Assembly (NCBI GenBank): GCA_002838815.1
Contig: LQGW01000052.1
Span: 1 to 64,000 of the forward strand
Length of the DNA: 64,000 nt
Source: Clostridiaceae bacterium JG1575
GTDB lineage: Bacteria > Bacillota > Clostridia > Clostridiales > Clostridiaceae
Direction: 5' to 3'
Program-made: the position numbers and the translations under genes
The notes under the pieces: generated by a model
What the model saw: only the letters and a program-made list of their open reading frames with translations
What the model was told of the DNA's origin: nothing
Database searches by the model: none
In this document: positions 1-64,000 of the stretch, piece after piece
Position numbering within the stretch: position 1 is the first letter of the stretch
Layout: every line of letters begins with the position of its first letter

Positions 1-80
1 GGCGTATTCAAAATTGGGGGCAAATTTTGCTACAATTATCCGTGTACTTCCCGGATCGGGTGGAGAGTCAATTATTGTAA
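1..80 (+). pseudogene. IS256-family transposase, C-terminal fragment (copy 1)
   Basis: The frame from base 3 reads RIQNWGQILLQLSVYF and ends at TAA 78-80. This is the typical C-terminal tail of IS256 (Mutator) family transposases, which cut and paste their element with a DDE catalytic core. Only the last 25 or so codons are in the window. The sequence may continue to the left, so this could be the end of an intact element or a fragment. An almost certainly homologous second copy follows at 118. Confidence 0.6.
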
Positions 81-116
81 TGGGAATTTCATTAGCACAA
101 AACTATTTACAGACCC
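1..116 (+). repeat. Direct repeat, copy 1 (IS256-like right end)
   Basis: Bases 1-116 are repeated at 212-327. The unit covers the transposase C-terminus plus the downstream IS end, finishing in ATTTACAGACCC. It may start before the window. Confidence 0.85.
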
Positions 117-117
117 C

Positions 118-291
118 AAGGTAACAAAGGGCAAGAGCCTATTCCCAAGCGACGAAGCCCTGCTCAAATCTTTGTATCTAGCCACTCAGGATGTCCTGCG
201 CAAGTGGACAGGGCGTATTCAAAATTGGGGGCAAATTTTGCTACAATTATCCGTGTACTTCCCGGATCGGGTGGAGAGTCAATTATTGTAA
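118..291 (+). pseudogene. IS256-family transposase, C-terminal fragment (copy 2)
   Basis: The frame starting at about 118 reads KVTKGKSLFPSDEALLKSLY, then ATQDVLRKWTGRIQNWGQIL, and stops at TAA 289-291. The pattern of F-P-T/S-D-E-A-L-L-K followed by LYLAT and a KW-T-x-R-I-x-NWG tail is characteristic of IS256-family transposase C-termini. No start codon or catalytic DDE domain is present, so it is a 3' remnant. It begins right where the right end of copy 1 stops matching (116), which suggests a tandem or nested IS event followed by deletion. Confidence 0.6.
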
Positions 292-327
292 TGGGAATTT
301 CATTAGCACAAAACTATTTACAGACCC
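212..327 (+). repeat. Direct repeat, copy 2 (IS256-like right end)
   Basis: Exact second copy of bases 1-116, offset by 211. After 327 the two copies diverge completely, so 327 is the likely terminal base of the element's right inverted repeat. Confidence 0.85.
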
Positions 328-636
328 AATTATAACGAAGTCCCCATCTTCCTTTTTCAGTTTGTGTTGTGATAAACAGTATATAGGAATTTGCTCTTTA
401 TTTTTTCTTTTTGGTCTCACATCAATTGTAACTTTACAATGGCCCCGTATTTTGATGACCAGCCTCTATTCAAAAGGATCCGAATTATAGTACAATAATA
501 GAAGTTTGTCTTTATGCGAGAGGACGTTCCAAGGGGAGATGCGGGGAGGAGCGCTCTTTTCTTTTTGCAGTGACTTTTTTATGGACCAGGACGCTCGCGT
601 GCTGGTAGGTTGGCGGGATAAAGGAAAATACGAAGG
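328..636. other. Gene-free stretch after the IS remnant
   Basis: I see no convincing gene here. The AT-rich first half ends in a promoter-like pair (469-496). The rest would be the leader of the DUF1275 gene. Confidence 0.5.
469..496 (+). promoter_or_regulatory. Probable promoter for the DUF1275 gene
   Basis: TTCAAA (469-474), 16-base spacer, TACAAT (491-496). Judged by eye. Confidence 0.4.
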
Positions 637-1359
637 ATGGATGAAGGATTGAACACACGGCAGGAATATTATTTGCGACTTTGGATCCTAATGCTGAGTC
701 TCGACAGTGGATTGGCCAACGTGACGACGTTGCTGCGCTTTGAACGGCCCGTAAGCCATATGACGGGGAATCTTTCCTCCATGGTTTTGGCGGTGGGCAG
801 TGGGGAGGGCCAGCTTTTTTTACGGTTGTTCCTAGCGTTGACCCTATTTCTTTTGGGCGGTATGCTCTCGGGGTTTCTTTTTCGGGAGCGGCTCTTTGCC
901 CCGCAAAAACGCTATGGGGTGCTGTTGATCCTTGGCGGCCTCGTGTCGTTGTTTTTACGGGAGCGACCGGAGCTGTTCTATTTTCTTTGTTTTTTCATGG
1001 GCACGCAGAATGCGATGTTTGTGGGGTTTCGCGGCACGTTGGTGCGCACCACCCATTTCACCGGGTATCTGAGCGACATCGCCTTTGAATTGGGCGCATT
1101 CTTTTCCTGCAAGGGACACCACGGATGGAAGATTCGCTTATATTTGGCCAGCATCCTGTGCTTTTTGATCGGTGGCGCCGTGGCATTTTGGGCAGTTCCA
1201 AGGGGAGGGGCCGAACTTTTTTTAGCGGGCGCGTATCTTATGAGCGGAAGCTATTATTTTCTTTTGCGGCGCTTTGGGCATTGGGGTCCATCGGTCCCAA
1301 GAAAACCCCTCAGCCAAGGGACGGACAAAGCTCTGGGTCTTCCCGATATTTCGGTTTAA
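637..1359 (+). CDS. DUF1275 (YoaK-like) membrane protein
   Basis: A 240-residue integral membrane protein of the DUF1275/YoaK family, whose function is not established. The N-terminal region has SGLANVTTLLRFERPVSHMTGN, split here as a small-residue stretch followed by VSHMTGN, and the middle has RTTHFTGYLSDI. These two [ST]H-x-TG motifs are the family hallmarks. About six hydrophobic helices are visible (for example residues 62-84, 93-105 and 165-186). The ATG at 637 is preceded by a weak AAGGA at about 621. It stands alone, with a promoter-like site at 469-496 upstream and a separate promoter for rplS downstream. Confidence 0.8.
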   Translation: MDEGLNTRQEYYLRLWILMLSLDSGLANVTTLLRFERPVSHMTGNLSSMVLAVGSGEGQLFLRLFLALTLFLLGGMLSGFLFRERLFAPQKRYGVLLILGGLVSLFLRERPELFYFLCFFMGTQNAMFVGFRGTLVRTTHFTGYLSDIAFELGAFFSCKGHHGWKIRLYLASILCFLIGGAVAFWAVPRGGAELFLAGAYLMSGSYYFLLRRFGHWGPSVPRKPLSQGTDKALGLPDISV

Positions 1360-1376
1360 TTTTTTGGGGAAATGCG

Positions 1377-1405
1377 TTGTGTTCATGACTCTTTTACAGT
1401 ATACT
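1377..1405 (+). promoter_or_regulatory. Promoter for rplS
   Basis: TTGTGT (1377-1382), 17-base spacer, TATACT (1400-1405). The transcript would begin near a small hairpin, GGTGT/ACACC at 1411-1426, ahead of the rplS start; whether that leader is regulatory is unknown. Confidence 0.55.
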
Positions 1406-1485
1406 TGTGGGTGTGCTAGTACACCGGCGGTCCTCTAGCGGAACAGGGCTACGAACGTCAAAAAAATTTGGGAGGGAATGCACCA

Positions 1486-1833
1486 ATGAACGAATTAATC
1501 AAAGCCATTGAAGCGGAGACGCTTCGCAAAGAACCCTTGACCCCTTTTAACGTCGGGGACACCATCAAAGTCCACGTTCGAATCAAAGAAGAAAAAAGAG
1601 AACGGATCCAGGTATTTGAAGGAACCGTCATCAAGATTCAAAACGGAGGCTCCAGAAAGTCCTTTACCGTACGTCGTGTGGCCATGGGCACCGGCGTCGA
1701 GAGAACCTTCCCCTTTAATGCCCCCACCGTTGAAAAAGTGGATGTGGTCCGTAGGGGTAAAGTCCGTAGAGCCAAGCTCTTTTACCTTAGAGATCGTGTG
1801 GGTAAGGCCGCTAAAGTTAAAGAAAGAATGTAA
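1486..1833 (+). CDS. rplS: Large-subunit ribosomal protein L19
   Basis: L19, 115 residues, lies at the 30S-50S interface of the ribosome. The sequence from [11 protein letters not shown] onwards shows the family features: [39 protein letters not shown] and a basic C-terminus ending in [14 protein letters not shown]. The ATG at 1486 is chosen over an in-frame upstream start at 1468 because GGGAGGG at 1470-1475 is well placed and homologues start here. A strong terminator follows directly, so it is transcribed largely on its own from the promoter at 1377. Confidence 0.97.
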
Positions 1834-1840
1834 GACAAAA

Positions 1841-1870
1841 AGGGGTCAGGCAATCTGGCCTCTTTTTTTA
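1841..1870 (+). terminator. Rho-independent terminator after rplS
   Basis: Nine-pair stem AGGGGTCAG/CTGGCCTCT (with G-U pairs) and a five-base loop, followed by a run of T. Confidence 0.85.
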
Positions 1871-1907
1871 TCCCAACCCCCAGTGGTTGAAAAGGAGGCA
1901 GTATCCA

Positions 1908-2807
1908 ATGGCAAATCAAATCAATTGGTTTCCCGGCCACATGGTGAGAACCCGGCGGGAGATCAGTGAAAACCTAAAACTCTGCGATGCGGTGATTGAA
2001 ATTCGCGATGCTCGAATTGTTGCATCCTCTGCCAATCCCGAGGTGGATAAGCTGCTCCAAGGCAAGCCCCGCATCATTCTTTTAAATAAGGCAGATCTTG
2101 CCCAAGAGGAGGTGACGCAGCAATGGGTTAAGGTATTGGCTGATGCGAAGACTCGGATTCTTTGTGTCAACAGCCTGACGGGCAGCGGCCTGCATCGGAT
2201 CCGGCCGGCTTTGGAGGAGCTTTTGCAGGAAAAGCTCCAGCGCATGGCCCAAAAAGGGATTAAAAGCTATACGATGCGCGTCATGGTGGTGGGCATACCC
2301 AACGTCGGCAAATCCTCTTTCATTAATCGCATGGCTAAAAACGCCATTGCTCGAGTGGGGGATCGTCCTGGCGTAACCCGGAACAAACAATGGATTAAAA
2401 CCAAGCAGAACACTGAGCTCTTGGATACTCCGGGCATCCTGTGGCCGCGCTTTGAAGATGAATCTGTGGCATTGGCGCTGGCCTTCACGGGAGCCATAAA
2501 GGACGATATTATGGATGTGGAAACGTTGGCTTTGCGACTGATTGAGCATCTATTGGTGCATAATGCGGATCTTTTGTCCCAGCGCTACACAGTGGCGGTG
2601 GGGGGCTCCGCCCTTGAAATCATGGAAGCCATCGCCCAGCGTCGAGGCTGCATCTTAAAGGGCAGGGAGCCGGATTGGACGCGAACTGCTGTAATGCTCT
2701 TGGATGAATTCCGCGGCGGAAAACTGGGCCGTATTTCCTTAGAGTGGCCCCCGGAACAAGATCGCAAGGATCCCCCAGAGGAAGAGTCAAGGGGGGAGAT
2801 TCGATGA
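1908..2807 (+). CDS. rbgA: Ribosome biogenesis GTPase RbgA (YlqF)
   Basis: A circularly permuted GTPase of 299 residues needed for late assembly of the 50S subunit, where it helps incorporate L16 and related proteins. The N-terminus NWFPGHMVRTRREI is the family signature. The G motifs come in permuted order: NKADL (G4) near residue 60, then GIPNVGKSSFINR (G1), then DTPGILWP (G3). The C-terminal domain carries the family's RNA-binding region. The ATG at 1908 is preceded by AAAGGAGG at 1891-1898. The stop overlaps the rnhB start (ATGA), so the two are translationally coupled, an arrangement common in Firmicutes. Confidence 0.96.
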   Translation: MANQINWFPGHMVRTRREISENLKLCDAVIEIRDARIVASSANPEVDKLLQGKPRIILLNKADLAQEEVTQQWVKVLADAKTRILCVNSLTGSGLHRIRPALEELLQEKLQRMAQKGIKSYTMRVMVVGIPNVGKSSFINRMAKNAIARVGDRPGVTRNKQWIKTKQNTELLDTPGILWPRFEDESVALALAFTGAIKDDIMDVETLALRLIEHLLVHNADLLSQRYTVAVGGSALEIMEAIAQRRGCILKGREPDWTRTAVMLLDEFRGGKLGRISLEWPPEQDRKDPPEEESRGEIR

Positions 2808-3664
2808 ATCCGAGCCAATGGCCTCGCACCCCGGTCGGAGTGTTGCGGGAATATTTGAAGGCCCATGAGCCGGAAGAGGAAGCCCAACGCAGCTTATGGA
2901 TCAAGACCTTGACCGAGGATTCTCGAAAAAGCGTTCAAGCCTTAGCCCCTTGGCTCCAAAAGCGCTGGATGCAAGAGGCGAAGGAACGCTCTAGGGTAAT
3001 GTCAATGATTTCGTTTGACCGCAACTTCGGTCGTCTGGTGGCTGGAGTGGATGAAGTGGGGCGCGGCCCCTTGGCCGGGCCCATTGTCGCGGCGGCGGTG
3101 CTGTTTGCCCATGACGAAGAATTGGATTGTTTTTTGCCCGGCATCAATGACTCCAAAAAACTAAGTCACAGCACCCGTCAGGCTCTGGTGCCTCAAATCA
3201 AGGAAAAAGCATTGGCTTGGTCCATCGCCTGGCACAGCAATGAAGACATTGACAAGTTGGGGCTGGCCTACTGCAATCAACACATTTTTTTGAAGGCGTT
3301 GCAGGAGATGCCGCAGCCACCCGACTTCGTCCTCTCGGACGGTTGGCCCATTCAGGGATGTCCTTATCCCAACCAAGGGGTGATCCAAGGGGATGGCCAA
3401 TCCTACGCCATCGCCTGCGCTTCAATTCTAGCCAAAGAGTTCCGGGACGAATGGATGCGCGCCATGGATGTACGCTATCCGGGCTACGGCTTTACCTCTC
3501 ATGTGGGCTATGGAGCGCAAAGCCATATTGAAGCTATTGAGCGTTTGGGACCCTGTCCCATCCATCGCAGGTCCTTCTTGAAGCGCATTTTAGAACAAAT
3601 GCAGGAGCGTGAGCGGGTGGAATCCCTGCTTCAAGAGGAGCCCGCCGTAGCGAATAAATCATAA
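2804..3664 (+). CDS. rnhB: Ribonuclease HII
   Basis: RNase HII, 286 residues, cleaves RNA in RNA-DNA hybrids and removes misincorporated ribonucleotides. The catalytic D-E pair is in AGVDEVGRGPLAGP (D83, E84). Further motifs are NDSKKLS, the acidic LSDGWPI, and GDGQSYAIACASILAKEFRD, with the C-terminal YPGYGFTSHVGYG. About 78 residues precede the catalytic core, as is common for Firmicute RNase HII. The start ATG (2804) overlaps the rbgA stop and has GGGGGGAG just upstream. A strong terminator follows. Confidence 0.96.
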   Translation: MNPSQWPRTPVGVLREYLKAHEPEEEAQRSLWIKTLTEDSRKSVQALAPWLQKRWMQEAKERSRVMSMISFDRNFGRLVAGVDEVGRGPLAGPIVAAAVLFAHDEELDCFLPGINDSKKLSHSTRQALVPQIKEKALAWSIAWHSNEDIDKLGLAYCNQHIFLKALQEMPQPPDFVLSDGWPIQGCPYPNQGVIQGDGQSYAIACASILAKEFRDEWMRAMDVRYPGYGFTSHVGYGAQSHIEAIERLGPCPIHRRSFLKRILEQMQERERVESLLQEEPAVANKS

Positions 3665-3703
3665 CGCCAACGACTCGCGTCTTCACTCAATTACGTCAAG
3701 GAA

Positions 3704-3761
3704 GGGAGCCAGGGAAGGTCTTTTGGGGTCACCGCCAAAAGATCCCTTGGCTCTTTTTTTT
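3704..3761 (+). terminator. Terminator after rnhB
   Basis: Long imperfect hairpin: GAGCCAGGGAAGG-TCTTTTGG pairs with CCAAAAGA-TCCCTTGGCTC, then eight T. Confidence 0.85.
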
Positions 3762-3951
3762 CGTGAGGGATGACGGCAGGACGCATCGTTCTCCTAGGCG
3801 CTCGTTTTTAAGACCTTTTCTTCTAAAAAACCAAGCCCAAAGCTCGCAGATCAAAGGGGCCAAACGTTCTTGTTTAGCGCGCCCTGTTCCTCGGCATGAT
3901 GTACGTGCAGCGCGTCATGGCGCGAGTTTGGATAAAGGGGGGGAAGGACAC

Positions 3952-4776
3952 TTGGACAATTCGAAGGAACGGATTTTGGATTATTGGCTCAGCCGGGCAA
4001 AGGTGTCCGCCGCGGCGCGCCGGGCCGCCAAAGGATCGCCGGAGGCCATTGAGCTTCTTTTGAGCTTTGGGGAGGGTGGTCTGAGTCTAGAGCAGGCAAG
4101 GGAGGATTTGATGCGCTGGGAGGATCAGGGCGGCTGGACGCTACTCCCCCATGATCCTCTCTATGAAGAGGTCTTTGGGGCTCTTTTGGGGGACGGAACA
4201 AATCTTCCTTTCATATTATATGGGCGTGGGAATGTAAATCTTTTATTAAAACGGAAAGTGGGAATTGTGGGGTCCCGTGAGGTCACGGGGTATGGCGCCC
4301 AGGCCACAAAGCAGCTCGTGGCCCAACTGCAGCCGGAAGAGGTGGTGGTTTCCGGCGGGGCCAAAGGCGTGGACGCTCTCGCCCATCGCGAGGCCTTGGC
4401 CCGAGGCCTTGGAACCATTTGCGTTATTGGCTGTGGGCTCAATCATGATTATCCAAGAGAGAACGCTCCTCTCTTTCGGCGCCTGGAGCGGGAAGGGTTG
4501 ATGCTCTCGGAATATGAGCCCCACCAAAGACCGCGACGCTTTTTTTTCCCGGAGCGAAATCGCATCATTGCAGCGCTGTGTGACCCGGTGATTGTGACGT
4601 GCGCCTCGATGCGATCCGGAGCGCTTTATACGGCCGAAGCAGCCTTGGAGGTGGGGCATGTAGTTCTTTGTGTTCCGCACCCCATGGGGGCGCTTCAAGG
4701 GGCCGGATGCAATGCCCTCATTGCTCTTGGCACTCCCCTGCTCAAGTGTGCGCAGGATCTTCGGGACTGGCTTTAG
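3952..4776 (+). CDS. dprA: DNA-processing protein DprA (Smf)
   Basis: DprA protects incoming single-stranded DNA during transformation and loads RecA onto it. The 274-residue protein has the Rossmann-like core: VGIVGSREVTGYGA, VVSGGAKGVDALAHREAL, GCGLNHDYPREN, and the long conserved run around RFFFPERNRIIAALCD followed by SGALYTAEAALEVGH. I chose the TTG at 3952 because GGGGGGGAAGGA (about 3937-3948) is ideally placed. The open frame extends upstream to 3763, but that part does not resemble the family. Position between rnhB and topA is typical for Clostridia. There is no evidence in the window for other competence genes. Confidence 0.92.
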   Translation: MDNSKERILDYWLSRAKVSAAARRAAKGSPEAIELLLSFGEGGLSLEQAREDLMRWEDQGGWTLLPHDPLYEEVFGALLGDGTNLPFILYGRGNVNLLLKRKVGIVGSREVTGYGAQATKQLVAQLQPEEVVVSGGAKGVDALAHREALARGLGTICVIGCGLNHDYPRENAPLFRRLEREGLMLSEYEPHQRPRRFFFPERNRIIAALCDPVIVTCASMRSGALYTAEAALEVGHVVLCVPHPMGALQGAGCNALIALGTPLLKCAQDLRDWL

Positions 4777-4917
4777 AAAAAGAGTCCATGGATCGCCATG
4801 AGTTGACAAGGTTCATGGAACAAGCTAAGCTTTGTAATTGTTACCCGACTGGATCGGAACAACTTTACTTATTTGTACTAAAATTCAGGGGAAATAGATT
4901 GCGAAGGAGCTTATAAC

Positions 4918-7005
4918 ATGACAAAAAAACTGGTAATTGTGGAGTCTCCGGCTAAGGCCAAGACCATCAGCAAGTACCTGGGGAAAAACTACAGCGTAGA
5001 AGCCTCCATGGGCCATGTCCGCGATTTGCCCAAAAGTCAGCTGGGCGTGGATGTGGCGCATAACTTTGAACCGAAATACATCAGCATTCGGGGCAAAGGG
5101 GAGCTTTTGAATAAGCTTCGTAAGGAAGCAAAAAAAGCCGACCAAGTTTTCCTCGCCACTGACCCTGACCGTGAGGGAGAAGCTATTTCGTGGCATCTAG
5201 CCCATTTATTGAAATTGGATGGGGCGCAGAAGATCCGCATTGAGTTTCATGAAATCACGAAGGATGCGGTGAAAAATTCCATCAAAAATGCTCGACCGCT
5301 GAACACCGATCTCATAGATGCGCAGCAGGCGCGTCGCGTGCTGGATCGCTTGGTGGGTTATGAAATCAGTCCGATTTTGTGGAAAAACGTGAAGTGGGGT
5401 CTTTCTGCAGGACGCGTTCAGTCCGCCGCGCTAAAGCTCATTTGTGACCGTGAAGAGGAAATCAAAGCGTTTAAGCCCGAAGAATACTGGACCATTGACG
5501 CGGATTTATTGAAAGATAAGGCCAAGGTCCGGGCGCGGCTGACGCTCATTGGCGGCAAGAAGGCGAAGATTTCCGATGAGGCATCGGCCATGGCCATTAA
5601 AAGCGATCTGGAAGCCGGGCGTTTCAAAGTCTCCAAGGTGGTTCAATCGGAAAAAAAGCGCCATCCGCTCCCGCCCTTCACGACGTCCACGCTGCAGCAG
5701 GATGCCTCCAAAAAGCTGAACTATCAAACCCGTCGCACCATGAGCATTGCCCAACAGCTTTATGAAGGAATCGACATTAAAAAACACGGCACCGTGGGCT
5801 TGATTACGTACATGAGAACAGACTCCGTGCGAATCTCACCCGTGGCGCAACAAGAAGCCTTGGCGTATATACAACAAAGGTATTCTGCGGCCTACGTTCC
5901 GGAAAAGCCGAGAGCCTATCGGGGGAAAAAGAACATTCAAGATGCCCACGAAGCCATCCGACCCACGGACGTTACCTTGGATCCAGAGAGCATTAAGGAT
6001 TCTTTGAAACCTGAGCAGTATAAGCTCTACAAGCTGATCTGGCAGCGGTTTTTGGCCTCCCAAATGGCTTCAGCGGTCTTTGATTCCATCACGGCGGTCT
6101 TTGAAAATGGACGCTATACCCTGCGGGCTACCGGATCGAAGATGAAGTTTGACGGATTTATGAAACTTTACGAATACAAGGAGGATCAAGAAGAAAACAC
6201 CGCGGTGCCGCCGCTCACGGAAGGGGAAGTTTTACGGCATTCCCAGGTCCTGGCGGATCAGCATTTTACCCAGCCGCCTCCACGCTTCACCGAGGCCAGC
6301 TTTGTCAAAACCTTGGAGGAGCTGGGCATTGGCCGCCCCTCCACCTATGCGCCTACCATTTCGACGCTCCTTGCGCGGGATTATGTGGAGCGCGAGAAAA
6401 AGAACCTATTGCCCACCGAGCTTGGGTACATCGTCAATCAGATCATGACGGAATATTTCAAGGATTTTGTCAACACCGAATTTACGGCCGGTATGGAGGA
6501 GCGGCTCGACTCCATTGAAGAAGGCTCTGAACCTTGGCGAAAAGTCGTCGGGGATTATTACGGTCCGTTAATGCGCGATGTGAATCATGCGGAAAAAGAG
6601 GTGTCCAAGATTACCATTGAGGATGAGGTATCCGACGAAATCTGCCCTCAGTGCGGTAAAAACCTCGTGGTCAAACGGGGGCGCTTTGGAAAGTTCTTAG
6701 CTTGCCCAGATTATCCTGAATGCAAATTTACCAAACCCATTGTGGAAAAGTTGGACGTAAAGTGCCCGGTCTGCAAAGAAGGGGATGTGGTGGCGAAAAA
6801 AAGCAAAAAGGGCAACAAGTTCTTTGGGTGCAGCCGATACCCCGAATGCACTTTCGTGTCTTGGTACGAACCTACGAACCATCATTGCGACCGCTGCGGC
6901 ACCTATATGGTGAAGCGGTATTCCAAAGCGAAAGGATCCTATCTGCAGTGCGCCAATGAAGAATGCAAAGCGACGAAACCTTTGCCGGGAAAAGAAGAGG
7001 AATAA
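4918..7005 (+). CDS. topA: DNA topoisomerase I
   Basis: Type IA topoisomerase of 695 residues that relaxes negative supercoils. The TOPRIM domain starts at the N-terminus (KLVIVESPAKAKTISKYLG, with DPDREGEAISWHLA). The catalytic tyrosine is Y298 in GLITYMRTDSVRIS. The C-terminus carries three zinc-ribbon modules (residues about 575-690), each with paired CxxC motifs: CPQCGKNL with CPDYPEC, CPVCKEGD with CSRYPEC, and CDRCGTYM with CANEEC. ATG 4918 follows AAGGAGC. A TTGACA at 4803-4808 lies upstream but without a convincing -10 at the right distance. CodY follows on a separate promoter. Confidence 0.97.
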   Translation: MTKKLVIVESPAKAKTISKYLGKNYSVEASMGHVRDLPKSQLGVDVAHNFEPKYISIRGKGELLNKLRKEAKKADQVFLATDPDREGEAISWHLAHLLKLDGAQKIRIEFHEITKDAVKNSIKNARPLNTDLIDAQQARRVLDRLVGYEISPILWKNVKWGLSAGRVQSAALKLICDREEEIKAFKPEEYWTIDADLLKDKAKVRARLTLIGGKKAKISDEASAMAIKSDLEAGRFKVSKVVQSEKKRHPLPPFTTSTLQQDASKKLNYQTRRTMSIAQQLYEGIDIKKHGTVGLITYMRTDSVRISPVAQQEALAYIQQRYSAAYVPEKPRAYRGKKNIQDAHEAIRPTDVTLDPESIKDSLKPEQYKLYKLIWQRFLASQMASAVFDSITAVFENGRYTLRATGSKMKFDGFMKLYEYKEDQEENTAVPPLTEGEVLRHSQVLADQHFTQPPPRFTEASFVKTLEELGIGRPSTYAPTISTLLARDYVEREKKNLLPTELGYIVNQIMTEYFKDFVNTEFTAGMEERLDSIEEGSEPWRKVVGDYYGPLMRDVNHAEKEVSKITIEDEVSDEICPQCGKNLVVKRGRFGKFLACPDYPECKFTKPIVEKLDVKCPVCKEGDVVAKKSKKGNKFFGCSRYPECTFVSWYEPTNHHCDRCGTYMVKRYSKAKGSYLQCANEECKATKPLPGKEEE

Positions 7006-7015
7006 CAGCGTTAAA

Positions 7016-7031
7016 GCCCGAAAAAGCGGGC
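7016..7031 (+). terminator. Weak hairpin after topA
   Basis: GCCCG/CGGGC with a six-base loop but only a broken T tract; possible partial terminator. Confidence 0.35.
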
Positions 7032-7087
7032 GTTTGCTCGAATTTTTAGGCAATTCTCCCTCAAAATAGTTGAATGGTTCATGCGGT

Positions 7088-7116
7088 TTGATGAAAATGC
7101 TGAATTGTGCTAATAT
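7088..7116 (+). promoter_or_regulatory. Promoter for codY
   Basis: TTGATG (7088-7093), 17-base spacer, TAATAT (7111-7116). Confidence 0.6.
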
Positions 7117-7178
7117 TACAAAAGAAACGTGCCCCAAATGGGGCAGAACTTACGCAAACACAACATTGAGGTGACAAA

Positions 7179-7946
7179 ATGTCTTTATTGCAAATGACCC
7201 GAAGATTGAATAAACTTCACCAAAACATGAATTACGATCCTGTGAAAATGGACGAGGTCTGTCAGATCCTCGCAGAAGAGCTGGATTGCAATGCCTATGT
7301 GATATCCCGCAGGGGAGAGATTCTTGGGCATGATCACGCCCTGGCGTTTACACCGCTAGATGCCTATAAAACGGTGCTCAAGGAGCAGCAATTCCCGGAG
7401 GAGTATAACAACAACCTTATGGCTCAGCAGGAGACCGTGACAAACCTCCCAGCCAGCGATGCGCTATCCTTGAACATGGAAAAGGGCTTGGATCTTCGCA
7501 ATAAAACCACGAACATCATCCCCGTGATGGCCAATCGGGAACGTTTGGGTACTTTGGTGGCCAACATGTACGAGCGCCCTGTGACGGAAGAGGACATCGT
7601 GGTACTGGAATCGGCCGCCACCATCGTAGGGCTTCAAATCCTTCGGGAAAAGCAGGCGATTTTGGAGGAGGAGACGAGAAATCGTCAAGTCGTGGCCTTA
7701 GCCATGGAGACGTTGTCCCATTCGGAAGAAGAAGCCATCAAACACATTTTCCAAAAGCTCAACGGCACAGAGGGCCTTTTGGTCGCTTCGCGCATCGCCG
7801 ATCAAGTTGGGATTACCCGCTCCGTCATCGTCAATGCCCTACGGAAGCTGGAGTCTGCCGGCGTCATTCGGTCCCGTTCTTTAGGCATGAAGGGAACCTA
7901 CATCACCGTCATTAATGAGCAGCTGTTGCCGCGGCTCAACCAATAA
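7179..7946 (+). CDS. codY: Global nutritional repressor CodY
   Basis: CodY, 255 residues, senses branched-chain amino acids and in many species GTP, and represses starvation genes in low-GC Gram-positives. The N-terminal GAF domain opens with LLQMTRRLNKLHQ and contains the ligand-pocket region around FTPLDAYKTVL. The C-terminal winged helix-turn-helix is ASRIADQVGITRSVIVNALR followed by KLESAGVIRSRSLGMKGTYI. The start at ATG 7179 has GAGGTG upstream. It has its own promoter (7088) and terminator (7973). I could not find a clear CodY box (AATTTTCWGAAAATT) upstream of other genes in the window. Confidence 0.97.
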   Translation: MSLLQMTRRLNKLHQNMNYDPVKMDEVCQILAEELDCNAYVISRRGEILGHDHALAFTPLDAYKTVLKEQQFPEEYNNNLMAQQETVTNLPASDALSLNMEKGLDLRNKTTNIIPVMANRERLGTLVANMYERPVTEEDIVVLESAATIVGLQILREKQAILEEETRNRQVVALAMETLSHSEEEAIKHIFQKLNGTEGLLVASRIADQVGITRSVIVNALRKLESAGVIRSRSLGMKGTYITVINEQLLPRLNQ

Positions 7947-7972
7947 ATCAGAAACAAGCGACTGTTCCATAC

Positions 7973-8003
7973 GGAAGAGGCTCTATAGAGCCCCTTCCTT
8001 TTT
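7973..8003 (+). terminator. Terminator after codY
   Basis: GGAAGAGGCTC, TATA loop, GAGCCCCTTCC, then a T run. Confidence 0.85.
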
Positions 8004-8385
8004 TATGGGTTTCTTTTTTATGGGTTTCTTTTTTTAAAAAACTTTTTTTGAGGCGGATTGAGTTTCGACGAGAGCGGGCAGGACCTAGCAAAAGTTTAAC
8101 GAAGGGGATCGTGTTTAGAAAAAAAGATTGGATCCAATACAATTTGACGACGCTAAAAAGAACTTGAACCATGGAACAGCAAGGACGAACAAAGGGGAAT
8201 TCCTGGTTCATTCGGGGGTTTGGCGAGGATCCACTCAGAGAAGAATTTCCGTTTTCTCTGGGACATTTGCATTTGTTTGGTAAAATCATTACTCGACTCG
8301 AAGGCGTTGAACTGAGCCCCTCTCTGATCTTGCCCGGGGGCATGGGAACCGTTTGTGGCCCCCTTTTAATTGAATTGATGTGTGG
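8004..8385. other. Gene-poor stretch before the symporter gene
   Basis: Begins with a short tandem T6-ATGGGTTTC motif (two copies, about 7999-8034) and is otherwise unassigned. A 78-codon open frame at 8171-8407 has no good ribosome site and resembles nothing I recognise. A seven-base inverted repeat TGAACCA/TGGTTCA (about 8164-8213) is present. Confidence 0.4.
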
Positions 8386-8391
8386 TAAAAT
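8386..8391 (+). promoter_or_regulatory. Extended -10 element for the symporter gene
   Basis: TAAAAT preceded by TGG (TG-n type extended -10). The -35 is poor (TTTTAA region). Confidence 0.4.
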
Positions 8392-8398
8392 AAAGATA

Positions 8399-8440
8399 CA
8401 CCGATGACATTGGTGCCGGGTGAAGGATAACCTTGACCCG
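8399..8440 (+). promoter_or_regulatory. Twin hairpin leader of the symporter gene
   Basis: Two adjacent stems lie at the expected 5' end of the mRNA. The first is CACCGAT/ATTGGTG with a three-base loop (8399-8415). The second is CGGGT-G-AAGG paired with CCTT-G-ACCCG around an ATAA loop (8417-8440). Neither ends in a T run, so they are not terminators. They match no riboswitch class I know. Confidence 0.4.
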
Positions 8441-8466
8441 ATTGATACTTTAAGGAGGTCTTTTTC

Positions 8467-9852
8467 GTGAATCCTGTTCTGTCTACACTCCTCATTTTGG
8501 TGGTGTTTGCTCTGCTTTTGACCGGGTTGGTCTTTTTGAAAAAGCAGAACAAATCCTTCACCTTCCGCGTGGTCGCAGCCCTGCTTTTGGGGCTGGTCTT
8601 TGGGGCTTTGCTCCAGGTGATTTTTGGCTACGGACACGAAGCGGTGAAGCTCGCCAATGACTGGATGGCTCTCGTGGGCTCCGGCTATGTCCGTCTGCTC
8701 CGCATGATTGTTATTCCGCTCATCTTTGTCTCTATCTTGTATGCTTTTGTCACACAGCGTTCCAAGAATCTTGGAAAAATGGCGCTGCGCGTGCTGGCCG
8801 TTTTGATGATTACGGTGGCTATTTCCGCTTTGGTGGGCGCCTTGACAACGGCTGGATTTGGTCTGAGTGCGGAAGGCCTTCAGATGGGATCCGCTGAGAG
8901 TGCACGAGCCAGCGGATTGGAACAAACCCTGCAAAACTTCAGCAAAACCCCCATCCAGCAGCAGATTTTGGAGATCATTCCGGTGAATCCCTTCGCGGCT
9001 ATGGCGGGTCAGGGCGCCAACGCCACCTTGGCCACGGTGTTCTTTGCGACGATGTTGGCCATTGCGGCCATCCAGATTCGCAAGTTTAAGCCAGACTCTG
9101 CAGAATTCTTTGAAAAGATTGTGGTCAGCCTGCATGATGTGGTGATGCGCTTGGTGAACATGATTATGCGCTTCACCCCTTACGGCATCTTGGCCCTGAT
9201 GACGAAGGTAGCGTCCACCTCCAACGTCTCGGACATCACAAGACTATTGAAGTTCATTGTGGCTTCCTACGTGGCCATCCTCATCATGTTCGTCGTGCAC
9301 CTTTTGATTCTCTTGATGTTTGGCTTAAACCCCATCACCTATTTGAAGAAATCCGCCGATGCGCTGATCTTTGCCTTTACCTCTCGGTCCTCAGCAGGAA
9401 CCCTGCCCATGACCATTAAGGCTCAAAAAGAACGTCTGGGAGTTCCCGAAGGAACGGCAAACCTTGCCGGTACGCTGGGTACTTCCATCGGACAAAACGG
9501 CTGCGCTGGGATTTACCCCGCCATGCTCGCTGTGATGATCGCTCCGACCTTGGGCATCAACCCCTTGGATCCGGTCTTCCTTATTCGGCTCATCGTCGTG
9601 ACGACCTTTGCGTCCTTCGGGATCGCTGGTGTGGGCGGGGGCGCAACATTTGCAGCTCTTACCGTACTCTCTGCCATGGGATTCCCTGTGGCCTTGGCAG
9701 GTCTTTTGATCGCCATTGAGCCCCTCATCGACATGGCTCGGACGGCGTTGAACGTCTCCGACTCCATTGTGGCCGGAGTTGTTACGGCCAAGTCTATGAA
9801 TGAATTGGACGTCAACGCCTACCATTCATCCGTGAAAGAAGAAGCAGTATAG
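8467..9852 (+). CDS. Dicarboxylate/amino acid:cation symporter, TcyP-like (L-cystine)
   Basis: A 461-residue DAACS (SLC1-type) transporter that takes up an anionic amino acid with Na+ or H+. The overall length and the signature stretches RLLRMIVIPLIFVSILYAF, SRSSAGTLPMTI, GTSIGQNGCAGIYPAMLA and the C-terminal MARTALNVSDSIVAG are closest in my memory to the Bacillus L-cystine carrier TcyP. Substrate is therefore an inference. It has about eight transmembrane helices plus re-entrant loops. The start is GTG 8467 with AAGGAGG at 8452-8458. A HesB-like selenoprotein follows 84 bases downstream, possibly in the same transcript. A cystine carrier beside a sulfur/selenium redox protein is biologically coherent. 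Confidence 0.85.
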   Translation: MNPVLSTLLILVVFALLLTGLVFLKKQNKSFTFRVVAALLLGLVFGALLQVIFGYGHEAVKLANDWMALVGSGYVRLLRMIVIPLIFVSILYAFVTQRSKNLGKMALRVLAVLMITVAISALVGALTTAGFGLSAEGLQMGSAESARASGLEQTLQNFSKTPIQQQILEIIPVNPFAAMAGQGANATLATVFFATMLAIAAIQIRKFKPDSAEFFEKIVVSLHDVVMRLVNMIMRFTPYGILALMTKVASTSNVSDITRLLKFIVASYVAILIMFVVHLLILLMFGLNPITYLKKSADALIFAFTSRSSAGTLPMTIKAQKERLGVPEGTANLAGTLGTSIGQNGCAGIYPAMLAVMIAPTLGINPLDPVFLIRLIVVTTFASFGIAGVGGGATFAALTVLSAMGFPVALAGLLIAIEPLIDMARTALNVSDSIVAGVVTAKSMNELDVNAYHSSVKEEAV

Positions 9853-9936
9853 TATAATGAAGAGGCGGGTCCCTTTTCCTTCTCGAAGGGGGCCCCGTAA
9901 ATTGAACAAAAGATCAAAACCATAGGAGGAATCGCC

Positions 9937-10224
9937 ATGAAAATCACGCTGGACGACAAAGCCAGAGATTATTTGAAAAAACAAGGCGTTGAGGACGTTC
10001 ACGTCTACGTGAAGGGATGCTCTGCCTGAGGAACCGGGGAACCTCAACCATTAGTTGTAATGGGAAAACCGCAAGAAGATGCAGATGATTTTGACGCTTA
10101 TGAAGCAAACGGCATCCACGTCTACGTACGGGTGGATGTCCAGACAGGAGACGAGGGCTTAAAGATTAAGTACTCGAAGTTTTTCTTCAAGGAGTCCTTG
10201 GTGGTGGAAGGGATCATTACCTAA
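9937..10224 (+). CDS. HesB-like selenoprotein (in-frame UGA = selenocysteine)
   Basis: A 95-residue HesB/IscA-like small protein read through one in-frame TGA at 10027-10029 (residue 31). The reading frame before the TGA gives KITLDDKARDYLKKQGVED and then VKGCSA-U-GTGEPQP. After it the frame stays open to TAA 10222. In HesB/IscA proteins this position is the first cysteine-rich motif of the metal or cluster site, and HesB-like selenoproteins are a known bacterial family. ATG 9937 has AGGAGG at 9925-9930. A hairpin of bacterial SECIS type lies 25 bases after the UGA (separate entry). Ordinary gene calling would miss this gene. The selenocysteine machinery genes are not in the window. Confidence 0.85.
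10027..10063 (+). promoter_or_regulatory. Bacterial SECIS element of the HesB-like selenoprotein
   Basis: UGA at 10027-10029, then a perfect six-pair stem CCATTA/TAATGG (10048-10053 with 10058-10063) and a GTTG loop at 10054-10057. A G at the first loop position about 25 bases from the UGA matches the accepted bacterial SECIS pattern that recruits SelB. Confidence 0.7.
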
Positions 10225-10263
10225 TCTGCTTTAAGCAACCGGGGGGTCTTTTGGACCGTCTCA

Positions 10264-10303
10264 TAAAAAAGGATGGGGTTTTTCACCCCGTCCTTTTGCT
10301 TTT
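10264..10303 (+). terminator. Terminator after the HesB-like selenoprotein
   Basis: AAAAGGA-T-GGGGT paired with ACCCC-G-TCCTTTT, loop TTTTC, then a T-rich tail. Confidence 0.8.
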
Positions 10304-10543
10304 GGTTGAGAAATCAAACCAAAGATCCGCTCTATGGCGCGAAAGGATGAAAAGTGAAAGAGGGACCAAAAGGCCAAAGGACCGCGTAAGCTAAAGCCCT
10401 TTTTGGGTTGGCCCAATGCTCCAGTGATTCTTTGCGGCCGTCACTTGAAGCTCAGTCGAACGGGGTATGGTAGACTAGAAGAGAGGCGTGAGGCGGATCC
10501 GGGCGCTTTCAATGAAACAGCGGACTTGGAAGGAGAAAAAGGC
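10304..10543. other. Spacer before pgeF
   Basis: No gene seen. A TTGAAG at 10445-10450 and TATGGT at 10466-10471 are the best promoter candidates, but the 15-base spacing is short. Confidence 0.35.
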
Positions 10544-11344
10544 ATGGCCAAGCGATTGCATTTGGATGAATTTATGTGGGAGGGGCGGCGGCTTCTTCGC
10601 TACCGGGAGGCTCAAAATTTGGGGCTTTTGAATCTTTTGACGACCAAGGATTGGAATCTTGGTCTAAAAGAGGAGGACCTTTTAAGCCAAGAGTATCAGT
10701 CGCTCCTTCGGGCGCTGGGGCGCCCCCAGGGGAATTTGTGGTTTTTGAATCAGCAGCATACGGACCAATCGCTCTGGGTACAAAAAGACACCCCTTGTCA
10801 AAAAAAGGCAGGATGCTCTTATGTAGAAGGCCTCGATGGACTCATTACAAAAGATCGCTCCATGGTCCTATCCACGCAGTTTGCCGACTGTGTCCCCCTT
10901 TTAATCTACGATCCGGCCAAAAAAGTTTTGGCCAACGTCCATTCCGGCTGGAAGGGGACGCTGCTTGGCATCGGTGGGCGGGTGGTTAAACGCCTGCAAG
11001 AGCAATGGGACAGTGAGGTAGAAGACCTCCAAATCTTTGTGGGGCCCCACATTCAATGGCCTGATTTTCAAGTCCGCGCCGATGTACGCCAAGCGTTTCT
11101 TTTTCGCTGGGGCGAAACGCTTCCTTATTTATCGGAGGGCACTTACCTAAGGCCCGTGGACCAAGAGCATTGGGTTTTAAGCCTCCGAAGGGTCTTAGAG
11201 TCCATGTTTTTGGGACTTGGGGTCTTGCCTGAGCACCTTTATGTTGCCGAAGAATCCACCGTGGCAAGGGGAGATCTATTGCATTCGTTCCGCAGGGACA
11301 AAAAAGACTTTGGCTTGATGAGCATTCTGGCCGCGCTGCCTTAG
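10544..11344 (+). CDS. pgeF: Peptidoglycan editing factor PgeF (YfiH/laccase-domain protein)
   Basis: A 266-residue member of the multicopper polyphenol oxidase/PgeF (DUF152) family. In E. coli PgeF edits misincorporated L-Ser in peptidoglycan precursors; other members have purine nucleosidase or laccase activity. The metal/catalytic residues are present: H in FLNQQHTDQ, the D-C of FADCVPLLIYDP, and H in ANVHSGWKGT. ATG 10544 has AAGGAG at 10530-10535, so the upstream open frame from 10403 is not used. The gene has no obvious operon partner. Confidence 0.88.
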   Translation: MAKRLHLDEFMWEGRRLLRYREAQNLGLLNLLTTKDWNLGLKEEDLLSQEYQSLLRALGRPQGNLWFLNQQHTDQSLWVQKDTPCQKKAGCSYVEGLDGLITKDRSMVLSTQFADCVPLLIYDPAKKVLANVHSGWKGTLLGIGGRVVKRLQEQWDSEVEDLQIFVGPHIQWPDFQVRADVRQAFLFRWGETLPYLSEGTYLRPVDQEHWVLSLRRVLESMFLGLGVLPEHLYVAEESTVARGDLLHSFRRDKKDFGLMSILAALP

Positions 11345-11466
11345 GGAAGTTCGAATCGTCCAGGGGAAGGGACTCCCAAAAGCAAAGTTGGCCCTAAAAT
11401 CCACGGAACAAATGAAAGTCCATAGGGATTGCCCGCAGGAGGAAGCGCTTCGGGATTTTTTACCCC

Positions 11467-11495
11467 TTGGCAAGAAGGCAATTCCATGCTACAAT
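11467..11495 (+). promoter_or_regulatory. Promoter for the rpsB operon
   Basis: TTGGCA (11467-11472), 17-base spacer, TACAAT (11490-11495). It leaves a leader of about 95 bases before rpsB, in which I saw no strong hairpin. Confidence 0.65.
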
Positions 11496-11596
11496 CACGT
11501 GGTACAAAAATACACACATCGGTCTATTTGACGTCCTGGTGCAGAAATGTTCGACGTTAAACAAAGGCAGATGGAGGAAAAACCAGGAGGACAATT

Positions 11597-12349
11597 ATGT
11601 CAGTCATTTCAATGAAACAGCTTTTAGAAGCAGGGGTTCATTTTGGTCACCAGACCAGAAGATGGAACCCTAAAATGGCGCCCTACATTTTCACGGAGCG
11701 CAACGGAATCTACATCATCGATCTGCAAAAGACGGTGAAGAAGGTCGATGAGGCCTACAACTTCGTCCGTGAGATGAGCGCTGAGGGGAAAGACATCTTG
11801 TTTGTCGGAACCAAAAAGCAGGCTCAAGAAGCCATTCAGGAAGAAGCAGAGCGCGTGGGCATGCACTTTGTCAACAACCGTTGGCTGGGTGGAATGCTTA
11901 CGAACTTCCAAACCATCAAATCCCGCATTTCACGGTTGGAGGAGCTCCACGTCATGGAAGAAGATGGAACCATGGATGTGCTCCCCAAAAAAGAAGTGGC
12001 TGCGTTGCTCAACGAAATGGATAAGTTGGAGCGCAACCTTGGAGGAATTCGCAACTTGGACATCGATAACATCGGCGCTATGTTCGTAGTGGATCCCAGA
12101 AAAGAGCGCATCGCCATTGCCGAAGCACGCACCATGGGCATTCCTGTGGTCGCCATCGTCGACACCAACTGCGATCCCGATGAAGTAGACTACATCATCC
12201 CAGGAAATGACGACGCCATCCGCGCCGTGAAGCTCATCGCCTCCAAGCTTGGAGATGCTGTGTTGGAAGGTCGCCAAGGCGAGCAGATGGAAGAAGCTGA
12301 AAAAGCGAAGGAAGCCGTCGAAGCGGACGCTGAAAAAGCAGAAGCATAA
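11597..12349 (+). CDS. rpsB: Small-subunit ribosomal protein S2
   Basis: S2, 250 residues, the last protein to join the 30S head-body junction. The N-terminus [20 protein letters not shown] and the internal [13 protein letters not shown] and [14 protein letters not shown] motifs are diagnostic. The C-terminal 25 residues are Glu/Ala/Lys-rich. ATG 11597 follows AGGAGG. It is unusual in being separated from tsf by a terminator-like hairpin and a selenoprotein gene. Confidence 0.98.
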
Positions 12350-12358
12350 ACTGAAATA

Positions 12359-12395
12359 GAAAAGGGCAGCGGCCATGGGTTCCACTGCCCTTTTC
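12359..12395 (+). terminator. Terminator/attenuator between rpsB and the Grx-like gene
   Basis: Perfect 11-pair stem GAAAAGGGCAG/CTGCCCTTTTC with a 15-base loop and a short T tract within the stem. It probably reduces read-through into the downstream genes. Confidence 0.7.
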
Positions 12396-12417
12396 CTGCG
12401 AAGGGAACGATGTTTTC

Positions 12418-12699
12418 ATGAAAAACCAACCGCAGATTACCTTATTTGGCTCGAGCCTTTGACCGGGCTGCCAAGTGCTCTCGGATCAATTGGATGCGCA
12501 GGGTCTTCGCTATACCTATGCTTCGATTACGGACAATTTGTCCAATATGAAGGTTTTCTTAGGGTATCGGGATCGTCTGTCCATGTTTGACGAAGTGAAG
12601 CAAGAAGGCCGCATCGGCCTGCCGTTTCTCGTCGTCAATCGAGGGGAAGCCTGTGCTTTTGATCTTGAGGGGTTGAATCTGGACGATTTCAAAAAATAA
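12418..12699 (+). CDS. Glutaredoxin-like selenoprotein with UPGC motif
   Basis: A 93-residue glutaredoxin/thioredoxin-fold protein read through an in-frame TGA at 12460-12462 (residue 15). The N-terminus QITLFGSSL-U-PGC places the UGA at the first catalytic position of the CPxC motif of glutaredoxins, giving UPGC. Downstream the fold markers are clear: a helix, a second strand YTYASITDN, GYRD, and GLPFLVV with the cis-proline typical of glutaredoxins. Predicted role: thiol/disulfide or glutathione-independent redox exchange in the cytosol. The ribosome site is weak (AAGGGA at 12401-12406), so expression may depend on read-through from rpsB. Its place between rpsB and tsf is odd. Annotation without selenocysteine would start it inside the gene at 12475. 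Confidence 0.82.
12460..12505 (+). promoter_or_regulatory. Putative SECIS region of the Grx-like selenoprotein
   Basis: The 43 bases after the UGA can fold. One option is GACC (12461-12464) with GGTC (12502-12505), CTG with CAG, and CCAA with TTGG around a G-containing loop. A shorter option pairs CCGGG (12463-12467) with CTCGG (12480-12484). The fold is less clear-cut than in the HesB-like gene. Confidence 0.4.
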
Positions 12700-12710
12700 A
12701 CCATAACCAA

Positions 12711-12730
12711 CACCCGAGAGGCATCGGGTG
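12711..12730 (+). other. Hairpin between the Grx-like gene and tsf
   Basis: CACCCGA/TCGGGTG, seven pairs and a six-base loop, no T run. It may be a processing or stability element ahead of tsf. Confidence 0.45.
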
Positions 12731-12797
12731 AGGGACCTACGAAAAGGGCCAGGGGAAAAATGCCCGCAAGCCTTTTGGATGATTAAGGAGGAATAAA

Positions 12798-13706
12798 ATG
12801 ATTACAGCTCAAATGGTTAAGGAACTTAGAGACCGCACCGGAGCCGGAATGATGGATTCGAAGAAAGCGTTGACTCAGGCCGATGGCGACATGGATAAGG
12901 CCATTGAAATTCTCAGAGAGAAGGGATTGGCCTCCGTGGCTAAAAAGGCCGGACGCATTGCCGCAGAAGGGGTTGTGGCCACCTATGTTTCTGAGGATAT
13001 GAAGCATGCGGGAATGGTGGAATTCAACTGTGAGACGGACTTTGTCTCCTTGAACGAAGAATTCAAGAAGCTCGCCCACGATTTTGCCAAGCTGGCCGCA
13101 ACGACGGAGGCTAAGGACGTCGAAGCTTTTGTCCAAGAAAGCTACGAGAACGCTACGGTCCAAGACGCCATCAGTGGCCTCATTGCGAAGATCGGAGAAA
13201 ACATGAGCCTGCGTCGCTTTGTGCGCATGGACGCCCCCGATGGATTGGTGGCCAGCTACATCCACATGGGTGGAAAAATTGGCGTTTTGGTGCAACTGAA
13301 GTCTGAGACCGTAAATGAAGAAGCTCAGCGCATCGCCAAGGACGTGGCCATGCATGTAGCGGCGACGAACCCTGCGTTCCTCACGAAGGAAGAGGTGGAT
13401 CAAGACACCTTGGAGAAGGAAAAAGAAATCTACCGCGTTCAGGCCAAGAACGAAGGAAAGCCCGACAACATCGTCGAAAAGATGGTCCTGGGCCGAATCC
13501 AGAAATACTACAAGGAAGCCGTTCTTTTGGAGCAGCCCTTTGTGAAGGATCCCGATGTTTCTGTAGGCAGCTACGTGCAAAATGAAGGCAAGAAGCTTGG
13601 CGCAATGAGCGTCGTTCGTTATGCTCGCTTTGAAAAGGGCGAAGGCATTGAGAAAAAAGTTGAAGATTTTGCCGCAGAAGTCGCCGCACAGATGAACAAG
13701 GCTTGA
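12798..13706 (+). CDS. tsf: Elongation factor Ts
   Basis: EF-Ts, 302 residues, exchanges GDP for GTP on EF-Tu. The N-terminal UBA-like domain reads [20 protein letters not shown] and [19 protein letters not shown]. The signature EFNCETDFV follows, and the dimerisation domain contains [11 protein letters not shown] 12798 has AAGGAGGA upstream. A terminator follows, so pyrH probably has some independent transcription. Confidence 0.97.
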
Positions 13707-13760
13707 TGGATGGATCCTGCTGCTTGGTTGCAGCGCCATCTTCATACGTAATTTGACACC

Positions 13761-13792
13761 GAAGGGCAAGGCATTTGGCCTTGCCCTTTTTT
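13761..13792 (+). terminator. Terminator after tsf
   Basis: GAAGGGCAAGG paired with CCTTGCCCTTTT around a short loop, then T. Confidence 0.85.
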
Positions 13793-13917
13793 CGACGCTT
13801 GGCCCAAGCAGGTCCCCTCTTTGTGGATCATTCCACAAAGAAGCGGCGTGCGAGGGGAGTTTACGGGCGGACTATGATAAAATGAAACCAGTTCAACAAA
13901 GGGAAAGGAAAACGACC

Positions 13918-14646
13918 ATGGCAGAAAAAAGAGAGCTGAAAGAGGGAGTCGCATACCGACGCGTCATGCTGAAACTGTCCGGAGAGGCCCTGGCAGGGGC
14001 ATCGGGCTTTGGCATTGACTTTGAGGTGGCGCTGCGCATTTCTCGGGAAATCAAGGAATTGGTGGATATGGGCGTCGAGGTGGGCGCCGTGATCGGAGCC
14101 GGAAACTTCTGGCGCGGCCGCCAAGGCGGCGGCATGGACCGCACCACAGCAGACTACATGGGCATGTTGGCCACCACCATCAATGCCTTGGCGTTGCAAA
14201 ACTCCTTAGAGGACATCGGCGTGGAGACCCGCGTGCAGTCTGCCATTGAAATGCGCGAGATCTGTGAGCCCTACATCCGTCGCCGGGCGATGCGCCATTT
14301 GGAGAAGGGGCGCGTGGTCATCTTTGCGGCGGGCTCGGGCAATCCGTATTTTTCTACGGATACCGCAGCGGCGCTGCGGGCGGCGGAAATTGAAGCTGAG
14401 TGCATTCTCTTTGCCAAAAAAGTGGACGGCGTCTACGACAAGGATCCCAATTTATTCCCCGATGCCGTTAAGTACGACGAACTGACCTTCCAACAGGTTC
14501 TCGAGCAAGGGCTTAAGGCAATGGATTCTCCCGCCATGGCCCTTTGTAAGGACAACAACATCCCCATTTTGGTCTTTTCCCTGGATGAGCCGGGCAATAT
14601 TTCCCGAGCCATCCGAGGCGAAAATATAGGCACCATCATCTCTTAG
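13918..14646 (+). CDS. pyrH: Uridylate kinase
   Basis: UMP kinase of the amino-acid kinase fold, 242 residues, phosphorylates UMP to UDP. Motifs: [25 protein letters not shown] and the ATP/UMP-binding [14 protein letters not shown] start at ATG 13918, preceded by GGGAAAGGA and giving the usual family length; the frame is open farther upstream. It forms a tight operon with frr, uppS and cdsA. Confidence 0.97.
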
Positions 14647-14658
14647 GAGGAACCATCC

Positions 14659-15213
14659 ATGATTAAGGACATCAAAAAAAAGTCGGAAGAAAAGATGCAG
14701 AAAACCTTGGCGAACCTGGATGCTGAGCTCGATACGCTGAAAGCCGGACGCGCCAATCCCCACATGCTCGACCGTATTGAGGTGGAGTACTATGGATCCA
14801 TAGTACCCGTGCAGCAGGTGGGCAACATTTCCATCCCTGAGGCGAGGATGATGATCATCACCCCTTGGGAAAAGCCGATGCTCAAGCAAATTGAAAAAGC
14901 CATCCAAAAATCAGAATTGGGCATCAATCCGGTCAACGACGGAACAGTGATTCGCCTCGTAATCCCGGAACTCACGGAAGAAACCCGGAAAAACTTGGTC
15001 AAGCAGGTCAAAAAATACGGCGAGGAAGCGAAAATTGCCATCCGCAGCATTCGCCGGGACGCCAACGATAAAATCAAAGCGCTCAAAAAAGAGGACCTCG
15101 CGGAAGATGAGATCAAGCGAGGCGAAGACGAGATGCAAAAAATGACCGACAGCTACATCCAAAAGATCGATGCGGCCTTAAGCACCAAGGAAAAGGAAGT
15201 AATGACCATCTAA
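14659..15213 (+). CDS. frr: Ribosome recycling factor
   Basis: RRF, 184 residues, splits post-termination ribosomes with EF-G. The three-helix bundle region includes ELDTLKAGRANPHMLDRIEV and the C-terminal SIRRDANDKIKALKK; the middle domain has VQQVGNISIPEARMM. ATG 14659 follows TTAGGAGGAA and lies 12 bases after pyrH. Confidence 0.98.
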   Translation: MIKDIKKKSEEKMQKTLANLDAELDTLKAGRANPHMLDRIEVEYYGSIVPVQQVGNISIPEARMMIITPWEKPMLKQIEKAIQKSELGINPVNDGTVIRLVIPELTEETRKNLVKQVKKYGEEAKIAIRSIRRDANDKIKALKKEDLAEDEIKRGEDEMQKMTDSYIQKIDAALSTKEKEVMTI

Positions 15214-15230
15214 AGGAGGCAGTGAGTGCC

Positions 15231-15989
15231 GTGTCAGTGGAGCAACCCAAAGTCTGTCCGAATCAAGCGCCGGATCCGTCGCCGGAGCGCATGCCTTCGC
15301 ACATCGGCATCATTATGGATGGCAACGGCCGTTGGGCCAAGGAGCGAGGGATGCCGCGCTCTGCAGGTCATCAGGCCGGAGTGGAAACCATTCGAACCAT
15401 CATCAAAGAATGCAATCGGCTGGGCATTCGTTACGTGACCTTTTATGCGTTTTCCACTGAAAACTGGAAGCGCTCCGAGCAGGAAGTGGGATTTTTGATG
15501 GACCTTTTGGTCTTGTATCTGCGCAATGAATTCCAGGAACTCAGCGACAATGGGGTGGTCATCGATCACATCGGCGACATTGAAGGCCTGCCCCCCGTGT
15601 GCCAAAAAGAACTTTTGGACGCCTATGAGCGGACCAAAAACAATACGGGCGTTCACATGTATCTGGCCTTGAATTACGGAGGACAGCGGGAAATCGTGGA
15701 CGCCGCTCGGCGCATCGCTTGGGAAGCTAAAAATGGCCGCCTCAATCCTGAGGAATTGGATGAAAAGAAGTTTTCAACCTATCTTTACGCGGGGGATATT
15801 CCCAGCCCTGAATTGATCATCCGCCCCTCCGGCGAGTTGCGCTTGTCCAATTTTCTACTGTACCAGGCCGCTTACAGCGAATTCTGGTTTTCCTCCATTG
15901 CTTGGCCCGATTTTACAGCGCAGGATCTGCGCCGGGCCATAGTGGATTATCAGGCGCGAGATCGCCGATTCGGAGGGGTAAAATCATGA
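15231..15989 (+). CDS. uppS: Undecaprenyl diphosphate synthase
   Basis: Cis-prenyltransferase of 252 residues that makes the C55 lipid carrier for cell-wall synthesis. HIGIIMDGNGRWAKERG holds the catalytic Asp, and the C-terminal region has LIIRPSGELRLSNFL. Two nearby GTG starts compete: 15222 is only two bases from AGGAGG (15214-15219), 15231 is eleven away and preferred. The stop overlaps the cdsA start. Confidence 0.95.
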   Translation: MSVEQPKVCPNQAPDPSPERMPSHIGIIMDGNGRWAKERGMPRSAGHQAGVETIRTIIKECNRLGIRYVTFYAFSTENWKRSEQEVGFLMDLLVLYLRNEFQELSDNGVVIDHIGDIEGLPPVCQKELLDAYERTKNNTGVHMYLALNYGGQREIVDAARRIAWEAKNGRLNPEELDEKKFSTYLYAGDIPSPELIIRPSGELRLSNFLLYQAAYSEFWFSSIAWPDFTAQDLRRAIVDYQARDRRFGGVKS

Positions 15990-16822
15990 AGCTTTTTGAA
16001 GATGTCCGCGAGCCTTTGGCCAACAACCGATATTTTGGCACCCTTTTTCTCTTGCCCATTTTATTGGCTTTTGTCTTGGGCGGCACGTACTTGAAAATCA
16101 TGGTGGCCCTTATGGGGCTGCGGGCCATGTATGAGTTTTTTGTCGTGGTGTCCCACCGCGGGGTCAAGCCCCTTTGGCGCGCCGCAAGCCTCTTAGCCGC
16201 CTTGCAGTTTCTGTTGTTCTTCTTGGACAAGGGTCGAATGAACATCGTGCCGGTCCTGATTTTGCTCTTGACCGTGGTGAGCCTCATCACAACGGTTTTT
16301 CGCAGAAACTACGACTTCCTGGATGCCGCAGTGACGATTCTCGGCTACATTTACACGATCTCCTTTTTCAGCCTGATTCTTTTGATTTATCGGATGGAGG
16401 GAGGCACCTGGTATATTTTGACCCTCTTTACCATTGCCTGGGGCTGCGACACCTTTGCCTATTTTAGTGGGCGTTTTTGGGGGCGCCGTAAGCTGATTCC
16501 GGAGGTTTCGCCGAAAAAAACCGTGGAAGGGGCTCTGGGGGGGCTCTTAGGGGGCAGCCTTATCACCTTTCTCTTCGGACTCATCGTCCGGTCCTTTGGC
16601 GTGCCCTTGATGCATCCGTTGCACTTTTTGGCCATGGGGTTGATTGGGGCGCTGTTTTCCCAAATTGGCGACCTCATCGCTTCCGCCATTAAAAGAGATT
16701 GCGGGGTGAAGGATTATCCCAAGCTGATTCCCGGCCATGGGGGCATTCTCGATCGCTTTGATTCGGTGCTCTTGGCCGCGGTGAGCGTCTTTTTATACCT
16801 TACGGTATTCCTGGGCCATTGA
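15986..16822 (+). CDS. cdsA: Phosphatidate cytidylyltransferase
   Basis: CDP-diacylglycerol synthase, 278 residues, polytopic membrane enzyme that activates phosphatidic acid with CTP. Seven or so hydrophobic helices and the C-terminal family signature SQIGDLIASAIKRDCGVKDY leading into PGHGGILDRFDS are visible. ATG 15986 overlaps the uppS stop (ATGA) with GGAGGGG ahead. A terminator follows. Confidence 0.95.
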   Translation: MKLFEDVREPLANNRYFGTLFLLPILLAFVLGGTYLKIMVALMGLRAMYEFFVVVSHRGVKPLWRAASLLAALQFLLFFLDKGRMNIVPVLILLLTVVSLITTVFRRNYDFLDAAVTILGYIYTISFFSLILLIYRMEGGTWYILTLFTIAWGCDTFAYFSGRFWGRRKLIPEVSPKKTVEGALGGLLGGSLITFLFGLIVRSFGVPLMHPLHFLAMGLIGALFSQIGDLIASAIKRDCGVKDYPKLIPGHGGILDRFDSVLLAAVSVFLYLTVFLGH

Positions 16823-16838
16823 TCTTGAGCTCCCGATG

Positions 16839-16875
16839 AAAACCTCCGAAGGGGTCCGCCCTTGGGAGGTTTTTT
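16839..16875 (+). terminator. Terminator after cdsA
   Basis: AAAACCTCC (16839-16847) with GGAGGTTTT, then extra T. Confidence 0.8.
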
Positions 16876-16896
16876 CATGAGCAAGGTGGGATTTGG

Positions 16897-16902
16897 TATA
16901 AT
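16897..16902 (+). promoter_or_regulatory. Extended -10 promoter for dxr
   Basis: TATAAT preceded by TGG. The -35 (TTCATG at 16874) is weak. Confidence 0.5.
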
Positions 16903-16967
16903 GAGGCATAGTAAAAAAGGGAACGACTTCGTCGAGGGGCGCACCCCTTGGCGAGTAAGGAGCAACG

Positions 16968-18131
16968 ATGAAGGAAAAACAAGTGGTCCTTTTGGGGGCG
17001 ACGGGGTCCATCGGCCGTCAAACCTTGGAGGTGGTGCGGGCCCACCCGCATTTAAAATTAGTCGGAGCTTCGGCCCATCGGGACCTAGCGGGTCTTCGTC
17101 GGGCGGTGCTGGAGCATTCCATTCCTTGGGTTTGTGTATCCGACCCCACGGTACCCCGGGAGAATATTCAGGATTTTTTGGGGGATCTGCCCTGTAAGAT
17201 CCTTTACGGCAAAGAAGGGTTGAAGGAACTGGCCGCCGCCCCTTCGGATATCGTCCTCACGGCGGTGGTGGGTCTCTCAGGCCTAGAAGCCACCTTAGCG
17301 GCTCTTGAGGCAGGGCGCGACATTGCCTTGGCCAATAAAGAGACCTTGGTGGGCGCCGGAGCGCTCGTGATGGCCAAGGCCAAGGCGCGGGGCGCATCCA
17401 TCCGTCCGGTGGATTCGGAGCACTCCGCTATTTTTCAGGCCTTACAAGGCTCGCGGGTTGAGGACATTGAGCGCTTGATCCTCACGGCCTCGGGCGGGCC
17501 CTTTCGAGGCAAAAAAACCAAGGATCTGCAAAACGTGACCCCCAAGGAGGCCCTGGCGCATCCCCAATGGACCATGGGGGCCAAGGTGAGCGTGGATTCG
17601 GCCACCTTGATGAATAAAGGGCTGGAGGTTATTGAAGCCCACTGGCTCTTCTGCGTTGCGCCCGAGCGCATTGCGGTTCATGTGCATCCCCAAAGTATCG
17701 TCCATTCCGCGGTGGAGTTTTGCGATCATTCCATCCTCGCTCAGCTGGGCACGGCCGATATGCGTCTGCCCATTCAGTACGCCCTCAACTACCCCGAGCG
17801 ATTGCCCGGTCCGGCGAAGTCTTTGGACCTCATCGCTCAAGGAACGCTGAGCTTTGAAGCGCCGGATGAATCGGTGTTTCCCTGCCTGCCGCTGGCCTAT
17901 GAGGCCTTGCGGCTGGGGGGCTACACGCCCTTAGTGTTAAATACAGCGGATGAAGTGGCGGTGGAACTTTTTTTGAAAGAACAGCTTCCTTTTTTAAAGA
18001 TTCCTCAGATGATCGAATTCGCCCTAGGGCATTTTCATCGGGAGGGGGCCTTAACTTTGGAGGGAATCTTGGACCTCGACGAGACGATTCGCCGGGAGTT
18101 GGCCCGAGCATTTTTCGAGAAAAAGTCCTAA
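16968..18131 (+). CDS. dxr: 1-deoxy-D-xylulose 5-phosphate reductoisomerase
   Basis: DXR, 387 residues, NADPH-dependent second enzyme of the MEP isoprenoid pathway. The N-terminal NADPH site is VVLLGATGSIGRQTLEV. The metal/substrate residues are in RPVDSEHSAIFQ and in the SATLMNKGLEVIEAHWLF region. ATG 16968 has GGAG six bases ahead. With ispG and uppS it shows that isoprenoids are made by the MEP route. Confidence 0.97.
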   Translation: MKEKQVVLLGATGSIGRQTLEVVRAHPHLKLVGASAHRDLAGLRRAVLEHSIPWVCVSDPTVPRENIQDFLGDLPCKILYGKEGLKELAAAPSDIVLTAVVGLSGLEATLAALEAGRDIALANKETLVGAGALVMAKAKARGASIRPVDSEHSAIFQALQGSRVEDIERLILTASGGPFRGKKTKDLQNVTPKEALAHPQWTMGAKVSVDSATLMNKGLEVIEAHWLFCVAPERIAVHVHPQSIVHSAVEFCDHSILAQLGTADMRLPIQYALNYPERLPGPAKSLDLIAQGTLSFEAPDESVFPCLPLAYEALRLGGYTPLVLNTADEVAVELFLKEQLPFLKIPQMIEFALGHFHREGALTLEGILDLDETIRRELARAFFEKKS

Positions 18132-18199
18132 GACAGGGATCCTCGCCGATGGGGGGCGAACGTTCCTCTTTTGTAACAACTGAGCGTTGCAAAATCCGA

Positions 18200-18205
18200 T
18201 ATAAT
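18200..18205 (+). promoter_or_regulatory. -10 element upstream of rseP
   Basis: Consensus TATAAT, but no -35 at a normal distance. Confidence 0.35.
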
Positions 18206-18295
18206 GAGTATGAATTGATGCCGGAGCGCGCTGGACCTAATCTAGGATCCCTCGAGCGCTGCCGAAACAAGACCGGTTACGAGAAGGAGAAAAAG

Positions 18296-19312
18296 ATGAG
18301 TATTGTCATAGCGATTTTGGGCTTTGGCTTTTTGGTGTTGATCCATGAATACGGCCATTTTATCGTCGCGCGCCTCAATGGGGTCCATGTGGAAGAGTTT
18401 TCTTTGGGCATGGGGCCGACCCTTTGGTCCAAGAAAGGGAAAAAAGGCACGGTTTGGTCCTTAAAAGCCTTACCCATCGGCGGGATGTGCCAGATGAAAG
18501 GGGAAGATACGGGAGAAGTGGACGTTTCCTCGGATTCGTTTCAGTCCAAGAAACCGTTGCAACGCATGAGCATTATTTTTGCCGGTCCCTTGATGAATCT
18601 TTTGGTGGGGTTTGTGTTTTTTGCTCTCTTGGCGCGAGGAACGGGCTTTCAGACCAATCAGGCGGCCACAATCCTGCCCGACAGCCCCGCTCAAGCAGCG
18701 GGTATGGTTGCAGGGGATGAAATTGAGGCCATCAATGGGAAGAAGGTGACGACCTTTATGGACGTGGTCACCTATACTGCCTTAGCGGAGGGCAAGCCCA
18801 TGCAAGTCACCCTGCGCCGGGGGGCCGAGCGGCTGCAAAAAGAGATTACGGCGAAAAAAACGCAAACCGGTCAATACCTCATTGGCTTTCGTCCGGTTCA
18901 AGAACTCCATCCAGGGCCCATTGTCTCTGTGCGGCAAGGCTTCAAAGAGGCTGGATCCATGGTCCGCCAAACCTATCAGTCCTTGGGTCTTTTGGTGACG
19001 GGCAAGGTGGGGCTCAACCAGATGGGGGGGCCGGTGGCCATTTTGGGCCTGGCCTCCAACGTTGCCAAAACCAGCTTATTAGGGTTTTTCCGGTTTTTGG
19101 GGTTCATTTCCATCAACCTCGCTATTTTTAATTTGTTGCCCTTTCCCGCTTTGGATGGGGGATGGCTTTTGGTTCTGCTCGTGGAGTGGATCAGCCGGCG
19201 AAAGTTGCCGGAAAAATTTATGACCGCGTGGAACGGCATCGGCTTTGCCATCCTTATGATCTTTATGGTGCTCATCACCTTTAAGGATTTGCTCTTCCCG
19301 CTGCGCCTGTAG
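18296..19312 (+). CDS. rseP: Site-2 intramembrane zinc metalloprotease RseP/RasP
   Basis: An M50 protease, 338 residues, that cleaves transmembrane segments such as anti-sigma factors and leftover signal peptides. The zinc site HEYGH is at residues 17-21 in the first helix. A PDZ domain follows (GMVAGDEIEAINGKKV), and the third catalytic motif is FPALDGGWL near the C-terminus. ATG 18296 is preceded by AAGGAGA. It sits in the usual dxr-rseP-ispG order. Confidence 0.96.
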   Translation: MSIVIAILGFGFLVLIHEYGHFIVARLNGVHVEEFSLGMGPTLWSKKGKKGTVWSLKALPIGGMCQMKGEDTGEVDVSSDSFQSKKPLQRMSIIFAGPLMNLLVGFVFFALLARGTGFQTNQAATILPDSPAQAAGMVAGDEIEAINGKKVTTFMDVVTYTALAEGKPMQVTLRRGAERLQKEITAKKTQTGQYLIGFRPVQELHPGPIVSVRQGFKEAGSMVRQTYQSLGLLVTGKVGLNQMGGPVAILGLASNVAKTSLLGFFRFLGFISINLAIFNLLPFPALDGGWLLVLLVEWISRRKLPEKFMTAWNGIGFAILMIFMVLITFKDLLFPLRL

Positions 19313-19348
19313 TCTCCGAAAGAACCACGTGAGGAAAGAGAAAGACAT

Positions 19349-20419
<1,071 letters not shown>

Positions 20420-20440
20420 AAGGAGGACCAATCAGAGGAG

Positions 20441-23400
20441 ATGGAATTTAAAAGAGAACTGGAAGAACGAATGGGAAAAAGGCTCCATGGCCTCTGCTTT
20501 AAAGTGCTCAATGCCGCCTATTTCAGCAAGCGCCCCACCCTGCAGGTGGTGGGGGAGACGAAGCATCCCCTGACGGGGGATCAGCGCCGCGTCACCGAAG
20601 AGATCATCGATGAAATCCTGGGCGTGAGCGTGAAGAAGATCATCATTACGACGCCCCAGGTGTCTAAAGAAGAGCCCTTGGCGGATGAGGCCCTCCAGGC
20701 GGCGTGGTTGGAGCTTTATCGGGAGGATCCCATTGCCCGGCGCTTTCTTTTGCAGGCGCGCCTTGAGCGAGTGGAGCGCTCCTACACCCTTCGCTCGGGC
20801 AACTCCGTCTTGTTGGCGCACATGAAGCAAAAACAAGTGGTGACCTCCTTAGAATACCTCTCGCGCATCATTGGACCCTCGGACACCCGGGTCAGCCTCG
20901 CGTATGAGGAAGCGCTCCAAGAGACGCCATCGGAGCCTTCGGGGCCCTCCTTGGTCCAGACGGTTTCAGCGCCGGCGTTGTCTTTGCCAACGCCCGCCAA
21001 GCCCAAGAAAATGGTGGTGCGGGAAGTCAAAGGGGAGGGGGTTCTTTTAGGCAAGCCCTTCAAAGATAAGGCCATTCCCATCGGGGATCTGGGGGAAGAG
21101 GAGCGCATGGTAAGCGTGGAAGGCCGCATTTTCAAGCGGGAAGAGCGCGAAGTGAGCGGTGGCAAAACCATGGTGCGTATCAATCTTTTTGATGAGACCG
21201 GCAGCATCACGGCGAAAACCTTCGTGAAGGACCTTGAGGAGGTTTCGCAGCTGAAGGTAGGCACGGTGGTGCGCATTAAGGGGAAGGTCTCCTACAGTCC
21301 TTACGATAAAGATCTTTGCGTGATGTTCTATCACGCTCTGCGGGGGGAAGAGGTCAAGCGAAGCGACCGTTCGCCGGAAAAACGCATTGAACTGCATGCC
21401 CACACCAACCTTTCAGCCATGGATGGGCTCATCCCCACTCAAAAGCTCATGGAGCGGGCGTTGGCTTACGGCCATAAGGCCCTGGCCATCACCGACCATG
21501 GGGTGGTTCAGGCTTTTGCGGAAGCTCAAGTGGCGTTGGATCGGAACCCGGAACGCTTTAAGGATCTGCAGATCATTTACGGCATGGAAGCTTATGTGGT
21601 GGATGATGAGACCGGCATCTTCTCTTCAGAGGAGCCCTATCCCTTCAGCGGCGAGTTCGTGGTTTTTGATATTGAAACCACGGGGTTTTCCCACGTCAAT
21701 GACGCCATCATTGAAATTGGCGCCGTGAAAATCGCCAAAGGCATGGTGGTAGGCGAATTTAGCGCATTTGTCAACCCTAAGGTTCCTTTGCCGGCCAAGA
21801 TCGTGGAGCTGACGCAGATTACCGATGCCATGCTGCGTGAGGAGCGCACCGTCGATGAGGTGCTGCCGGAATTTTTGGCTTTTTGCGGCTCTTTGCCTTT
21901 GGTGGCGCACAATGCGAATTTTGACATGGGCTTCATTCGCAAAAAAGCCGGGGATCTGGGGCTGCCCTTCGATAACGAACAGCTCGATACCGTCCCCTTG
22001 GCTCGCTTTGTCTACCCGCAGCTCAAGCGGGTTCGCCTGGATGTGGTGGCCAAGCATTTGAACCTAAATATGGGGACGCATCACCGAGCCGTGGACGATG
22101 CCCAGACGACGGCGAACATTCTGCTTCGGGCCTTCGAGAAGCTGGAGGCTGAAGGAATCAGCGATACGCAAGTCCTAAACCGGCGTTACCGCGAGGCCTT
22201 CGATCTTAGTAAACCCATGCCCTATCATATGGTGGTCTTGGTCAAAAACCAGTCGGGGATGCGCACTCTTTACGAATTGGTCACACAGTCCCACCTAAAG
22301 CACTTCAGCCGCACCCCGCGCCTGCCCAAAAGTTTATTGCGCGAGCATCGAGAGAATCTACTGTTCGGCTCGGCCTGCACCAATTCCGAGCTCTTTCGGG
22401 CCATTCTCGACGGCCGCAGCGAGGCGGACCTTTTAAAGATTGCCTCCTTTTACGATTACCTGGAGCTTCAGCCCTTAGCGAACTATGCCCCCCTTCTTGA
22501 GGAGGGTCGTACCACGGCTGCCCAGATGATGGAGATCCAGCAAAAAATCTTGTCTTTGGGTCGTACGTTGAATCGGCCGGTGGTGGCTACGGGCGATGTC
22601 CATATCTTGGATCCCGAAGACGCCAAGTACCGTCAGATCATCACTTATTGCCATGGCTTCTCCGGCGCTGGGGAAATGACCACGCCACTGCCTTACTACA
22701 CCACCGAGGAAATGCTCGATCACTTTGCTTATTTGGGTCCAGAGACCGCACGAAGCATCGTCATCGACAACCCACAGCACATTCTTTCTTTGTTGGAGCC
22801 CGTGCGGGCGATTCCCAAGGGGAAATTCCCGCCTGTTTTGGAAGGAGCGGAAGAAGAAGTGCGGGAGATCACGATGAATCGAGCCCGGGAGCTTTACGGC
22901 GATCCGTTGCCCAAGCTGGTTTTGGAACGATTGGAAAAGGAGCTGTCCGCCATCATCGACAACGGCTATGCCGCCCTCTACCTCATTGCCCGAAAACTCG
23001 TGAAAAAAAGCTACGACGATGGGTATCTTGTGGGCTCCCGAGGGTCCGTGGGCTCTTCCCTGGTGGCCACCTTCATGAACATCACCGAGGTCAACGGCTT
23101 GCCGCCGCACTATCGCTGTCCCGCCTGCCGCCATACGGAATTCATCCGAGACGGCTCCGTGGGCTCCGGGGTGGATTTACCGGAGAAAATCTGTCCCCAA
23201 TGCCAAACGACCATGCTCCGTGACGGTCACGACATCCCCTTTGAAACCTTCATGGGCTTCTCTGGAGATAAGGAGCCGGACATCGACTTGAACTTTTCCG
23301 GCGACAACCAAGGGGACATCCATCGCTACTGTGAGGTGCTCTTTGGCGAAGGCTACGTCTTTCGCGCTGGGACCATCGGCACCGTGGCGGAAAAAACCGC

Positions 23401-24700
23401 GCTGGGCTATGTGCATAAGTTTTTGGAGGAGAAGGGGCAGAGCGCCTCACCCATTGAGATTGAGCGTCTTGCCCTGGGCCTGACGGGTGTCAAGCGCACC
23501 ACGGGCCAGCATCCTGGAGGCATCATGGTGGTGCCCTCCAACAACAACATTCATAATTTTTGCCCGGTGCAGTATCCAGCGGATGATCAGGGCTCCGCGA
23601 CCATCACCTCGCACTTTGACTACCATTCCATCTCGGAATGTCTTTTAAAATTGGATATTCTCGGACACGACGATCCCACGGTGCTTCGCATGCTTAAAGA
23701 CACTACAGGCATTGATCCCGTCGATCTGCCCCTGGATGATCCCTTGGTGCTGGGGCTCTTCAACGGCACCGATTCTTTGGGATTGACCAAAGAAGAGCTG
23801 GAGTCCCCCGTGGGAACTTTGGGGATTCCGGAATTTGGAACCCGCTTTGTCCGACAAATGCTGGTGGACACCAATCCGCACACCTTCTCGGATTTGGTCT
23901 TGATTTCGGGCCTCTCCCACGGGACGGATGTTTGGGTCAACAATGCCCAAGAATACATTCGCCGCGGGGATACGGACCTAAAGGGCTGTATCTCCCTTCG
24001 AGACAACATCATGCTCTACCTCATTGAAAAGAAGATGGCGCCCAAACAAGCCTTTGACATTACGGAAAAGGTGCGTAAAGGCAAGGGCGTGTCCGCTGAG
24101 CAGGAGGCGCTGATGCGGGCCCATGAGGTGCCGGATTGGTACATTGAATCGTGCAAAAAGATCAAGTATATGTTCCCCAAAGGCCATGCTGTGGCGTACG
24201 TCACAAGCGCCGTACGCATCGGCTGGTATAAGGTGCATCGACCGGCGTATTACTACGCGGCCTACTTTAGCATTCGCGCCAAGGAATTTGATTTGGAGGT
24301 TGCCCTAAGAGGGGAGAACGCCGTGCGAGACGAGAAGTACCGCATTCAAGAGCTGGGCAAAAAAGCCACCCCCAAGGAGCAAGGCCTTTACGGTACCTTA
24401 GAGCTGGTGTTTGAGATGCTGAAGCGGGGCTTCCGCTTTTTGCCGGTGGATCTTTATAAAAGCCACGCCACCCGATTCCAAGTGGACGGAAATTCCCTGA
24501 TTCCCCCCTTCAACGCCATCAATGGGGTGGGCGACAATGCGGCTTTGGCGATTCATCAGGCCGCTCAGGAAGGAGAGTTCCTATCCAAAGAAGATTTCAA
24601 AGAACGCACCAAGGCGACGCGGACCGTGGTGGAGGCTTTGGAAGGCGCAGGCGTTCTGAAGAACCTTGGTGAAACCAATCAGCTTTCATTTTTCGGCTAA
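20441..24700 (+). CDS. polC: DNA polymerase III alpha subunit, PolC type
   Basis: Gram-positive replicative polymerase, 1419 residues. Domains in order: N-terminal domain; OB fold (about 220-305, starting VSVEGRIFKREER); PHP domain split around the exonuclease (ELHAHTNLSAMDG); DnaQ-type 3'-5' exonuclease with D410/E412 in VVFDIETTGFSH; polymerase core with GSRGSVGSSLVATFM, a four-cysteine zinc finger (CPACRHTEF and CPQCQTTM), and the catalytic acidic PDIDLNFSGD; C-terminal helix-hairpin-helix region. ATG 20441 has GAGGAG. The length is normal for PolC. Confidence 0.98.
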   Translation: MEFKRELEERMGKRLHGLCFKVLNAAYFSKRPTLQVVGETKHPLTGDQRRVTEEIIDEILGVSVKKIIITTPQVSKEEPLADEALQAAWLELYREDPIARRFLLQARLERVERSYTLRSGNSVLLAHMKQKQVVTSLEYLSRIIGPSDTRVSLAYEEALQETPSEPSGPSLVQTVSAPALSLPTPAKPKKMVVREVKGEGVLLGKPFKDKAIPIGDLGEEERMVSVEGRIFKREEREVSGGKTMVRINLFDETGSITAKTFVKDLEEVSQLKVGTVVRIKGKVSYSPYDKDLCVMFYHALRGEEVKRSDRSPEKRIELHAHTNLSAMDGLIPTQKLMERALAYGHKALAITDHGVVQAFAEAQVALDRNPERFKDLQIIYGMEAYVVDDETGIFSSEEPYPFSGEFVVFDIETTGFSHVNDAIIEIGAVKIAKGMVVGEFSAFVNPKVPLPAKIVELTQITDAMLREERTVDEVLPEFLAFCGSLPLVAHNANFDMGFIRKKAGDLGLPFDNEQLDTVPLARFVYPQLKRVRLDVVAKHLNLNMGTHHRAVDDAQTTANILLRAFEKLEAEGISDTQVLNRRYREAFDLSKPMPYHMVVLVKNQSGMRTLYELVTQSHLKHFSRTPRLPKSLLREHRENLLFGSACTNSELFRAILDGRSEADLLKIASFYDYLELQPLANYAPLLEEGRTTAAQMMEIQQKILSLGRTLNRPVVATGDVHILDPEDAKYRQIITYCHGFSGAGEMTTPLPYYTTEEMLDHFAYLGPETARSIVIDNPQHILSLLEPVRAIPKGKFPPVLEGAEEEVREITMNRARELYGDPLPKLVLERLEKELSAIIDNGYAALYLIARKLVKKSYDDGYLVGSRGSVGSSLVATFMNITEVNGLPPHYRCPACRHTEFIRDGSVGSGVDLPEKICPQCQTTMLRDGHDIPFETFMGFSGDKEPDIDLNFSGDNQGDIHRYCEVLFGEGYVFRAGTIGTVAEKTALGYVHKFLEEKGQSASPIEIERLALGLTGVKRTTGQHPGGIMVVPSNNNIHNFCPVQYPADDQGSATITSHFDYHSISECLLKLDILGHDDPTVLRMLKDTTGIDPVDLPLDDPLVLGLFNGTDSLGLTKEELESPVGTLGIPEFGTRFVRQMLVDTNPHTFSDLVLISGLSHGTDVWVNNAQEYIRRGDTDLKGCISLRDNIMLYLIEKKMAPKQAFDITEKVRKGKGVSAEQEALMRAHEVPDWYIESCKKIKYMFPKGHAVAYVTSAVRIGWYKVHRPAYYYAAYFSIRAKEFDLEVALRGENAVRDEKYRIQELGKKATPKEQGLYGTLELVFEMLKRGFRFLPVDLYKSHATRFQVDGNSLIPPFNAINGVGDNAALAIHQAAQEGEFLSKEDFKERTKATRTVVEALEGAGVLKNLGETNQLSFFG

Positions 24701-24726
24701 TAAGCGCACACGTGCAAGGAGGAGCA

Positions 24727-25470
24727 ATGGAAAAAGGAATCCGAAAACGTCCAAGAGGAGCCCGAGGACTTTTATTGGGGATCCTTCTTGCAATGGCCTG
24801 TTTTTTTATGGCGACGCCCAGGGCATGGGCCAATTCCGCGGAGCCGCCTCGGTTCCTTTTGGAGGTCGTCCATGCCCCGAAGGAGTTTACTTTGACGCAT
24901 CACCGCTCGCTCGGGGACCCCGGGGCTTTTGTTACAAAAAAGGAGCGGCTCGGCCAAATCGTCTACGCCATCTATTCCTCCAGCGCACAGGATGTGGTGC
25001 TCACCGTGCAATCCGGCAAAGAGACCAAGGACCTTATCTTGAAGCGTGCGGAGCGGACCTACAATACAAAATACACTTTGGATGGGCGAACGCTGGAGCT
25101 AAAACTTGGCCAGGATCCCACCTTAAAAGGATTCTCTGTGGCCCTTCGCCTCTTAACGACCCTGGGACTTGAGGGGCTCGTGTTCTATTTCATGGGCTAC
25201 CGCAGGCGAAGCTCTTGGGGCGTCTTTTTCCTAGTCAACCTCATCACGCAGGCCGGCGTCTTCCTCTTTATGAAAAACGCCACGTTCTGGGACAGCTATC
25301 TGGAGTTGGGCTACGTGTTTATGGAGCTTTGTGTGCTCCTTTTGGAGATGGTTCTTTTCCCTGTTTTTTTAAAGGAACAGGAGAAGCGCAAGGCGGTGGC
25401 GTATGCCTTCTTCGCCAATTTGGTGTCCCTTTTTGCCGGCGGGATGCTGCTTCGGGTGCTCCCGCTCTAA
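24727..25470 (+). CDS. Secreted/membrane protein of unknown function
   Basis: Not recognised. A 247-residue protein with an N-terminal signal peptide: basic MEKGIRKRPRGARG, a hydrophobic stretch, then a likely cleavage after AWA. The mature N-terminus begins NSAEPP, a motif I recall from uncharacterised Firmicute membrane proteins, followed by a beta-rich outside domain of about 100 residues. Four hydrophobic helices make up the C-terminal half (about 137-245). The start ATG 24727 has an ideal AAGGAGG (24717-24723). It is wedged between polC and the rimP promoter and probably co-transcribed with polC. An envelope role is likely but unproven. Confidence 0.75.
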   Translation: MEKGIRKRPRGARGLLLGILLAMACFFMATPRAWANSAEPPRFLLEVVHAPKEFTLTHHRSLGDPGAFVTKKERLGQIVYAIYSSSAQDVVLTVQSGKETKDLILKRAERTYNTKYTLDGRTLELKLGQDPTLKGFSVALRLLTTLGLEGLVFYFMGYRRRSSWGVFFLVNLITQAGVFLFMKNATFWDSYLELGYVFMELCVLLLEMVLFPVFLKEQEKRKAVAYAFFANLVSLFAGGMLLRVLPL

Positions 25471-25503
25471 AGGGGATGTCCCCCTTGGGGCAGGCTAAGG
25501 ACC

Positions 25504-25532
25504 TTGATTCCTCCATTCTTTTGTGGTATCAT
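25504..25532 (+). promoter_or_regulatory. Promoter for the rimP-nusA-infB operon
   Basis: TTGATT (25504-25509), 17-base spacer, TATCAT (25527-25532) with a TG-G extended -10. Confidence 0.6.
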
Positions 25533-25557
25533 GGAAGCCGTGGAATATGTATTGTGT

Positions 25558-25583
25558 AGGAGTGGGTCAACGGCCCGCTCCTC
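25558..25583 (+). promoter_or_regulatory. Leader hairpin upstream of rimP
   Basis: GGAGTGGG/CCCGCTCC stem with a seven-base loop and CTCTTTG after it. A similar GAGTGGG-type hairpin precedes rimP in many Firmicutes; it may act as an attenuator. Confidence 0.55.
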
Positions 25584-25659
25584 TTTGTTGAAGGCGAAGC
25601 ATCCCCCTTTTTCTGAGGGAACGGATGAGGGATTCGCTGGGAAAAAGGGAGGATGAGCG

Positions 25660-26121
25660 ATGGAAAAGATGGCCCAAGCGGCGCAGACGGCAACCGCCCA
25701 TGTGATTGCAGATCTAGGATATGATTTGTACCATGTGGCGTTTGTAGAAGAAGAAGGCGAGCATTATCTGCGCTATACGATTTTACGGCGCGACGATCGC
25801 GAGGTGACCTTGGCGGACTGCGAGAGGGTCTCCCGAGCGCTTTCCCCGGTCTTGGATGAGGCCGATCCCATCGACTTGCCCTATTTTTTAGAAGTTTCTT
25901 CCCCGGGCATTTTCCGGGTGCTTTATACCAAGGAGCATTATCAAAGTGCTTTGGGCGAGCGCATTCGAGTTCGGCGCATCCCCACGGCCAAGGGCCCGAA
26001 AAATCAAGCGGGCTTTTTGAAAGAAGTCGCGAAGGATCACCTGGTTTTGGAGCAGGGAAGTGAAGAAATATCCGTGCCCTTCGCTGAGGTGCTCACCGTC
26101 AACCTGGAACCGGAATTATAA
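25660..26121 (+). CDS. rimP: Ribosome maturation factor RimP
   Basis: RimP, 153 residues, assists 30S assembly. The N-terminal domain has LGYDLYHVAFVEEEGEHYLR and the conserved YFLEVSSPGIFRVL; the C-terminal SH3-like domain ends in VNLEPEL. ATG 25660 has GGGAGGATGAG upstream. First gene of the nusA-infB operon. Confidence 0.95.
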   Translation: MEKMAQAAQTATAHVIADLGYDLYHVAFVEEEGEHYLRYTILRRDDREVTLADCERVSRALSPVLDEADPIDLPYFLEVSSPGIFRVLYTKEHYQSALGERIRVRRIPTAKGPKNQAGFLKEVAKDHLVLEQGSEEISVPFAEVLTVNLEPEL

Positions 26122-26141
26122 GGAGGAATCAAACACCAATC

Positions 26142-27296
26142 GTGAAAGAGGAAAAAATCAACAAGCAAGAAATCATCAGCGCACTCAAGGAGATCTCTCG
26201 TATTAAGGGCATTGATGAGGACCTGCTATTTGTTACGTTAGAGGACGCGCTGACGGCGGCTTACCGGAAAAATTATAACGAGTCGTCGGAAGAAGTCGGC
26301 CAGGATATTGTGACCGAGGTCCATCGGGAAACCGGAGAGATCCGCATCACCAATTACCGCAGGGTCGTAGAGGAGGTCGAGGATGAAGCCTCTGAGATCT
26401 CCCTCGAGCAAGCAAAAGTAAAGCATCCGGGTATGGAATTGGGCGATCGTTTTGCCGAGGATGTTACCCCCAAGAACTTTATGCGAGTTGCCGCTCAAAC
26501 GGCCAAGCAGATCGTGACGCAGCGCATTAAAGAAGCCGAACGGTCCATCATCTACAATGAATTCAAAGAAAAGGAACACGACCTGGTGTCTGGGCTGATT
26601 CAGCGGAAGGACAAAGAGAACGTCTATGTGAACCTGGGCCGCATCGAGGCGGTGCTCCTGCCCAAGGAGCAGATCCCCGGCGAGAGTTATGAATTCAATC
26701 AACGACTGGAGCTTTATATCAGCGAAGTACGGCAAAATCCTAAGGGATCCGTGGTTGCGGTCTCTCGCACCCACCCAAATCTGGTGCGCCGACTCTTTGA
26801 GCGCGAAGTGCCGGAGATCTATGAAGGAATCGTAGAAATTAAAAGCATTTCCAGAGAAGCGGGCTCGCGGACGAAAATTGCCGTCGTGAGCCATCAAGAA
26901 GGCGTCGATGCTACGGGCGCCTGCGTAGGCAATCGGGGCAGCCGAGTGCAAAATGTGGTCTCGGAGCTCAAAAACGAAAAGATGGACATCATTGAATGGG
27001 ATAAAGATCCAGCCTTATTCATTGCCAATTCACTCTCTCCAGCCAAGGTTCAATCCATCACCTTAAATCCAGCGGAAAATGCGGCCCGCGTGATCGTGGA
27101 GGATGGGCAACTCTCCTTGGCCATCGGCAAGGAAGGTCAAAATGTCCGCCTCGCCGCGAAGCTCACCGGGTGGAAGATCGACATCAAATCCGATCACGAT
27201 CCCGAAGCCATGGCTGGCTTTGAAGCCTTTGCCCATGAGACGGTTACCCCATTGGAAAAGAAGCGGGAAGTTCCCCTAGCGGAGCTCTCGTACTAA
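26142..27296 (+). CDS. nusA: Transcription termination/antitermination factor NusA
   Basis: NusA, 384 residues, binds RNA polymerase and nascent RNA. N-terminal polymerase-binding domain (ALKEISRIKGIDEDLLFVTL), S1 domain (about 135-200), and two KH domains including GACVGNRGSRVQNVVSEL and LSLAIGKEGQNVRLAAKLTGW. As in other Firmicutes there are no C-terminal acidic repeats. The GTG at 26142 is the likely start; AAGGAGG lies 13 bases ahead, a slightly long spacing. Confidence 0.96.
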   Translation: MKEEKINKQEIISALKEISRIKGIDEDLLFVTLEDALTAAYRKNYNESSEEVGQDIVTEVHRETGEIRITNYRRVVEEVEDEASEISLEQAKVKHPGMELGDRFAEDVTPKNFMRVAAQTAKQIVTQRIKEAERSIIYNEFKEKEHDLVSGLIQRKDKENVYVNLGRIEAVLLPKEQIPGESYEFNQRLELYISEVRQNPKGSVVAVSRTHPNLVRRLFEREVPEIYEGIVEIKSISREAGSRTKIAVVSHQEGVDATGACVGNRGSRVQNVVSELKNEKMDIIEWDKDPALFIANSLSPAKVQSITLNPAENAARVIVEDGQLSLAIGKEGQNVRLAAKLTGWKIDIKSDHDPEAMAGFEAFAHETVTPLEKKREVPLAELSY

Positions 27297-27358
27297 ATGT
27301 TGCGGGAATCTCTTTTGGATAAGTGCATTCCTTTCCCGAAAGCCCCTATGGAGAAGTG

Positions 27359-27625
27359 ATGATGAAACCCAAGAAAATACCCATGAGAATGTGCTTGGGC
27401 TGCATGGAGATGAAGCCCAAAAAAGACTTGATCCGAGTCGTGAAGAATAAAGAGGGCGAGGTGTCCTTGGATGCTACGGGGAAAAAGCCAGGGCGTGGAG
27501 CGTATCTGGAAAAAAGCCCGGCCTGTCTTGAAAAAGCGTATAAAACCAAACGACTCAATAAAAACCTAGAAACCACCATTACCGAAGAACTTTATGAGAC
27601 GCTGCGCTCGCTCATCAACGATTGA
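27359..27625 (+). CDS. rnpM: RNase P modulator RnpM (YlxR)
   Basis: YlxR family protein, 88 residues, shown in B. subtilis to bind RNase P RNA. Motifs: RMCLGCMEMKPKKDLIRVV and the family GRGAYLEKSPACLEKA. Two adjacent ATGs (27359, 27362) follow GGAG at 27350; the exact start is uncertain. The stop overlaps the next start. Confidence 0.92.
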   Translation: MMKPKKIPMRMCLGCMEMKPKKDLIRVVKNKEGEVSLDATGKKPGRGAYLEKSPACLEKAYKTKRLNKNLETTITEELYETLRSLIND

Positions 27626-27930
27626 TGAACCGATTTTTGAACTTTTTGGGTCTGGCGAGAAAAGCTGGCCGGATAAGCTGTGGCGGAAATCTGACACAAA
27701 CCGCATTGATGCGGGGAACGGTCCATCTGGTCATCCTCTCAGAGGATGCCTCAGAGGGGACCAAGGACAAATTCGTGGGTCTTTGCAAAGGACGCTCTTT
27801 GGAGCTGATCCAGTGCAAATGTTCCATGGATGATTTGGGCAGTGCCATCGGAAAAGGACCCATTTCCGTCGTGGGAATCTACGACGAAAAGATGTCAGAA
27901 AAGCTGAAGGAGCTGTGTTTTGCTATGTAG
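27625..27930 (+). CDS. L7Ae-like ribosomal/K-turn RNA-binding protein (YlxQ)
   Basis: A 101-residue member of the L7Ae/L30e/YlxQ family, which binds kink-turn RNA. MNRFLNFLGLARKAGRISCG is the family opening, followed by the HLVILSEDASEGTKDK core. ATG 27625 overlaps the rnpM stop (TGATG); a TTG three bases earlier is an alternative. Conserved place between rnpM and infB. Confidence 0.88.
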   Translation: MNRFLNFLGLARKAGRISCGGNLTQTALMRGTVHLVILSEDASEGTKDKFVGLCKGRSLELIQCKCSMDDLGSAIGKGPISVVGIYDEKMSEKLKELCFAM

Positions 27931-27945
27931 CTAAGGAGGAAGACC

Positions 27946-30114
27946 ATGTCGAAACTTAGAGTGTATGAATTGGCCAAGGAACTGGAGATTACCAGCAAGG
28001 AATTGATTAAAATCTTGGCTGAGGAATTTGATATTGCCGTAAAAAACCACATGAGTGTGGTGGAAGAAGAAGATGCGCAGCTCATTAAGGAACTGATGCA
28101 AGGAACGAAAGAAACCACTGAGGAGTCTTCGAAGAAGCCGGCTCCTGAAGCCTTGGCCGCTCCGGTACCGGCCAAGGAGGGCGAGACGTTGAGAAAAGAA
28201 GAGCCCTCCCAAGAGAACGCTCCCGCCAAAGCGGGCGAGGCCGAAACCGCTAAGAGCATTGTGGATGCCTATGAAGAAGAGTTGCAGGAAAAGGTGAACA
28301 ATCAGGCCAAAAAACGCAAGCGGGGACGCAATAAGAAATCCGATGGGGAATCCAAGGCCGTGGAGGTCATCACCATGGGCGAGACCATTATGGTGAAAGA
28401 ATTGGCGGACCGACTGGGCAAACCCTACAACGAAGTCATCAAAACGTTGATTATGAATGGCGTGATGGCGGCCATCAACCAGGAAGTAGACTTTGAAACC
28501 GCCGCGAAGGTGGCCGAAAAATACAATGTGCTGGTGGAAAAAGAAGAAGTGGGAGGCCTTGATGAAGAGCTGATTCTCGATGAAGGCTCGGAGGACGCTC
28601 AGCTCATGAAGCGCCCCCCCATCGTCACCGTCATGGGACACGTGGATCACGGCAAGACTTCATTGCTCGATGCCATTCGACACGCCCACGTCACCGATCA
28701 AGAGGCCGGGGGCATCACCCAGCACATCGGGGCCTACACCGTGGACGTCCAGGGAGAAAAGATCACCTTCCTCGATACCCCCGGCCATGAAGCCTTTACC
28801 CAGATGCGGGCCAGAGGCTCCCAGATCACCGACATCGTTATTTTGGTGGTGGCCGCCGATGATGGAATCATGCCACAGACGCGGGAATCCATCTCTCATT
28901 GCAAGGCGGCAGGAGTGCCCATGGTGGTGGCCATCAACAAGATGGACAAGCCCCAAAGCAACGCGGATAAGGTCAAGCAGGAGCTTGCCGATTTCAACCT
29001 CATTCCTGAGGATTGGGGCGGCGACACCATTATGGTGGAAGTATCCGCAAAGCAGCATATGAACATCGATAAGCTGTTGGAAATGGTGCTTTTGACCGCT
29101 GAGATGCAAGAGCTCAAAGCCGATCCCATGCGCCGGGCACGAGGCACGGTCATTGAAGCTCAGCTCGACAAGGGGCGCGGCCCCGTGGCGACGCTTCTTG
29201 TGCAAAACGGGACCCTCTCGGTGGGCGACTCCATCCTTGTGGGGACCACCTACGGACGCATTCGGGCGATGTTTGACGATAAAGGCAAAAAGATCAAAAG
29301 CGCCGGGCCCTCCATTCCCGTGGAGGTTTTGGGTCTCTCCGAAGTCCCCCAGGCCGGAGATCGCTTTAGTGAGGTGAAGGACGAAAAAACCGCACGCGGC
29401 ATGGCCAATGCCCGCCTGGTGAAAGAAAAATCCCGACTGCAAAGCTCGGGCCGCATGAGCCTTGAGGATCTTTACTCACAGATATCAGCCGGCACCGTAC
29501 GGGAGCTGCCCATCATCGTTAAAGCCGACGTGCAGGGTTCTGTGGAAGCCTTGAAGGGATCCCTCGAAAAGCTCTCCACCGATGAAGTCAAAGTCCGCGT
29601 CATCCACGGCGGAGCGGGCGCCATCAATGAAACAGACATCATCCTCGCCACCGCCTCCAACGCCATCGTCATGGGCTTCAACGTGCGGCCCGACAACAAT
29701 GCGCAGGCCTTGGCCGAAAAGGAAAAAGTAGAGATCAAATCCTACCGAATCATCTATAACGCCATCGACGATGTTAAGGCGGCCATGATCGGGATGCTCA
29801 GCCCCGACATCAAAGAAGTGATCTTGGGCACTGTGGAATGCCGTCAGATCTATAAGATTTCCAGCGTAGGCACCATCGCCGGAGCCTATGTCACCAGCGG
29901 CAAGGTCACAAGGAATGCCAAGGTCCGTCTGATCCGCAATGGCGTGGTTCTCTACGATGGACAACTGGCGTCCTTAAAGCGCTTCAAGGACGATGTCAAG
30001 GAAGTGGCTCAAGGCTACGAATGCGGTCTGTCCATCGAACGCTTCAACGATCTTAAAGAAGGCGACGTCGTAGAAGCTTACGAAATGCAGGAAATCAAAC
30101 GAAAGGAGCTTTAA
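27946..30114 (+). CDS. infB: Translation initiation factor IF-2
   Basis: IF-2, 722 residues, positions initiator tRNA on the 30S subunit. N-terminal IF2-N motif ([20 protein letters not shown]), a charged linker, a second IF2-N, then the G domain with [16 protein letters not shown] (about 229-244), DTPGHEAF and NKMDKPQ, followed by domains II-IV. ATG 27946 has AAGGAGGAA. Confidence 0.98.
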
Positions 30115-30543
30115 ATGGCGACGCATCGAATGGATCGCATCAACGAAGAAATGAAAAAGGAGTTGGCCGTCATTGTCCGAGATGAGATCAAGGATCCGCG
30201 GCTGACGGCCTTGGTCTCGGTGACCGAGGCCAAGGTCACCAAGGACTTAAAGTACGCAAAGGTTTATTTGTCGATCTATGCGAAGACTCCGGAAGAAAAA
30301 AAAGCCAGCTTCGAGGCCCTGCAAAAGGCCAAGGGGTTTATGAGAAAACGGCTTTCTCAAACCCTTAATCTTCGAAACACCCCGGAGCTGACCTTGCTTT
30401 TGGACACTTCCATCGACTATGGCATGCATATGGATGAACTTTTGCGCAGCGTGGCGCAGCCCGCGCCGTCCTCCGGTGAAGAGACCAGCCCCAAGGAGCA
30501 GCCAATAGAAGCTATGGATGACGGCGGGGAACAGCTCCTATGA
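30115..30543 (+). CDS. rbfA: Ribosome-binding factor A
   Basis: RbfA, 142 residues, a KH-fold factor for 16S 5' end maturation and cold adaptation. RMDRINEEMKKELAVIVRDE and VTEAKVTKDLKYAKVYLS are typical. The C-terminal 25 residues (from about 118) are an acidic tail beyond the usual fold. Its ATG directly follows the infB stop codon with AAAGGAGC ahead. Confidence 0.95.
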   Translation: MATHRMDRINEEMKKELAVIVRDEIKDPRLTALVSVTEAKVTKDLKYAKVYLSIYAKTPEEKKASFEALQKAKGFMRKRLSQTLNLRNTPELTLLLDTSIDYGMHMDELLRSVAQPAPSSGEETSPKEQPIEAMDDGGEQLL

Positions 30544-31496
30544 TGAACCGCTTTCCCGAGGTTATTCGGCGCGCAAAAAAAATCGGTGTCGCCTGTCACA
30601 CCTTTCCCGATGGGGACGCCCTGGGCTCCGTGCACGCCATGGTCCTTGGGCTTCGCTCCTTGGGAAAAGAGGCCTACATTCTCTCGAAGGATGCGGTGCT
30701 GGACTCCTTGGATTTTTTGCCCCTGACTGCGGAAACCAATGCCGCGGACGCCATCATCCAGCCCTACACCGACCTCATTATTGTCTTGGACTGCGGGAAT
30801 TTTGACCGGGTCAGCTTTGATCAAAAAACCTTGGGGCAAGAGCCCATCATGATCTTGGATCATCATAAATCCAACGATAAGTTCGGTGAATACAACCATG
30901 TGGACACAAAGGCAGCGGCAACAGGGGAGATCGTGTTTGATCTCTTGGCTCTTTTGCGGGTCCCCCTGACCCAGGAGATGGCGGTGGCGCTTTATACGGC
31001 CATCACCACGGATACGGGGTCTTTCCGCTTTGAAAACACCACCCCCCGAACCATGGCCATCGCAGGCAATCTCTTGGCGTTGGGGGTGCCCCACCAAGAG
31101 ATTGCTCGTCGGGTATTCGATGAAAAGCCCCTCAACCGCGTGCGGCTGATGGGGCGGGCCATCGAGACGTTGGAGAGTCATTTTAACGGGCGGGTTAACC
31201 TGATGATCGTGCGAGAGAAGGACTTTTTAGAATTAGCACTGCCGGATCAGGATACCGGAGACCTGGTAAACCTGGGTCTTTCGCCCAAAGAGGCGGAAGT
31301 CAGCATGATTTTGAAGGAAACCGAAGGAAAGATTCGCGTCTCCATCCGCACCAAACGAAAGGTGGATGCTGGGCGCTTCGCAGAGGTCTTCCAGGGCGGT
31401 GGTCACGTTCGGGCCGCGGGATGCACGCTTATGACGCCCTCCCTTTTGGAGGCTAAAGAGCGACTGCTTCAGGAAATGGAGGCTTACTTATATTGA
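30540..31496 (+). CDS. nrnA: Bifunctional oligoribonuclease/pAp phosphatase NrnA
   Basis: DHH/DHHA1 phosphoesterase of 318 residues that degrades nanoRNA and dephosphorylates pAp. Motif I is HTFPDGDALGS, the DHH motif is ILDHHKSND, and the DHHA1 domain ends in GGGHVRAAGCTL. Two ATGs in tandem (30540, 30543) overlap the rbfA stop; I use the first. Confidence 0.94.
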   Translation: MMNRFPEVIRRAKKIGVACHTFPDGDALGSVHAMVLGLRSLGKEAYILSKDAVLDSLDFLPLTAETNAADAIIQPYTDLIIVLDCGNFDRVSFDQKTLGQEPIMILDHHKSNDKFGEYNHVDTKAAATGEIVFDLLALLRVPLTQEMAVALYTAITTDTGSFRFENTTPRTMAIAGNLLALGVPHQEIARRVFDEKPLNRVRLMGRAIETLESHFNGRVNLMIVREKDFLELALPDQDTGDLVNLGLSPKEAEVSMILKETEGKIRVSIRTKRKVDAGRFAEVFQGGGHVRAAGCTLMTPSLLEAKERLLQEMEAYLY

Positions 31497-32368
31497 AGAG
31501 CGGACTTCTTGTCATGGACAAGCCCCAAGGGTGGACCTCCTTTGACGTGGTGGCCAAGGTGCGTCGGGCGTGTGGCATTAAAAAATGCGGGCACACCGGC
31601 ACGTTGGACCCCATGGCCACGGGGGTTCTGCCGGTTCTTTTGGGAAGCGCAACGCGCCTGACGCCCTTTCTTATGGAAGGCGACAAGACGTATGTGGCGA
31701 AGATGCTCCTAGGGGTCCAAACGGATACCCTCGATACCACCGGAACGGTGATCAAGGAAGCAAGCGTCGCCCACGTAAACTTTGAGCGGGACGTCCTAGA
31801 GGCAGTCTTTGGCGGGTTTGTTGGGCCCATGATGCAGCAGCCCCCCATGTATTCGGCCTTGAAGGTTCAGGGGCGTAGGCTCTATGAACTGGCTCGAGAA
31901 GGACAAGAGGTGGAACGGGCGTTGCGTCCGGTGACCATTGGGCGGTTGACGCTCCTCGAGGTGCAGCCGCCGTTTCTTACCTTTCAGGCGGTGGTATCCA
32001 AGGGCACCTATATCCGAAGCCTCATTCGCGATCTGGGGGAGGCGCTACAGGTCCCAGCCGTGATGGCGGATCTTCGGCGAACCGCCACCGGCGGCTTCTC
32101 CATTGAACAGGCGCTTCCCATGGAGGTTCTTGACACCCCGAACATTCTTGATAAAATAATACAATCCGATGAGATCCTAAAAGATTATCCCAAGCTTATG
32201 CTGGAGGACTCTTGGATTGCCCTTTTGCGCAACGGCGTACGGCTCATGGATCCTCGAGGGATTCAACATCTCGTGCCCGGGCGCTATCGGCTCTATGACT
32301 CCAACGAAAGATTGGCTGGCCTGGTCGTACTGGACGACGGGGGGCTTCGATTCCTCTGGCGAGCGTAA
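31493..32368 (+). CDS. truB: tRNA pseudouridine(55) synthase TruB
   Basis: TruB, 291 residues, makes pseudouridine 55 in the T-loop of tRNAs. The catalytic Asp is D39 in GHTGTLDPMATGVLPVL. Further markers: YVAKMLLG and KGTYIRSLIRDLG. The TTG start at 31493 overlaps the nrnA stop and has GGAGG ten bases ahead. Confidence 0.95.
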   Translation: MKSGLLVMDKPQGWTSFDVVAKVRRACGIKKCGHTGTLDPMATGVLPVLLGSATRLTPFLMEGDKTYVAKMLLGVQTDTLDTTGTVIKEASVAHVNFERDVLEAVFGGFVGPMMQQPPMYSALKVQGRRLYELAREGQEVERALRPVTIGRLTLLEVQPPFLTFQAVVSKGTYIRSLIRDLGEALQVPAVMADLRRTATGGFSIEQALPMEVLDTPNILDKIIQSDEILKDYPKLMLEDSWIALLRNGVRLMDPRGIQHLVPGRYRLYDSNERLAGLVVLDDGGLRFLWRA

Positions 32369-32377
32369 GGTGAACCT

Positions 32378-33319
32378 ATGATCATATTAGACAAAAACAA
32401 CCAAAAAAAATTGGAGGACCAGACGTATATCGCCTTGGGCAGCTTTGACGGCGTGCACAAAGGACATATGGCCCTCATCAACCGGGTGGTGGACGAAGCG
32501 CTGCTCAACGACTGCAAGAGCCTCGTCTATACCTTCACCAATCATCCCCTTACAGTCGCTGCGCCCGAATCAGCGCCCAAGCTGATCATGGACAATGAGC
32601 AGAAAATGCATATTTTCCGCTCCGCTGGAGTGGATATGGTGGCCCTAGTGGATTTCACCTATGAATACATGCAAACCAGCGCAGAGGATTTTGTTCGTCT
32701 TCTTTTGGACCGCTACAATGCCAGAGGCTTGGTGGTGGGCTTTAACTACAAGTTCGGTTACCAAAATACCGGTGATGTGGCCCTTTTAAAGGACCTTTCG
32801 GAGCAGTATGGCTTTGAGCTCATCGTCATTGACCCGGAAACCGACGAAGAGGGGCTGATTTCCTCTACGAGAATCCGATCCCTGTTGCTGGAGGGCAAGG
32901 TGGGGGAAGCCAATAAGCTCCTCATTGAGCCGTTTATGCTCCGCGGGACTATTATCCCCGGGAAAAACAACGGAAAGGCCATGGGGTTTCCCACGGCCAA
33001 TATGACCTTCGATGAAAAAAGCGTCATCCCCAAAGAGGGGGTCTATTACACGAACATTCGAGTCAAGGACGCCCTTTACCGTGGAATCACCTCTGTCGGG
33101 AAAAATCCGACGCTTGGGCCGGACAATCCCATCACGGTGGAGACGTACATCTTGGATTTTGATGAAGACATCTATGGCGAACCGGTGCGTCTTTACTTTC
33201 TCGAATGGATGCGCGGCATGATTCGATACGACAGCTTGGACGAACTGAAAGAGCAGCTGCGTAAGGACAACAATTATGCGGCCACCCGGAACCTAGCCAA
33301 GCTTCGTCAGGAAAAATAA
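32378..33319 (+). CDS. ribF: Bifunctional riboflavin kinase/FAD synthetase
   Basis: RibF, 313 residues, converts riboflavin to FMN and FAD. N-terminal adenylyltransferase domain: ALGSFDGVHKGHMALI and LVVGFNYKFGY. C-terminal kinase domain: GFPTANMTF and LGPDNPITVETYILDF. Here the usual YRFG is YKFG. Last gene of the rimP operon; a terminator follows at 33395. Confidence 0.96.
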   Translation: MIILDKNNQKKLEDQTYIALGSFDGVHKGHMALINRVVDEALLNDCKSLVYTFTNHPLTVAAPESAPKLIMDNEQKMHIFRSAGVDMVALVDFTYEYMQTSAEDFVRLLLDRYNARGLVVGFNYKFGYQNTGDVALLKDLSEQYGFELIVIDPETDEEGLISSTRIRSLLLEGKVGEANKLLIEPFMLRGTIIPGKNNGKAMGFPTANMTFDEKSVIPKEGVYYTNIRVKDALYRGITSVGKNPTLGPDNPITVETYILDFDEDIYGEPVRLYFLEWMRGMIRYDSLDELKEQLRKDNNYAATRNLAKLRQEK

Positions 33320-33394
33320 AGGCTTCCTGCGCCATGGGAAGATCCCGAAAAAGATCCGTTCCGTGCAGCATCAGAGCCTACAAGATCAGAAACT

Positions 33395-33432
33395 AAAAAA
33401 CAGCGGACGCCCCTGGGTGTTCGCTGTTTTTT
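33395..33432. terminator. Terminator between convergent ribF and thiE
   Basis: AAAAAACAGCG and CGCTGTTTTTT stem, usable in both directions since the A and T runs flank it. Confidence 0.8.
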
Positions 33433-33463
33433 ATGAAGGGGGGATGCTGCGTCGCTGAGGCAA

Positions 33464-34144
33464 TCATCGATCAAGATCCATAGGGCGCAGCACTTCGTGC
33501 CGAGCTCCTTTTAGTGCTAGGGCATCAATGGCGGCGCGAAGACGTTGGGCGGCGCGTTTGGGGTCTGGGTAGTCCATCAGGGCTCGAACCACGGCAATTC
33601 CGGAAGCCTGGCTGTGCTTCAAGCATTCGAGATTGTTCTCGTCCAAGCCGCCAATGGCGACGATGGGCAGGCGAGTAGCTGCTGCGATGTCGTTTAGGGT
33701 GGATACAGCAGTAATTTTTGTCTTCACTTTGGTTTTTGTGGGGTAGATGGCGCCAACGCCTAAATAATCGGCGCCCTCCTTTTGAACCCGTAGCGCGTCG
33801 GGCACCGTCTTTGCGGTGGCTCCAATGATTTTGTCGGGGCCGAGGATTTTTCGGGCCACCGACACAGAGAGGTCTTCTTGCCCCAAATGAACGCCAGCGC
33901 AGTCTACAGCCAGCGCAATATCGACGCGGTCGTCGATCACTAGGGGCACGCCATAGCGGTCGGCGAGGGCTTTGATTTTTTGCGCCCGCTCTAGAATCTG
34001 GGCGGTGGTCCCTGTTTTTTCCCGAAGTTGCAACAGCGTGACGCCTCCTTGCAGAGCTTGTTCAATGGTGGTTAAAAAGGCCTCTTCGCTACGGTGGGTT
34101 CCTTCAGTAACCAGGTAGAGGGTTAAGTCAAAATGGGTGGACAT
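33464..34144 (-). CDS. thiE: Thiamine phosphate synthase
   Basis: ThiE, 226 residues, joins HMP-PP and HET-P to thiamine phosphate. The TIM barrel shows LYLVTEG, GGVTLLQLREK, VPLVIDDRVDIAL, GVHLGQEDL, GATAKTV and LPIVAIGGL. The ATG at 34144 has GGAGGTG seven bases ahead, so the longer frame to 34276 is not used. It overlaps the end of thiM by 17 bases. Confidence 0.95.
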   Translation of the reverse strand: MSTHFDLTLYLVTEGTHRSEEAFLTTIEQALQGGVTLLQLREKTGTTAQILERAQKIKALADRYGVPLVIDDRVDIALAVDCAGVHLGQEDLSVSVARKILGPDKIIGATAKTVPDALRVQKEGADYLGVGAIYPTKTKVKTKITAVSTLNDIAAATRLPIVAIGGLDENNLECLKHSQASGIAVVRALMDYPDPKRAAQRLRAAIDALALKGARHEVLRPMDLDR

Positions 34145-34901
34145 GGCGGGGCACCTCCAGAGGGTGGTGGGATAAGTGATCGATGGCATCCAAAAAGGCG
34201 AGGTGAAAATGGCCTTGGCCGGGACTGTTTTGGGCCGCAAGGCTTCCCGCCTGAGCAAAGAGGGAGAGCCCCTCAATCAGCGAATCTTGCGTCCCTTCTT
34301 TGATGTAATGGCAGGCAAGACAAGCGCCCAGCATGCAGCCCGTGCCCGTCAGTCGGGCCATGCGAGGATGACCGCCTTGCAACGCCAGCACTTTTTGCCC
34401 CGTCCAAAGCAAATCTAACGGCCCCGTGGCGAGTAGAAAGCCCGAATGCGTGGCGCCAAGCTCTTTCAGGGCTTGGGCCACGGCTTGGGGATCCACCGGA
34501 GCGGAATCGACGCCCTTGGTGGTGAGGGCGCCACTTTGGAGGGACATCATCTCGGAATAATTTCCCTTGATCAAAACCGGGGCATGGTCCGCCAAAAGAT
34601 CGCGAAGAAACGACAGGCGCAAAGTGCTGGCAGAAATACCCACCGCGTCGATGAAAAGTGGCACTTCATGAGTTTTGGCGGAGGCGGCAGCTAGGCGCAT
34701 GGCCTCCATGCGCACATCGGTGATGTTTCCAAGATTCAACAGCAAGGCGCTGGCCCCTTTGGTGATCTGGGCTACCTCCTTTGGGTGTTCCGCCATCATG
34801 GGGCTCATGCCCAAAATAAGAATGACGTTGGCCACGTCGTTGATGGAGATGGGGTTTGTGATACAGTGGATCAGCGGGGGGGCTTTAAGGGAAGAATCCA
34901 T
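34128..34901 (-). CDS. thiM: Hydroxyethylthiazole kinase
   Basis: ThiM, 257 residues, phosphorylates salvaged HET. Family motifs: PLIHCITNPISINDVAN, GNYSEM, and the C-terminal TGTGCMLGACLACH with the catalytic Cys. The ATG at 34901 has GGAGG. Middle gene of the thiWME operon. Confidence 0.95.
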   Translation of the reverse strand: MDSSLKAPPLIHCITNPISINDVANVILILGMSPMMAEHPKEVAQITKGASALLLNLGNITDVRMEAMRLAAASAKTHEVPLFIDAVGISASTLRLSFLRDLLADHAPVLIKGNYSEMMSLQSGALTTKGVDSAPVDPQAVAQALKELGATHSGFLLATGPLDLLWTGQKVLALQGGHPRMARLTGTGCMLGACLACHYIKEGTQDSLIEGLSLFAQAGSLAAQNSPGQGHFHLAFLDAIDHLSHHPLEVPRHVHPF

Positions 34902-34903
34902 GG

Positions 34904-35431
34904 CTACCTCCTGGCGTTAAGTTCAAAGCGCATACGATCCAAAAGATGATTGCGCTGCAGGGCGATGAGGAAAAACACCGCAATGCCTGCGCCCATCATC
35001 GAGGCCACGGTGAAGGACGGAGTATAGAAAAAGAACGTGATTTCTCCTCGGCCCAAAAGAAATTTCATCACGGGATAGGAGGCGATGCTGCCGATGAGCC
35101 CGGTGCCAAGGACTTCGCCCAACCAGGCGGCCCAGAATTTATGGTGAACCCTTTCGTATAAAAAGCCCGATAAAAAGGCCCCGAAGATGGCTCCCGTCAA
35201 CGCCAAGGGAGGGATGGACATGGTCATCATTCGAATCAGTCCGATGAGCACAGCGCAAAGAAGGCTGTACCAAGGGCCCATAAAGACGCTGACCACCACA
35301 TTGATAAAATGCTGCATGGGCGCATAACCCTCCACCCGCAAGAGGGGAGAAAGAACGACACCGATGGCCACAAAGAGCGCCAAGGCCACCATTTGGCGTA
35401 AAGACATGGGTCGGTTTGAATGATTTTGCAT
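34904..35431 (-). CDS. thiW: ECF-type thiazole transporter S component ThiW
   Basis: Integral membrane protein of 175 residues with five or six helices, matching ThiW, the predicted substrate-binding S component for hydroxyethylthiazole in ECF transporters. Features are PLLRVEGYAPMQHFINVVVS and MGPWYSLLCAVLIGLIRM. The ATG at 35431 follows AAGGAG; the frame further upstream is riboswitch RNA. The ECF energising module is not in the window. With thiM and thiE it makes a salvage pathway. Confidence 0.88.
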   Translation of the reverse strand: MQNHSNRPMSLRQMVALALFVAIGVVLSPLLRVEGYAPMQHFINVVVSVFMGPWYSLLCAVLIGLIRMMTMSIPPLALTGAIFGAFLSGFLYERVHHKFWAAWLGEVLGTGLIGSIASYPVMKFLLGRGEITFFFYTPSFTVASMMGAGIAVFFLIALQRNHLLDRMRFELNARR

Positions 35432-35452
35432 AACTACTCCTTCCACATCGAC

Positions 35453-35487
35453 AAAAAAGATGCCCCGACGAATCGTGCATCTTTTTT
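35453..35487 (-). terminator. Riboswitch-controlled terminator in the thiW leader
   Basis: AAAAAAGATGC/GCATCTTTTTT on the minus strand, ending in T, between the TPP aptamer and thiW. It fits transcription termination on TPP binding. Confidence 0.8.
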
Positions 35488-35491
35488 GAAA

Positions 35492-35582
35492 GACTCCCTC
35501 CGTTGGCATAATCCAAATCAGGTCAATAGGTCGAAATCTCCATCGATTTCCTCTCAGCTTCGGATGAAAGCTCCCTAGTCCA
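35492..35582 (-). promoter_or_regulatory. TPP riboswitch (THI element)
   Basis: On the minus strand the conserved aptamer blocks occur in order: GACTAGGGAGC, GAAGCTGAGAGG, ACCTATTGACCTGATTTGG, ATGCCAACGGAGGGAGTC. These match the THI box core CTGAGA and ACCTGAT. The genes downstream are all thiamin genes. Confidence 0.93.
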
Positions 35583-35598
35583 ATTCTCATTCATTTGT

Positions 35599-35627
35599 AT
35601 CCTAGAGGAAGAAAGCGGCCTTGTCAA
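35599..35627 (-). promoter_or_regulatory. Promoter of the thiWME operon
   Basis: On the minus strand TTGACA (35627-35622), 17-base spacer, TAGGAT (35604-35599), just upstream of the riboswitch. Confidence 0.65.
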
Positions 35628-35755
35628 CGCCTTGGACGCAAGAGTTTTGGCGCAACGTCAAGGGGGTCCACCCACAGCAACCTCTCTGGGAGAGAGGCTG
35701 GATTTTCCTTAAAACCAGCGGCAGGGCGTTCCATGGTTGGGGGGCGGATCGGCAG

Positions 35756-35784
35756 TTGCTTTTTCTTTCTCGATCTGATACTAT
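35756..35784 (+). promoter_or_regulatory. Promoter for rpsO
   Basis: TTGCTT (35756-35761), 17-base spacer, TACTAT (35779-35784) with a TG-A extended -10. Confidence 0.55.
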
Positions 35785-35872
35785 GCTTTGAGGAACCCGT
35801 CTCTGAGACTTGGGGGAAGCCGTCCCCATTCACGGATTTGGGCGATTTTAATCAACTAGGAGGAAACCATCC

Positions 35873-36139
35873 ATGTTAGACAAGGCAACGAAACAAGAAA
35901 TCATTGAGACTCACGCGCGCCACGAGGGAGATACCGGATCTCCAGAAGTGCAGATTGCAATTCTTACCAAGCGCATCAATGATCTTACGGAACACCTGAA
36001 AGAACACAAGAAGGACCATCACTCCCGCAAGGGACTGTTCATGATGATCGGTCAAAGAAGAGGCCTGCTCAACTACCTCATGAAAGAAGACATTGGCCGC
36101 TACCGTGAAATCATTGGAAAGCTCGGCATTCGTAAGTAA
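35873..36139 (+). CDS. rpsO: Small-subunit ribosomal protein S15
   Basis: S15, 88 residues, binds the 16S central domain. [20 protein letters not shown] and [20 protein letters not shown] are the family signature. ATG 35873 follows AGGAGGAAA. Strong terminator downstream, so pnp is transcribed separately. Confidence 0.98.
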
Positions 36140-36208
36140 TTTACGCCTCAAGAGGGAGCGGTTGGGCACAAAAAAGAGAGTTCTCTTTTTCCAACATCAG
36201 CCCCTTTG

Positions 36209-36262
36209 AAAAAAGAATCCTCCAGACCGCCCCCCAAGGGTGTGTCCGGAGGATTCTTTTTT
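36209..36262 (+). terminator. Terminator after rpsO
   Basis: AAAAAAGAATCCTCC (36209-36223) with GGAGGATTCTTTTTT (36248-36262), a perfect 15-pair stem. Confidence 0.9.
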
Positions 36263-36514
36263 CACTGGTCGGTGGGGTAAACCTTGTGGTCAATGAAAGA
36301 TTCGAGGGCTGCAGCCGAAGGATTAGGGCGGGCACTTCAATCCAGAACGGCAGCTTTCGCAGCGCTAATGGAGAAGCAAACCTTAGGGGAAAGCGGTTGT
36401 AAGGGGCGCATTCTTTGACTTATGGGGGGCATTTCGCCCAGACAGGCGATCGAGAACGCTTCGTTTCTCACGGGAGGAATTTAGGCGAAGGCAGATTTTA
36501 TGCCGGTTTTTTGG
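36263..36514. other. Unassigned spacer upstream of the pnp promoter
   Basis: About 250 bases with no recognisable gene or RNA. Confidence 0.4.
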
Positions 36515-36520
36515 TATAAT
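36515..36520 (+). promoter_or_regulatory. Extended -10 promoter for pnp
   Basis: TATAAT preceded by TGG; -35 weak. Confidence 0.5.
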
Positions 36521-36554
36521 GAGAAAATGAAATTGCGTTCTGAGCCATCATTGT

Positions 36555-36629
36555 GTATCTAATTATAATCCAGAGAACATTAACGGAAGATCGAAGCCCT
36601 GATGTTTTGTTGACTATAATTAAATATAC
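36555..36629 (+). promoter_or_regulatory. Long hairpin in the pnp leader
   Basis: An interrupted stem closes the region just before pnp. GTAT pairs with ATAC, TAATTATA (36560-36567) with TATAATTA (36615-36622), TC with GA, and AGAACAT (36574-36580) with ATGTTTT (36602-36608), leaving a loop of about 21 bases. It is the kind of duplex that RNase III cuts in the E. coli pnp leader, where PNPase then represses itself. Confidence 0.55.
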
Positions 36630-36663
36630 GAGGATCGACGAGGGACCCAGCAAAGGAGAATCT

Positions 36664-38925
36664 ATGAAACCTATTTTAAAAACGGAAGTTGCGGGGCGTT
36701 CCATGGGCATTGAACTGGGCAGCATCGGATATTTATCCGACTGCGCTCTTTTCATGAACTATGGCGACACCATTGTCTTAACCAATGTCAACATGAGCGA
36801 GGAACCTCGGGACGGCATCGACTTTTTCCCCTTGATGGTGGATTATGAAGAACGCCTCTACGCCGTGGGGAAGATCCCTGGTGGCTTCATTAAGCGGGAA
36901 GGACGTCCGACGGAAAATGCGATTTTGGCTGCGCGGGCTACGGACCGCCCACTACGCCCTTTGTTCCCCAAAGGTCTGAGAAATGACGTTCAAGTGGTGA
37001 ATACGGTGGTGTCCGTGGAAGCGGACAACCTGCCGGAAATCTTGGCCATCAACTCCGCATCCACCGCCCTCTACATCTCCTCCATTCCCTTCACCAATCC
37101 CGTAGCTGCGGTTTCCGTGGGGCTCATTGATGGAAACTTCATCTGCAACCCTACCTCGAAAGAGCGCGAGGAATCCTTATTGGATCTCACCGTCTGCGCT
37201 ACGAGAGAGCGCGTCATGATGATTGAAGCCGGCGCCAAGGAAGTCGACGAGGAAACGATGATCCAAGCCATCGCCTATGGCTTTGAACAGTGCCAGCCCA
37301 TCTTGGATCTGCAAGAGGAAGCGCGGCAGAAGTTTGGCAAAGAGAAAAAGCAGGTGGAGATCCACAAAATCGACGCAGAGCTTGAAGCGAAGGTTCGTGA
37401 ATTTGCCGGTGATTTGATCCGTGGAGTCTATGGAAAAACCATTAAGACCGAGCGCAACCAAGAAATGGAAGAAGCCAAGGAAACCATTGCCGAGCATTTC
37501 AAGCAAGTCTACGGCGACGAGTTCGCTTCCAAAAAATCCGATATCGCCGAAGTCATCTATCAGATGCAAAAGGAATTGGTTCGGGATCTGGCCATCAACG
37601 AGCATAAGCGAGTGGACGGGCGGGCGTTCGATGAAATCCGCGAACTGAAAGCGGATGTAACGATTCTTCCCCGGACCCATGGGTCCGGACTGTTCTCTCG
37701 GGGCCAAACGCAGGTCATGACCGTAGCGACCCTGGGCTCCATTGGAGAAATTCAAAAGCTGGATGGAATTTCCGAAGAAATTTCCAAGCGCTACATCCAT
37801 CATTACAATTTTCCCAGCTACTCGGTGGGGGAAGTTCGTCCCATGCGCGGACCCGGGCGCCGGGAAATCGGCCATGGTGCCCTCGCGGAGCGCGCTTTAG
37901 AGCCCTTAATTCCTGCGGAAACCGAGTTCCCTTATACCATTCGCCTCGTCTCTGAGGTGCTCTCGAGCAACGGCTCCACGTCCCAAGCGTCGGTTTGTGC
38001 TTCGACTTTGGCGCTGATGGATGCTGGTGTGCCCATCAAGCGTCCCTGCGCAGGCATTGCCATGGGTCTTTTCACAACGGATGATTTGTCCCGCGAAGAA
38101 GTCGTGACGGACATTCAAGGCGTGGAAGATTTCTTCGGAGATATGGACTTTAAGGTGGCCGGAACGTCGCAAGGCATCACCTCCATTCAGGTGGACACCA
38201 AGATCAGCGGCCTCTCCGAGCACGTCATTCGCACGGCCATCACCGACGCTAAGGCAGCCCGCATGAAGATTCTCAGCGTGATGCAAGGAGCGATCGCATC
38301 GCCCCGTGAGGATGTCTCTGAATACGCGCCCAAGATCATCACTATGAAGATTGATCCCGACAAGATCCGCGACGTCATCGGATCCGGCGGTAAAACCATC
38401 AATAAGATCATCGCCGATACGGGTGTGAAGATCGACATTGACGACGACGGCTCCGTCTTCATCGCCGGTACGGATCTCGCCATGGCGAAGGAAGCGTATA
38501 AGATCATCGACGCCATTACCCGGGAGGTGGAACCCGGTGAAGTCTATTTGGGCAAGGTGACCCGACTCATGAACTTTGGCGCCTTTGTTGAAATTTTGCC
38601 CAACAAGGAAGGCTTGGTCCACATTTCGAAGCTTGATAAAAAGCGAGTGGAAAAGGTGGAGGACATCGTCAGCGTCGGGGATGAAATTCTGGTCAAGGTC
38701 CTTGAGATTGACTCCCAAGGCCGGTTGAACCTCTCCCGCAAAGACGCCATCTTGGATGCGGACCGTAAGGAACGCGGCGAAGAAGGCGAGCCGGCACAAC
38801 CAAACGTTGACCGCAGACCTCGTCCGGACCGCGCAGACCGTCCCAGAAGAGATTTTGGACCAAAGGAAGGCGGCCCCAGAAGAGATCGGGAGTCTCAAGA
38901 AGCCCCCGAAACGCCTCAGGAATAA
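36664..38925 (+). CDS. pnp: Polyribonucleotide nucleotidyltransferase (PNPase)
   Basis: PNPase, 753 residues, phosphorolytic 3'-5' exoribonuclease. Two RNase PH domains (the first with [20 protein letters not shown], the second with [13 protein letters not shown] and [10 protein letters not shown]), then KH ([16 protein letters not shown], about 562-577) and S1 (about 620-690), and an Arg/Pro/Asp-rich tail from about 697. ATG 36664 follows AAAGGAGA. The upstream in-frame part from 36553 is the leader hairpin, not protein. Confidence 0.97.
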
Positions 38926-38951
38926 GCCCTCGCGTTTGCGTCGCAAGACCC

Positions 38952-38992
38952 AACGCCCAAGAAAAGGCTCTGGTCTTTTCTTGGGCGTTTTT
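38952..38992 (+). terminator. Terminator after pnp
   Basis: AACGCCCAAGAAAAG with CTTTTCTTGGGCGTT, perfect 15-pair stem, then T. Confidence 0.92.
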
Positions 38993-39059
38993 TCCCCAAT
39001 CCCTGCACCAGAGGCAGGCTTTTAATCCTTTTTCAATGCAATGGAAACAGCGATAGGGG

Positions 39060-39065
39060 TACAAT
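39060..39065 (+). promoter_or_regulatory. -10 element upstream of the MacA-like gene
   Basis: TACAAT; no good -35. Confidence 0.3.
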
Positions 39066-39139
39066 GAAAAAAGATTCGGTGATACATCCGGTTCCTAAAC
39101 CAGATACGCAACTAGTGATACAGATGGAGGAATAAGGTC

Positions 39140-40453
39140 ATGGAAGAGAAGGAACAACCCGTCACGGGGCAGAAAAAGAGCGCCCGAAAAAAGGGATGGC
39201 TCTGGCTTTTGATCGGGATCGTAGGCGTCGCGTTGTTGGGATTTTTAATCCGCAATGCTTGGCTGTCGGCTCGTCCGGTCCACAAATATCAAACCGCCAC
39301 GCTTCGGGTTCAAGATCCCTTGGTCCTTCGGGGCAGTGCCACTCCCAAGGAAATGGTCTCCTTTATGGTGGATCGGACCAAGGGGGAGTTGGCGGAAATC
39401 AAAATTAAGGATCGGGAGACGGTGAAAAAGGGCGATTTGCTTTTTACCTACCGCAGCCGGATGGCCAGCGATGCCTTGGATGACGCCAAGCGCCAGCAAA
39501 AAAGAGCTCAGGAAGCGGTTGCTTCCGCTAAAAAAGATTTGGAAAAGGCCAAAAGCGATTTGCAGAGCTTGCAAAAAGACTTGAAAGAAGCAGAGGCGAC
39601 GCAGATCCGTCGGCAAAAGGAATTGGATGCAGCGAAAGAAGAAGTCCGGGAGGCCCAAGAGAGCGGGGATCCCGCGAAGCTTCAAGCCCTAGCCGCCTTG
39701 AACCAGGCGGTTTCGGAAAAAGCCCAGGCGTATTCTGAGGCGGGCGCCGAGGTGGCAAAGCTTTCGGGCAAAACCGAAGGTTTGGAGGCGCAGATGAGCG
39801 GCATGGAGCGCGCCGTCACTCAAGCAGAGAGCGCCAAATCCGATGCGGATGTTCTGGTGAGCCGAGCGCAGCGCAATGACGGATCGGCGGAGGTTGCTCC
39901 CTTTGACGGCGTTGCTCTGGTCCATGAGTCCAACCAGTCCACCCCGGGAAAACCCGTGGTGGAGGTCATGACGCCTGAAGTTCAGGTCGTTGGAACGGTG
40001 ACGGAATTTGATTACCGCCGCCTAAGCCTTCAACAGGAGGTGGATCTTTTGATTGTGCCCACTCGGGAACCCGTGAAAGGCAAAGTGATTCAAATCGATC
40101 AAACCCCCAAAAGTGAAACCATCAGTGCGGGAGCGCTCAACGCAGGCGCTGCGGGCGGCGTCAGCTACGGCTTTATCGTCGCTGCGGAAAAATTCGTTCA
40201 TCCGGGATACTCCGTGGAAATCCGAGTGGCACTGCCGGCGCTTTTGCTGCCTCCTCAGGCGGTGGTGAAAGAAGACGGCCAGCACTTTGTCTGGCGCGTG
40301 GCGGACGGGAAAGTCAAAAAAACAGCGGTGGACATTGTCAAGGATGGCCTGGCGCTCACTGTGAAGGCCGGCGTGAAGGTGGGTGATGTAATCATCGCCA
40401 ATCCCGATGGCAACCTCACTGAAGACGCCATCATTGAGGTGGAGAAACCATGA
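39140..40453 (+). CDS. Periplasmic-adaptor-like (HlyD/MacA) subunit of an ABC exporter
   Basis: A 437-residue membrane-fusion protein of the MacA/YknX type. There is one N-terminal transmembrane helix (about 18-37), a beta-barrel/lipoyl half, an alpha-helical coiled coil (about 110-245, Lys/Ala/Glu heptads such as RAQEAVASAKKDLEKAKSDL), the second lipoyl half, and the C-terminal beta domain. In Gram-positives such adaptors work with MacB-like transporters to export peptides or to resist toxic peptides. Stop and start overlap with the ATPase gene (ATGA), so the three are an operon. ATG 39140 follows GGAGGAA. Confidence 0.85.
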   Translation: MEEKEQPVTGQKKSARKKGWLWLLIGIVGVALLGFLIRNAWLSARPVHKYQTATLRVQDPLVLRGSATPKEMVSFMVDRTKGELAEIKIKDRETVKKGDLLFTYRSRMASDALDDAKRQQKRAQEAVASAKKDLEKAKSDLQSLQKDLKEAEATQIRRQKELDAAKEEVREAQESGDPAKLQALAALNQAVSEKAQAYSEAGAEVAKLSGKTEGLEAQMSGMERAVTQAESAKSDADVLVSRAQRNDGSAEVAPFDGVALVHESNQSTPGKPVVEVMTPEVQVVGTVTEFDYRRLSLQQEVDLLIVPTREPVKGKVIQIDQTPKSETISAGALNAGAAGGVSYGFIVAAEKFVHPGYSVEIRVALPALLLPPQAVVKEDGQHFVWRVADGKVKKTAVDIVKDGLALTVKAGVKVGDVIIANPDGNLTEDAIIEVEKP

Positions 40454-41124
40454 TTTCCCTAGCCCATATTGACAAGTATTATCAGTCGGGCGAGGAAACC
40501 CTTCATGTGCTTAAAGACCTCTCTTTGGAAATTGCCTCGGGTGAGTTTGTGGCCATCATGGGGCCCTCCGGCTCGGGTAAATCCACCCTCATCAACCTTT
40601 TAGGGTTTTTAGATTCTTCTTATGAAGGTCAATACCTCTACGAAGGGAAAGCGCCACAGATCAACAACGATCGGGCGTTGTCCCGGGTGCGCAATGAAAT
40701 GGTGGGCTTTGTCTTTCAAAACTTTTCCCTAGTGGAGACCGATACGGTGCTGGAGAATGTGGAGATGCCCCTACTTTACCGGGGGATGTCTCAAGCCAAA
40801 GCTCGTCCCATCGTCATGGAGTATCTTAAAAAAGTGGGTATTGAAGAAAAGTGGGACAAGTTGCCGCGCCAGCTCTCGGGAGGGCAGCAGCAGCGGGTAG
40901 CCATCGCTCGGGCCTTGGTCAATCAGCCTCGTTTTATCATTGCCGATGAGCCCTCGGGGGCCTTGGATTACCACACCTCAAAGGAAATCATGAATCTGTT
41001 CCAAGAAGTCAATGAAAAAGAGGGGGTCACGGTGATCCTCGTAACCCACGATCAAAACATGGCCAACTACGCCAACCGGACCCTGCGCATCTTTGATGGA
41101 CGCATCGTCCCAGAGGAGGCTTAG
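40450..41124 (+). CDS. ABC transporter ATP-binding protein (MacB/LolD type)
   Basis: A 224-residue ATPase. Walker A GPSGSGKSTLINLLG, Q-loop VFQNFSLV, signature LSGGQQQRVAIARAL, Walker B FIIADEPSGAL, and H-loop THDQ. The ATPase of the export system whose adaptor and permease flank it. Confidence 0.92.
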   Translation: MISLAHIDKYYQSGEETLHVLKDLSLEIASGEFVAIMGPSGSGKSTLINLLGFLDSSYEGQYLYEGKAPQINNDRALSRVRNEMVGFVFQNFSLVETDTVLENVEMPLLYRGMSQAKARPIVMEYLKKVGIEEKWDKLPRQLSGGQQQRVAIARALVNQPRFIIADEPSGALDYHTSKEIMNLFQEVNEKEGVTVILVTHDQNMANYANRTLRIFDGRIVPEEA

Positions 41125-41127
41125 GAC

Positions 41128-42339
41128 ATGAGATTGTCAGAAATTATACGCTCAGCACTCAAAGCGCTGATCAAAAACAAGCGACGGACGATTTTGACCA
41201 TGCTGGGCATCATCATCGGCATTGCTTCCGTCATCACCATTATGGCGCTGGGCAAGGGCTTCCAAAAAGCCGTGGTGCAAAACCTCACTCAGTCCCAAGG
41301 CAATGAAGTGGTGGTCAACATCCTCTTTCAGCCCAAGGATCGCAACCTTTCCTTTTCGTCCATGAACTTTTATGGAGCTTCGGATGTCGAATTGGTCTTA
41401 GCCATTCCCGGGGTTCGCAGCGCAAAGGTGGGCGAGTTGGATCGGGGTTTTACCTCTATCAGTGTGCGCCCCGGCGATACTGAGGACCGCAAACCACAAA
41501 ACCTCATGCTGAACCTAGCTGGGCACAAGGAATCCTTGATCGCCGGTCGGCTCTTGGATGCCTCGGACGAAGCCAGCGCCGCCCGAGTCGTGATGATTTC
41601 CAAAGCCGCCGCCCAGGACCTCTATGGGTCCAATGAGAACGCGGTAGGCCGCAGCGTGCTTATAAAGGATCAGTTGTTTTTGGTGGTGGGCCTCTACGAG
41701 GGGTATCCTCGGGAAATGGTCTCCATGAATTTGGAACGCTTTGATCTTTACATGCCCAAGGCTACCTACAATACGTACATTGCGCAACAAGATACGGGAA
41801 ACAATCTGATGCTTACGCTGGGCCGCGGAGCCAATCCAAGCGAGGTGGCCAACGAGGCCATCAAGCAGTTGGAACTGCACGGATCCATGAAGGACCAAGG
41901 GATCTATCAGGTTTTTGATCTGGCGCTGATGATGGAGGGAATCGGCAACATCTTGTCCATGATCACCTATTTCATCTCCGCCATTGCCGGTATTTCCCTA
42001 TTCATCGCCGGGGTCGGCGTCATGAATATGATGTACATCTCCGTTTCCGAGCGCACCAAGGAGATCGGCATTCGCCGAGCCATGGGAGCGACCCAAAGTT
42101 CCATCCGCAATCAATTTTTAGCGGAAGGGCTGGCCATTACCCTCCTGGGCGGATTCTTAGGCTTCTTGTTCGGAGTCTTGGTGGCGTCCGTCGCTTCGCG
42201 CTTTTTGCCGTTTTCCGCTTCCGTGGATCTTTTCAGCATCGTATTGACGGTGGTGGTTTCCGTGACCATCGGACTGGTCTTCTCCGTCATGCCCGCCAAT
42301 GCCGCCGCACGAAAAGACCTCATCGACATTCTGCGCTAA
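41128..42339 (+). CDS. ABC transporter permease (MacB/FtsX type)
   Basis: A 403-residue permease. N-terminal transmembrane helix (about 20-42, with LTMLGIIIGIASVITIM), a large outside MacB-PCD domain, and three C-terminal helices in an FtsX domain (ISVSERTKEIGIRRAMGAT, then GFLGFLFGVLVASV). Substrate unknown; related YknXYZ handles a toxic peptide in B. subtilis. Three bases after the ATPase stop, with AGGAGG in the end of that gene. Confidence 0.9.
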   Translation: MRLSEIIRSALKALIKNKRRTILTMLGIIIGIASVITIMALGKGFQKAVVQNLTQSQGNEVVVNILFQPKDRNLSFSSMNFYGASDVELVLAIPGVRSAKVGELDRGFTSISVRPGDTEDRKPQNLMLNLAGHKESLIAGRLLDASDEASAARVVMISKAAAQDLYGSNENAVGRSVLIKDQLFLVVGLYEGYPREMVSMNLERFDLYMPKATYNTYIAQQDTGNNLMLTLGRGANPSEVANEAIKQLELHGSMKDQGIYQVFDLALMMEGIGNILSMITYFISAIAGISLFIAGVGVMNMMYISVSERTKEIGIRRAMGATQSSIRNQFLAEGLAITLLGGFLGFLFGVLVASVASRFLPFSASVDLFSIVLTVVVSVTIGLVFSVMPANAAARKDLIDILR

Positions 42340-42361
42340 ACGACAGCGTCCTTGCCTTTTA

Positions 42362-42393
42362 GAGCCTTCCTCCTTTGTCGGGAGGAAGGCTTT
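42362..42393 (+). terminator. Terminator after the ABC exporter operon
   Basis: GAGCCTTCCTCC with GGAGGAAGGCTTTC, short T tract. Confidence 0.7.
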
Positions 42394-42433
42394 CACTTTG
42401 CAAAGACCTTCCCCGAAAAGCGGTAAATTATGT

Positions 42434-42439
42434 TAAAAT
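42434..42439 (+). promoter_or_regulatory. Extended -10 promoter for ftsK
   Basis: TAAAAT preceded by TGT. No clear -35. Confidence 0.4.
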
Positions 42440-42509
42440 AATAGACGGATTCCCAAGGCTTTTAGGGGATTTTCAAGACCTACGACCAAGCAAAGGAGGA
42501 TTATAGCGT

Positions 42510-45293
42510 ATGGCAGAACCCAAACGAAGTCGCAGCACGTCTGCAAGACGTTCCAGCACATCCCAAAGGACCTCGAGACGGTCCTCTTGTGCAGGAGTGA
42601 ACAGATCCTCTTCACCGTTTTGGGAGGGGTATGGCAATGAAGTCACCGGCATTCTCTTCATCGGCGTTGGCTTACTATTGGGCGCGTCGGTATTTACCCA
42701 GCGAGTGGGGGGATTGGGACGCATCTTAAAGGCTGCGGCTTTGTCCATTTTCGGCACCTTGGGCTACGCTCTTCCTCTGGGACTGGCCGCGTTAGGGCTG
42801 GCATTTATTTTAAGAAAACGAGGATTTTTGTGGAATAAGCGCGGCGCGGGCGCTCTTTTGCTTTTTTTAGCCCTGGAGGTTCTTTTGTCGGTGCGCCACA
42901 CCCACCTTTTAACGGAGCATTCCATGGGCGTCGCCTTGAAGATCGTGAGCGGTCTTAGAGAAACCCATGGCGGCAGCTTTGGCTTCTTATTGACGATTCC
43001 CCTGGTCCGTTTGGTCGGGGATGTGGGTGCTTATATTTTTGCTATTCTTTGTTTGTTTTTCGCCGGCGTCCTCATGCTCAACACTACAGTGTATGACTCG
43101 CTGAAAAAAGGCAAAGACCTTACGGGCGCGGTCAACGAGAAGTGGCGGGATAAAAAAGAAAAAGCCACAGCCCCCGCGCAGCAAGAAATGACCGCCCCAA
43201 AAGCTGCTGGTGCGCGTCCTTTGCTGTCCGCTCAAAAGCCGGAAGCCCTCATTGATGCCACGACAAGCCCGCCCAAAGAAAAACGAGGCTTTTTTAGTCG
43301 ACCGCTGTTCAAACGGGAATCGTCGTCCCATCCCAAGGGAGGCCCGGCGAGCGATGAGGGCCTCGAGCTTCCTTCGTTTCTAAAGCCTGCGACGTCAGGG
43401 GCGGGTAAGGGTGCGCGGCGGGCAACGCCCCATGGGCACTTCGAACGCTTCAACATCCGTCTGGGAAAGGAACCTTCCCGCTTGAAGGCGCCCTCCGATC
43501 GGCCCGTTGCGGAAAATCCGGTAACGGTGCCCTACCTTGAGGGGCTCAATGCGGTTCGGGACGTGAAAAATCCTCATGTGGACGACATTTCCTTGTTTCC
43601 CAGATCAATGCAGCCCGCAGCGGACTCCGCAGAGGCTCCGTCTCGTACCGAAGATCTTTTTGTGGATGAGGATTTCGATGCGCCGGTGGTTTATCCCGAA
43701 GAGGAAGAATCCTTGGAGGACCCCGCACAAGCCCCAGAACCTGAGGCGCCGGCTCCCAAAGCGGCCACGCCGCTTACGGAATTTCGAAAAACCCACTTGG
43801 CCCAAACCGATCTGCCCAAGCCTACCCATGGCAAGCAGCTAAGCATGACCGGTTCAGAGGCCCCAGAGGCGATTTACCGCTATCCCGGAGTTTCTTTATT
43901 GCGGGAAAACATGCGTGGGATGATGAATGACGATGATCAGCATGAAATCTACCAAAACGCCCAAAAGCTCCAGGAGACCTTAGGGACCTTCGGAGTGGAG
44001 GCACGAGTCGTGGATGTGTCCAAGGGACCTTCTGTTACGCGTTATGAGCTGCAGCTGAAAGCGGGAACCAAGGTCAGTAAGGTCACGAATCTTTCCGATG
44101 ACATCGCTCTTTCCTTAGCGGCTTCAGGAGTGCGTATTGAAGCGCCCATCCCGGGAAAAGCTGCGGTGGGCATCGAGATCCCCAACAAGGAGACCGTTCC
44201 CGTCTTTTTGCGGGAAGTGATTGATTCGGAAAAATTTGCCAAAAGCAACCAAACCTTGGCCATGGCCCTGGGCAAAGACATCTCCGGGGACATCATCATC
44301 GGGGATATTGCTCGCTTTCCCCATGTGCTTATTGCCGGCGCTACGGGCTCGGGCAAGTCGGTGTGCATCAATTCCCTCATCGTCAGCTTGCTGTATAAGT
44401 ATTCCCCTAAAGAAGTTCGCCTCATCATGGTGGACCCGAAGATGGTGGAGCTGTCCGTCTACAATGGCATTCCACATCTCTTGATCCCGGTGGTCACGGA
44501 TCCTAAAAAGGCGGCGGGGGCCCTCAACTGGGCCGTCAATGAGATGATTCGGCGCTATGATTTGTTCAACCAAAATTCCGTACGCAACATTGAAGGATAT
44601 AACGATTTGAAGGCTAAAGGACGTATCGAGGAAAAACTGCCTTACATCGTCGTGATTGTGGATGAATTGGCCGACCTCATGATGGTGGCGGCGGGGGAAG
44701 TGGAAAGCTACATCGCCCGGCTGGCTCAAATGGCTCGGGCGGCGGGGATGCATCTGGTCATCGCCACCCAACGTCCCTCCGTGGATGTCATCACCGGCGT
44801 CATCAAAGCCAATATTCCTTCTCGAATCTCCTTTGCAGTATCTTCTTATGTGGATTCCAAAACGATTTTGGACCAAGGCGGTGCAGAAAAGCTCTTGGGA
44901 AAAGGAGACATGCTCTATTCCCCCATGGGTGCGCACAAGCCCCGGCGGGTGCAGGGCGCCTTCATCTCCGAAGAAGAGGTGGAATCCATCGTGGCGTCCA
45001 TCAAAGGAGACCAGGAAAACGTGCAGTACGATGAATCCATTTTAGAGCATATTGAAAAGGGCGGGGCCCCCGGTGCAACCACGGAAGAATCCGATGAGCT
45101 CTTTGAGGAAGCCGTGCGCATCGTCCTGGAATACAATCAAGCATCCACCTCCTTTTTGCAGCGCAGAATGCGGGTGGGCTACAATCGAGCGTCCCGGATT
45201 ATGGAGGAACTCGAACAGCGTGGCGTGATTTCCGGCCCCGACGGATCGCGGCCCCGAAAGGTTCTATGGAGTGCCGCGGAGACTGAAGAATAA
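42510..45293 (+). CDS. ftsK: DNA translocase FtsK/SpoIIIE
   Basis: A 927-residue translocase that moves chromosomal DNA at the division septum. N-terminus: Arg/Ser-rich segment, then four membrane helices (about 45-195), a low-complexity linker to about 450, the alpha/beta motor with [18 protein letters not shown] near residue 610 and Walker [15 protein letters not shown], and the C-terminal gamma winged helix ([20 protein letters not shown]). ATG 42510 with AAAGGAGG at about 42493. Confidence 0.96.
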
Positions 45294-45338
45294 AAGGGGA
45301 GCCTCCCAGGGGGCTAGACTCAATGAAAAGGAAACAAT

Positions 45339-46712
45339 ATGGAACATGATTTTATAATCAAACGGGACGTCCCCTTGGAAAAGGAAGGAGTCACCTACCG
45401 AGTGGCTCTGGTGAGTCTTGGCTGCGACAAAAATCGGGTGGACTCAGAGATTATGCTGGGAACTCTTGGAAAAGCCTACACGATCACCAACGACCCCATG
45501 GACGCCCAGATCATCATCGTCAATACCTGCGGCTTTATCGATGCCGCCAAGGAAGAATCGATCCAAACGATTTTGGAGATGGCGGTGTATAAAAAACAGG
45601 GGCGCTGCGAGCTGTTGATGGCCACCGGCTGCTTAACTCAGCGCTATGGGCAGGAGCTTTTGCAAGAAATGCCCGAATTGGATGTCATTTTAGGGGTCAA
45701 CAGCTATGGCCGCCTGGATGAGTACGTGGAGCGCTTCATCAAAGAGCGAAAGCGAATCATCGATACGGCTTTGGACGATGAAACCGTCAACGAAGGGCAG
45801 CGCCTGTTGACCACAGGCTTTGGCACGACGGCATTTTTGCGCATTGGCGAAGGGTGCGATATGCACTGCACTTATTGCATCATTCCTAAAATCCGCGGGG
45901 CGTATCGTTCTCGGTCCAAAGAAGCGATTTTGGCTGAAGCCCAGCGTTTTGCAGCCTCGGGCGTCAGCGAACTGATTTTGGTGGCCCAGGACACCACGCG
46001 GTGGGGGGCCGATCTCTTTGGCGAGCCTCGTCTGCATGAACTCTTACAGGAGCTCGACCAAATCCAAGGGCTTCGCTGGATTCGCCTTTTATACCTTTAT
46101 CCCGAAGGAATTTATCCCGAGCTTTTGCAGGTCATGGCCCAGGCCGAGCGTGTCCTGCCTTATTTTGACATGCCCATCCAGCACATCGCCGATGGCGTGT
46201 TACAGCGCATGGGGCGAAAAACGTCCAGGAAGGCCATCGATGCCGTTCTTAGGGAGATTCGAGCGCGCTTCCCCAATCCCACCCTTCGGACCACCCTCAT
46301 TACAGGATTTCCCGGAGAGAGCGAGGCGGATTCTGAGGAAATGCGTCAGTGGCTTTTGAAAACAAAGCTTGATAAAGTGGGGGTTTTTACCTATTCTAGA
46401 GAAGAGGGTACGCCCGCGTATCATATGAAAGGTCAAATCCCGGAAGCGGTCAAACAAAAAAGACGGGATGCTTGGATGAGGGCGCAGCAGGGGGTTTCCT
46501 GGTCCCTCAATCAAGAAAAAATTGGACGGATCGAAACGGTGTTGATCGAAGGTCGAAACGATCAATACTTTACGGGCCGCTCCAAGGAAATGGCTCCGGA
46601 CATTGATGGAGAAATCTTTATTGCCTCGGATCGGGAGCTCATTGCAGGAACCTACCACCAGGTGCGGATCACCGATGCCCTGGAATACGATCTGTTGGGA
46701 GAATTGATTTAA
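45339..46712 (+). CDS. rimO: Ribosomal protein S12 methylthiotransferase RimO
   Basis: Radical SAM methylthiotransferase, 457 residues. N-terminal UPF0004 domain with VSLGCDKNRVDSE and NTCGFIDAAKEESI, radical-SAM CDMHCTYC (Cys 173, 177, 180), and a C-terminal TRAM domain. The N-terminal LGCDKN motif separates RimO from MiaB (LGCQMN). It carries two Fe-S clusters. Confidence 0.95.
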   Translation: MEHDFIIKRDVPLEKEGVTYRVALVSLGCDKNRVDSEIMLGTLGKAYTITNDPMDAQIIIVNTCGFIDAAKEESIQTILEMAVYKKQGRCELLMATGCLTQRYGQELLQEMPELDVILGVNSYGRLDEYVERFIKERKRIIDTALDDETVNEGQRLLTTGFGTTAFLRIGEGCDMHCTYCIIPKIRGAYRSRSKEAILAEAQRFAASGVSELILVAQDTTRWGADLFGEPRLHELLQELDQIQGLRWIRLLYLYPEGIYPELLQVMAQAERVLPYFDMPIQHIADGVLQRMGRKTSRKAIDAVLREIRARFPNPTLRTTLITGFPGESEADSEEMRQWLLKTKLDKVGVFTYSREEGTPAYHMKGQIPEAVKQKRRDAWMRAQQGVSWSLNQEKIGRIETVLIEGRNDQYFTGRSKEMAPDIDGEIFIASDRELIAGTYHQVRITDALEYDLLGELI

Positions 46713-47291
46713 ATGAATTTGGCCAATCAGCTGACCTTGTTCCGAATTGCGCTCATTCCTTTTTTTATCCTATTTTTGTCCGTGCCACAAATTCCTCACG
46801 GGCCCCTTTGGGCGTTGATTCTCTTTGTGATCGCCTCGTATACGGATCATCTGGATGGAAAAATCGCTAGAGAGCGAAACCTCATCACCAATTTCGGAAT
46901 TTTCATGGATCCTTTTGCGGATAAACTCTTGGTGACTTCTGCCATCATTATGCTGGTGTCCTTATCCATGATTCCGGCATTTGTCGCCATCATCATCATT
47001 GCCCGCGAATTTGCCGTTTCAGGTCTTCGCACCCTTTCCGCTAAAGAAGGTACGGTCATTGCAGCCTCTTCTTTGGGAAAAATCAAAACCACCTTACAAA
47101 TGCTGGCCATTGTATTGATGTTGATCAAGCTGTTGCTGACGAATGACCCTTGGTTTGCCAACTGGATTTCTCCAAAGTCGCTGCTCCTATGGATCCCAGA
47201 CGTCGTCATGTATGCGGCCGCCTTCATGACGCTGTACTCGGGGGTGGATTATTTCACCAAAGGCTGGTCGGCCATTGATCCCAAGAAGTAG
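46713..47291 (+). CDS. pgsA: CDP-diacylglycerol-glycerol-3-phosphate phosphatidyltransferase
   Basis: A 192-residue membrane enzyme that makes phosphatidylglycerol phosphate from the CDP-DAG produced by CdsA. The CDP-alcohol phosphotransferase motif is intact: DHLDGKIARERNLITNFG continuing to the D-x3-D of MDPFAD. About five helices. ATG 46713 directly follows the rimO stop. Confidence 0.94.
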   Translation: MNLANQLTLFRIALIPFFILFLSVPQIPHGPLWALILFVIASYTDHLDGKIARERNLITNFGIFMDPFADKLLVTSAIIMLVSLSMIPAFVAIIIIAREFAVSGLRTLSAKEGTVIAASSLGKIKTTLQMLAIVLMLIKLLLTNDPWFANWISPKSLLLWIPDVVMYAAAFMTLYSGVDYFTKGWSAIDPKK

Positions 47292-47405
47292 CACTCGAGT
47301 AAAAGTCACCCGTCCCGGGCGCTTTCTTTAAGGAAGTGGACCGAACCCCAAAAGCCCCCCAGGCAAAATGCCACGCAGGGGGGGCTCCGATCCAAGGGAT
47401 ACTGG

Positions 47406-47437
47406 AAGCGGAACTCATCGTAGGGTTCCGCTTTTTC
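47406..47437 (+). terminator. Terminator after pgsA
   Basis: AGCGGAAC with GTTCCGCT, then TTTTTC. An earlier GC-rich hairpin (AGCCCCCC/GGGGGGGCT, about 47350-47386) precedes it. Confidence 0.8.
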
Positions 47438-47918
47438 TATTGGTGAAGAGGCTGTCGAGGCTTCCCAACGCCCGTAAGATCCTTGGGAAGCCACCCAGAC
47501 GTCGGCCTTGCCGAATGCTTTTTTGAACTTTTGATTGATTGGGACTAGTAGGGGCTATGAGCAGCTCTTTTCAACGATTTCAAGCGAACAGAATTGGCTT
47601 TCGATTGGTTGTGGGGATGATCCTTCCCGCTGGGTCAATCCAGCAGTTGGCGTTTTCCATTTTGAAGTAGAAAAAACAGTGCTTATCCATCCTGAGAGAT
47701 CTAAAGCTTATGGTGTTTCAAGACGGAACAAACCTACAAAAAATCCGTTTCTCACTCCAAGAGGGGCCGCAACGCAGGGGCCGAAAGTCAAGAGCTTTGA
47801 CCTTGGCGCTTGAGGCCCTCAGAGGATCTTTGCGTCGGGGTAAAGCTCGCTCGGGCTGGAGGGCTTTAAACAATTCGCCCGCTTCATCGCAGCTATCCTA
47901 GCGGGTCATGATGAATCA
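47438..47918. other. Gene-poor stretch
   Basis: Contains a perfect ten-pair inverted repeat GGCTTCCCAA/TTGGGAAGCC (47459-47492) and one interrupted reading frame (see 47557). Nothing else seen. Confidence 0.4.
47557..47901 (+). pseudogene. Possible interrupted small gene
   Basis: ATG 47557 with AGGGG ahead opens a frame that runs 115 codons to TAG 47899 with a single in-frame TAG at codon 38. The product is basic (for example KIRFSLQEG and RRGRKSRALTLAL). It resembles nothing I know. It may be a decayed gene or chance. Confidence 0.25.
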
Positions 47919-48170
47919 TTAGCCGCTGGTTTTTCTGCCCACCCAAAGCACCAATAAGGCTCCGAGAACGGATAAAACGATGCTGTGAAAACGCAAGGAT
48001 TTCCCGGGCCCCCAGCCAATAAAGTTTCCCAAAAGCCCGCCCAGCATGGCGCCGACAATCCCTAGGATCATAGTTTCTATAAGATTCATTCGTCGACCTG
48101 TGCCGCTGACTTTTCCACTGATCCATCCCACAAGAGCCCCAAAGGCACTCCAGATAATCCAATTGATCAA
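47919..48170 (-). CDS. GlsB/YeaQ/YmgE family small membrane protein
   Basis: An 83-residue hydrophobic protein of the transglycosylase-associated (GlsB/YeaQ/YmgE) family, often linked to envelope stress. Three glycine-rich helices are visible: IIWSAFGALVGWISGK, ETMILGIVGAMLGGLLGNFI and SIVLSVLGALLVLWV. I favour the TTG at 48170 over the TTG at 48176, because GGGAGG (48184-48179) is eight bases from the former and two from the latter. The extended -10 at 48226-48221 would drive it. Confidence 0.82.
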   Translation of the reverse strand: MINWIIWSAFGALVGWISGKVSGTGRRMNLIETMILGIVGAMLGGLLGNFIGWGPGKSLRFHSIVLSVLGALLVLWVGRKTSG

Positions 48171-48220
48171 TTGCAAGGCCTCCCTTTCGCCCCTGGCGTT
48201 TTATCCTATGGTTAAAGAGT

Positions 48221-48226
48221 ACTATA
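48221..48226 (-). promoter_or_regulatory. Extended -10 promoter for the GlsB-type gene
   Basis: On the minus strand TATAGT preceded by TGC. Confidence 0.45.
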
Positions 48227-48501
48227 GCACGAATGAAATGAGCGCACTTTGGATCGAGGAAAAGAGCTCAAACAATTCACGAATGGTTTAAAGAGAGGTC
48301 AAAAAAGCAAAAATGAGGGAGCGCTTCGTAATGTTTTTTGGTTCATCCCCTGGGAAAGGTCTTTTATGAGGCCAAAGAGGATGCCTTGAATGCGCCCCCA
48401 AAGGGTTCCTTGATGCGGTTCTTTCTTTGGCCTACAAGTCTTGAGGCGATGCCCGATACGGTTTACTTTCTTTATGGTCTGTGGTTTATGGGTGCTATTG
48501 A
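48227..48501. other. Gene-poor stretch
   Basis: A 65-codon open frame at 48338-48535 runs into the terminator stem and lacks a ribosome site, so I do not call it a gene. Confidence 0.4.
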
Positions 48502-48562
48502 AAAAGACAACCCAGTGGCCGTGAATCTGCCTTGAAATTCACGGCCACTGGGTTGTCCTTTT
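48501..48562. terminator. Strong bidirectional terminator
   Basis: A perfect 21-pair stem between 48506-48526 and 48537-48557 with a ten-base loop, flanked by A5 on the left and CTTTTA on the right. On the minus strand it ends the regulator gene at 48616. Confidence 0.88.
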
Positions 48563-48615
48563 ATTGAAGGCCTCCTTTTAGCTCAATGCCTGGGTCTTTG
48601 AGAGCGCTTGAGCCT

Positions 48616-49689
48616 TCATGGGACGATGTCTTTTTTGGGGCGAAGGGTAATGGTGGCATCAATCGCCAAATCCTCCAACAGATCCTTTAGGTGGGTTAAA
48701 AAAACCTCTTCATGGATGCGGTGGATGTTTTTTTGATCGGAGAGATCCAAAACGATGAGGTTCTCATTTTGCAGGGTTTTAATGTGATAGGAAATATTCG
48801 GGGCGGTGACGTGAAGCTCTTCGGCCAGTTGCTTATTGCTGGAGATGCCCTTGGCGATGAGGCGTAGCACGTCGTAACGGGTCCGGTCGCCGAGATTTTT
48901 AAACGCTTGCACGCGACGCTGAACCTTCATCGCATCGCTGTTGCGCTTCGCTTCGTAATACGATTCCAAAAGGTACCCCATGGTGATGAATTTTTTCTTC
49001 TCGCTGTGATGAATGCCGAAGTAATACGCAGAAAGTCCTAAAAGATAGACTTTGGTGGGTTCTTCGTCCTGTATGGGAGACGCAAGGAACTGACCGACGA
49101 GATTTTTCAAAAGAGAAGGGTTTTCCCGAAGTCTTCGAATCAGGGATTGCCGATAGCGCCGCAGGGGCGGCTCCACTTCTTGATAAAACGCGTGAAAAAG
49201 AGGCAAAAGCTCTTCCAAAAGATCCGCATAGCGCTCCAGTTGCTCATGAGGGTGAGACAAAAGAGCCAAAACCTTCCATTTATCATCGTTGCTTAAAGGA
49301 AGCGTTTCCAGCGTCTCAAGCACCGAGGAGGACATCTCCAAAGCGCCTTTGGGGAGATCTAGGTACTGTTCGAGGGTCCGAATCACTAGGTGGCGTCGAT
49401 CCGATTCACAGATTCGCCGCACCGCATCGATGTACTCTTCCGGGGTGTTCAGGTGCGCCAAGGGGACAAACTGGATCATCCGCAGGGGCAGATGATGGTC
49501 GTTGATTTGATATTGCGCTACACGCTCTAGGTAGGGGACCGCTTTGGGGGAGAGCTGCCCAACCAGATCCAAAAATTCAGGGTCCAGGGGTCCTTCTTCC
49601 TCATTGGGATCTTCTACAGTATCTAAGAGTAGCATCGGGAAATGAATGAAATCCAGGACGGGATTTAACGGCATGAGCTGGTAGGACAT
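48616..49689 (-). CDS. ArsR-family winged-helix transcriptional regulator
   Basis: A 357-residue protein with a C-terminal winged helix of ArsR type at about 270-330: FKNLGDRTRYDVLRLIAKG, SSNKQLAEELHVTAPNISYH, IKTLQNENLIVL. The N-terminal 260 residues are a helical domain without a name I can give, probably for sensing. The metal cysteines of classical ArsR are absent. The ATG at 49689 has AAAGGAG eight bases ahead. It is divergent from the large surface protease with 227 bases between them carrying palindromes, so control of the protease and of itself is a natural inference. Confidence 0.8.
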   Translation of the reverse strand: MSYQLMPLNPVLDFIHFPMLLLDTVEDPNEEEGPLDPEFLDLVGQLSPKAVPYLERVAQYQINDHHLPLRMIQFVPLAHLNTPEEYIDAVRRICESDRRHLVIRTLEQYLDLPKGALEMSSSVLETLETLPLSNDDKWKVLALLSHPHEQLERYADLLEELLPLFHAFYQEVEPPLRRYRQSLIRRLRENPSLLKNLVGQFLASPIQDEEPTKVYLLGLSAYYFGIHHSEKKKFITMGYLLESYYEAKRNSDAMKVQRRVQAFKNLGDRTRYDVLRLIAKGISSNKQLAEELHVTAPNISYHIKTLQNENLIVLDLSDQKNIHRIHEEVFLTHLKDLLEDLAIDATITLRPKKDIVP

Positions 49690-49735
49690 GACAAAACTCC
49701 TTTGGGCAATCCATGGGGGAGACTCTTTTGACAAA

Positions 49736-49741
49736 ATTGTA
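49736..49741 (-). promoter_or_regulatory. Extended -10 promoter of the regulator gene
   Basis: On the minus strand TACAAT preceded by TGG. Confidence 0.5.
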
Positions 49742-49770
49742 CCACACCCCACCAAGAAAAACAGATAACG

Positions 49771-49808
49771 ATTCAATGATTATCTACCGTGATAAATGAG
49801 CATTGAAT
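49771..49808. promoter_or_regulatory. Inverted repeat in the divergent promoter region
   Basis: ATTCAATG (49771-49778) and CATTGAAT (49801-49808), perfect eight-base arms, 22-base spacer. Possible regulator site. Confidence 0.4.
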
Positions 49809-49814
49809 AAAGTT

Positions 49815-49831
49815 TAGAAATTCTATTTCTA
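49815..49831. promoter_or_regulatory. Palindromic operator candidate ahead of the protease
   Basis: TAGAAAT-TCT-ATTTCTA, seven-base arms, 17 bases in all, a size and form normal for an ArsR dimer site. It overlaps the likely -35 region if TATCAT at 49850-49855 is the protease -10. Confidence 0.5.
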
Positions 49832-49916
49832 TTTAAGAACGAATCCGTTATCATGAGGATAATTCGTCCCCTTTGAAGAAAACGATTGGGGGAAGCGAAA
49901 AAAGGAGGATGATTTT

Positions 49917-52900
49917 ATGGAGCGTTGGAAAAGGAGTTTATGTGGGATCTTGGCGGTACTGTTCTGCCTGATGGGCCTGCCGAGGGCGAGCCTCGCATCC
50001 CCCGTCCGGGAGTGGACGAAGGCGCAGCGGCAATTGGTGGAACAAAACAGCGGCGTTTACCAAAAGACGGATTTGGTGGACGTGATCGTTCGCTTGAAAA
50101 AAGACCAACCGACGCCCAGCCTCTTAAAAAGCGCCCAGGAACGGGGCACATTTGTTCAGCAAGAGCGCCAAAAAGTAGAGCGTTTTACCCAACGGGTGGA
50201 GGCGAGAGAGTCCGAGGCAAAAATCCTTTGGACCTTTGATTATCTTTTCCCTGGCGTCGCGCTGCGCACCACTTATGAAGCGGCGCTGGACCTAGCCGGT
50301 TGGCCCCAAGTTGATGACGTATCGTTTGTGGTTCCCTATGACAACCCCGCTCCAGTGGAGATCAAAATGAACCAAAGTGGGCCCCTGGTTGGAGCGCCTT
50401 CGGCTTGGGATCTGAATTTTAAGGGGCAAGGGCAGCTCGTGGCCGTCATTGATTCTGGCGCGGACCCTTCCCATCGGGACTTTCGACTCAGCGATGCCGC
50501 TTCGGCTAAATATCCTGGAGAAGCCAGTATTTTGCCCCTCTTGGAGGCCAAAGGGCTCAAAGGAAAATGGTTCAACGAAAAGGTTCCTTACGGCTACAAC
50601 TATAAAGACGGCAACCAGGCCATCAAAGAGGTCGCCAAGGCTTCAGGGATGCACGGCATGCATGTGGCGGGCACCGTAGCCGCCAATGGAACCCCGGACC
50701 AGGGGGGCATCCGGGGCATTGCTCCCGAGGCACAGCTTTTGATCCTTCGAGTTTTTGGGGAGGCCGGAGGCGGAACCAGCTCCTTATATTATGTTGCGGC
50801 CATCAACGATGCCGCTTACTTGGGGGCCGATGCCATCAATATGAGCCTAGGATCTCCCGCCGGCAGCATCGGCCACGTGGATCGCGCCACCAAGGAAGCC
50901 ATTGCTGCGGCTCGGGATTTGGGCATCCTCGTCAACATCGCTGCAGGCAATGAGGGACAATTTGGAGAAGGGGCAGCATTGCCCGACGCCAAGAGCCCGG
51001 ATTACGGCATCGTGGGCACCCCGGCCCTGACCCCGGACTCCCTGGCCGTCGCTTCCTTGGAAAATACCCACCGCATGGCCAAAGAGGCGATCCGCTCCGA
51101 CGGACCAAAAGCCTTTTATCGGGAATCCGGCGACGTGGCCGTCACCTCGGACCTCACGCTGGAGATCGTAAACTGTGGCTTGGGGACGGCCAAGGATTTT
51201 GAGGGCAAAGAGCTGGACGGCAAAGCGGCCCTCATCCAACGCGGCGAAACGACTTTTAAAGAGAAGGTGCTGGAAGCGGAGAAAAATGGCGCGGCGGCAA
51301 CCGTGATCTACAACCATGAAGCAGGTGGCGAAGACGTCATCGCCATGTCCGTCCAAGGCAATAAAAAGCCCGCGTTGTCGGTGCCCCGCTCATTTGCGTT
51401 GGAGCTGCTCGCTCACCCCGCGACCCTTACGCTAAAGTCCGCCCACGTCCCGGCGCCCTCGCCCAAAGCAGGAGAAATGAGTGATTTTTCCAACTGGGGC
51501 ACGACGCCTGATGGGGACATCAAACCTGAAATCAGTGCCCCAGGCGGATCCATTTGGTCTACCGTCAACGACAACGACTATGAAAGCATGAGCGGCACCT
51601 CCATGGCCACGCCTCATGTGGCCGGCGCTTGCGCTCTTTTGGCCCAGCGCATGAAAACGGAGTTTGCGAAGGTACAGGGCGTCCAAAAGCACCAATTGAT
51701 CAAAAACCTCCTCATGAGCACGGCCCGGCCCCATGAAGACCCCGTAACCCACGCGAAAACCTCGCCGAGAAAACAAGGCGCTGGCGTGCTAAACCTTCAG
51801 GGAGCTTTGACGAGCCACTCCGTGGTTTATGATGCGAAGACTGAAGAATCCAAGCTGGTGCTCCATGACGTGGGGGATGTCTTCACCCTGTCGGCGGTTT
51901 TGAAAAATTACGGTTCAAAGACGGAGCAATACAAAGTATCGGTATCCTTGACCACCGATGGCGTGGCGGGTAAAAAAATGACCCTTCGGCCGGAGGCCCT
52001 CAAAACCATCGATGGAGGATCCATCACCGTCCAGCCCCAATCGCAGACAACGGTAGCGGTCACGGTGGATGCCGCCTCCTTTGCCAAGGACTTATCCGAA
52101 AAAATGCCCAACGGGTACTTTTTAGAAGGGTTTCTTCATCTGGAGGGCCAAGGCGTTCCCGACCTTTCCATCCCCTTTGTAGGGTTTCGGGGAAGCTTTG
52201 CGTCCTTACCGCTCTTTGATCCCTTCGTTCACACCTATCAAGATCTTGCCAAAGACCACCCGTTCTATTATGAGGAAAAGACCAACGACTTTACTCATTT
52301 TCAAAGTCAGGATCAAGGAAAGAGTGTGGTCTTAGGTGAAGTGACGGCGGCAGGCCAATCCCCACGGCGCTTTCAAAGCAGCGCAGTGGGCATTTCGCCC
52401 AACCAGGATCGATCCTTTGACGAACTGAAGTTTGTAGCCACCTTCTTACGAAACTACAAAGCCGTGGGATTAAAAATCTACGCTCCGGACGGTAAGACCC
52501 TCGTGCATTCCACCTATGCATCGCAAAACCAAACGGGCAAGAAAAACCACTACAGCAGCGATCCGCGCTGGCCCAAAACCAGCACGGCGTTTGGCTGGAG
52601 TTGGGATGGAAAAAAAGGCGGCGTGCCGGTGGCGGACGGAACCTACAGCGTGGAAGTTTTTGGATCGGTGTACGGTGCGGACTTCCCCGTGTATCAAGAA
52701 CGGCATGCGGTGAAGGTCGATACCCAGGCCCCTGGTCCAAAGCACCTGGAATTTCAGGCAACGACCGGGCGGCTGGCCTTGTCTTTTGATGATGGGCAAG
52801 GGGTCGGCGTGCGACGCTTCAGCTTGAAAAATGCCAAGGGCGAAGAAATAAGCCCCACGCAGGAAGGCTTCTTTGAACTGGGCCCCCAAGCGGATCCGGC

Positions 52901-55900
52901 AACCTTCGAGGTAGTTGCCCAAGATTATGTGGGCAATACTTTAAAAACCTCCTTGGGCCAACTGCTCTCCCCAGCGGACAAAGGACGCATCGCTGTGGAG
53001 GTTCTTTGGACGGGCGAGGGACCTGCACCGGCCTATCAGGTGGAGGCGCGCAACGCCAAGGGACAAATAGTCTCTCTTTCAGAGGAGTTGCCCTTAGGAC
53101 GCTACAGCGTCGAATTGAAGGGAGTGCCCGAGGGAATCGTCACGGAGCCGAAAAAGGCCGAGGCAGAACTCAAGAGGGCAGGAGAAGTCCAAAAGGTCCT
53201 CTTCAAACTCAGCAAAGCGCCCGCGGCCGCCCAAAAAATCACCGTTTCTTTGCGCGTGCAAGGCGGCACGTATCCCATGGAGTCCGTGCCCCTGATCGCA
53301 ACTGGGGAGGACGGAACCATTCATCCCTTCCAAAAGGATTCTTTGGTGTCCACCTTCTACGATTGCCTACTTCCCCAGGGTCGCTATGTGATAACCGCCA
53401 AGGAAGTTGCTAAAGGGTGGATGCTCAACCCCAAGACCCTTTCCATTGAGGTTCTTCCGACCGGTCAGACCTTGTACCCCATGATCCTTGTGGAAGGAGA
53501 GGCAGGGTCCATTACGCCCACCGCACGATTTGAAGGGGGCGCCAAAGAGCAACCCATCCGCTATCAGGCCAAAAACGAATTGGGTCAGAGCGTTTCCATC
53601 GATGAACCACTGCCCTTTGGAACCTACGAAGTGGCTCCGGCACAAGTGCCAGAAGGCCTCTATGTGCTGCCGGGCTATGCCCAGGTGATCCTCAATAAGC
53701 AAGCGCCTCAGGGGACGCCCGTCTTTACCTTCCGGCCCCTTGCGGGACAAAAAGCAAGTCTTTTGCCCAAGGCCTTGGGGTTTGGGCCACAGATCGGGGA
53801 GGCCCCCGTCACCTTCTGCGTGAAGGATCCCTACGGCAAATGGTATCCCTCCATGGATCAGCTTCCTTTGGGCACCTATCTGGTCTCAGCTTTAAGCTAT
53901 CCCAGAGAGTACGAAATGACCCCCGAAGAACAAACGGTGCACCTGACGAAGGATCAAGAAACTTTGGAGGTTCCGTTTACCTTCTCCAAGCTTTTGGATC
54001 GAAACGAGATGGGTCGCTTGACGCTCTTCGTCCAAAAACCTTGGGATTTTCGAGGAAAGATTCCCTTCACTTTAACGGGCTCGGATGGATCCCTTCACAC
54101 CCTAGTTTATGATTCCATGAACTATCAGACGAAGATTTCTTTACCCATGGACTATTACACCGTGACTCCAGGGGCGGTTCCCGAAGGATTTTATCTGGAG
54201 GAGGGAAGCACTGGGGTGCGAGTGAATCATTCCTTTGTCACCTTGGATTATACCGTGCGCAAAGGCACGCCTGCGGCCCCCTCTTTTGGCTCACTGACCT
54301 TGCAGGCAAAAAACGCTCAAGGGGAGTCCTTGGATGGAGCGGTTTTCCAAGTGCGCACCAAGGAAGGGGCGCCGGTGAATGTCCTACAGGGGATGCCTTT
54401 TGGCACCTATAGAGTTTATGTGAAAAAATCCCCCGAGGGGTATCGGCCGGAGAAGCCTTGGATTGACGTTACTTTGGACGAAGCCCATCGCGATATTCTT
54501 AAGACGGTACTGTTTCAAAAAGATGCCCCAGTAAATGAACTCTTGAGTGTTCAAGACCCTGCGCCCTTGGCGGTGACCTACGGAACCCCCTTTGCAAAGC
54601 TTCCCTTACCGGAAACGGTGCAGGGGAAGACCACCCTTGAGGCGGGACGAGCCATTCCCGTACGCTTTGCCCAAGGAGCGTATGATCCGTCCACCCCAGG
54701 GACCTATGAACTGACTGGGGACCTGACGCTCCCAACGGATCTCACGAATCCAAAGAATCTTAACGCCAAGCTTTTAGTTACGGTTAAGCCCCAGGAACCC
54801 TTAGTGCGCCGCATTGTCTCTTTGGAGCAACTGCAGAATCTGAGCGTGGCTTACGGCACCAAAGCGCAAGATCTGCCGCTGCCGCAAGTGATTCGGGCAA
54901 CGCTCTCCGATGGAACCTTTGCCTCCCTTGAAGTGCGGTGGGACCTCAGCGCGTACCAAGGGGAAGTGAGCGGCCCCAAGGTCCTGGAAGGAGAGCTCCT
55001 GAATCTGGACGAGTTGAACCTTCAAAACGATCAGAACCTTAAAGCCAAGATCCGCCTCATGGTTTTGCCAGCTCCGGAGCGGACCGTTGAAGGCGTGGTG
55101 AGTTTCCCGTGGACCCATTTGACGCCGCCGGCCCGGGCAGAAGATGCGGTGTTGCCGACAGTTGCTCAAGCGCTGTTAAGCGATGCAAGCGTTGCGCGAG
55201 TAGGGGTTCAGTGGAAAAAAGTCTATGAAAGCGTCGGGAAGACTCAGCGCATCGTTCTTTATGCTGGAGACTTGCTCTTGAAGGACGTCCCGAACGTCAC
55301 CAATCCAAAGGGATTTAAGGCTTCCTTCACCGTCGTTGAGGAACGCCAAGGCGTACAGCCCAAGGTGGATCGAATCCACGGTGCCGACCGCTACGAAACG
55401 GCCGCGAAGATCAGCCACGATGGGTGGTCCTCCTCAGAACGCGTCGTCTTGGCCAGCGGAGAAAATTTCGCCGATGCGCTGACGGGCCTTGCTCTGGCGC
55501 ATCAGTTGGGCGCGCCGATGCTTCTAGCAACCAAGGACAGCCTGCCGTCCTCGACGGAGAACGAGCTTTTGCGCCTGGGGGCAAAACAAGTGCTCCTTTT
55601 GGGCGGAGAAAGAAGCTTGGGGCCCAAGGTTCTAGAGGCGTTGAAGCTACAAAACATCAGCGTGCGGCGCTTGGAAGGCAAGGATCGCTACGACACGGCG
55701 GTTCATATCGGAGCCGAGCTGCAAGGCAAAAAGGACACGGTGTTTTTAGCCCATGGCGCATTGCCCAGCGATGCCCTCTCCATCGGATCGATTTCTGCTA
55801 TGAAAGGCATCCCGGTGCTCTACGTGCATAACGATCGACTGCCGGCAGCGACGCAAGAAGCACTGCAGGTTTGGGGAACCCGGCGCGTGGTCCTTTTAGG

Positions 55901-56267
55901 CGGTGAAGACGCCATTTCTCCCACCTTGAGCCAAGAGCTCAAGAAAAAGGGCATGGAGGTGGTCCGTATCGGCGGCGCGACCCGTTACGAAACCAATGCC
56001 CTCATTCAGCGCCTCTATTTCCCCAACGCCCATAAGGCCTATGCCGCCAACGCTCAGCGGCCCATCGATGCGCTGACCGGATCCTTACGTTGCTCTAAAG
56101 AGGGAAGCGGGTTGCTGTTTTTGGGCAAAGAGGTGGTGGATCCTTGGATCAAGGAATACATCCGCACCTCTGCGTTGCAAGAGTTGACGCTTTTGGGGGG
56201 GCCGAAAAGCCTCTCGGAGGCCCTGCAGGCGCATCTAAAATCCCTCTTGATGCAAAAGAATCCCTAA
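49917..56267 (+). CDS. Cell-wall anchored subtilisin-like (S8) protease with SpaA-like, Big_4 and CWB2 repeats
   Basis: A 2116-residue secreted protease. The signal peptide ends near residue 27 (LASP). An inhibitor-like propeptide (about 28-140) precedes the S8 domain with catalytic D179 (VAVIDSG), H246 (HGMHVAG; Met replaces the usual Thr) and S562 (SGTSMATPHVAGA). A PA insert lies at about 400-520. Then come Fn3-like and FlgD-like beta domains (WDGKKGGVPVADGTYSVEV near 910), six SpaA-like repeats with an LP-x-G-x-Y core (about 1024-1536), three Big_4-type domains (about 1539-1812), and three CWB2 modules from about 1818 (RIHGADRYETAAKI). CWB2 tethers proteins to wall polymer without sortase; no LPxTG is present. 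The C5a peptidase/lactocepin group is the nearest kind. ATG 49917 with AAAAGGAGG. Confidence 0.9.
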   Translation: MERWKRSLCGILAVLFCLMGLPRASLASPVREWTKAQRQLVEQNSGVYQKTDLVDVIVRLKKDQPTPSLLKSAQERGTFVQQERQKVERFTQRVEARESEAKILWTFDYLFPGVALRTTYEAALDLAGWPQVDDVSFVVPYDNPAPVEIKMNQSGPLVGAPSAWDLNFKGQGQLVAVIDSGADPSHRDFRLSDAASAKYPGEASILPLLEAKGLKGKWFNEKVPYGYNYKDGNQAIKEVAKASGMHGMHVAGTVAANGTPDQGGIRGIAPEAQLLILRVFGEAGGGTSSLYYVAAINDAAYLGADAINMSLGSPAGSIGHVDRATKEAIAAARDLGILVNIAAGNEGQFGEGAALPDAKSPDYGIVGTPALTPDSLAVASLENTHRMAKEAIRSDGPKAFYRESGDVAVTSDLTLEIVNCGLGTAKDFEGKELDGKAALIQRGETTFKEKVLEAEKNGAAATVIYNHEAGGEDVIAMSVQGNKKPALSVPRSFALELLAHPATLTLKSAHVPAPSPKAGEMSDFSNWGTTPDGDIKPEISAPGGSIWSTVNDNDYESMSGTSMATPHVAGACALLAQRMKTEFAKVQGVQKHQLIKNLLMSTARPHEDPVTHAKTSPRKQGAGVLNLQGALTSHSVVYDAKTEESKLVLHDVGDVFTLSAVLKNYGSKTEQYKVSVSLTTDGVAGKKMTLRPEALKTIDGGSITVQPQSQTTVAVTVDAASFAKDLSEKMPNGYFLEGFLHLEGQGVPDLSIPFVGFRGSFASLPLFDPFVHTYQDLAKDHPFYYEEKTNDFTHFQSQDQGKSVVLGEVTAAGQSPRRFQSSAVGISPNQDRSFDELKFVATFLRNYKAVGLKIYAPDGKTLVHSTYASQNQTGKKNHYSSDPRWPKTSTAFGWSWDGKKGGVPVADGTYSVEVFGSVYGADFPVYQERHAVKVDTQAPGPKHLEFQATTGRLALSFDDGQGVGVRRFSLKNAKGEEISPTQEGFFELGPQADPATFEVVAQDYVGNTLKTSLGQLLSPADKGRIAVEVLWTGEGPAPAYQVEARNAKGQIVSLSEELPLGRYSVELKGVPEGIVTEPKKAEAELKRAGEVQKVLFKLSKAPAAAQKITVSLRVQGGTYPMESVPLIATGEDGTIHPFQKDSLVSTFYDCLLPQGRYVITAKEVAKGWMLNPKTLSIEVLPTGQTLYPMILVEGEAGSITPTARFEGGAKEQPIRYQAKNELGQSVSIDEPLPFGTYEVAPAQVPEGLYVLPGYAQVILNKQAPQGTPVFTFRPLAGQKASLLPKALGFGPQIGEAPVTFCVKDPYGKWYPSMDQLPLGTYLVSALSYPREYEMTPEEQTVHLTKDQETLEVPFTFSKLLDRNEMGRLTLFVQKPWDFRGKIPFTLTGSDGSLHTLVYDSMNYQTKISLPMDYYTVTPGAVPEGFYLEEGSTGVRVNHSFVTLDYTVRKGTPAAPSFGSLTLQAKNAQGESLDGAVFQVRTKEGAPVNVLQGMPFGTYRVYVKKSPEGYRPEKPWIDVTLDEAHRDILKTVLFQKDAPVNELLSVQDPAPLAVTYGTPFAKLPLPETVQGKTTLEAGRAIPVRFAQGAYDPSTPGTYELTGDLTLPTDLTNPKNLNAKLLVTVKPQEPLVRRIVSLEQLQNLSVAYGTKAQDLPLPQVIRATLSDGTFASLEVRWDLSAYQGEVSGPKVLEGELLNLDELNLQNDQNLKAKIRLMVLPAPERTVEGVVSFPWTHLTPPARAEDAVLPTVAQALLSDASVARVGVQWKKVYESVGKTQRIVLYAGDLLLKDVPNVTNPKGFKASFTVVEERQGVQPKVDRIHGADRYETAAKISHDGWSSSERVVLASGENFADALTGLALAHQLGAPMLLATKDSLPSSTENELLRLGAKQVLLLGGERSLGPKVLEALKLQNISVRRLEGKDRYDTAVHIGAELQGKKDTVFLAHGALPSDALSIGSISAMKGIPVLYVHNDRLPAATQEALQVWGTRRVVLLGGEDAISPTLSQELKKKGMEVVRIGGATRYETNALIQRLYFPNAHKAYAANAQRPIDALTGSLRCSKEGSGLLFLGKEVVDPWIKEYIRTSALQELTLLGGPKSLSEALQAHLKSLLMQKNP

Positions 56268-56310
56268 TTGCGGGGCCAAGGAGTCTTTGAAATCATAACT
56301 TAGCAGCGAG

Positions 56311-56350
56311 AAAGGATCCGCTCCCTAAAGATGAGGGGGCGGATCCTTTG
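56311..56350 (+). terminator. Terminator after the protease gene
   Basis: AAAGGATCCGCTCCCT with GGGGGCGGATCCTTT, then TGCG; short T tract. Confidence 0.75.
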
Positions 56351-56404
56351 CGTTGTGCTCGATGAAGGGTGTAAGGGGGCCGCTTCAAGCGGCCTTTGTC
56401 GCTG

Positions 56405-57763
56405 CTATTTGCCTGAGAGGTTCAAGATGAGCCCGGCGATCTGAAAGAAGATGATTAAGGCGCTGGCATCCACGATGGTGGTGATGAGGGGGGCGGCCAT
56501 GATGGCGGGGTCCAGTTTGAATTTTTGTGCGATGAGGGGGAGCATTGAGCCCAAGACCTTGGCCATCATCACGACGGCCACTAAGGTCAAAGAAACGACG
56601 CTGGCGATGGCCACGTTGTGGTCGTACATCACATAGATGCGCCCGAAATTCACCGCAGCGAGGATGATGCCCACTACAAGGGAAATGCGCAGTTCCTTCC
56701 AAAGCACGGCAAACCAATCCTTGAATCGGATCTCATCGAGGGCCAGCCCGCGAATGATCATGGTGGAGCTTTGCGATCCGGCGTTTCCACCGGTATCCGT
56801 CAGCATGGGAATGAAGGAGACCAAGACCGGAATGGCAAGGAAGGCATGTTCATAGCGTTCCAAGATGCTGCCGTTGATCATCCCAGAGATCATGAGGATC
56901 AATAGCCACGTGAAGCGGTTTCGAGCCTGCTCAAAAACCGGGGTCTTTAAGTAGGGCTTCTCCGAAGGGGCCATGGCGGCCATACGCTCAAAGTCTTCCG
57001 TAGCCTCTTCCTGAGAGACATCGAGGACGTCGTCGATGGTGATGATGCCGACCAATCGCATTTCAAGATCCACAACGGGCAGGGTCAACAGATCATAGTC
57101 CGAAAATAGATGGACGATCTGCTCTTGGTCCGCCGTGGTGTAGGCGCTGATGACCACATCCTGCATCAGATCTGCAATGGGCGTTTCATCCGGGGCCAGC
57201 AAAAGGGTTCGCATGGAGAGCACACCCTCTAGGCGAAAATCCGGGGTGGTGATGTAGAGCGTGTAGAGGGTGACCTTGTCTTCGCCGTTTTCTCGGATGA
57301 ACTCCAAAGCTTCCCCGACGTTCATGTCTTTTCTCAATCGAATGAATTCGGAGGTCATGATGGACCCGGCCGAATCCTCGGGGTATTGCAGGTAGTGATT
57401 GATAGTGTTGCGGGTCTCGGGGGTCGCAAGTTGCAGCACCCGGGTGACGACGTTGGCAGGGAGTTCCTCCACCATATCCACCGCATCGTCGGTGAAGAGC
57501 TCTTCCACCATATGGCTGACTTCCGCATCGCTGAAGCCATTGATGAGGTGAGCCTGAGCTTCGGGGGAGAGGTCTGCAAAAACATCCACGGCTTTCTCTT
57601 TGGGCAACGCCCGAAACAATACGGCGCCTTTGCTTTGATCGAGTTCGTCGATGAGTTCCGCCACATCATTGGCGTGGATGTCTTCCAGCCAGAGCTTTAG
57701 ATGCTGGCTGTCCCTTCGTTGGAGGAGGTCCTCCAGCTGTTCCAAAAGATTTTTTTCTTCCAT
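56405..57763 (-). CDS. mgtE: Magnesium transporter MgtE
   Basis: MgtE, 452 residues, a Mg2+-selective channel gated by cytosolic Mg2+. N domain (ANDVAELIDELDQSKGAVLF), two CBS domains (about 132-250), the connecting helix, and five C-terminal membrane helices, including MLTDTGGNAGSQSSTMIIRG at the pore. The start is unclear: ATG 57763 gives the family-like MEEKNLLEQ, and ATG 57781 would add six residues. Neither has a good Shine-Dalgarno; AAAAGG touches the upstream ATG. This fits translational coupling to the leader ORF that overlaps the start. Confidence 0.93.
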   Translation of the reverse strand: MEEKNLLEQLEDLLQRRDSQHLKLWLEDIHANDVAELIDELDQSKGAVLFRALPKEKAVDVFADLSPEAQAHLINGFSDAEVSHMVEELFTDDAVDMVEELPANVVTRVLQLATPETRNTINHYLQYPEDSAGSIMTSEFIRLRKDMNVGEALEFIRENGEDKVTLYTLYITTPDFRLEGVLSMRTLLLAPDETPIADLMQDVVISAYTTADQEQIVHLFSDYDLLTLPVVDLEMRLVGIITIDDVLDVSQEEATEDFERMAAMAPSEKPYLKTPVFEQARNRFTWLLILMISGMINGSILERYEHAFLAIPVLVSFIPMLTDTGGNAGSQSSTMIIRGLALDEIRFKDWFAVLWKELRISLVVGIILAAVNFGRIYVMYDHNVAIASVVSLTLVAVVMMAKVLGSMLPLIAQKFKLDPAIMAAPLITTIVDASALIIFFQIAGLILNLSGK

Positions 57764-57921
57764 GGTTCTTCGACTTGGCATCCTTTTGAAGCAGCCCTGC
57801 CCATTGAGTGGGGGTCGTTCCCTTCAATGGGGCCTTTCTCGTTCCACCTAAGGGGGAGCGGGTCAGGGTCGGGCTCGGTTAACGGAACCGGGCTGCTCTT
57901 TGTTGGAGTTGTTGAGTTCAA
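57697..57921 (-). CDS. Putative MgtL-like leader peptide upstream of mgtE
   Basis: A 74-codon frame in the mgtE leader. It starts at TTG 57921, ten bases after AAAGGAG (57938-57932), and ends at TAA 57699-57697 inside mgtE in another frame. Residues 11-26 read PVPLTEPDPDPLPLRW. The EPDPDPLP core matches EPDPTPLP of enterobacterial MgtL in seven of eight positions. Acidic/proline stretches of this kind make ribosomes fall apart at low Mg2+ (intrinsic ribosome destabilisation), and MgtL uses this to turn on mgtA. The whole acidic/Pro stretch lies upstream of mgtE. It could still be a chance frame, since no homologues could be compared. Confidence 0.5.
   Translation of the reverse strand: MNSTTPTKSSPVPLTEPDPDPLPLRWNEKGPIEGNDPHSMGRAASKGCQVEEPWKKKIFWNSWRTSSNEGTASI
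57795..57838 (-). promoter_or_regulatory. Hairpin in the mgtE leader, downstream of the EPDP codons
   Basis: On the minus strand CCCATTGA and TCAATGGG form a perfect eight-pair stem enclosing GGG/CCC. It ends about 20 bases before the mgtE start and lies within the leader ORF, so a translating or stalled ribosome would affect it. It does not match the M-box Mg2+ riboswitch as far as I can see. Confidence 0.5.
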
Positions 57922-57986
57922 CGGACGCGCACTCCTTTCACTTAGTATGGTTTATGCCGTAAGTCTTGGCTTTCGGCTCCTTTTTG

Positions 57987-58014
57987 ATTCTATCACCCGG
58001 GCATTCTTTTGCAA
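57987..58014 (-). promoter_or_regulatory. Promoter of the mgtE leader transcript
   Basis: On the minus strand TTGCAA (58014-58009), 16-base spacer, TAGAAT (57992-57987) with a TG-A extended -10. It predicts a leader of about 200 bases. Confidence 0.6.
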
Positions 58015-58073
58015 GATAAGTTCAGGGGATCGACGATGAATAACCCCCTTTTTTACGCCGTTTGTTGAAAGGG

Positions 58074-58259
58074 TTAACCCCCGCCACGACGGTCAGGATC
58101 GTAGATGATGAGTGCCGTCGTTCGTCCTTCCTCTTCTGCTCCAATGCGCACCTCCAAAAGACTCTCTTGGGTGATGTGGTATTGCGCGAGGGCTTCTTGT
58201 ACACGCTCTTCAATGCTTTTTTGTCCCCGGGATACGGAGACGAGTTTGGTTCGCTTCAT
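58074..58259 (-). CDS. Small protein, possibly Cse60-like
   Basis: A 61-residue protein starting KRTKLVSVSRGQKSIEERV and ending in a Gly tail after TTALIIYDPD. The layout (strand, helix, strand, ending in an A-x-I-I-Y type strand) reminds me of the small Cse60/DUF2758 proteins, but this is weak. ATG at 58259 overlaps the stop of the ThrE-type gene (ATGA) with GGAG ten bases ahead, so it is coupled to the exporter. Confidence 0.6.
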   Translation of the reverse strand: MKRTKLVSVSRGQKSIEERVQEALAQYHITQESLLEVRIGAEEEGRTTALIIYDPDRRGGG

Positions 58260-58732
58260 CGCTTGCGGATCTCCTGGATTAATTTTTTGATGGATATGCG
58301 GCGCACGTTCCAATAAATGGACATGAGGGCCGAGGCAATGATGAGGCCAAGGGTAATGGCCGCGGAAAAAATGATGGTATTTAAAAATTGGGTGATGGCT
58401 TCGCTTTGTTCCCCGCGCACCGCAGCCAGAACCGAGTAATAAATGTTCGAGCCGGGGACTAAAGGGATAAAGCCGGGGATGTAGAAGATGGTAGCGGCGG
58501 TTTTCATTCGCCGCGCCATAATCTCAGAATAAAGGCCAGCCCCCAAGGAAGCGAGGAAGATGGCTACGGCGGGGCTGTGCAGCGCCAAAAGCACGCACTC
58601 GTAAATCAACCAAGAAATGCCTCCGCCTAAGGAAGCAAACAGGGCCTTGCGCCGCTCGATGTTGAGGAGGATGGCGAAGGAGAGGGTTCCCAAAAAGGCG
58701 AAAAGCACGCTCAGGAAGATGGTTTTCGGCAT
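58256..58732 (-). CDS. Threonine/serine exporter, C-terminal half (ThrE/YjjB-like, DUF3815)
   Basis: A 158-residue membrane protein with four or five helices. FASLGGGISWLIYE and the conserved IPGFIPLVPGSNIYYSVL are the family signature. It pairs with the next gene; together they equal the two halves of the ThrE-type exporter. The genes abut directly. Confidence 0.85.
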   Translation of the reverse strand: MPKTIFLSVLFAFLGTLSFAILLNIERRKALFASLGGGISWLIYECVLLALHSPAVAIFLASLGAGLYSEIMARRMKTAATIFYIPGFIPLVPGSNIYYSVLAAVRGEQSEAITQFLNTIIFSAAITLGLIIASALMSIYWNVRRISIKKLIQEIRKR

Positions 58733-59488
58733 TTAAATCACCCCCGCGAGCAAAAAGCCCATGGCCGTTCCAAAAGCGATGCCCGAAGCGGTGACCAAAG
58801 CCTCCATGGCTCGGGTTACTCCGGAGAGATAATCGCCTTGAAAGGTATCACGAATGGCGTTGGTAATAGTGATTCCGGGCACCAAGAGCATGATGGTGCC
58901 GATGACCATGGTGGAGAAGGTGGGGGTCCAGCCCAGGGCCCGAAGGGCCGCGCCTACCAAGACCGCCACTAGGCCACCGAAGGCATTTTGCAAAAAGGGG
59001 TTGAAGTTTAAGCCGCGGGCGGTGCGGCGGGTCAAAACCACCAAGGGACCGGCCAGGGCGGAGCCTAGGATCTCTGGAGGGATGCCCCGAAAGATCAGGG
59101 TAAAAGAAAGGGCAGCCAAAGAAGAGGCCAAAAGATTCAGCCACAAGGGGTACATGGGCCGCGCGATGATGGCGGCCAGCGCCTCATCCACCTGGTCAAC
59201 GCTCAGCTGTTCCTCATCGATGCGACGGGAGAGCGCATTGACCATCGCTATTTTTTCAAGATCGACGCTGATGGCGCGGATGCGATGCAGGCGGTTGAGC
59301 TGCGTGCCGTCGCTGTTGGCGCAAGATAAGAAGATGCCCGTCGGGGTGACGAAGCTTTGGGCATCGTTCATCCCATAGGCGGTGAGGATGCGGGTCATGG
59401 TATCCTCCACACGATAGGTTTCGCCCCCGGCTTCTAAAATAATGCGTCCCGCACGCATTGCGGTCTGGACTGTTTTTTCGTTGTTCAT
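58733..59488 (-). CDS. Threonine/serine exporter, N-terminal half (ThrE/YjjP-like, DUF1212)
   Basis: A 251-residue protein. The N-terminal soluble part has AGRIILEAGGETYRVEDTM and the typical family TPTGIFLS; five helices follow, with LVPGITITNAIRDTFQGDYL. YjjP/YjjB in E. coli export succinate and ThrE exports threonine, so the substrate is open. The ATG at 59488 has AAGGAAA about 12 bases ahead; the frame open to 59611 runs through the promoter. Confidence 0.88.
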   Translation of the reverse strand: MNNEKTVQTAMRAGRIILEAGGETYRVEDTMTRILTAYGMNDAQSFVTPTGIFLSCANSDGTQLNRLHRIRAISVDLEKIAMVNALSRRIDEEQLSVDQVDEALAAIIARPMYPLWLNLLASSLAALSFTLIFRGIPPEILGSALAGPLVVLTRRTARGLNFNPFLQNAFGGLVAVLVGAALRALGWTPTFSTMVIGTIMLLVPGITITNAIRDTFQGDYLSGVTRAMEALVTASGIAFGTAMGFLLAGVI

Positions 59489-59522
59489 GGGCAGACACGT
59501 TTCCTTTTTAATTTCACAAAAA

Positions 59523-59528
59523 ATTATA
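59523..59528 (-). promoter_or_regulatory. Extended -10 promoter of the ThrE-type operon
   Basis: On the minus strand TATAAT preceded by TGC; TTGATA lies 14 bases further up, a short spacing. Confidence 0.5.
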
Positions 59529-59629
59529 GCATGGCGTAACGTTATCAAGGGAAGCCCCTTCAAGATTTGAACAAAATGTATACTATGGCGGCACGCCCCT
59601 TTTTTCGCCAAAAGATTCTCAAAGTAGGG

Positions 59630-59635
59630 TATAAT
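59630..59635 (+). promoter_or_regulatory. -10 element for glyA
   Basis: TATAAT; no convincing -35. A TACTAT at 59581-59586 with TTCAAG at 59559-59564 could be a second promoter. Confidence 0.45.
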
Positions 59636-59685
59636 GAACCTGTCTGTTAATCATTATCATGCCACACAGGAGGAACTTGATACCT

Positions 59686-60924
59686 ATGTATAGCAACTAT
59701 CTGAAGAACGTGGATGCTGACATCTTTCATCTTATTGAAGAAGAAGAGAAGCGGCAAGAGCACAACATCGAACTCATTGCCTCGGAGAACTTTACGTCCC
59801 GAGCCGTGATGGAAGCAGTGGGATCGGCGCTCACCAATAAATATGCAGAAGGATACCCCAACAAGCGCTACTATGGTGGCTGCGAAGTGGTGGATAAAGT
59901 TGAGGATCTCGCCAGAGACCGCATGTGCAAGCTTTTTGGAGCAGAGCACGCCAACGTCCAACCTCATTCGGGCTCCCAAGCCAATATGGCGGCTTACATG
60001 GCTGTTTTGGAACCCGGAGACAAGGTGCTTGGCATGAATTTATCCCATGGCGGGCACTTAACCCATGGATCGCCGGTGAACTTCTCGGGAAAGCTTTATC
60101 AGTTCATCAGTTACGGTGTCTCCGAAAAAGATGAGCAAATTGACTATGAAGAAGTGCGGAAGATCGCCCTTCGGGAAAAGCCCAAGATGATCGTCGCCGG
60201 AGCCTCTGCCTATCCCCGTAAGATTGATTTCAAGAAATTCCGGGAAATCGCCGATGAAGTCGGCGCCATCCTCATGGTGGACATGGCCCACATCGCAGGT
60301 CTAGTGGCAGCCGGACTCCACGAGAGCCCCGTGCCTTATGCTGATTTTGTGACGACCACTACGCACAAAACCCTCAGAGGGCCCCGCGGCGGAGCCGTTC
60401 TTTGCAAAGAAAAGTACGCCAAGGCGCTGGATAAATCCGTCTTCCCAGGCATGCAAGGCGGTCCCTTGGAGCACGTGATTGCTGGCAAGGCCGTCTGCTT
60501 CAAAGAAGCCATGGAACCCAGCTTTAAAGACTATATGAGCCAAGTGGTGAAGAACACCAAAGCCTTGGGCGATGAACTGATTCGTCGCGGCTACAAGCTC
60601 GTTTCCGATGGAACGGACAATCACCTGATTTTATTGGATCTCACGAATAAGGGCATCACCGGAAAAGATGCAGAGCACAAATTGGACGCCGTGGGCATCA
60701 CCGTGAACAAGAACACCGTGCCCAAGGAAACCCAATCCCCCTTTGTAACCTCTGGAGTGCGTATGGGATCTGCCGCCATGACCACCCGCGGGTTCAAAGA
60801 AGCGGACATGGTTAAGACTGCAGAGCTCATTGACTATGTGCTTACCCACATGGACCAAGAGGATCTCTCCGAGGTTCGCCGCCAAGTGGTCGAGCTTTGC
60901 GATGCGCATCCCCTTTATAAATAA
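59686..60924 (+). CDS. glyA: Serine hydroxymethyltransferase
   Basis: PLP enzyme of 412 residues that interconverts serine and glycine and feeds C1-tetrahydrofolate. [49 protein letters not shown], and the PLP lysine K228 in [14 protein letters not shown] are diagnostic. ATG 59686 has AGGAGG twelve bases ahead; the frame from 59659 would include that site. A terminator follows. Confidence 0.98.
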
Positions 60925-60962
60925 TCTGAGGGCAAGGGGTCCCAAGGGACGTTGCCCATCCT

Positions 60963-61010
60963 AAAAAGCGAACGCCTGAATCGGTGACGGTTCAGGCGTT
61001 CGCTTTTTTT
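60963..61010 (+). terminator. Terminator after glyA
   Basis: AAAAAGCGAACGCCTGAA with TTCAGGCGTTCGCTTTTT, a perfect 18-pair stem, then T. Confidence 0.93.
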
Positions 61011-61059
61011 GTTTTTTGGAAATGGCAAGAACAAGGGGAACACGGCCCCTTGAATCGTC

Positions 61060-61196
61060 CATCCGGCGACAAAGGAATAGATCCGATCCAGCTCCTCCTC
61101 AAACAGATCTTCCGGAGTGCGGCAGCCCAAGAGCTTCCCCGAAAAGCGGTACCACCAGATCTGGATCTGAGCGATCTTGGCATCAGAAGAAAAAAG
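61060..61196 (-). pseudogene. IS30-like transposase C-terminal remnant
   Basis: On the minus strand the frame reads KLLGCRTPEDLFEEELDRIY. The LG-x-[RK]TP-x-[ED]-[LV]F pattern is the C-terminal tail of IS30-family transposases (usually PRKxLGYKTP). No catalytic domain or start is present and the frame runs on past the usual end, so it is a decayed fragment. Confidence 0.45.
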
Positions 61197-61443
61197 CTCC
61201 TCTGATCAAGCTGGAAAAAGGGTGGGGGCAAAAGGCTAAGGGGGATCCAGTTAAGGCAAGCTCAAACCGTTGCGCAACCCCGCACTTTGGCTGGTAGAAA
61301 CCTTAACCTAGGGCTGGTGAAAAATATCAGCTGGGATCCCCTCGAAATCTCAACCGACAATACGTTCAATACGTTGATTCGATCGGGGGCAACCTCAGCG
61401 GGGGAGGCCGGCCTTCTTTGGGGAGTTCTTGGATGAACCGCGC
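61197..61443. other. Gene-free stretch
   Basis: No gene recognised. It may hold further debris of the IS30-like element. Confidence 0.35.
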
Positions 61444-62250
61444 TTAAAAGCCCAGGGTGGGGAAGATGGGGCCTTGATGAAGCACGGTGTATTTTAAAAG
61501 GCCCAAGAGCAAAAAATGCAGCGGGTAGAAAAGGTAAAAGCCCATTTTTGCTTTTTGGGATTGGGCGAAGCCCAGGGTTCCGTTGTAGGCGGCAATGAGT
61601 CCGAGCGGGAAAAAGGTGGCCAGCATAAAAAGGTTATCCCGAGGGGCGGGCATCAAGACCAGCACCACCAGAAAACCGAGAACCAGCGCGCCGCTTTGAA
61701 GGGTCTGGGTTCTATTGCCCTTTGCCCGACCGAAAAAGAACACACCGAGCGTGGCAAAGTAGCCATAATCGCCCAGCATGGCGAGAACCGACAATAAAAA
61801 GACGCCGGCGTATTTTACGGCGGGCTTTAGGGACGTTTTGTAATACAGGGTCAGGCAAAGAAGACCTAGGAAAAAGGGAAAGAGGATGGAGGTATAAAAC
61901 GGCGTGAAAATGCCATCCAAGGGGCTTTGTTGCCAAAGGGGCAAACGACCCAAAGCAAAGTATTGGAAGGGTAGGTGGGCCAAGAAGGCAAAAACCCCCA
62001 CCCGCATCACATAGCGTTTCAGGTTTCGAGTGTGCCAGAAGCCTTCAGCCATTAAAAAAGCAAACAAAGGAAAAGCGAAGCGGCCCAGGGCGTGCAGGAT
62101 CTGACCGGAGAAGCTATCTAAGGGGACAAAGGCCCACGCCAAATGATCCAATGTCATGGAAACGACAGCTATAAGCTTCAAGGCCGAGGCGCTGAAGCGT
62201 TGATCCTTCTTTGGAGGCGTGAGAGTCATGGGGGTTCTTCTATTTGGCAA
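61444..62250 (-). CDS. TraX family membrane protein
   Basis: A 268-residue TraX/acyltransferase-3-like protein. F-plasmid TraX acetylates pilin; chromosomal Firmicute members are of unknown role. ALKLIAVVSMTLDHLAWAF and GRFAFPLFAFLMAEGFWHT hold the family DH and GR-x-AFPLFA motifs, followed by about eight helices. The TTG at 62250 is chosen because GGGAGG lies eight or nine bases ahead; ATG 62229 is the alternative with no good site. Confidence 0.85.
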   Translation of the reverse strand: MPNRRTPMTLTPPKKDQRFSASALKLIAVVSMTLDHLAWAFVPLDSFSGQILHALGRFAFPLFAFLMAEGFWHTRNLKRYVMRVGVFAFLAHLPFQYFALGRLPLWQQSPLDGIFTPFYTSILFPFFLGLLCLTLYYKTSLKPAVKYAGVFLLSVLAMLGDYGYFATLGVFFFGRAKGNRTQTLQSGALVLGFLVVLVLMPAPRDNLFMLATFFPLGLIAAYNGTLGFAQSQKAKMGFYLFYPLHFLLLGLLKYTVLHQGPIFPTLGF

Positions 62251-62521
62251 CGGACAAGACCTCCCTTGGGGCGTTCCAAGGGATCATAGGGATCTCTTGG
62301 GCATTGCCCCTATTGTATCACGAACTCTTAAAAGCTTGGCGCCATAGAGTACCCCATCGAGGCATCGGGAACAAAGGAGGGAGGCGAAGCGCGCAAGCGC
62401 TTTTTTGCTGGAAGTTTCTCTTTGTTTTGGTCTTTTTTTGCGCTTTTGATCCATGCAGGGGCTGGCTCTTGTAATTGTTTCAAAGATTGGGCAGAGCCCC
62501 CTTTATACCCGACTACTTTGG
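62251..62521. other. Spacer between TraX-type gene and suf operon
   Basis: No gene seen. A GGGGCT/AGCCCC imperfect hairpin lies at about 62459-62500. Confidence 0.4.
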
Positions 62522-62550
62522 TTGACTATAGAAGGAAAGAGGTCTAAAAT
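62522..62550 (+). promoter_or_regulatory. Promoter of the suf operon
   Basis: TTGACT (62522-62527), 17-base spacer, TAAAAT (62545-62550). Confidence 0.7.
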
Positions 62551-62556
62551 TAGTAA

Positions 62557-62573
62557 TTGATAATTCGTATCAA
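62557..62573. promoter_or_regulatory. Palindrome between suf promoter and sufC
   Basis: TTGATA-ATTCG-TATCAA, perfect six-base arms, at about +1 and just touching the AAAGGAG ribosome site. A good position for a repressor. Confidence 0.5.
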
Positions 62574-62583
62574 AGGAGTCACT

Positions 62584-63363
62584 ATGTCTGAATTGTTGAA
62601 AATAGAGGAGCTCTTCACCAAGGTGAAGCAACAAGAAATTTTAAAAGGATTGAACCTCACCATCCGGGAAGGAGAAATTCATGTCATTATGGGGCCCAAC
62701 GGCGCCGGAAAATCCACCCTGGCCAACGTCATCATGGGCAACCCCATTTATGAAGTCACCAAGGGTTGCCTAAGGTTTATGGGCGAGGACATCACAGCCG
62801 AGGCGGCCGATGAGCGGGCCCGGCGAGGGATCTTCATGAGTTTTCAATCGCCCTATGAAATCCAGGGGATTACGGTGGAACACTTCTTGCGCGCAGCCAA
62901 GAGCGCGGTTTCTGGAGAAACGCAAAAAGCGTTGCCCTTCCGGAAGCTTTTGAAACGCAAAATGGATGAGCTGGGCATGACCGCCTCCTATGCCACTCGG
63001 TACTTAAACGATGGCTTCTCTGGTGGCGAGAAGAAGAAGAACGAGATTTTACAAATGGCCATCTTAAACCCCAAGCTCGCCATCTTGGATGAGACGGATT
63101 CCGGGCTGGATGTGGATGCCGTCAAGATTGTCTCAGAGGGAGTTTCTCGCTTCTACAACGACCAAAACGCAATTTTGGTCATCACCCACCACAATAAAAT
63201 TCTAGCCAATCTACAGCCGGACTTTGTACACGTCCTCGTGGATGGGCGCATCGTGGCGAGCGGCGGCCCAGAACTGGTGGCGCAAATTGAAGAGCACGGC
63301 TTTGCTCAGTTTAAAGCAAAGAAGGAGGAGACCGCGTGGAAACAAGAAATAAAACTTATGTAG
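62584..63363 (+). CDS. sufC: Fe-S cluster assembly ATPase SufC
   Basis: SufC, 259 residues, the ABC-type ATPase of the SufBCD scaffold for Fe-S clusters. Walker A MGPNGAGKSTLANVIMG, Q-loop SFQSPYEIQG, signature FSGGEKKKNEIL and Walker B LAILDETDSGLDVDAV are all SufC-like. ATG 62584 follows AAAGGAG; the in-frame start at 62557 lies in the palindrome. The end overlaps sufB by 28 bases. It likely serves IspG, RimO and other Fe-S enzymes. Confidence 0.96.
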   Translation: MSELLKIEELFTKVKQQEILKGLNLTIREGEIHVIMGPNGAGKSTLANVIMGNPIYEVTKGCLRFMGEDITAEAADERARRGIFMSFQSPYEIQGITVEHFLRAAKSAVSGETQKALPFRKLLKRKMDELGMTASYATRYLNDGFSGGEKKKNEILQMAILNPKLAILDETDSGLDVDAVKIVSEGVSRFYNDQNAILVITHHNKILANLQPDFVHVLVDGRIVASGGPELVAQIEEHGFAQFKAKKEETAWKQEIKLM

Positions 63364-64000
63364 AGGACCTGGATCGGGGCATTTACGACGTCAAGAACGA
63401 GTTCAAATACACCTGGAAGGCTCAGGAAGGGTTGACCGAGCAGATCATCCGGGATATTTCCAATGAAAAGAACGAGCCTTCTTGGATGTTGGAGTTTCGA
63501 TTGAAGTCCTTGGAGCATTTCCACCGCATCGAGGTGCCCACTTGGGGGCCGGATCTTTCAGAGTTGCTGGTGGATGAAATCATCCACTACGTCAAGCCGG
63601 AGATTGGACAAAAACACCGCTGGGAGGATGTCCCTTCAGACATTAAAGAAACGTTTGAGCGCCTGGGCATTCCCGAAGCTGAGCGAAAATCCTTAGCCGG
63701 TGTTGGCGCCCAATACGATTTCGAGGTCGTTTATCACTCCATGCGTGAGGAGCTCGTGCGCCAAGGCGTCATCTACACCGACATCGAGACCGCGCTGAAG
63801 GAGCATGAAGACGTGGTCCGTCAGTACTTTATGACCCTTGTGCCTCCCAACGACCATAAGTTCGCGGCCCTGCACGGGGCGGTATGGTCCGGCGGAAGCT
63901 TTGTCTACGTGCCCGAAGGGGTCAAAGTGGATTTTCCGTTGCAATCCTATTTTCGTCTAAACGCTCCGGGGGCCGGGCAGTTTGAACATACGCTGATCAT
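63336..64000 (+). CDS. sufB: Fe-S cluster assembly protein SufB (partial, runs off the window)
   Basis: The first 221 codons of SufB, starting GTG 63336 with AAGGAGG seven bases ahead, inside the end of sufC. KYTWKAQEGLTEQIIRDISN and the following KNEPSWMLEFRLKSLEHF are the conserved opening of SufB; GVGAQYDFEVVYHS and WSGGSFVYVPEGVKVDFPLQ follow. The gene is open at the window edge. Confidence 0.96.
   Translation, partial: METRNKTYVEDLDRGIYDVKNEFKYTWKAQEGLTEQIIRDISNEKNEPSWMLEFRLKSLEHFHRIEVPTWGPDLSELLVDEIIHYVKPEIGQKHRWEDVPSDIKETFERLGIPEAERKSLAGVGAQYDFEVVYHSMREELVRQGVIYTDIETALKEHEDVVRQYFMTLVPPNDHKFAALHGAVWSGGSFVYVPEGVKVDFPLQSYFRLNAPGAGQFEHTLI

Follow-up and report, generated by a model that had tools for sequence, protein, structure and literature searches.

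An acidic–proline leader frame before mgtE as a candidate divergent member of a Bacillota leader-peptide family

Leader frames with acidic residues or prolines that tie the expression of Mg2+ transporters to ribosome performance have been described for enteric bacteria, namely mgtL and mgtQ, with corL as a related case. According to the available text of PMC8092293, the Salmonella mgtQ-mgtB leader forms either stem-loops 1:2 and 3:4 or stem-loop 2:3, of which 3:4 covers the mgtB ribosome-binding site, and expression of mgtB at low Mg2+ requires Asp2 and Glu5 of the mgtQ short frame. The sequence of MgtL, the leader peptide of enterobacterial mgtA, is quoted in PMC8934632, and MgtL is described as acting through Rho-dependent termination in the accessible parts of PMC11282234 and PMC11552253; the latter also describes E. 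coli corL, while the former reports a 30-residue limit for the acidic–proline run in EttA-dependent synthesis in E. coli.

Other reports concern neighbouring systems, and each is given here as far as its available text goes. The uORF2/Rv1805A peptides have a conserved N-terminus, and proline 7 is invariant in most of them (PMC12810186). An mgtE motif was found only in Thioalkalivibrio (PMC11109978), and a corA motif is given for Gammaproteobacteria (PMC6429828). Mg2+-transporting Nramp relatives show an arrangement of MgtE-fragment and Nramp genes, with one manganese-type case among them (PMC4072509). Among the papers listed by searches of a library of openly readable articles on mgtE and corA leader peptides and Mg2+, none reports the family of leaders beginning Met-Asp-x-x-Pro (MD..P) that we describe below.

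The mgtE leader in the window

We analysed a window of 64,000 nucleotides from Clostridiaceae bacterium JG1575 (contig LQGW01000052.1, positions 1 to 64,000), in which an mgtE gene on the reverse strand is preceded by a short reading frame (Table 1). We propose, with a probability of roughly 0.6 and by analogy, that this frame is a divergent member of a Bacillota family of regulatory leader peptides that stand before Mg2+-transport genes and would work as an mgtQ-like switch. That the window frame functions as a leader-peptide switch has a likelihood of a little over one half, and the clade-level family of MD..P leaders is very probably real.

Table 1. Features of the mgtE locus in the window
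Feature	Position	Strand	Details
Promoter-like site TTGCAA-16-TAGAAT	57987..58014	-	extended -10 (TG before -10); consensus match only
Shine-Dalgarno (SD) of leader frame, GAAAGGAGT	57931..57939	-	-8.5 kcal/mol, spacing 9 to TTG
GCGTCC, between SD and TTG	57923..57928	-	predicted fold; predicted pairing with GGATGC (57783-57778) at the upstream mgtE ATG
Leader frame, carries TEPDPDPLPLRW	57697..57921	-	ORF; TTG start 57921, stop 57697, 74 codons
5' arm GAGCAGCCC of long leader helix	57890..57898	-	predicted fold
EPDPDPLP	57853..57876	-	translation; codons 16-23 of leader frame
Core DPDPLP	57853-57870	-	codons 18-23; similar to MgtL EPDPTPLP and to the DPxPLP core that some of the related mgtE leader peptides have
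Inner hairpin CCCATTG...CAATGGG	57799..57832	-	predicted fold; 3' of motif codons
3' arm GGGCTGCTT of long leader helix	57789..57797	-	predicted fold; immediately 5' of mgtE start region
mgtE	56405..57763	-	start ATG 57763 or ATG 57781; Pfam MgtE_N, CBS, MgtE

The sequence-only reading of this locus had proposed a promoter and an SD-led, TTG-started frame of 74 codons that ends inside mgtE in another frame. Both were confirmed, the promoter as a consensus match; it is the one site of its type between 57300 and 58300, where shuffled sequences average 0.4. The leader frame begins MNSTTPTKSSPVPLTEPDPDPLPLRWNEKGPIEG and, with its SD and TTG, represents an SD-led short frame directly 5' of a Mg2+-transport gene. 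Leader frames that overlap the transporter gene are found elsewhere too (L044, L135, L179 and L199). The acidic–proline stretch is present as claimed; it had been placed at residues 11-26, and EPDPDPLP itself occupies residues 16-23, with the start 17 codons ahead of the core residue Asp18. EPDPDP (residues 16-21) lies inside the first 30 residues, in line with MgtL-type leaders. Asp2 and Pro5 are absent from the window frame, its residues 2 and 5 being Asn and Thr.

The poor ribosome site that had been ascribed to mgtE itself was also seen here. The SDs of its two possible starts have -6.5 kcal/mol (ATG 57781, spacing 12) and -3.6 kcal/mol (ATG 57763). For comparison, 331 genes that were called mechanically in a sample of this genome have best starts with a median of -9.2, 5.4% of them being weaker than -4.

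Of 200 shuffles of the stretch 57979-57740, 199 are predicted to fold less well than the actual sequence (z -2.83), and the predicted fold of the latter reproduces the eight-pair hairpin that had been noticed past the motif codons. The duplex of the start region does not reach significance (z -1.4 to -1.8), and folds with a ribosome masking either the start or the motif left the predicted access to the mgtE start almost the same. The M-box (RF00380) is absent from the window leader, in Rfam gathering and permissive scans, and from the whole genome, in agreement with the earlier statement that none was recognised; an M-box match, which that reading had named as a refuter, was therefore looked for and not obtained. 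Rfam assigned no family to the window leader, and the sole match of the permissive scan, to a snoRNA on the opposite strand, is at chance level.

A counterpart of the window mgtE was not found in two genomes of the same genus, one of them 87% complete, which gave only partial-length matches of about 28-33%; the best MgtE matches in other genome sets have about 50% (98 genomes), 55% and 56% identity. The genome carries a second mgtE, a paralogue at 65% to the window mgtE, which has a short leader without the motif. Aligning this leader (L002) with that of the window gave neither a common motif nor a convincing alignment, and the start helix is absent from its 22-codon frame MKSLLRKDRKERIGPTFERFIH (z 0.09).

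Met-Asp-x-x-Pro leader frames in wider relatives

We gathered 182 mgtE leaders from sources that included 24 loci of one search, the loci of two other searches, and 100 further places. Without the own genome, 176 of these are distinct, and 175 have sufficient upstream sequence; they contain 384 SD-led upstream frames (uORFs) of 8-70 codons. By peptide patterns that were defined post hoc, with the peptides already seen, an SD-led frame with ^MD..P is present in 59 of the 175 mgtE leaders and absent from 116, while none precedes the 495 control genes (0/356 of the own genome and 0/139 of neighbours). The pattern ^M.{0,2}[DE].{1,3}P.P was found in 53 of the 384 uORFs, in 41 leaders, as compared to 3 of 1085 control frames (3/935 before the 356 own-genome genes and 0/150 before the 139 neighbour genes); the Fisher p of about 1e-28 for this enrichment comes from related sequences and is hence no true probability. 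Counted by leader, ^M[DE].{1,5}P is present in 72/175 versus 19/356 and 2/139 in the two controls. An SD-led frame with Asp at any of residues 2-4 is frequent in the controls too (105/175 mgtE leaders versus 75/356 and 17/139), so that count alone is not taken as evidence.

Typical peptides start with MDSGPLP, MDSSPLP, MDPGPLP, MDPVPLP, MDYDPLP, MDFDPLP, MDSYPEP, or MDTVPGRW. Genomes of the window's own family, Clostridiaceae, also have typical frames, which begin MDASPLP (L039), MDESPLP (L115), MDTDPEP (L042), MDAEPSP (L050), and MDIDPGP (L051). The gene-blind pattern GGAGG-N(3,10)-ATGGAY-N6-CCNYTNCC gave 12 matches in 393 genomes, versus 1 for a reversed control pattern; eight of the matches stand before mgtE and four do not, the latter being, by eye, two integrase-like N-termini, one radical-SAM-like, and one other.

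The typical members share a common layout. Their SD-led frame begins Met-Asp-x-x-Pro(-x-Pro), and segment 1, made of the ribosome-binding site (RBS) and start, can pair with segment 2 in the middle of the frame. Segment 2 alternatively pairs with segment 3, just 5' of the transporter gene, and segment 3 alternatively masks the transporter SD (segment 4); helix 2:3 is mutually exclusive with 1:2 plus 3:4. In the 105 leaders whose frame has an Asp within residues 2-4, the RBS and start pair about 45-65 nt downstream in most class-A leaders, and the start helix has a mean z of -2.97 (76/105 below -2), as compared to values mostly near 0 for SD-led frames before 31 corA genes.

Alignment A2 comprises 47 typical leaders. 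It was drawn from 55 candidates picked by ^MD.{1,3}P and position, of which eight (L015, L043, L046, L093, L102, L163, L181 and L189) were excluded by eye, so both A2 and the covariance model R1 carry a preselection for the peptide. RNAalifold gives helix 1:2 as the consensus fold of the A2 leaders, with 12 pairs, 7 of which have changes on both sides; its pairing is 93.1% (shuffles 84.8%), with a covariation of 0.499 versus 0.326. The other two helices were hand-drawn on A2 with the alignment already seen, and have 69.2% pairing (shuffles 62.4%) and covariation of 0.310 versus 0.227 for 2:3, and 73.5% pairing (shuffles 65.8%) and covariation of 0.355 versus 0.243 for 3:4, which lies over the SD of mgtE. 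The covariation of each of the three was reached by 0/500 shuffles, and slides by 1-3 columns score lower.

The peptide appears to be constrained as well. In leaders preselected for MD...P, pN/pS over codons 2-8 is 0.52 in frame and 0.85 and 1.85 in the other two frames. With no peptide filter, it is 0.86 (bootstrap 0.80-0.93) for codons 2-8, with 0.98 and 1.09 in the other frames, and about 1.0 for codons 9-30. This pattern points to constraint on the first residues that is modest outside the core.

R1 was built from the 47 A2 leaders and searched gene-blind, and its E-values are rough. In 393 class genomes, it gave 65 matches in 62 genomes at E <= 0.01. There are 54 matches before mgtE, many of them training sequences (44 as well as G110 and G194 were assigned by coordinates and the rest by sequence), 7 before corA (G442, G260, G193, G438, G398, G178 and G247), and 4 before neither (G011, G153, G015 and G150; E 6e-4 to 0.008). 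R1 matches neither the window leader nor the rest of its genome. A 47-genome order sample added one new match before mgtE, L295 (G460), with the frame start missing.

In 249 phylum-wide genomes, 13 genomes matched R1 at E <= 0.001, and one of these (G135) is a training genome. The other 12 matches are held-out, from other classes of the phylum, and 12/12 stand before Mg2+-transport-type genes: 5 mgtE, 3 corA, and 4 genes for PRC-barrel/MgtE_N/CBS fragments. Each of the four MgtE-fragment genes is then followed by an Nramp-family gene (by Pfam in G592 and G595); the Nramp-type loci of G688 and G561 have 94% and 97% identity to the first such locus. The peptides of the 12 begin MDPSPLP, MDSGPYS (two), MDSGPYN, MDSGPSPE, MDSGPEH, MDPGPSS, MDSGPEGG, MDDPYPG, MDGDPSK, MDADPSN, and MDPLPQS. 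Over the 23 non-training R1 matches, the start helix has a mean z of -3.0, with 14 below -2, whereas the four Nramp-type leaders show no significant helix (z -0.2 to -1.1). When 30 corA leaders were taken by Pfam score, L294 alone looked similar to the MD..P family, which makes corA an occasional carrier.

An M-box lies upstream of the peptide frame in 12 of the 40 scanned mgtE leaders that have such a frame, so the peptide leader exists both with and without an M-box. Of the 40 earlier loci, with the paralogue counted, 13 contain an M-box.

Readings of the window frame

Membership of the window frame in this family is proposed because DPDPLP stands right before mgtE, the frame has a good SD and mgtE a weak one, the leader folds strongly, and there is no M-box. 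The earlier idea of a Mg2+ sensor before mgtE is supported at the level of the clade, by MD..P frames and, in typical members, a covarying switch before mgtE and, more rarely, before corA and MgtE-fragment/Nramp genes. For the window, the case is weakened because the motif begins at residue 16 (16-23) rather than 2, R1 gives no match, and the start-region duplex stays at z -1.4 to -1.8, and also because the paralogue lacks the motif, the codon usage is non-coding-like, and masking hardly alters the access to mgtE.

The window frame could instead be open by chance, in a leader that is GC-rich and structured, with mgtE constitutive or otherwise controlled and the likeness coincidental, which we consider rather unlikely. 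A frame stays open up to mgtE in 28% of dinucleotide shuffles, as a chance origin would have it, so openness is uninformative. Codon usage was tried as evidence of translation and came out negative, since the frame ranks at the 1.2th percentile among pieces of real genes read in frame; this and the missing R1 match would both suit a chance frame. The looser core [DE]-x(1,3)-P-[LVIE]-P, present in 3/356 gene leaders of the genome sample with the window included, fits such an origin too, whereas the strict core [DE]P-x-P-[LVI]-P is found before the window mgtE only and before 0/355 other sampled genes. DPxPLP moreover recurs as a core before mgtE elsewhere, and the good SD and the fold z of -2.83 likewise argue against coincidence. 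As for the acidic–proline run, 0.4% of 5000 shuffles contain ([DE]P)x2 and none contains ([DE]P)x3, and the window run is the sole ([DE]P)x2 among 188 SD-led off-frame ORFs 5' of 357 genes of the genome sample. The EPDPDP pattern with Glu as GAG has 1 occurrence in the 2.38-Mb genome, at the window leader.

It is improbable that the leader is an RNA-only switch, that is, a Mg2+ aptamer or Mg2+-stabilised helix in which the reading frame is incidental. Such a switch would be consistent with the strong window fold and with the three covarying helices of typical clade leaders, but the peptide codons of the latter behave otherwise. Pro5, Pro7, and the Asp2 codon except for its first base fall outside helix 1:2, and their identity is kept while third bases vary (Asp GAT 36, GAC 10; Pro5 CCT 28, CCC 7, CCG 4, CCA 2). 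Frames selected by the start helix alone (z <= -3, n=60) are enriched for these residues, with Asp2 in 46, Pro5 in 41, Leu6 in 23, and Pro7 in 25, and Asp2 is present in 7/41 uORFs without a start helix (z > -1.5). Rfam found no family on the scanned peptide frames themselves.

We judge it very unlikely that the window frame is the N-terminal part of MgtE, split off through an error in the sequence or through programmed -1 slippage on the seven A residues at 57756-57750: the frames do differ by -1, with a G-AAA-AAA-A run in their overlap, and the paralogue has an in-frame TTG upstream, but matches to homologous MgtE proteins set in between residues 1 and 42 of the protein read from ATG 57763, most of them in the first 30, so that a 50-residue N-terminal extension is not expected, and the codon usage is not coding-like.

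Meaning and comparison with described systems

Reading the window frame as a divergent leader peptide of the MD..P kind leads to a possible mechanism, in which the Mg2+ dependence of the clade leaders is suggested by the mgtQ-mgtB precedent and by the genes controlled. With ample Mg2+, ribosomes would complete the frame, helices 1:2 and 3:4 would form, and the transporter would be off. With scarce Mg2+, ribosomes would falter on the early acidic–proline codons and stay on segment 1, leaving segments 2 and 3 unreached. Helix 2:3 would pair while the ribosome sits on segment 1, and the transporter start would be freed and translated. The window leader is proposed to follow this logic too, with the DPDPLP codons 18-23 and the helix whose 3' arm adjoins the mgtE start.

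On balance, we favour the view that Bacillota have a widespread ribosome-based Mg2+ sensor, in which an MD..P peptide and a three-helix translational switch stand before three unrelated kinds of Mg2+-transport genes (MgtE, CorA, and MgtE-fragment/Nramp). At times it would be stacked behind an M-box, with RNA and ribosome sensors in series, and the window would be a divergent version without the M-box. If true, the same switch before unrelated transporters in a Bacillota family would mean that ribosome stability as a Mg2+ gauge either has deep ancestry or was invented more than once. It would also suggest a mode of mgtE control where the M-box is absent, and two sensors together where both are present.

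The typical clade mgtE leaders resemble Salmonella mgtQ-mgtB, as far as the available text describes it, in having a short frame with Asp2 and the same three helices. They differ in belonging to another phylum, in standing before MgtE, CorA, or MgtE-fragment/Nramp genes as compared to MgtB, and in their PxP core; the window leader fits the mgtQ-mgtB layout only loosely. The M-box (RF00380) is also a Mg2+-responsive leader of mgtE, but it is an aptamer RNA. In Mycobacterium tuberculosis, uORF2/Rv1805A is likewise a short conserved uORF behind an M-box, whereas it belongs to mycobacteria and lies 5' of PE/PPE genes, and no word beginning with "destabil" occurs in the available text of PMC12810186. 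The EPDPDPLPLR of the window resembles the acidic–proline run of MgtL as quoted in the accessible part of its source, and a Mg2+-transport gene lies downstream of both; the motif begins at residue 2 in MgtL, whereas the window frame starts with TTG and has it from residue 16 on.

Starts of the two mgtE genes

The ATG of the genome's second mgtE has no good Shine-Dalgarno (SD), as is also the case for the window mgtE. The seven-A run at the start of the latter is phased such that a -1 slip there would be possible, leading from the leader frame to that of mgtE.

Features in the window and in the collected leaders (L-numbers)
Feature	Position	Strand	Remark
GRS-type leader peptide	about -140 to -254 in mgtE leaders		L078, L079, L006, L010, L094, L111, L003
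SD-led leader frame, 22 codons, MKSLLRKDRKERIGPTFERFIH	L002:1419-1487		upstream of the genome's second mgtE
TPP riboswitch	window 35478-35587	(-)	67.8 bits
Seven-A run	window 57756-57750		start of mgtE

Two further leaders, of corA and mgtE

The corA leader L294, carried by genome G251, holds an SD-led frame upstream of the gene (MKPDPLSRSCEE; SD -11.6), which is possibly a further variant. The mgtE leader of genome G460 (L295) was matched by the RNA model despite the absence of both the frame start and the motif.

Further peptide types in mgtE leaders

Another recurrent leader peptide type, MD[LIS][CS]GRS[TSR]K or N, was observed in mgtE leaders of several relatives, which include some of the nearest by mgtE identity; the version in L003 is MKYRGRS, and in L078 and L079 the peptide runs on as MDSDVPLR and MDSGVPLR, respectively. 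A third type has PGR[SWCL] behind an acidic residue, for example MDTVPGRWNIK, MDAYPGRC, and DSAPGRST, with L163, L170, L181, L046, L083, L088, L097, L146, L164, L182, and L190 as members. Compared with the window leader frame, these PGR-type peptides bear a faint likeness to its PLRWNEK.
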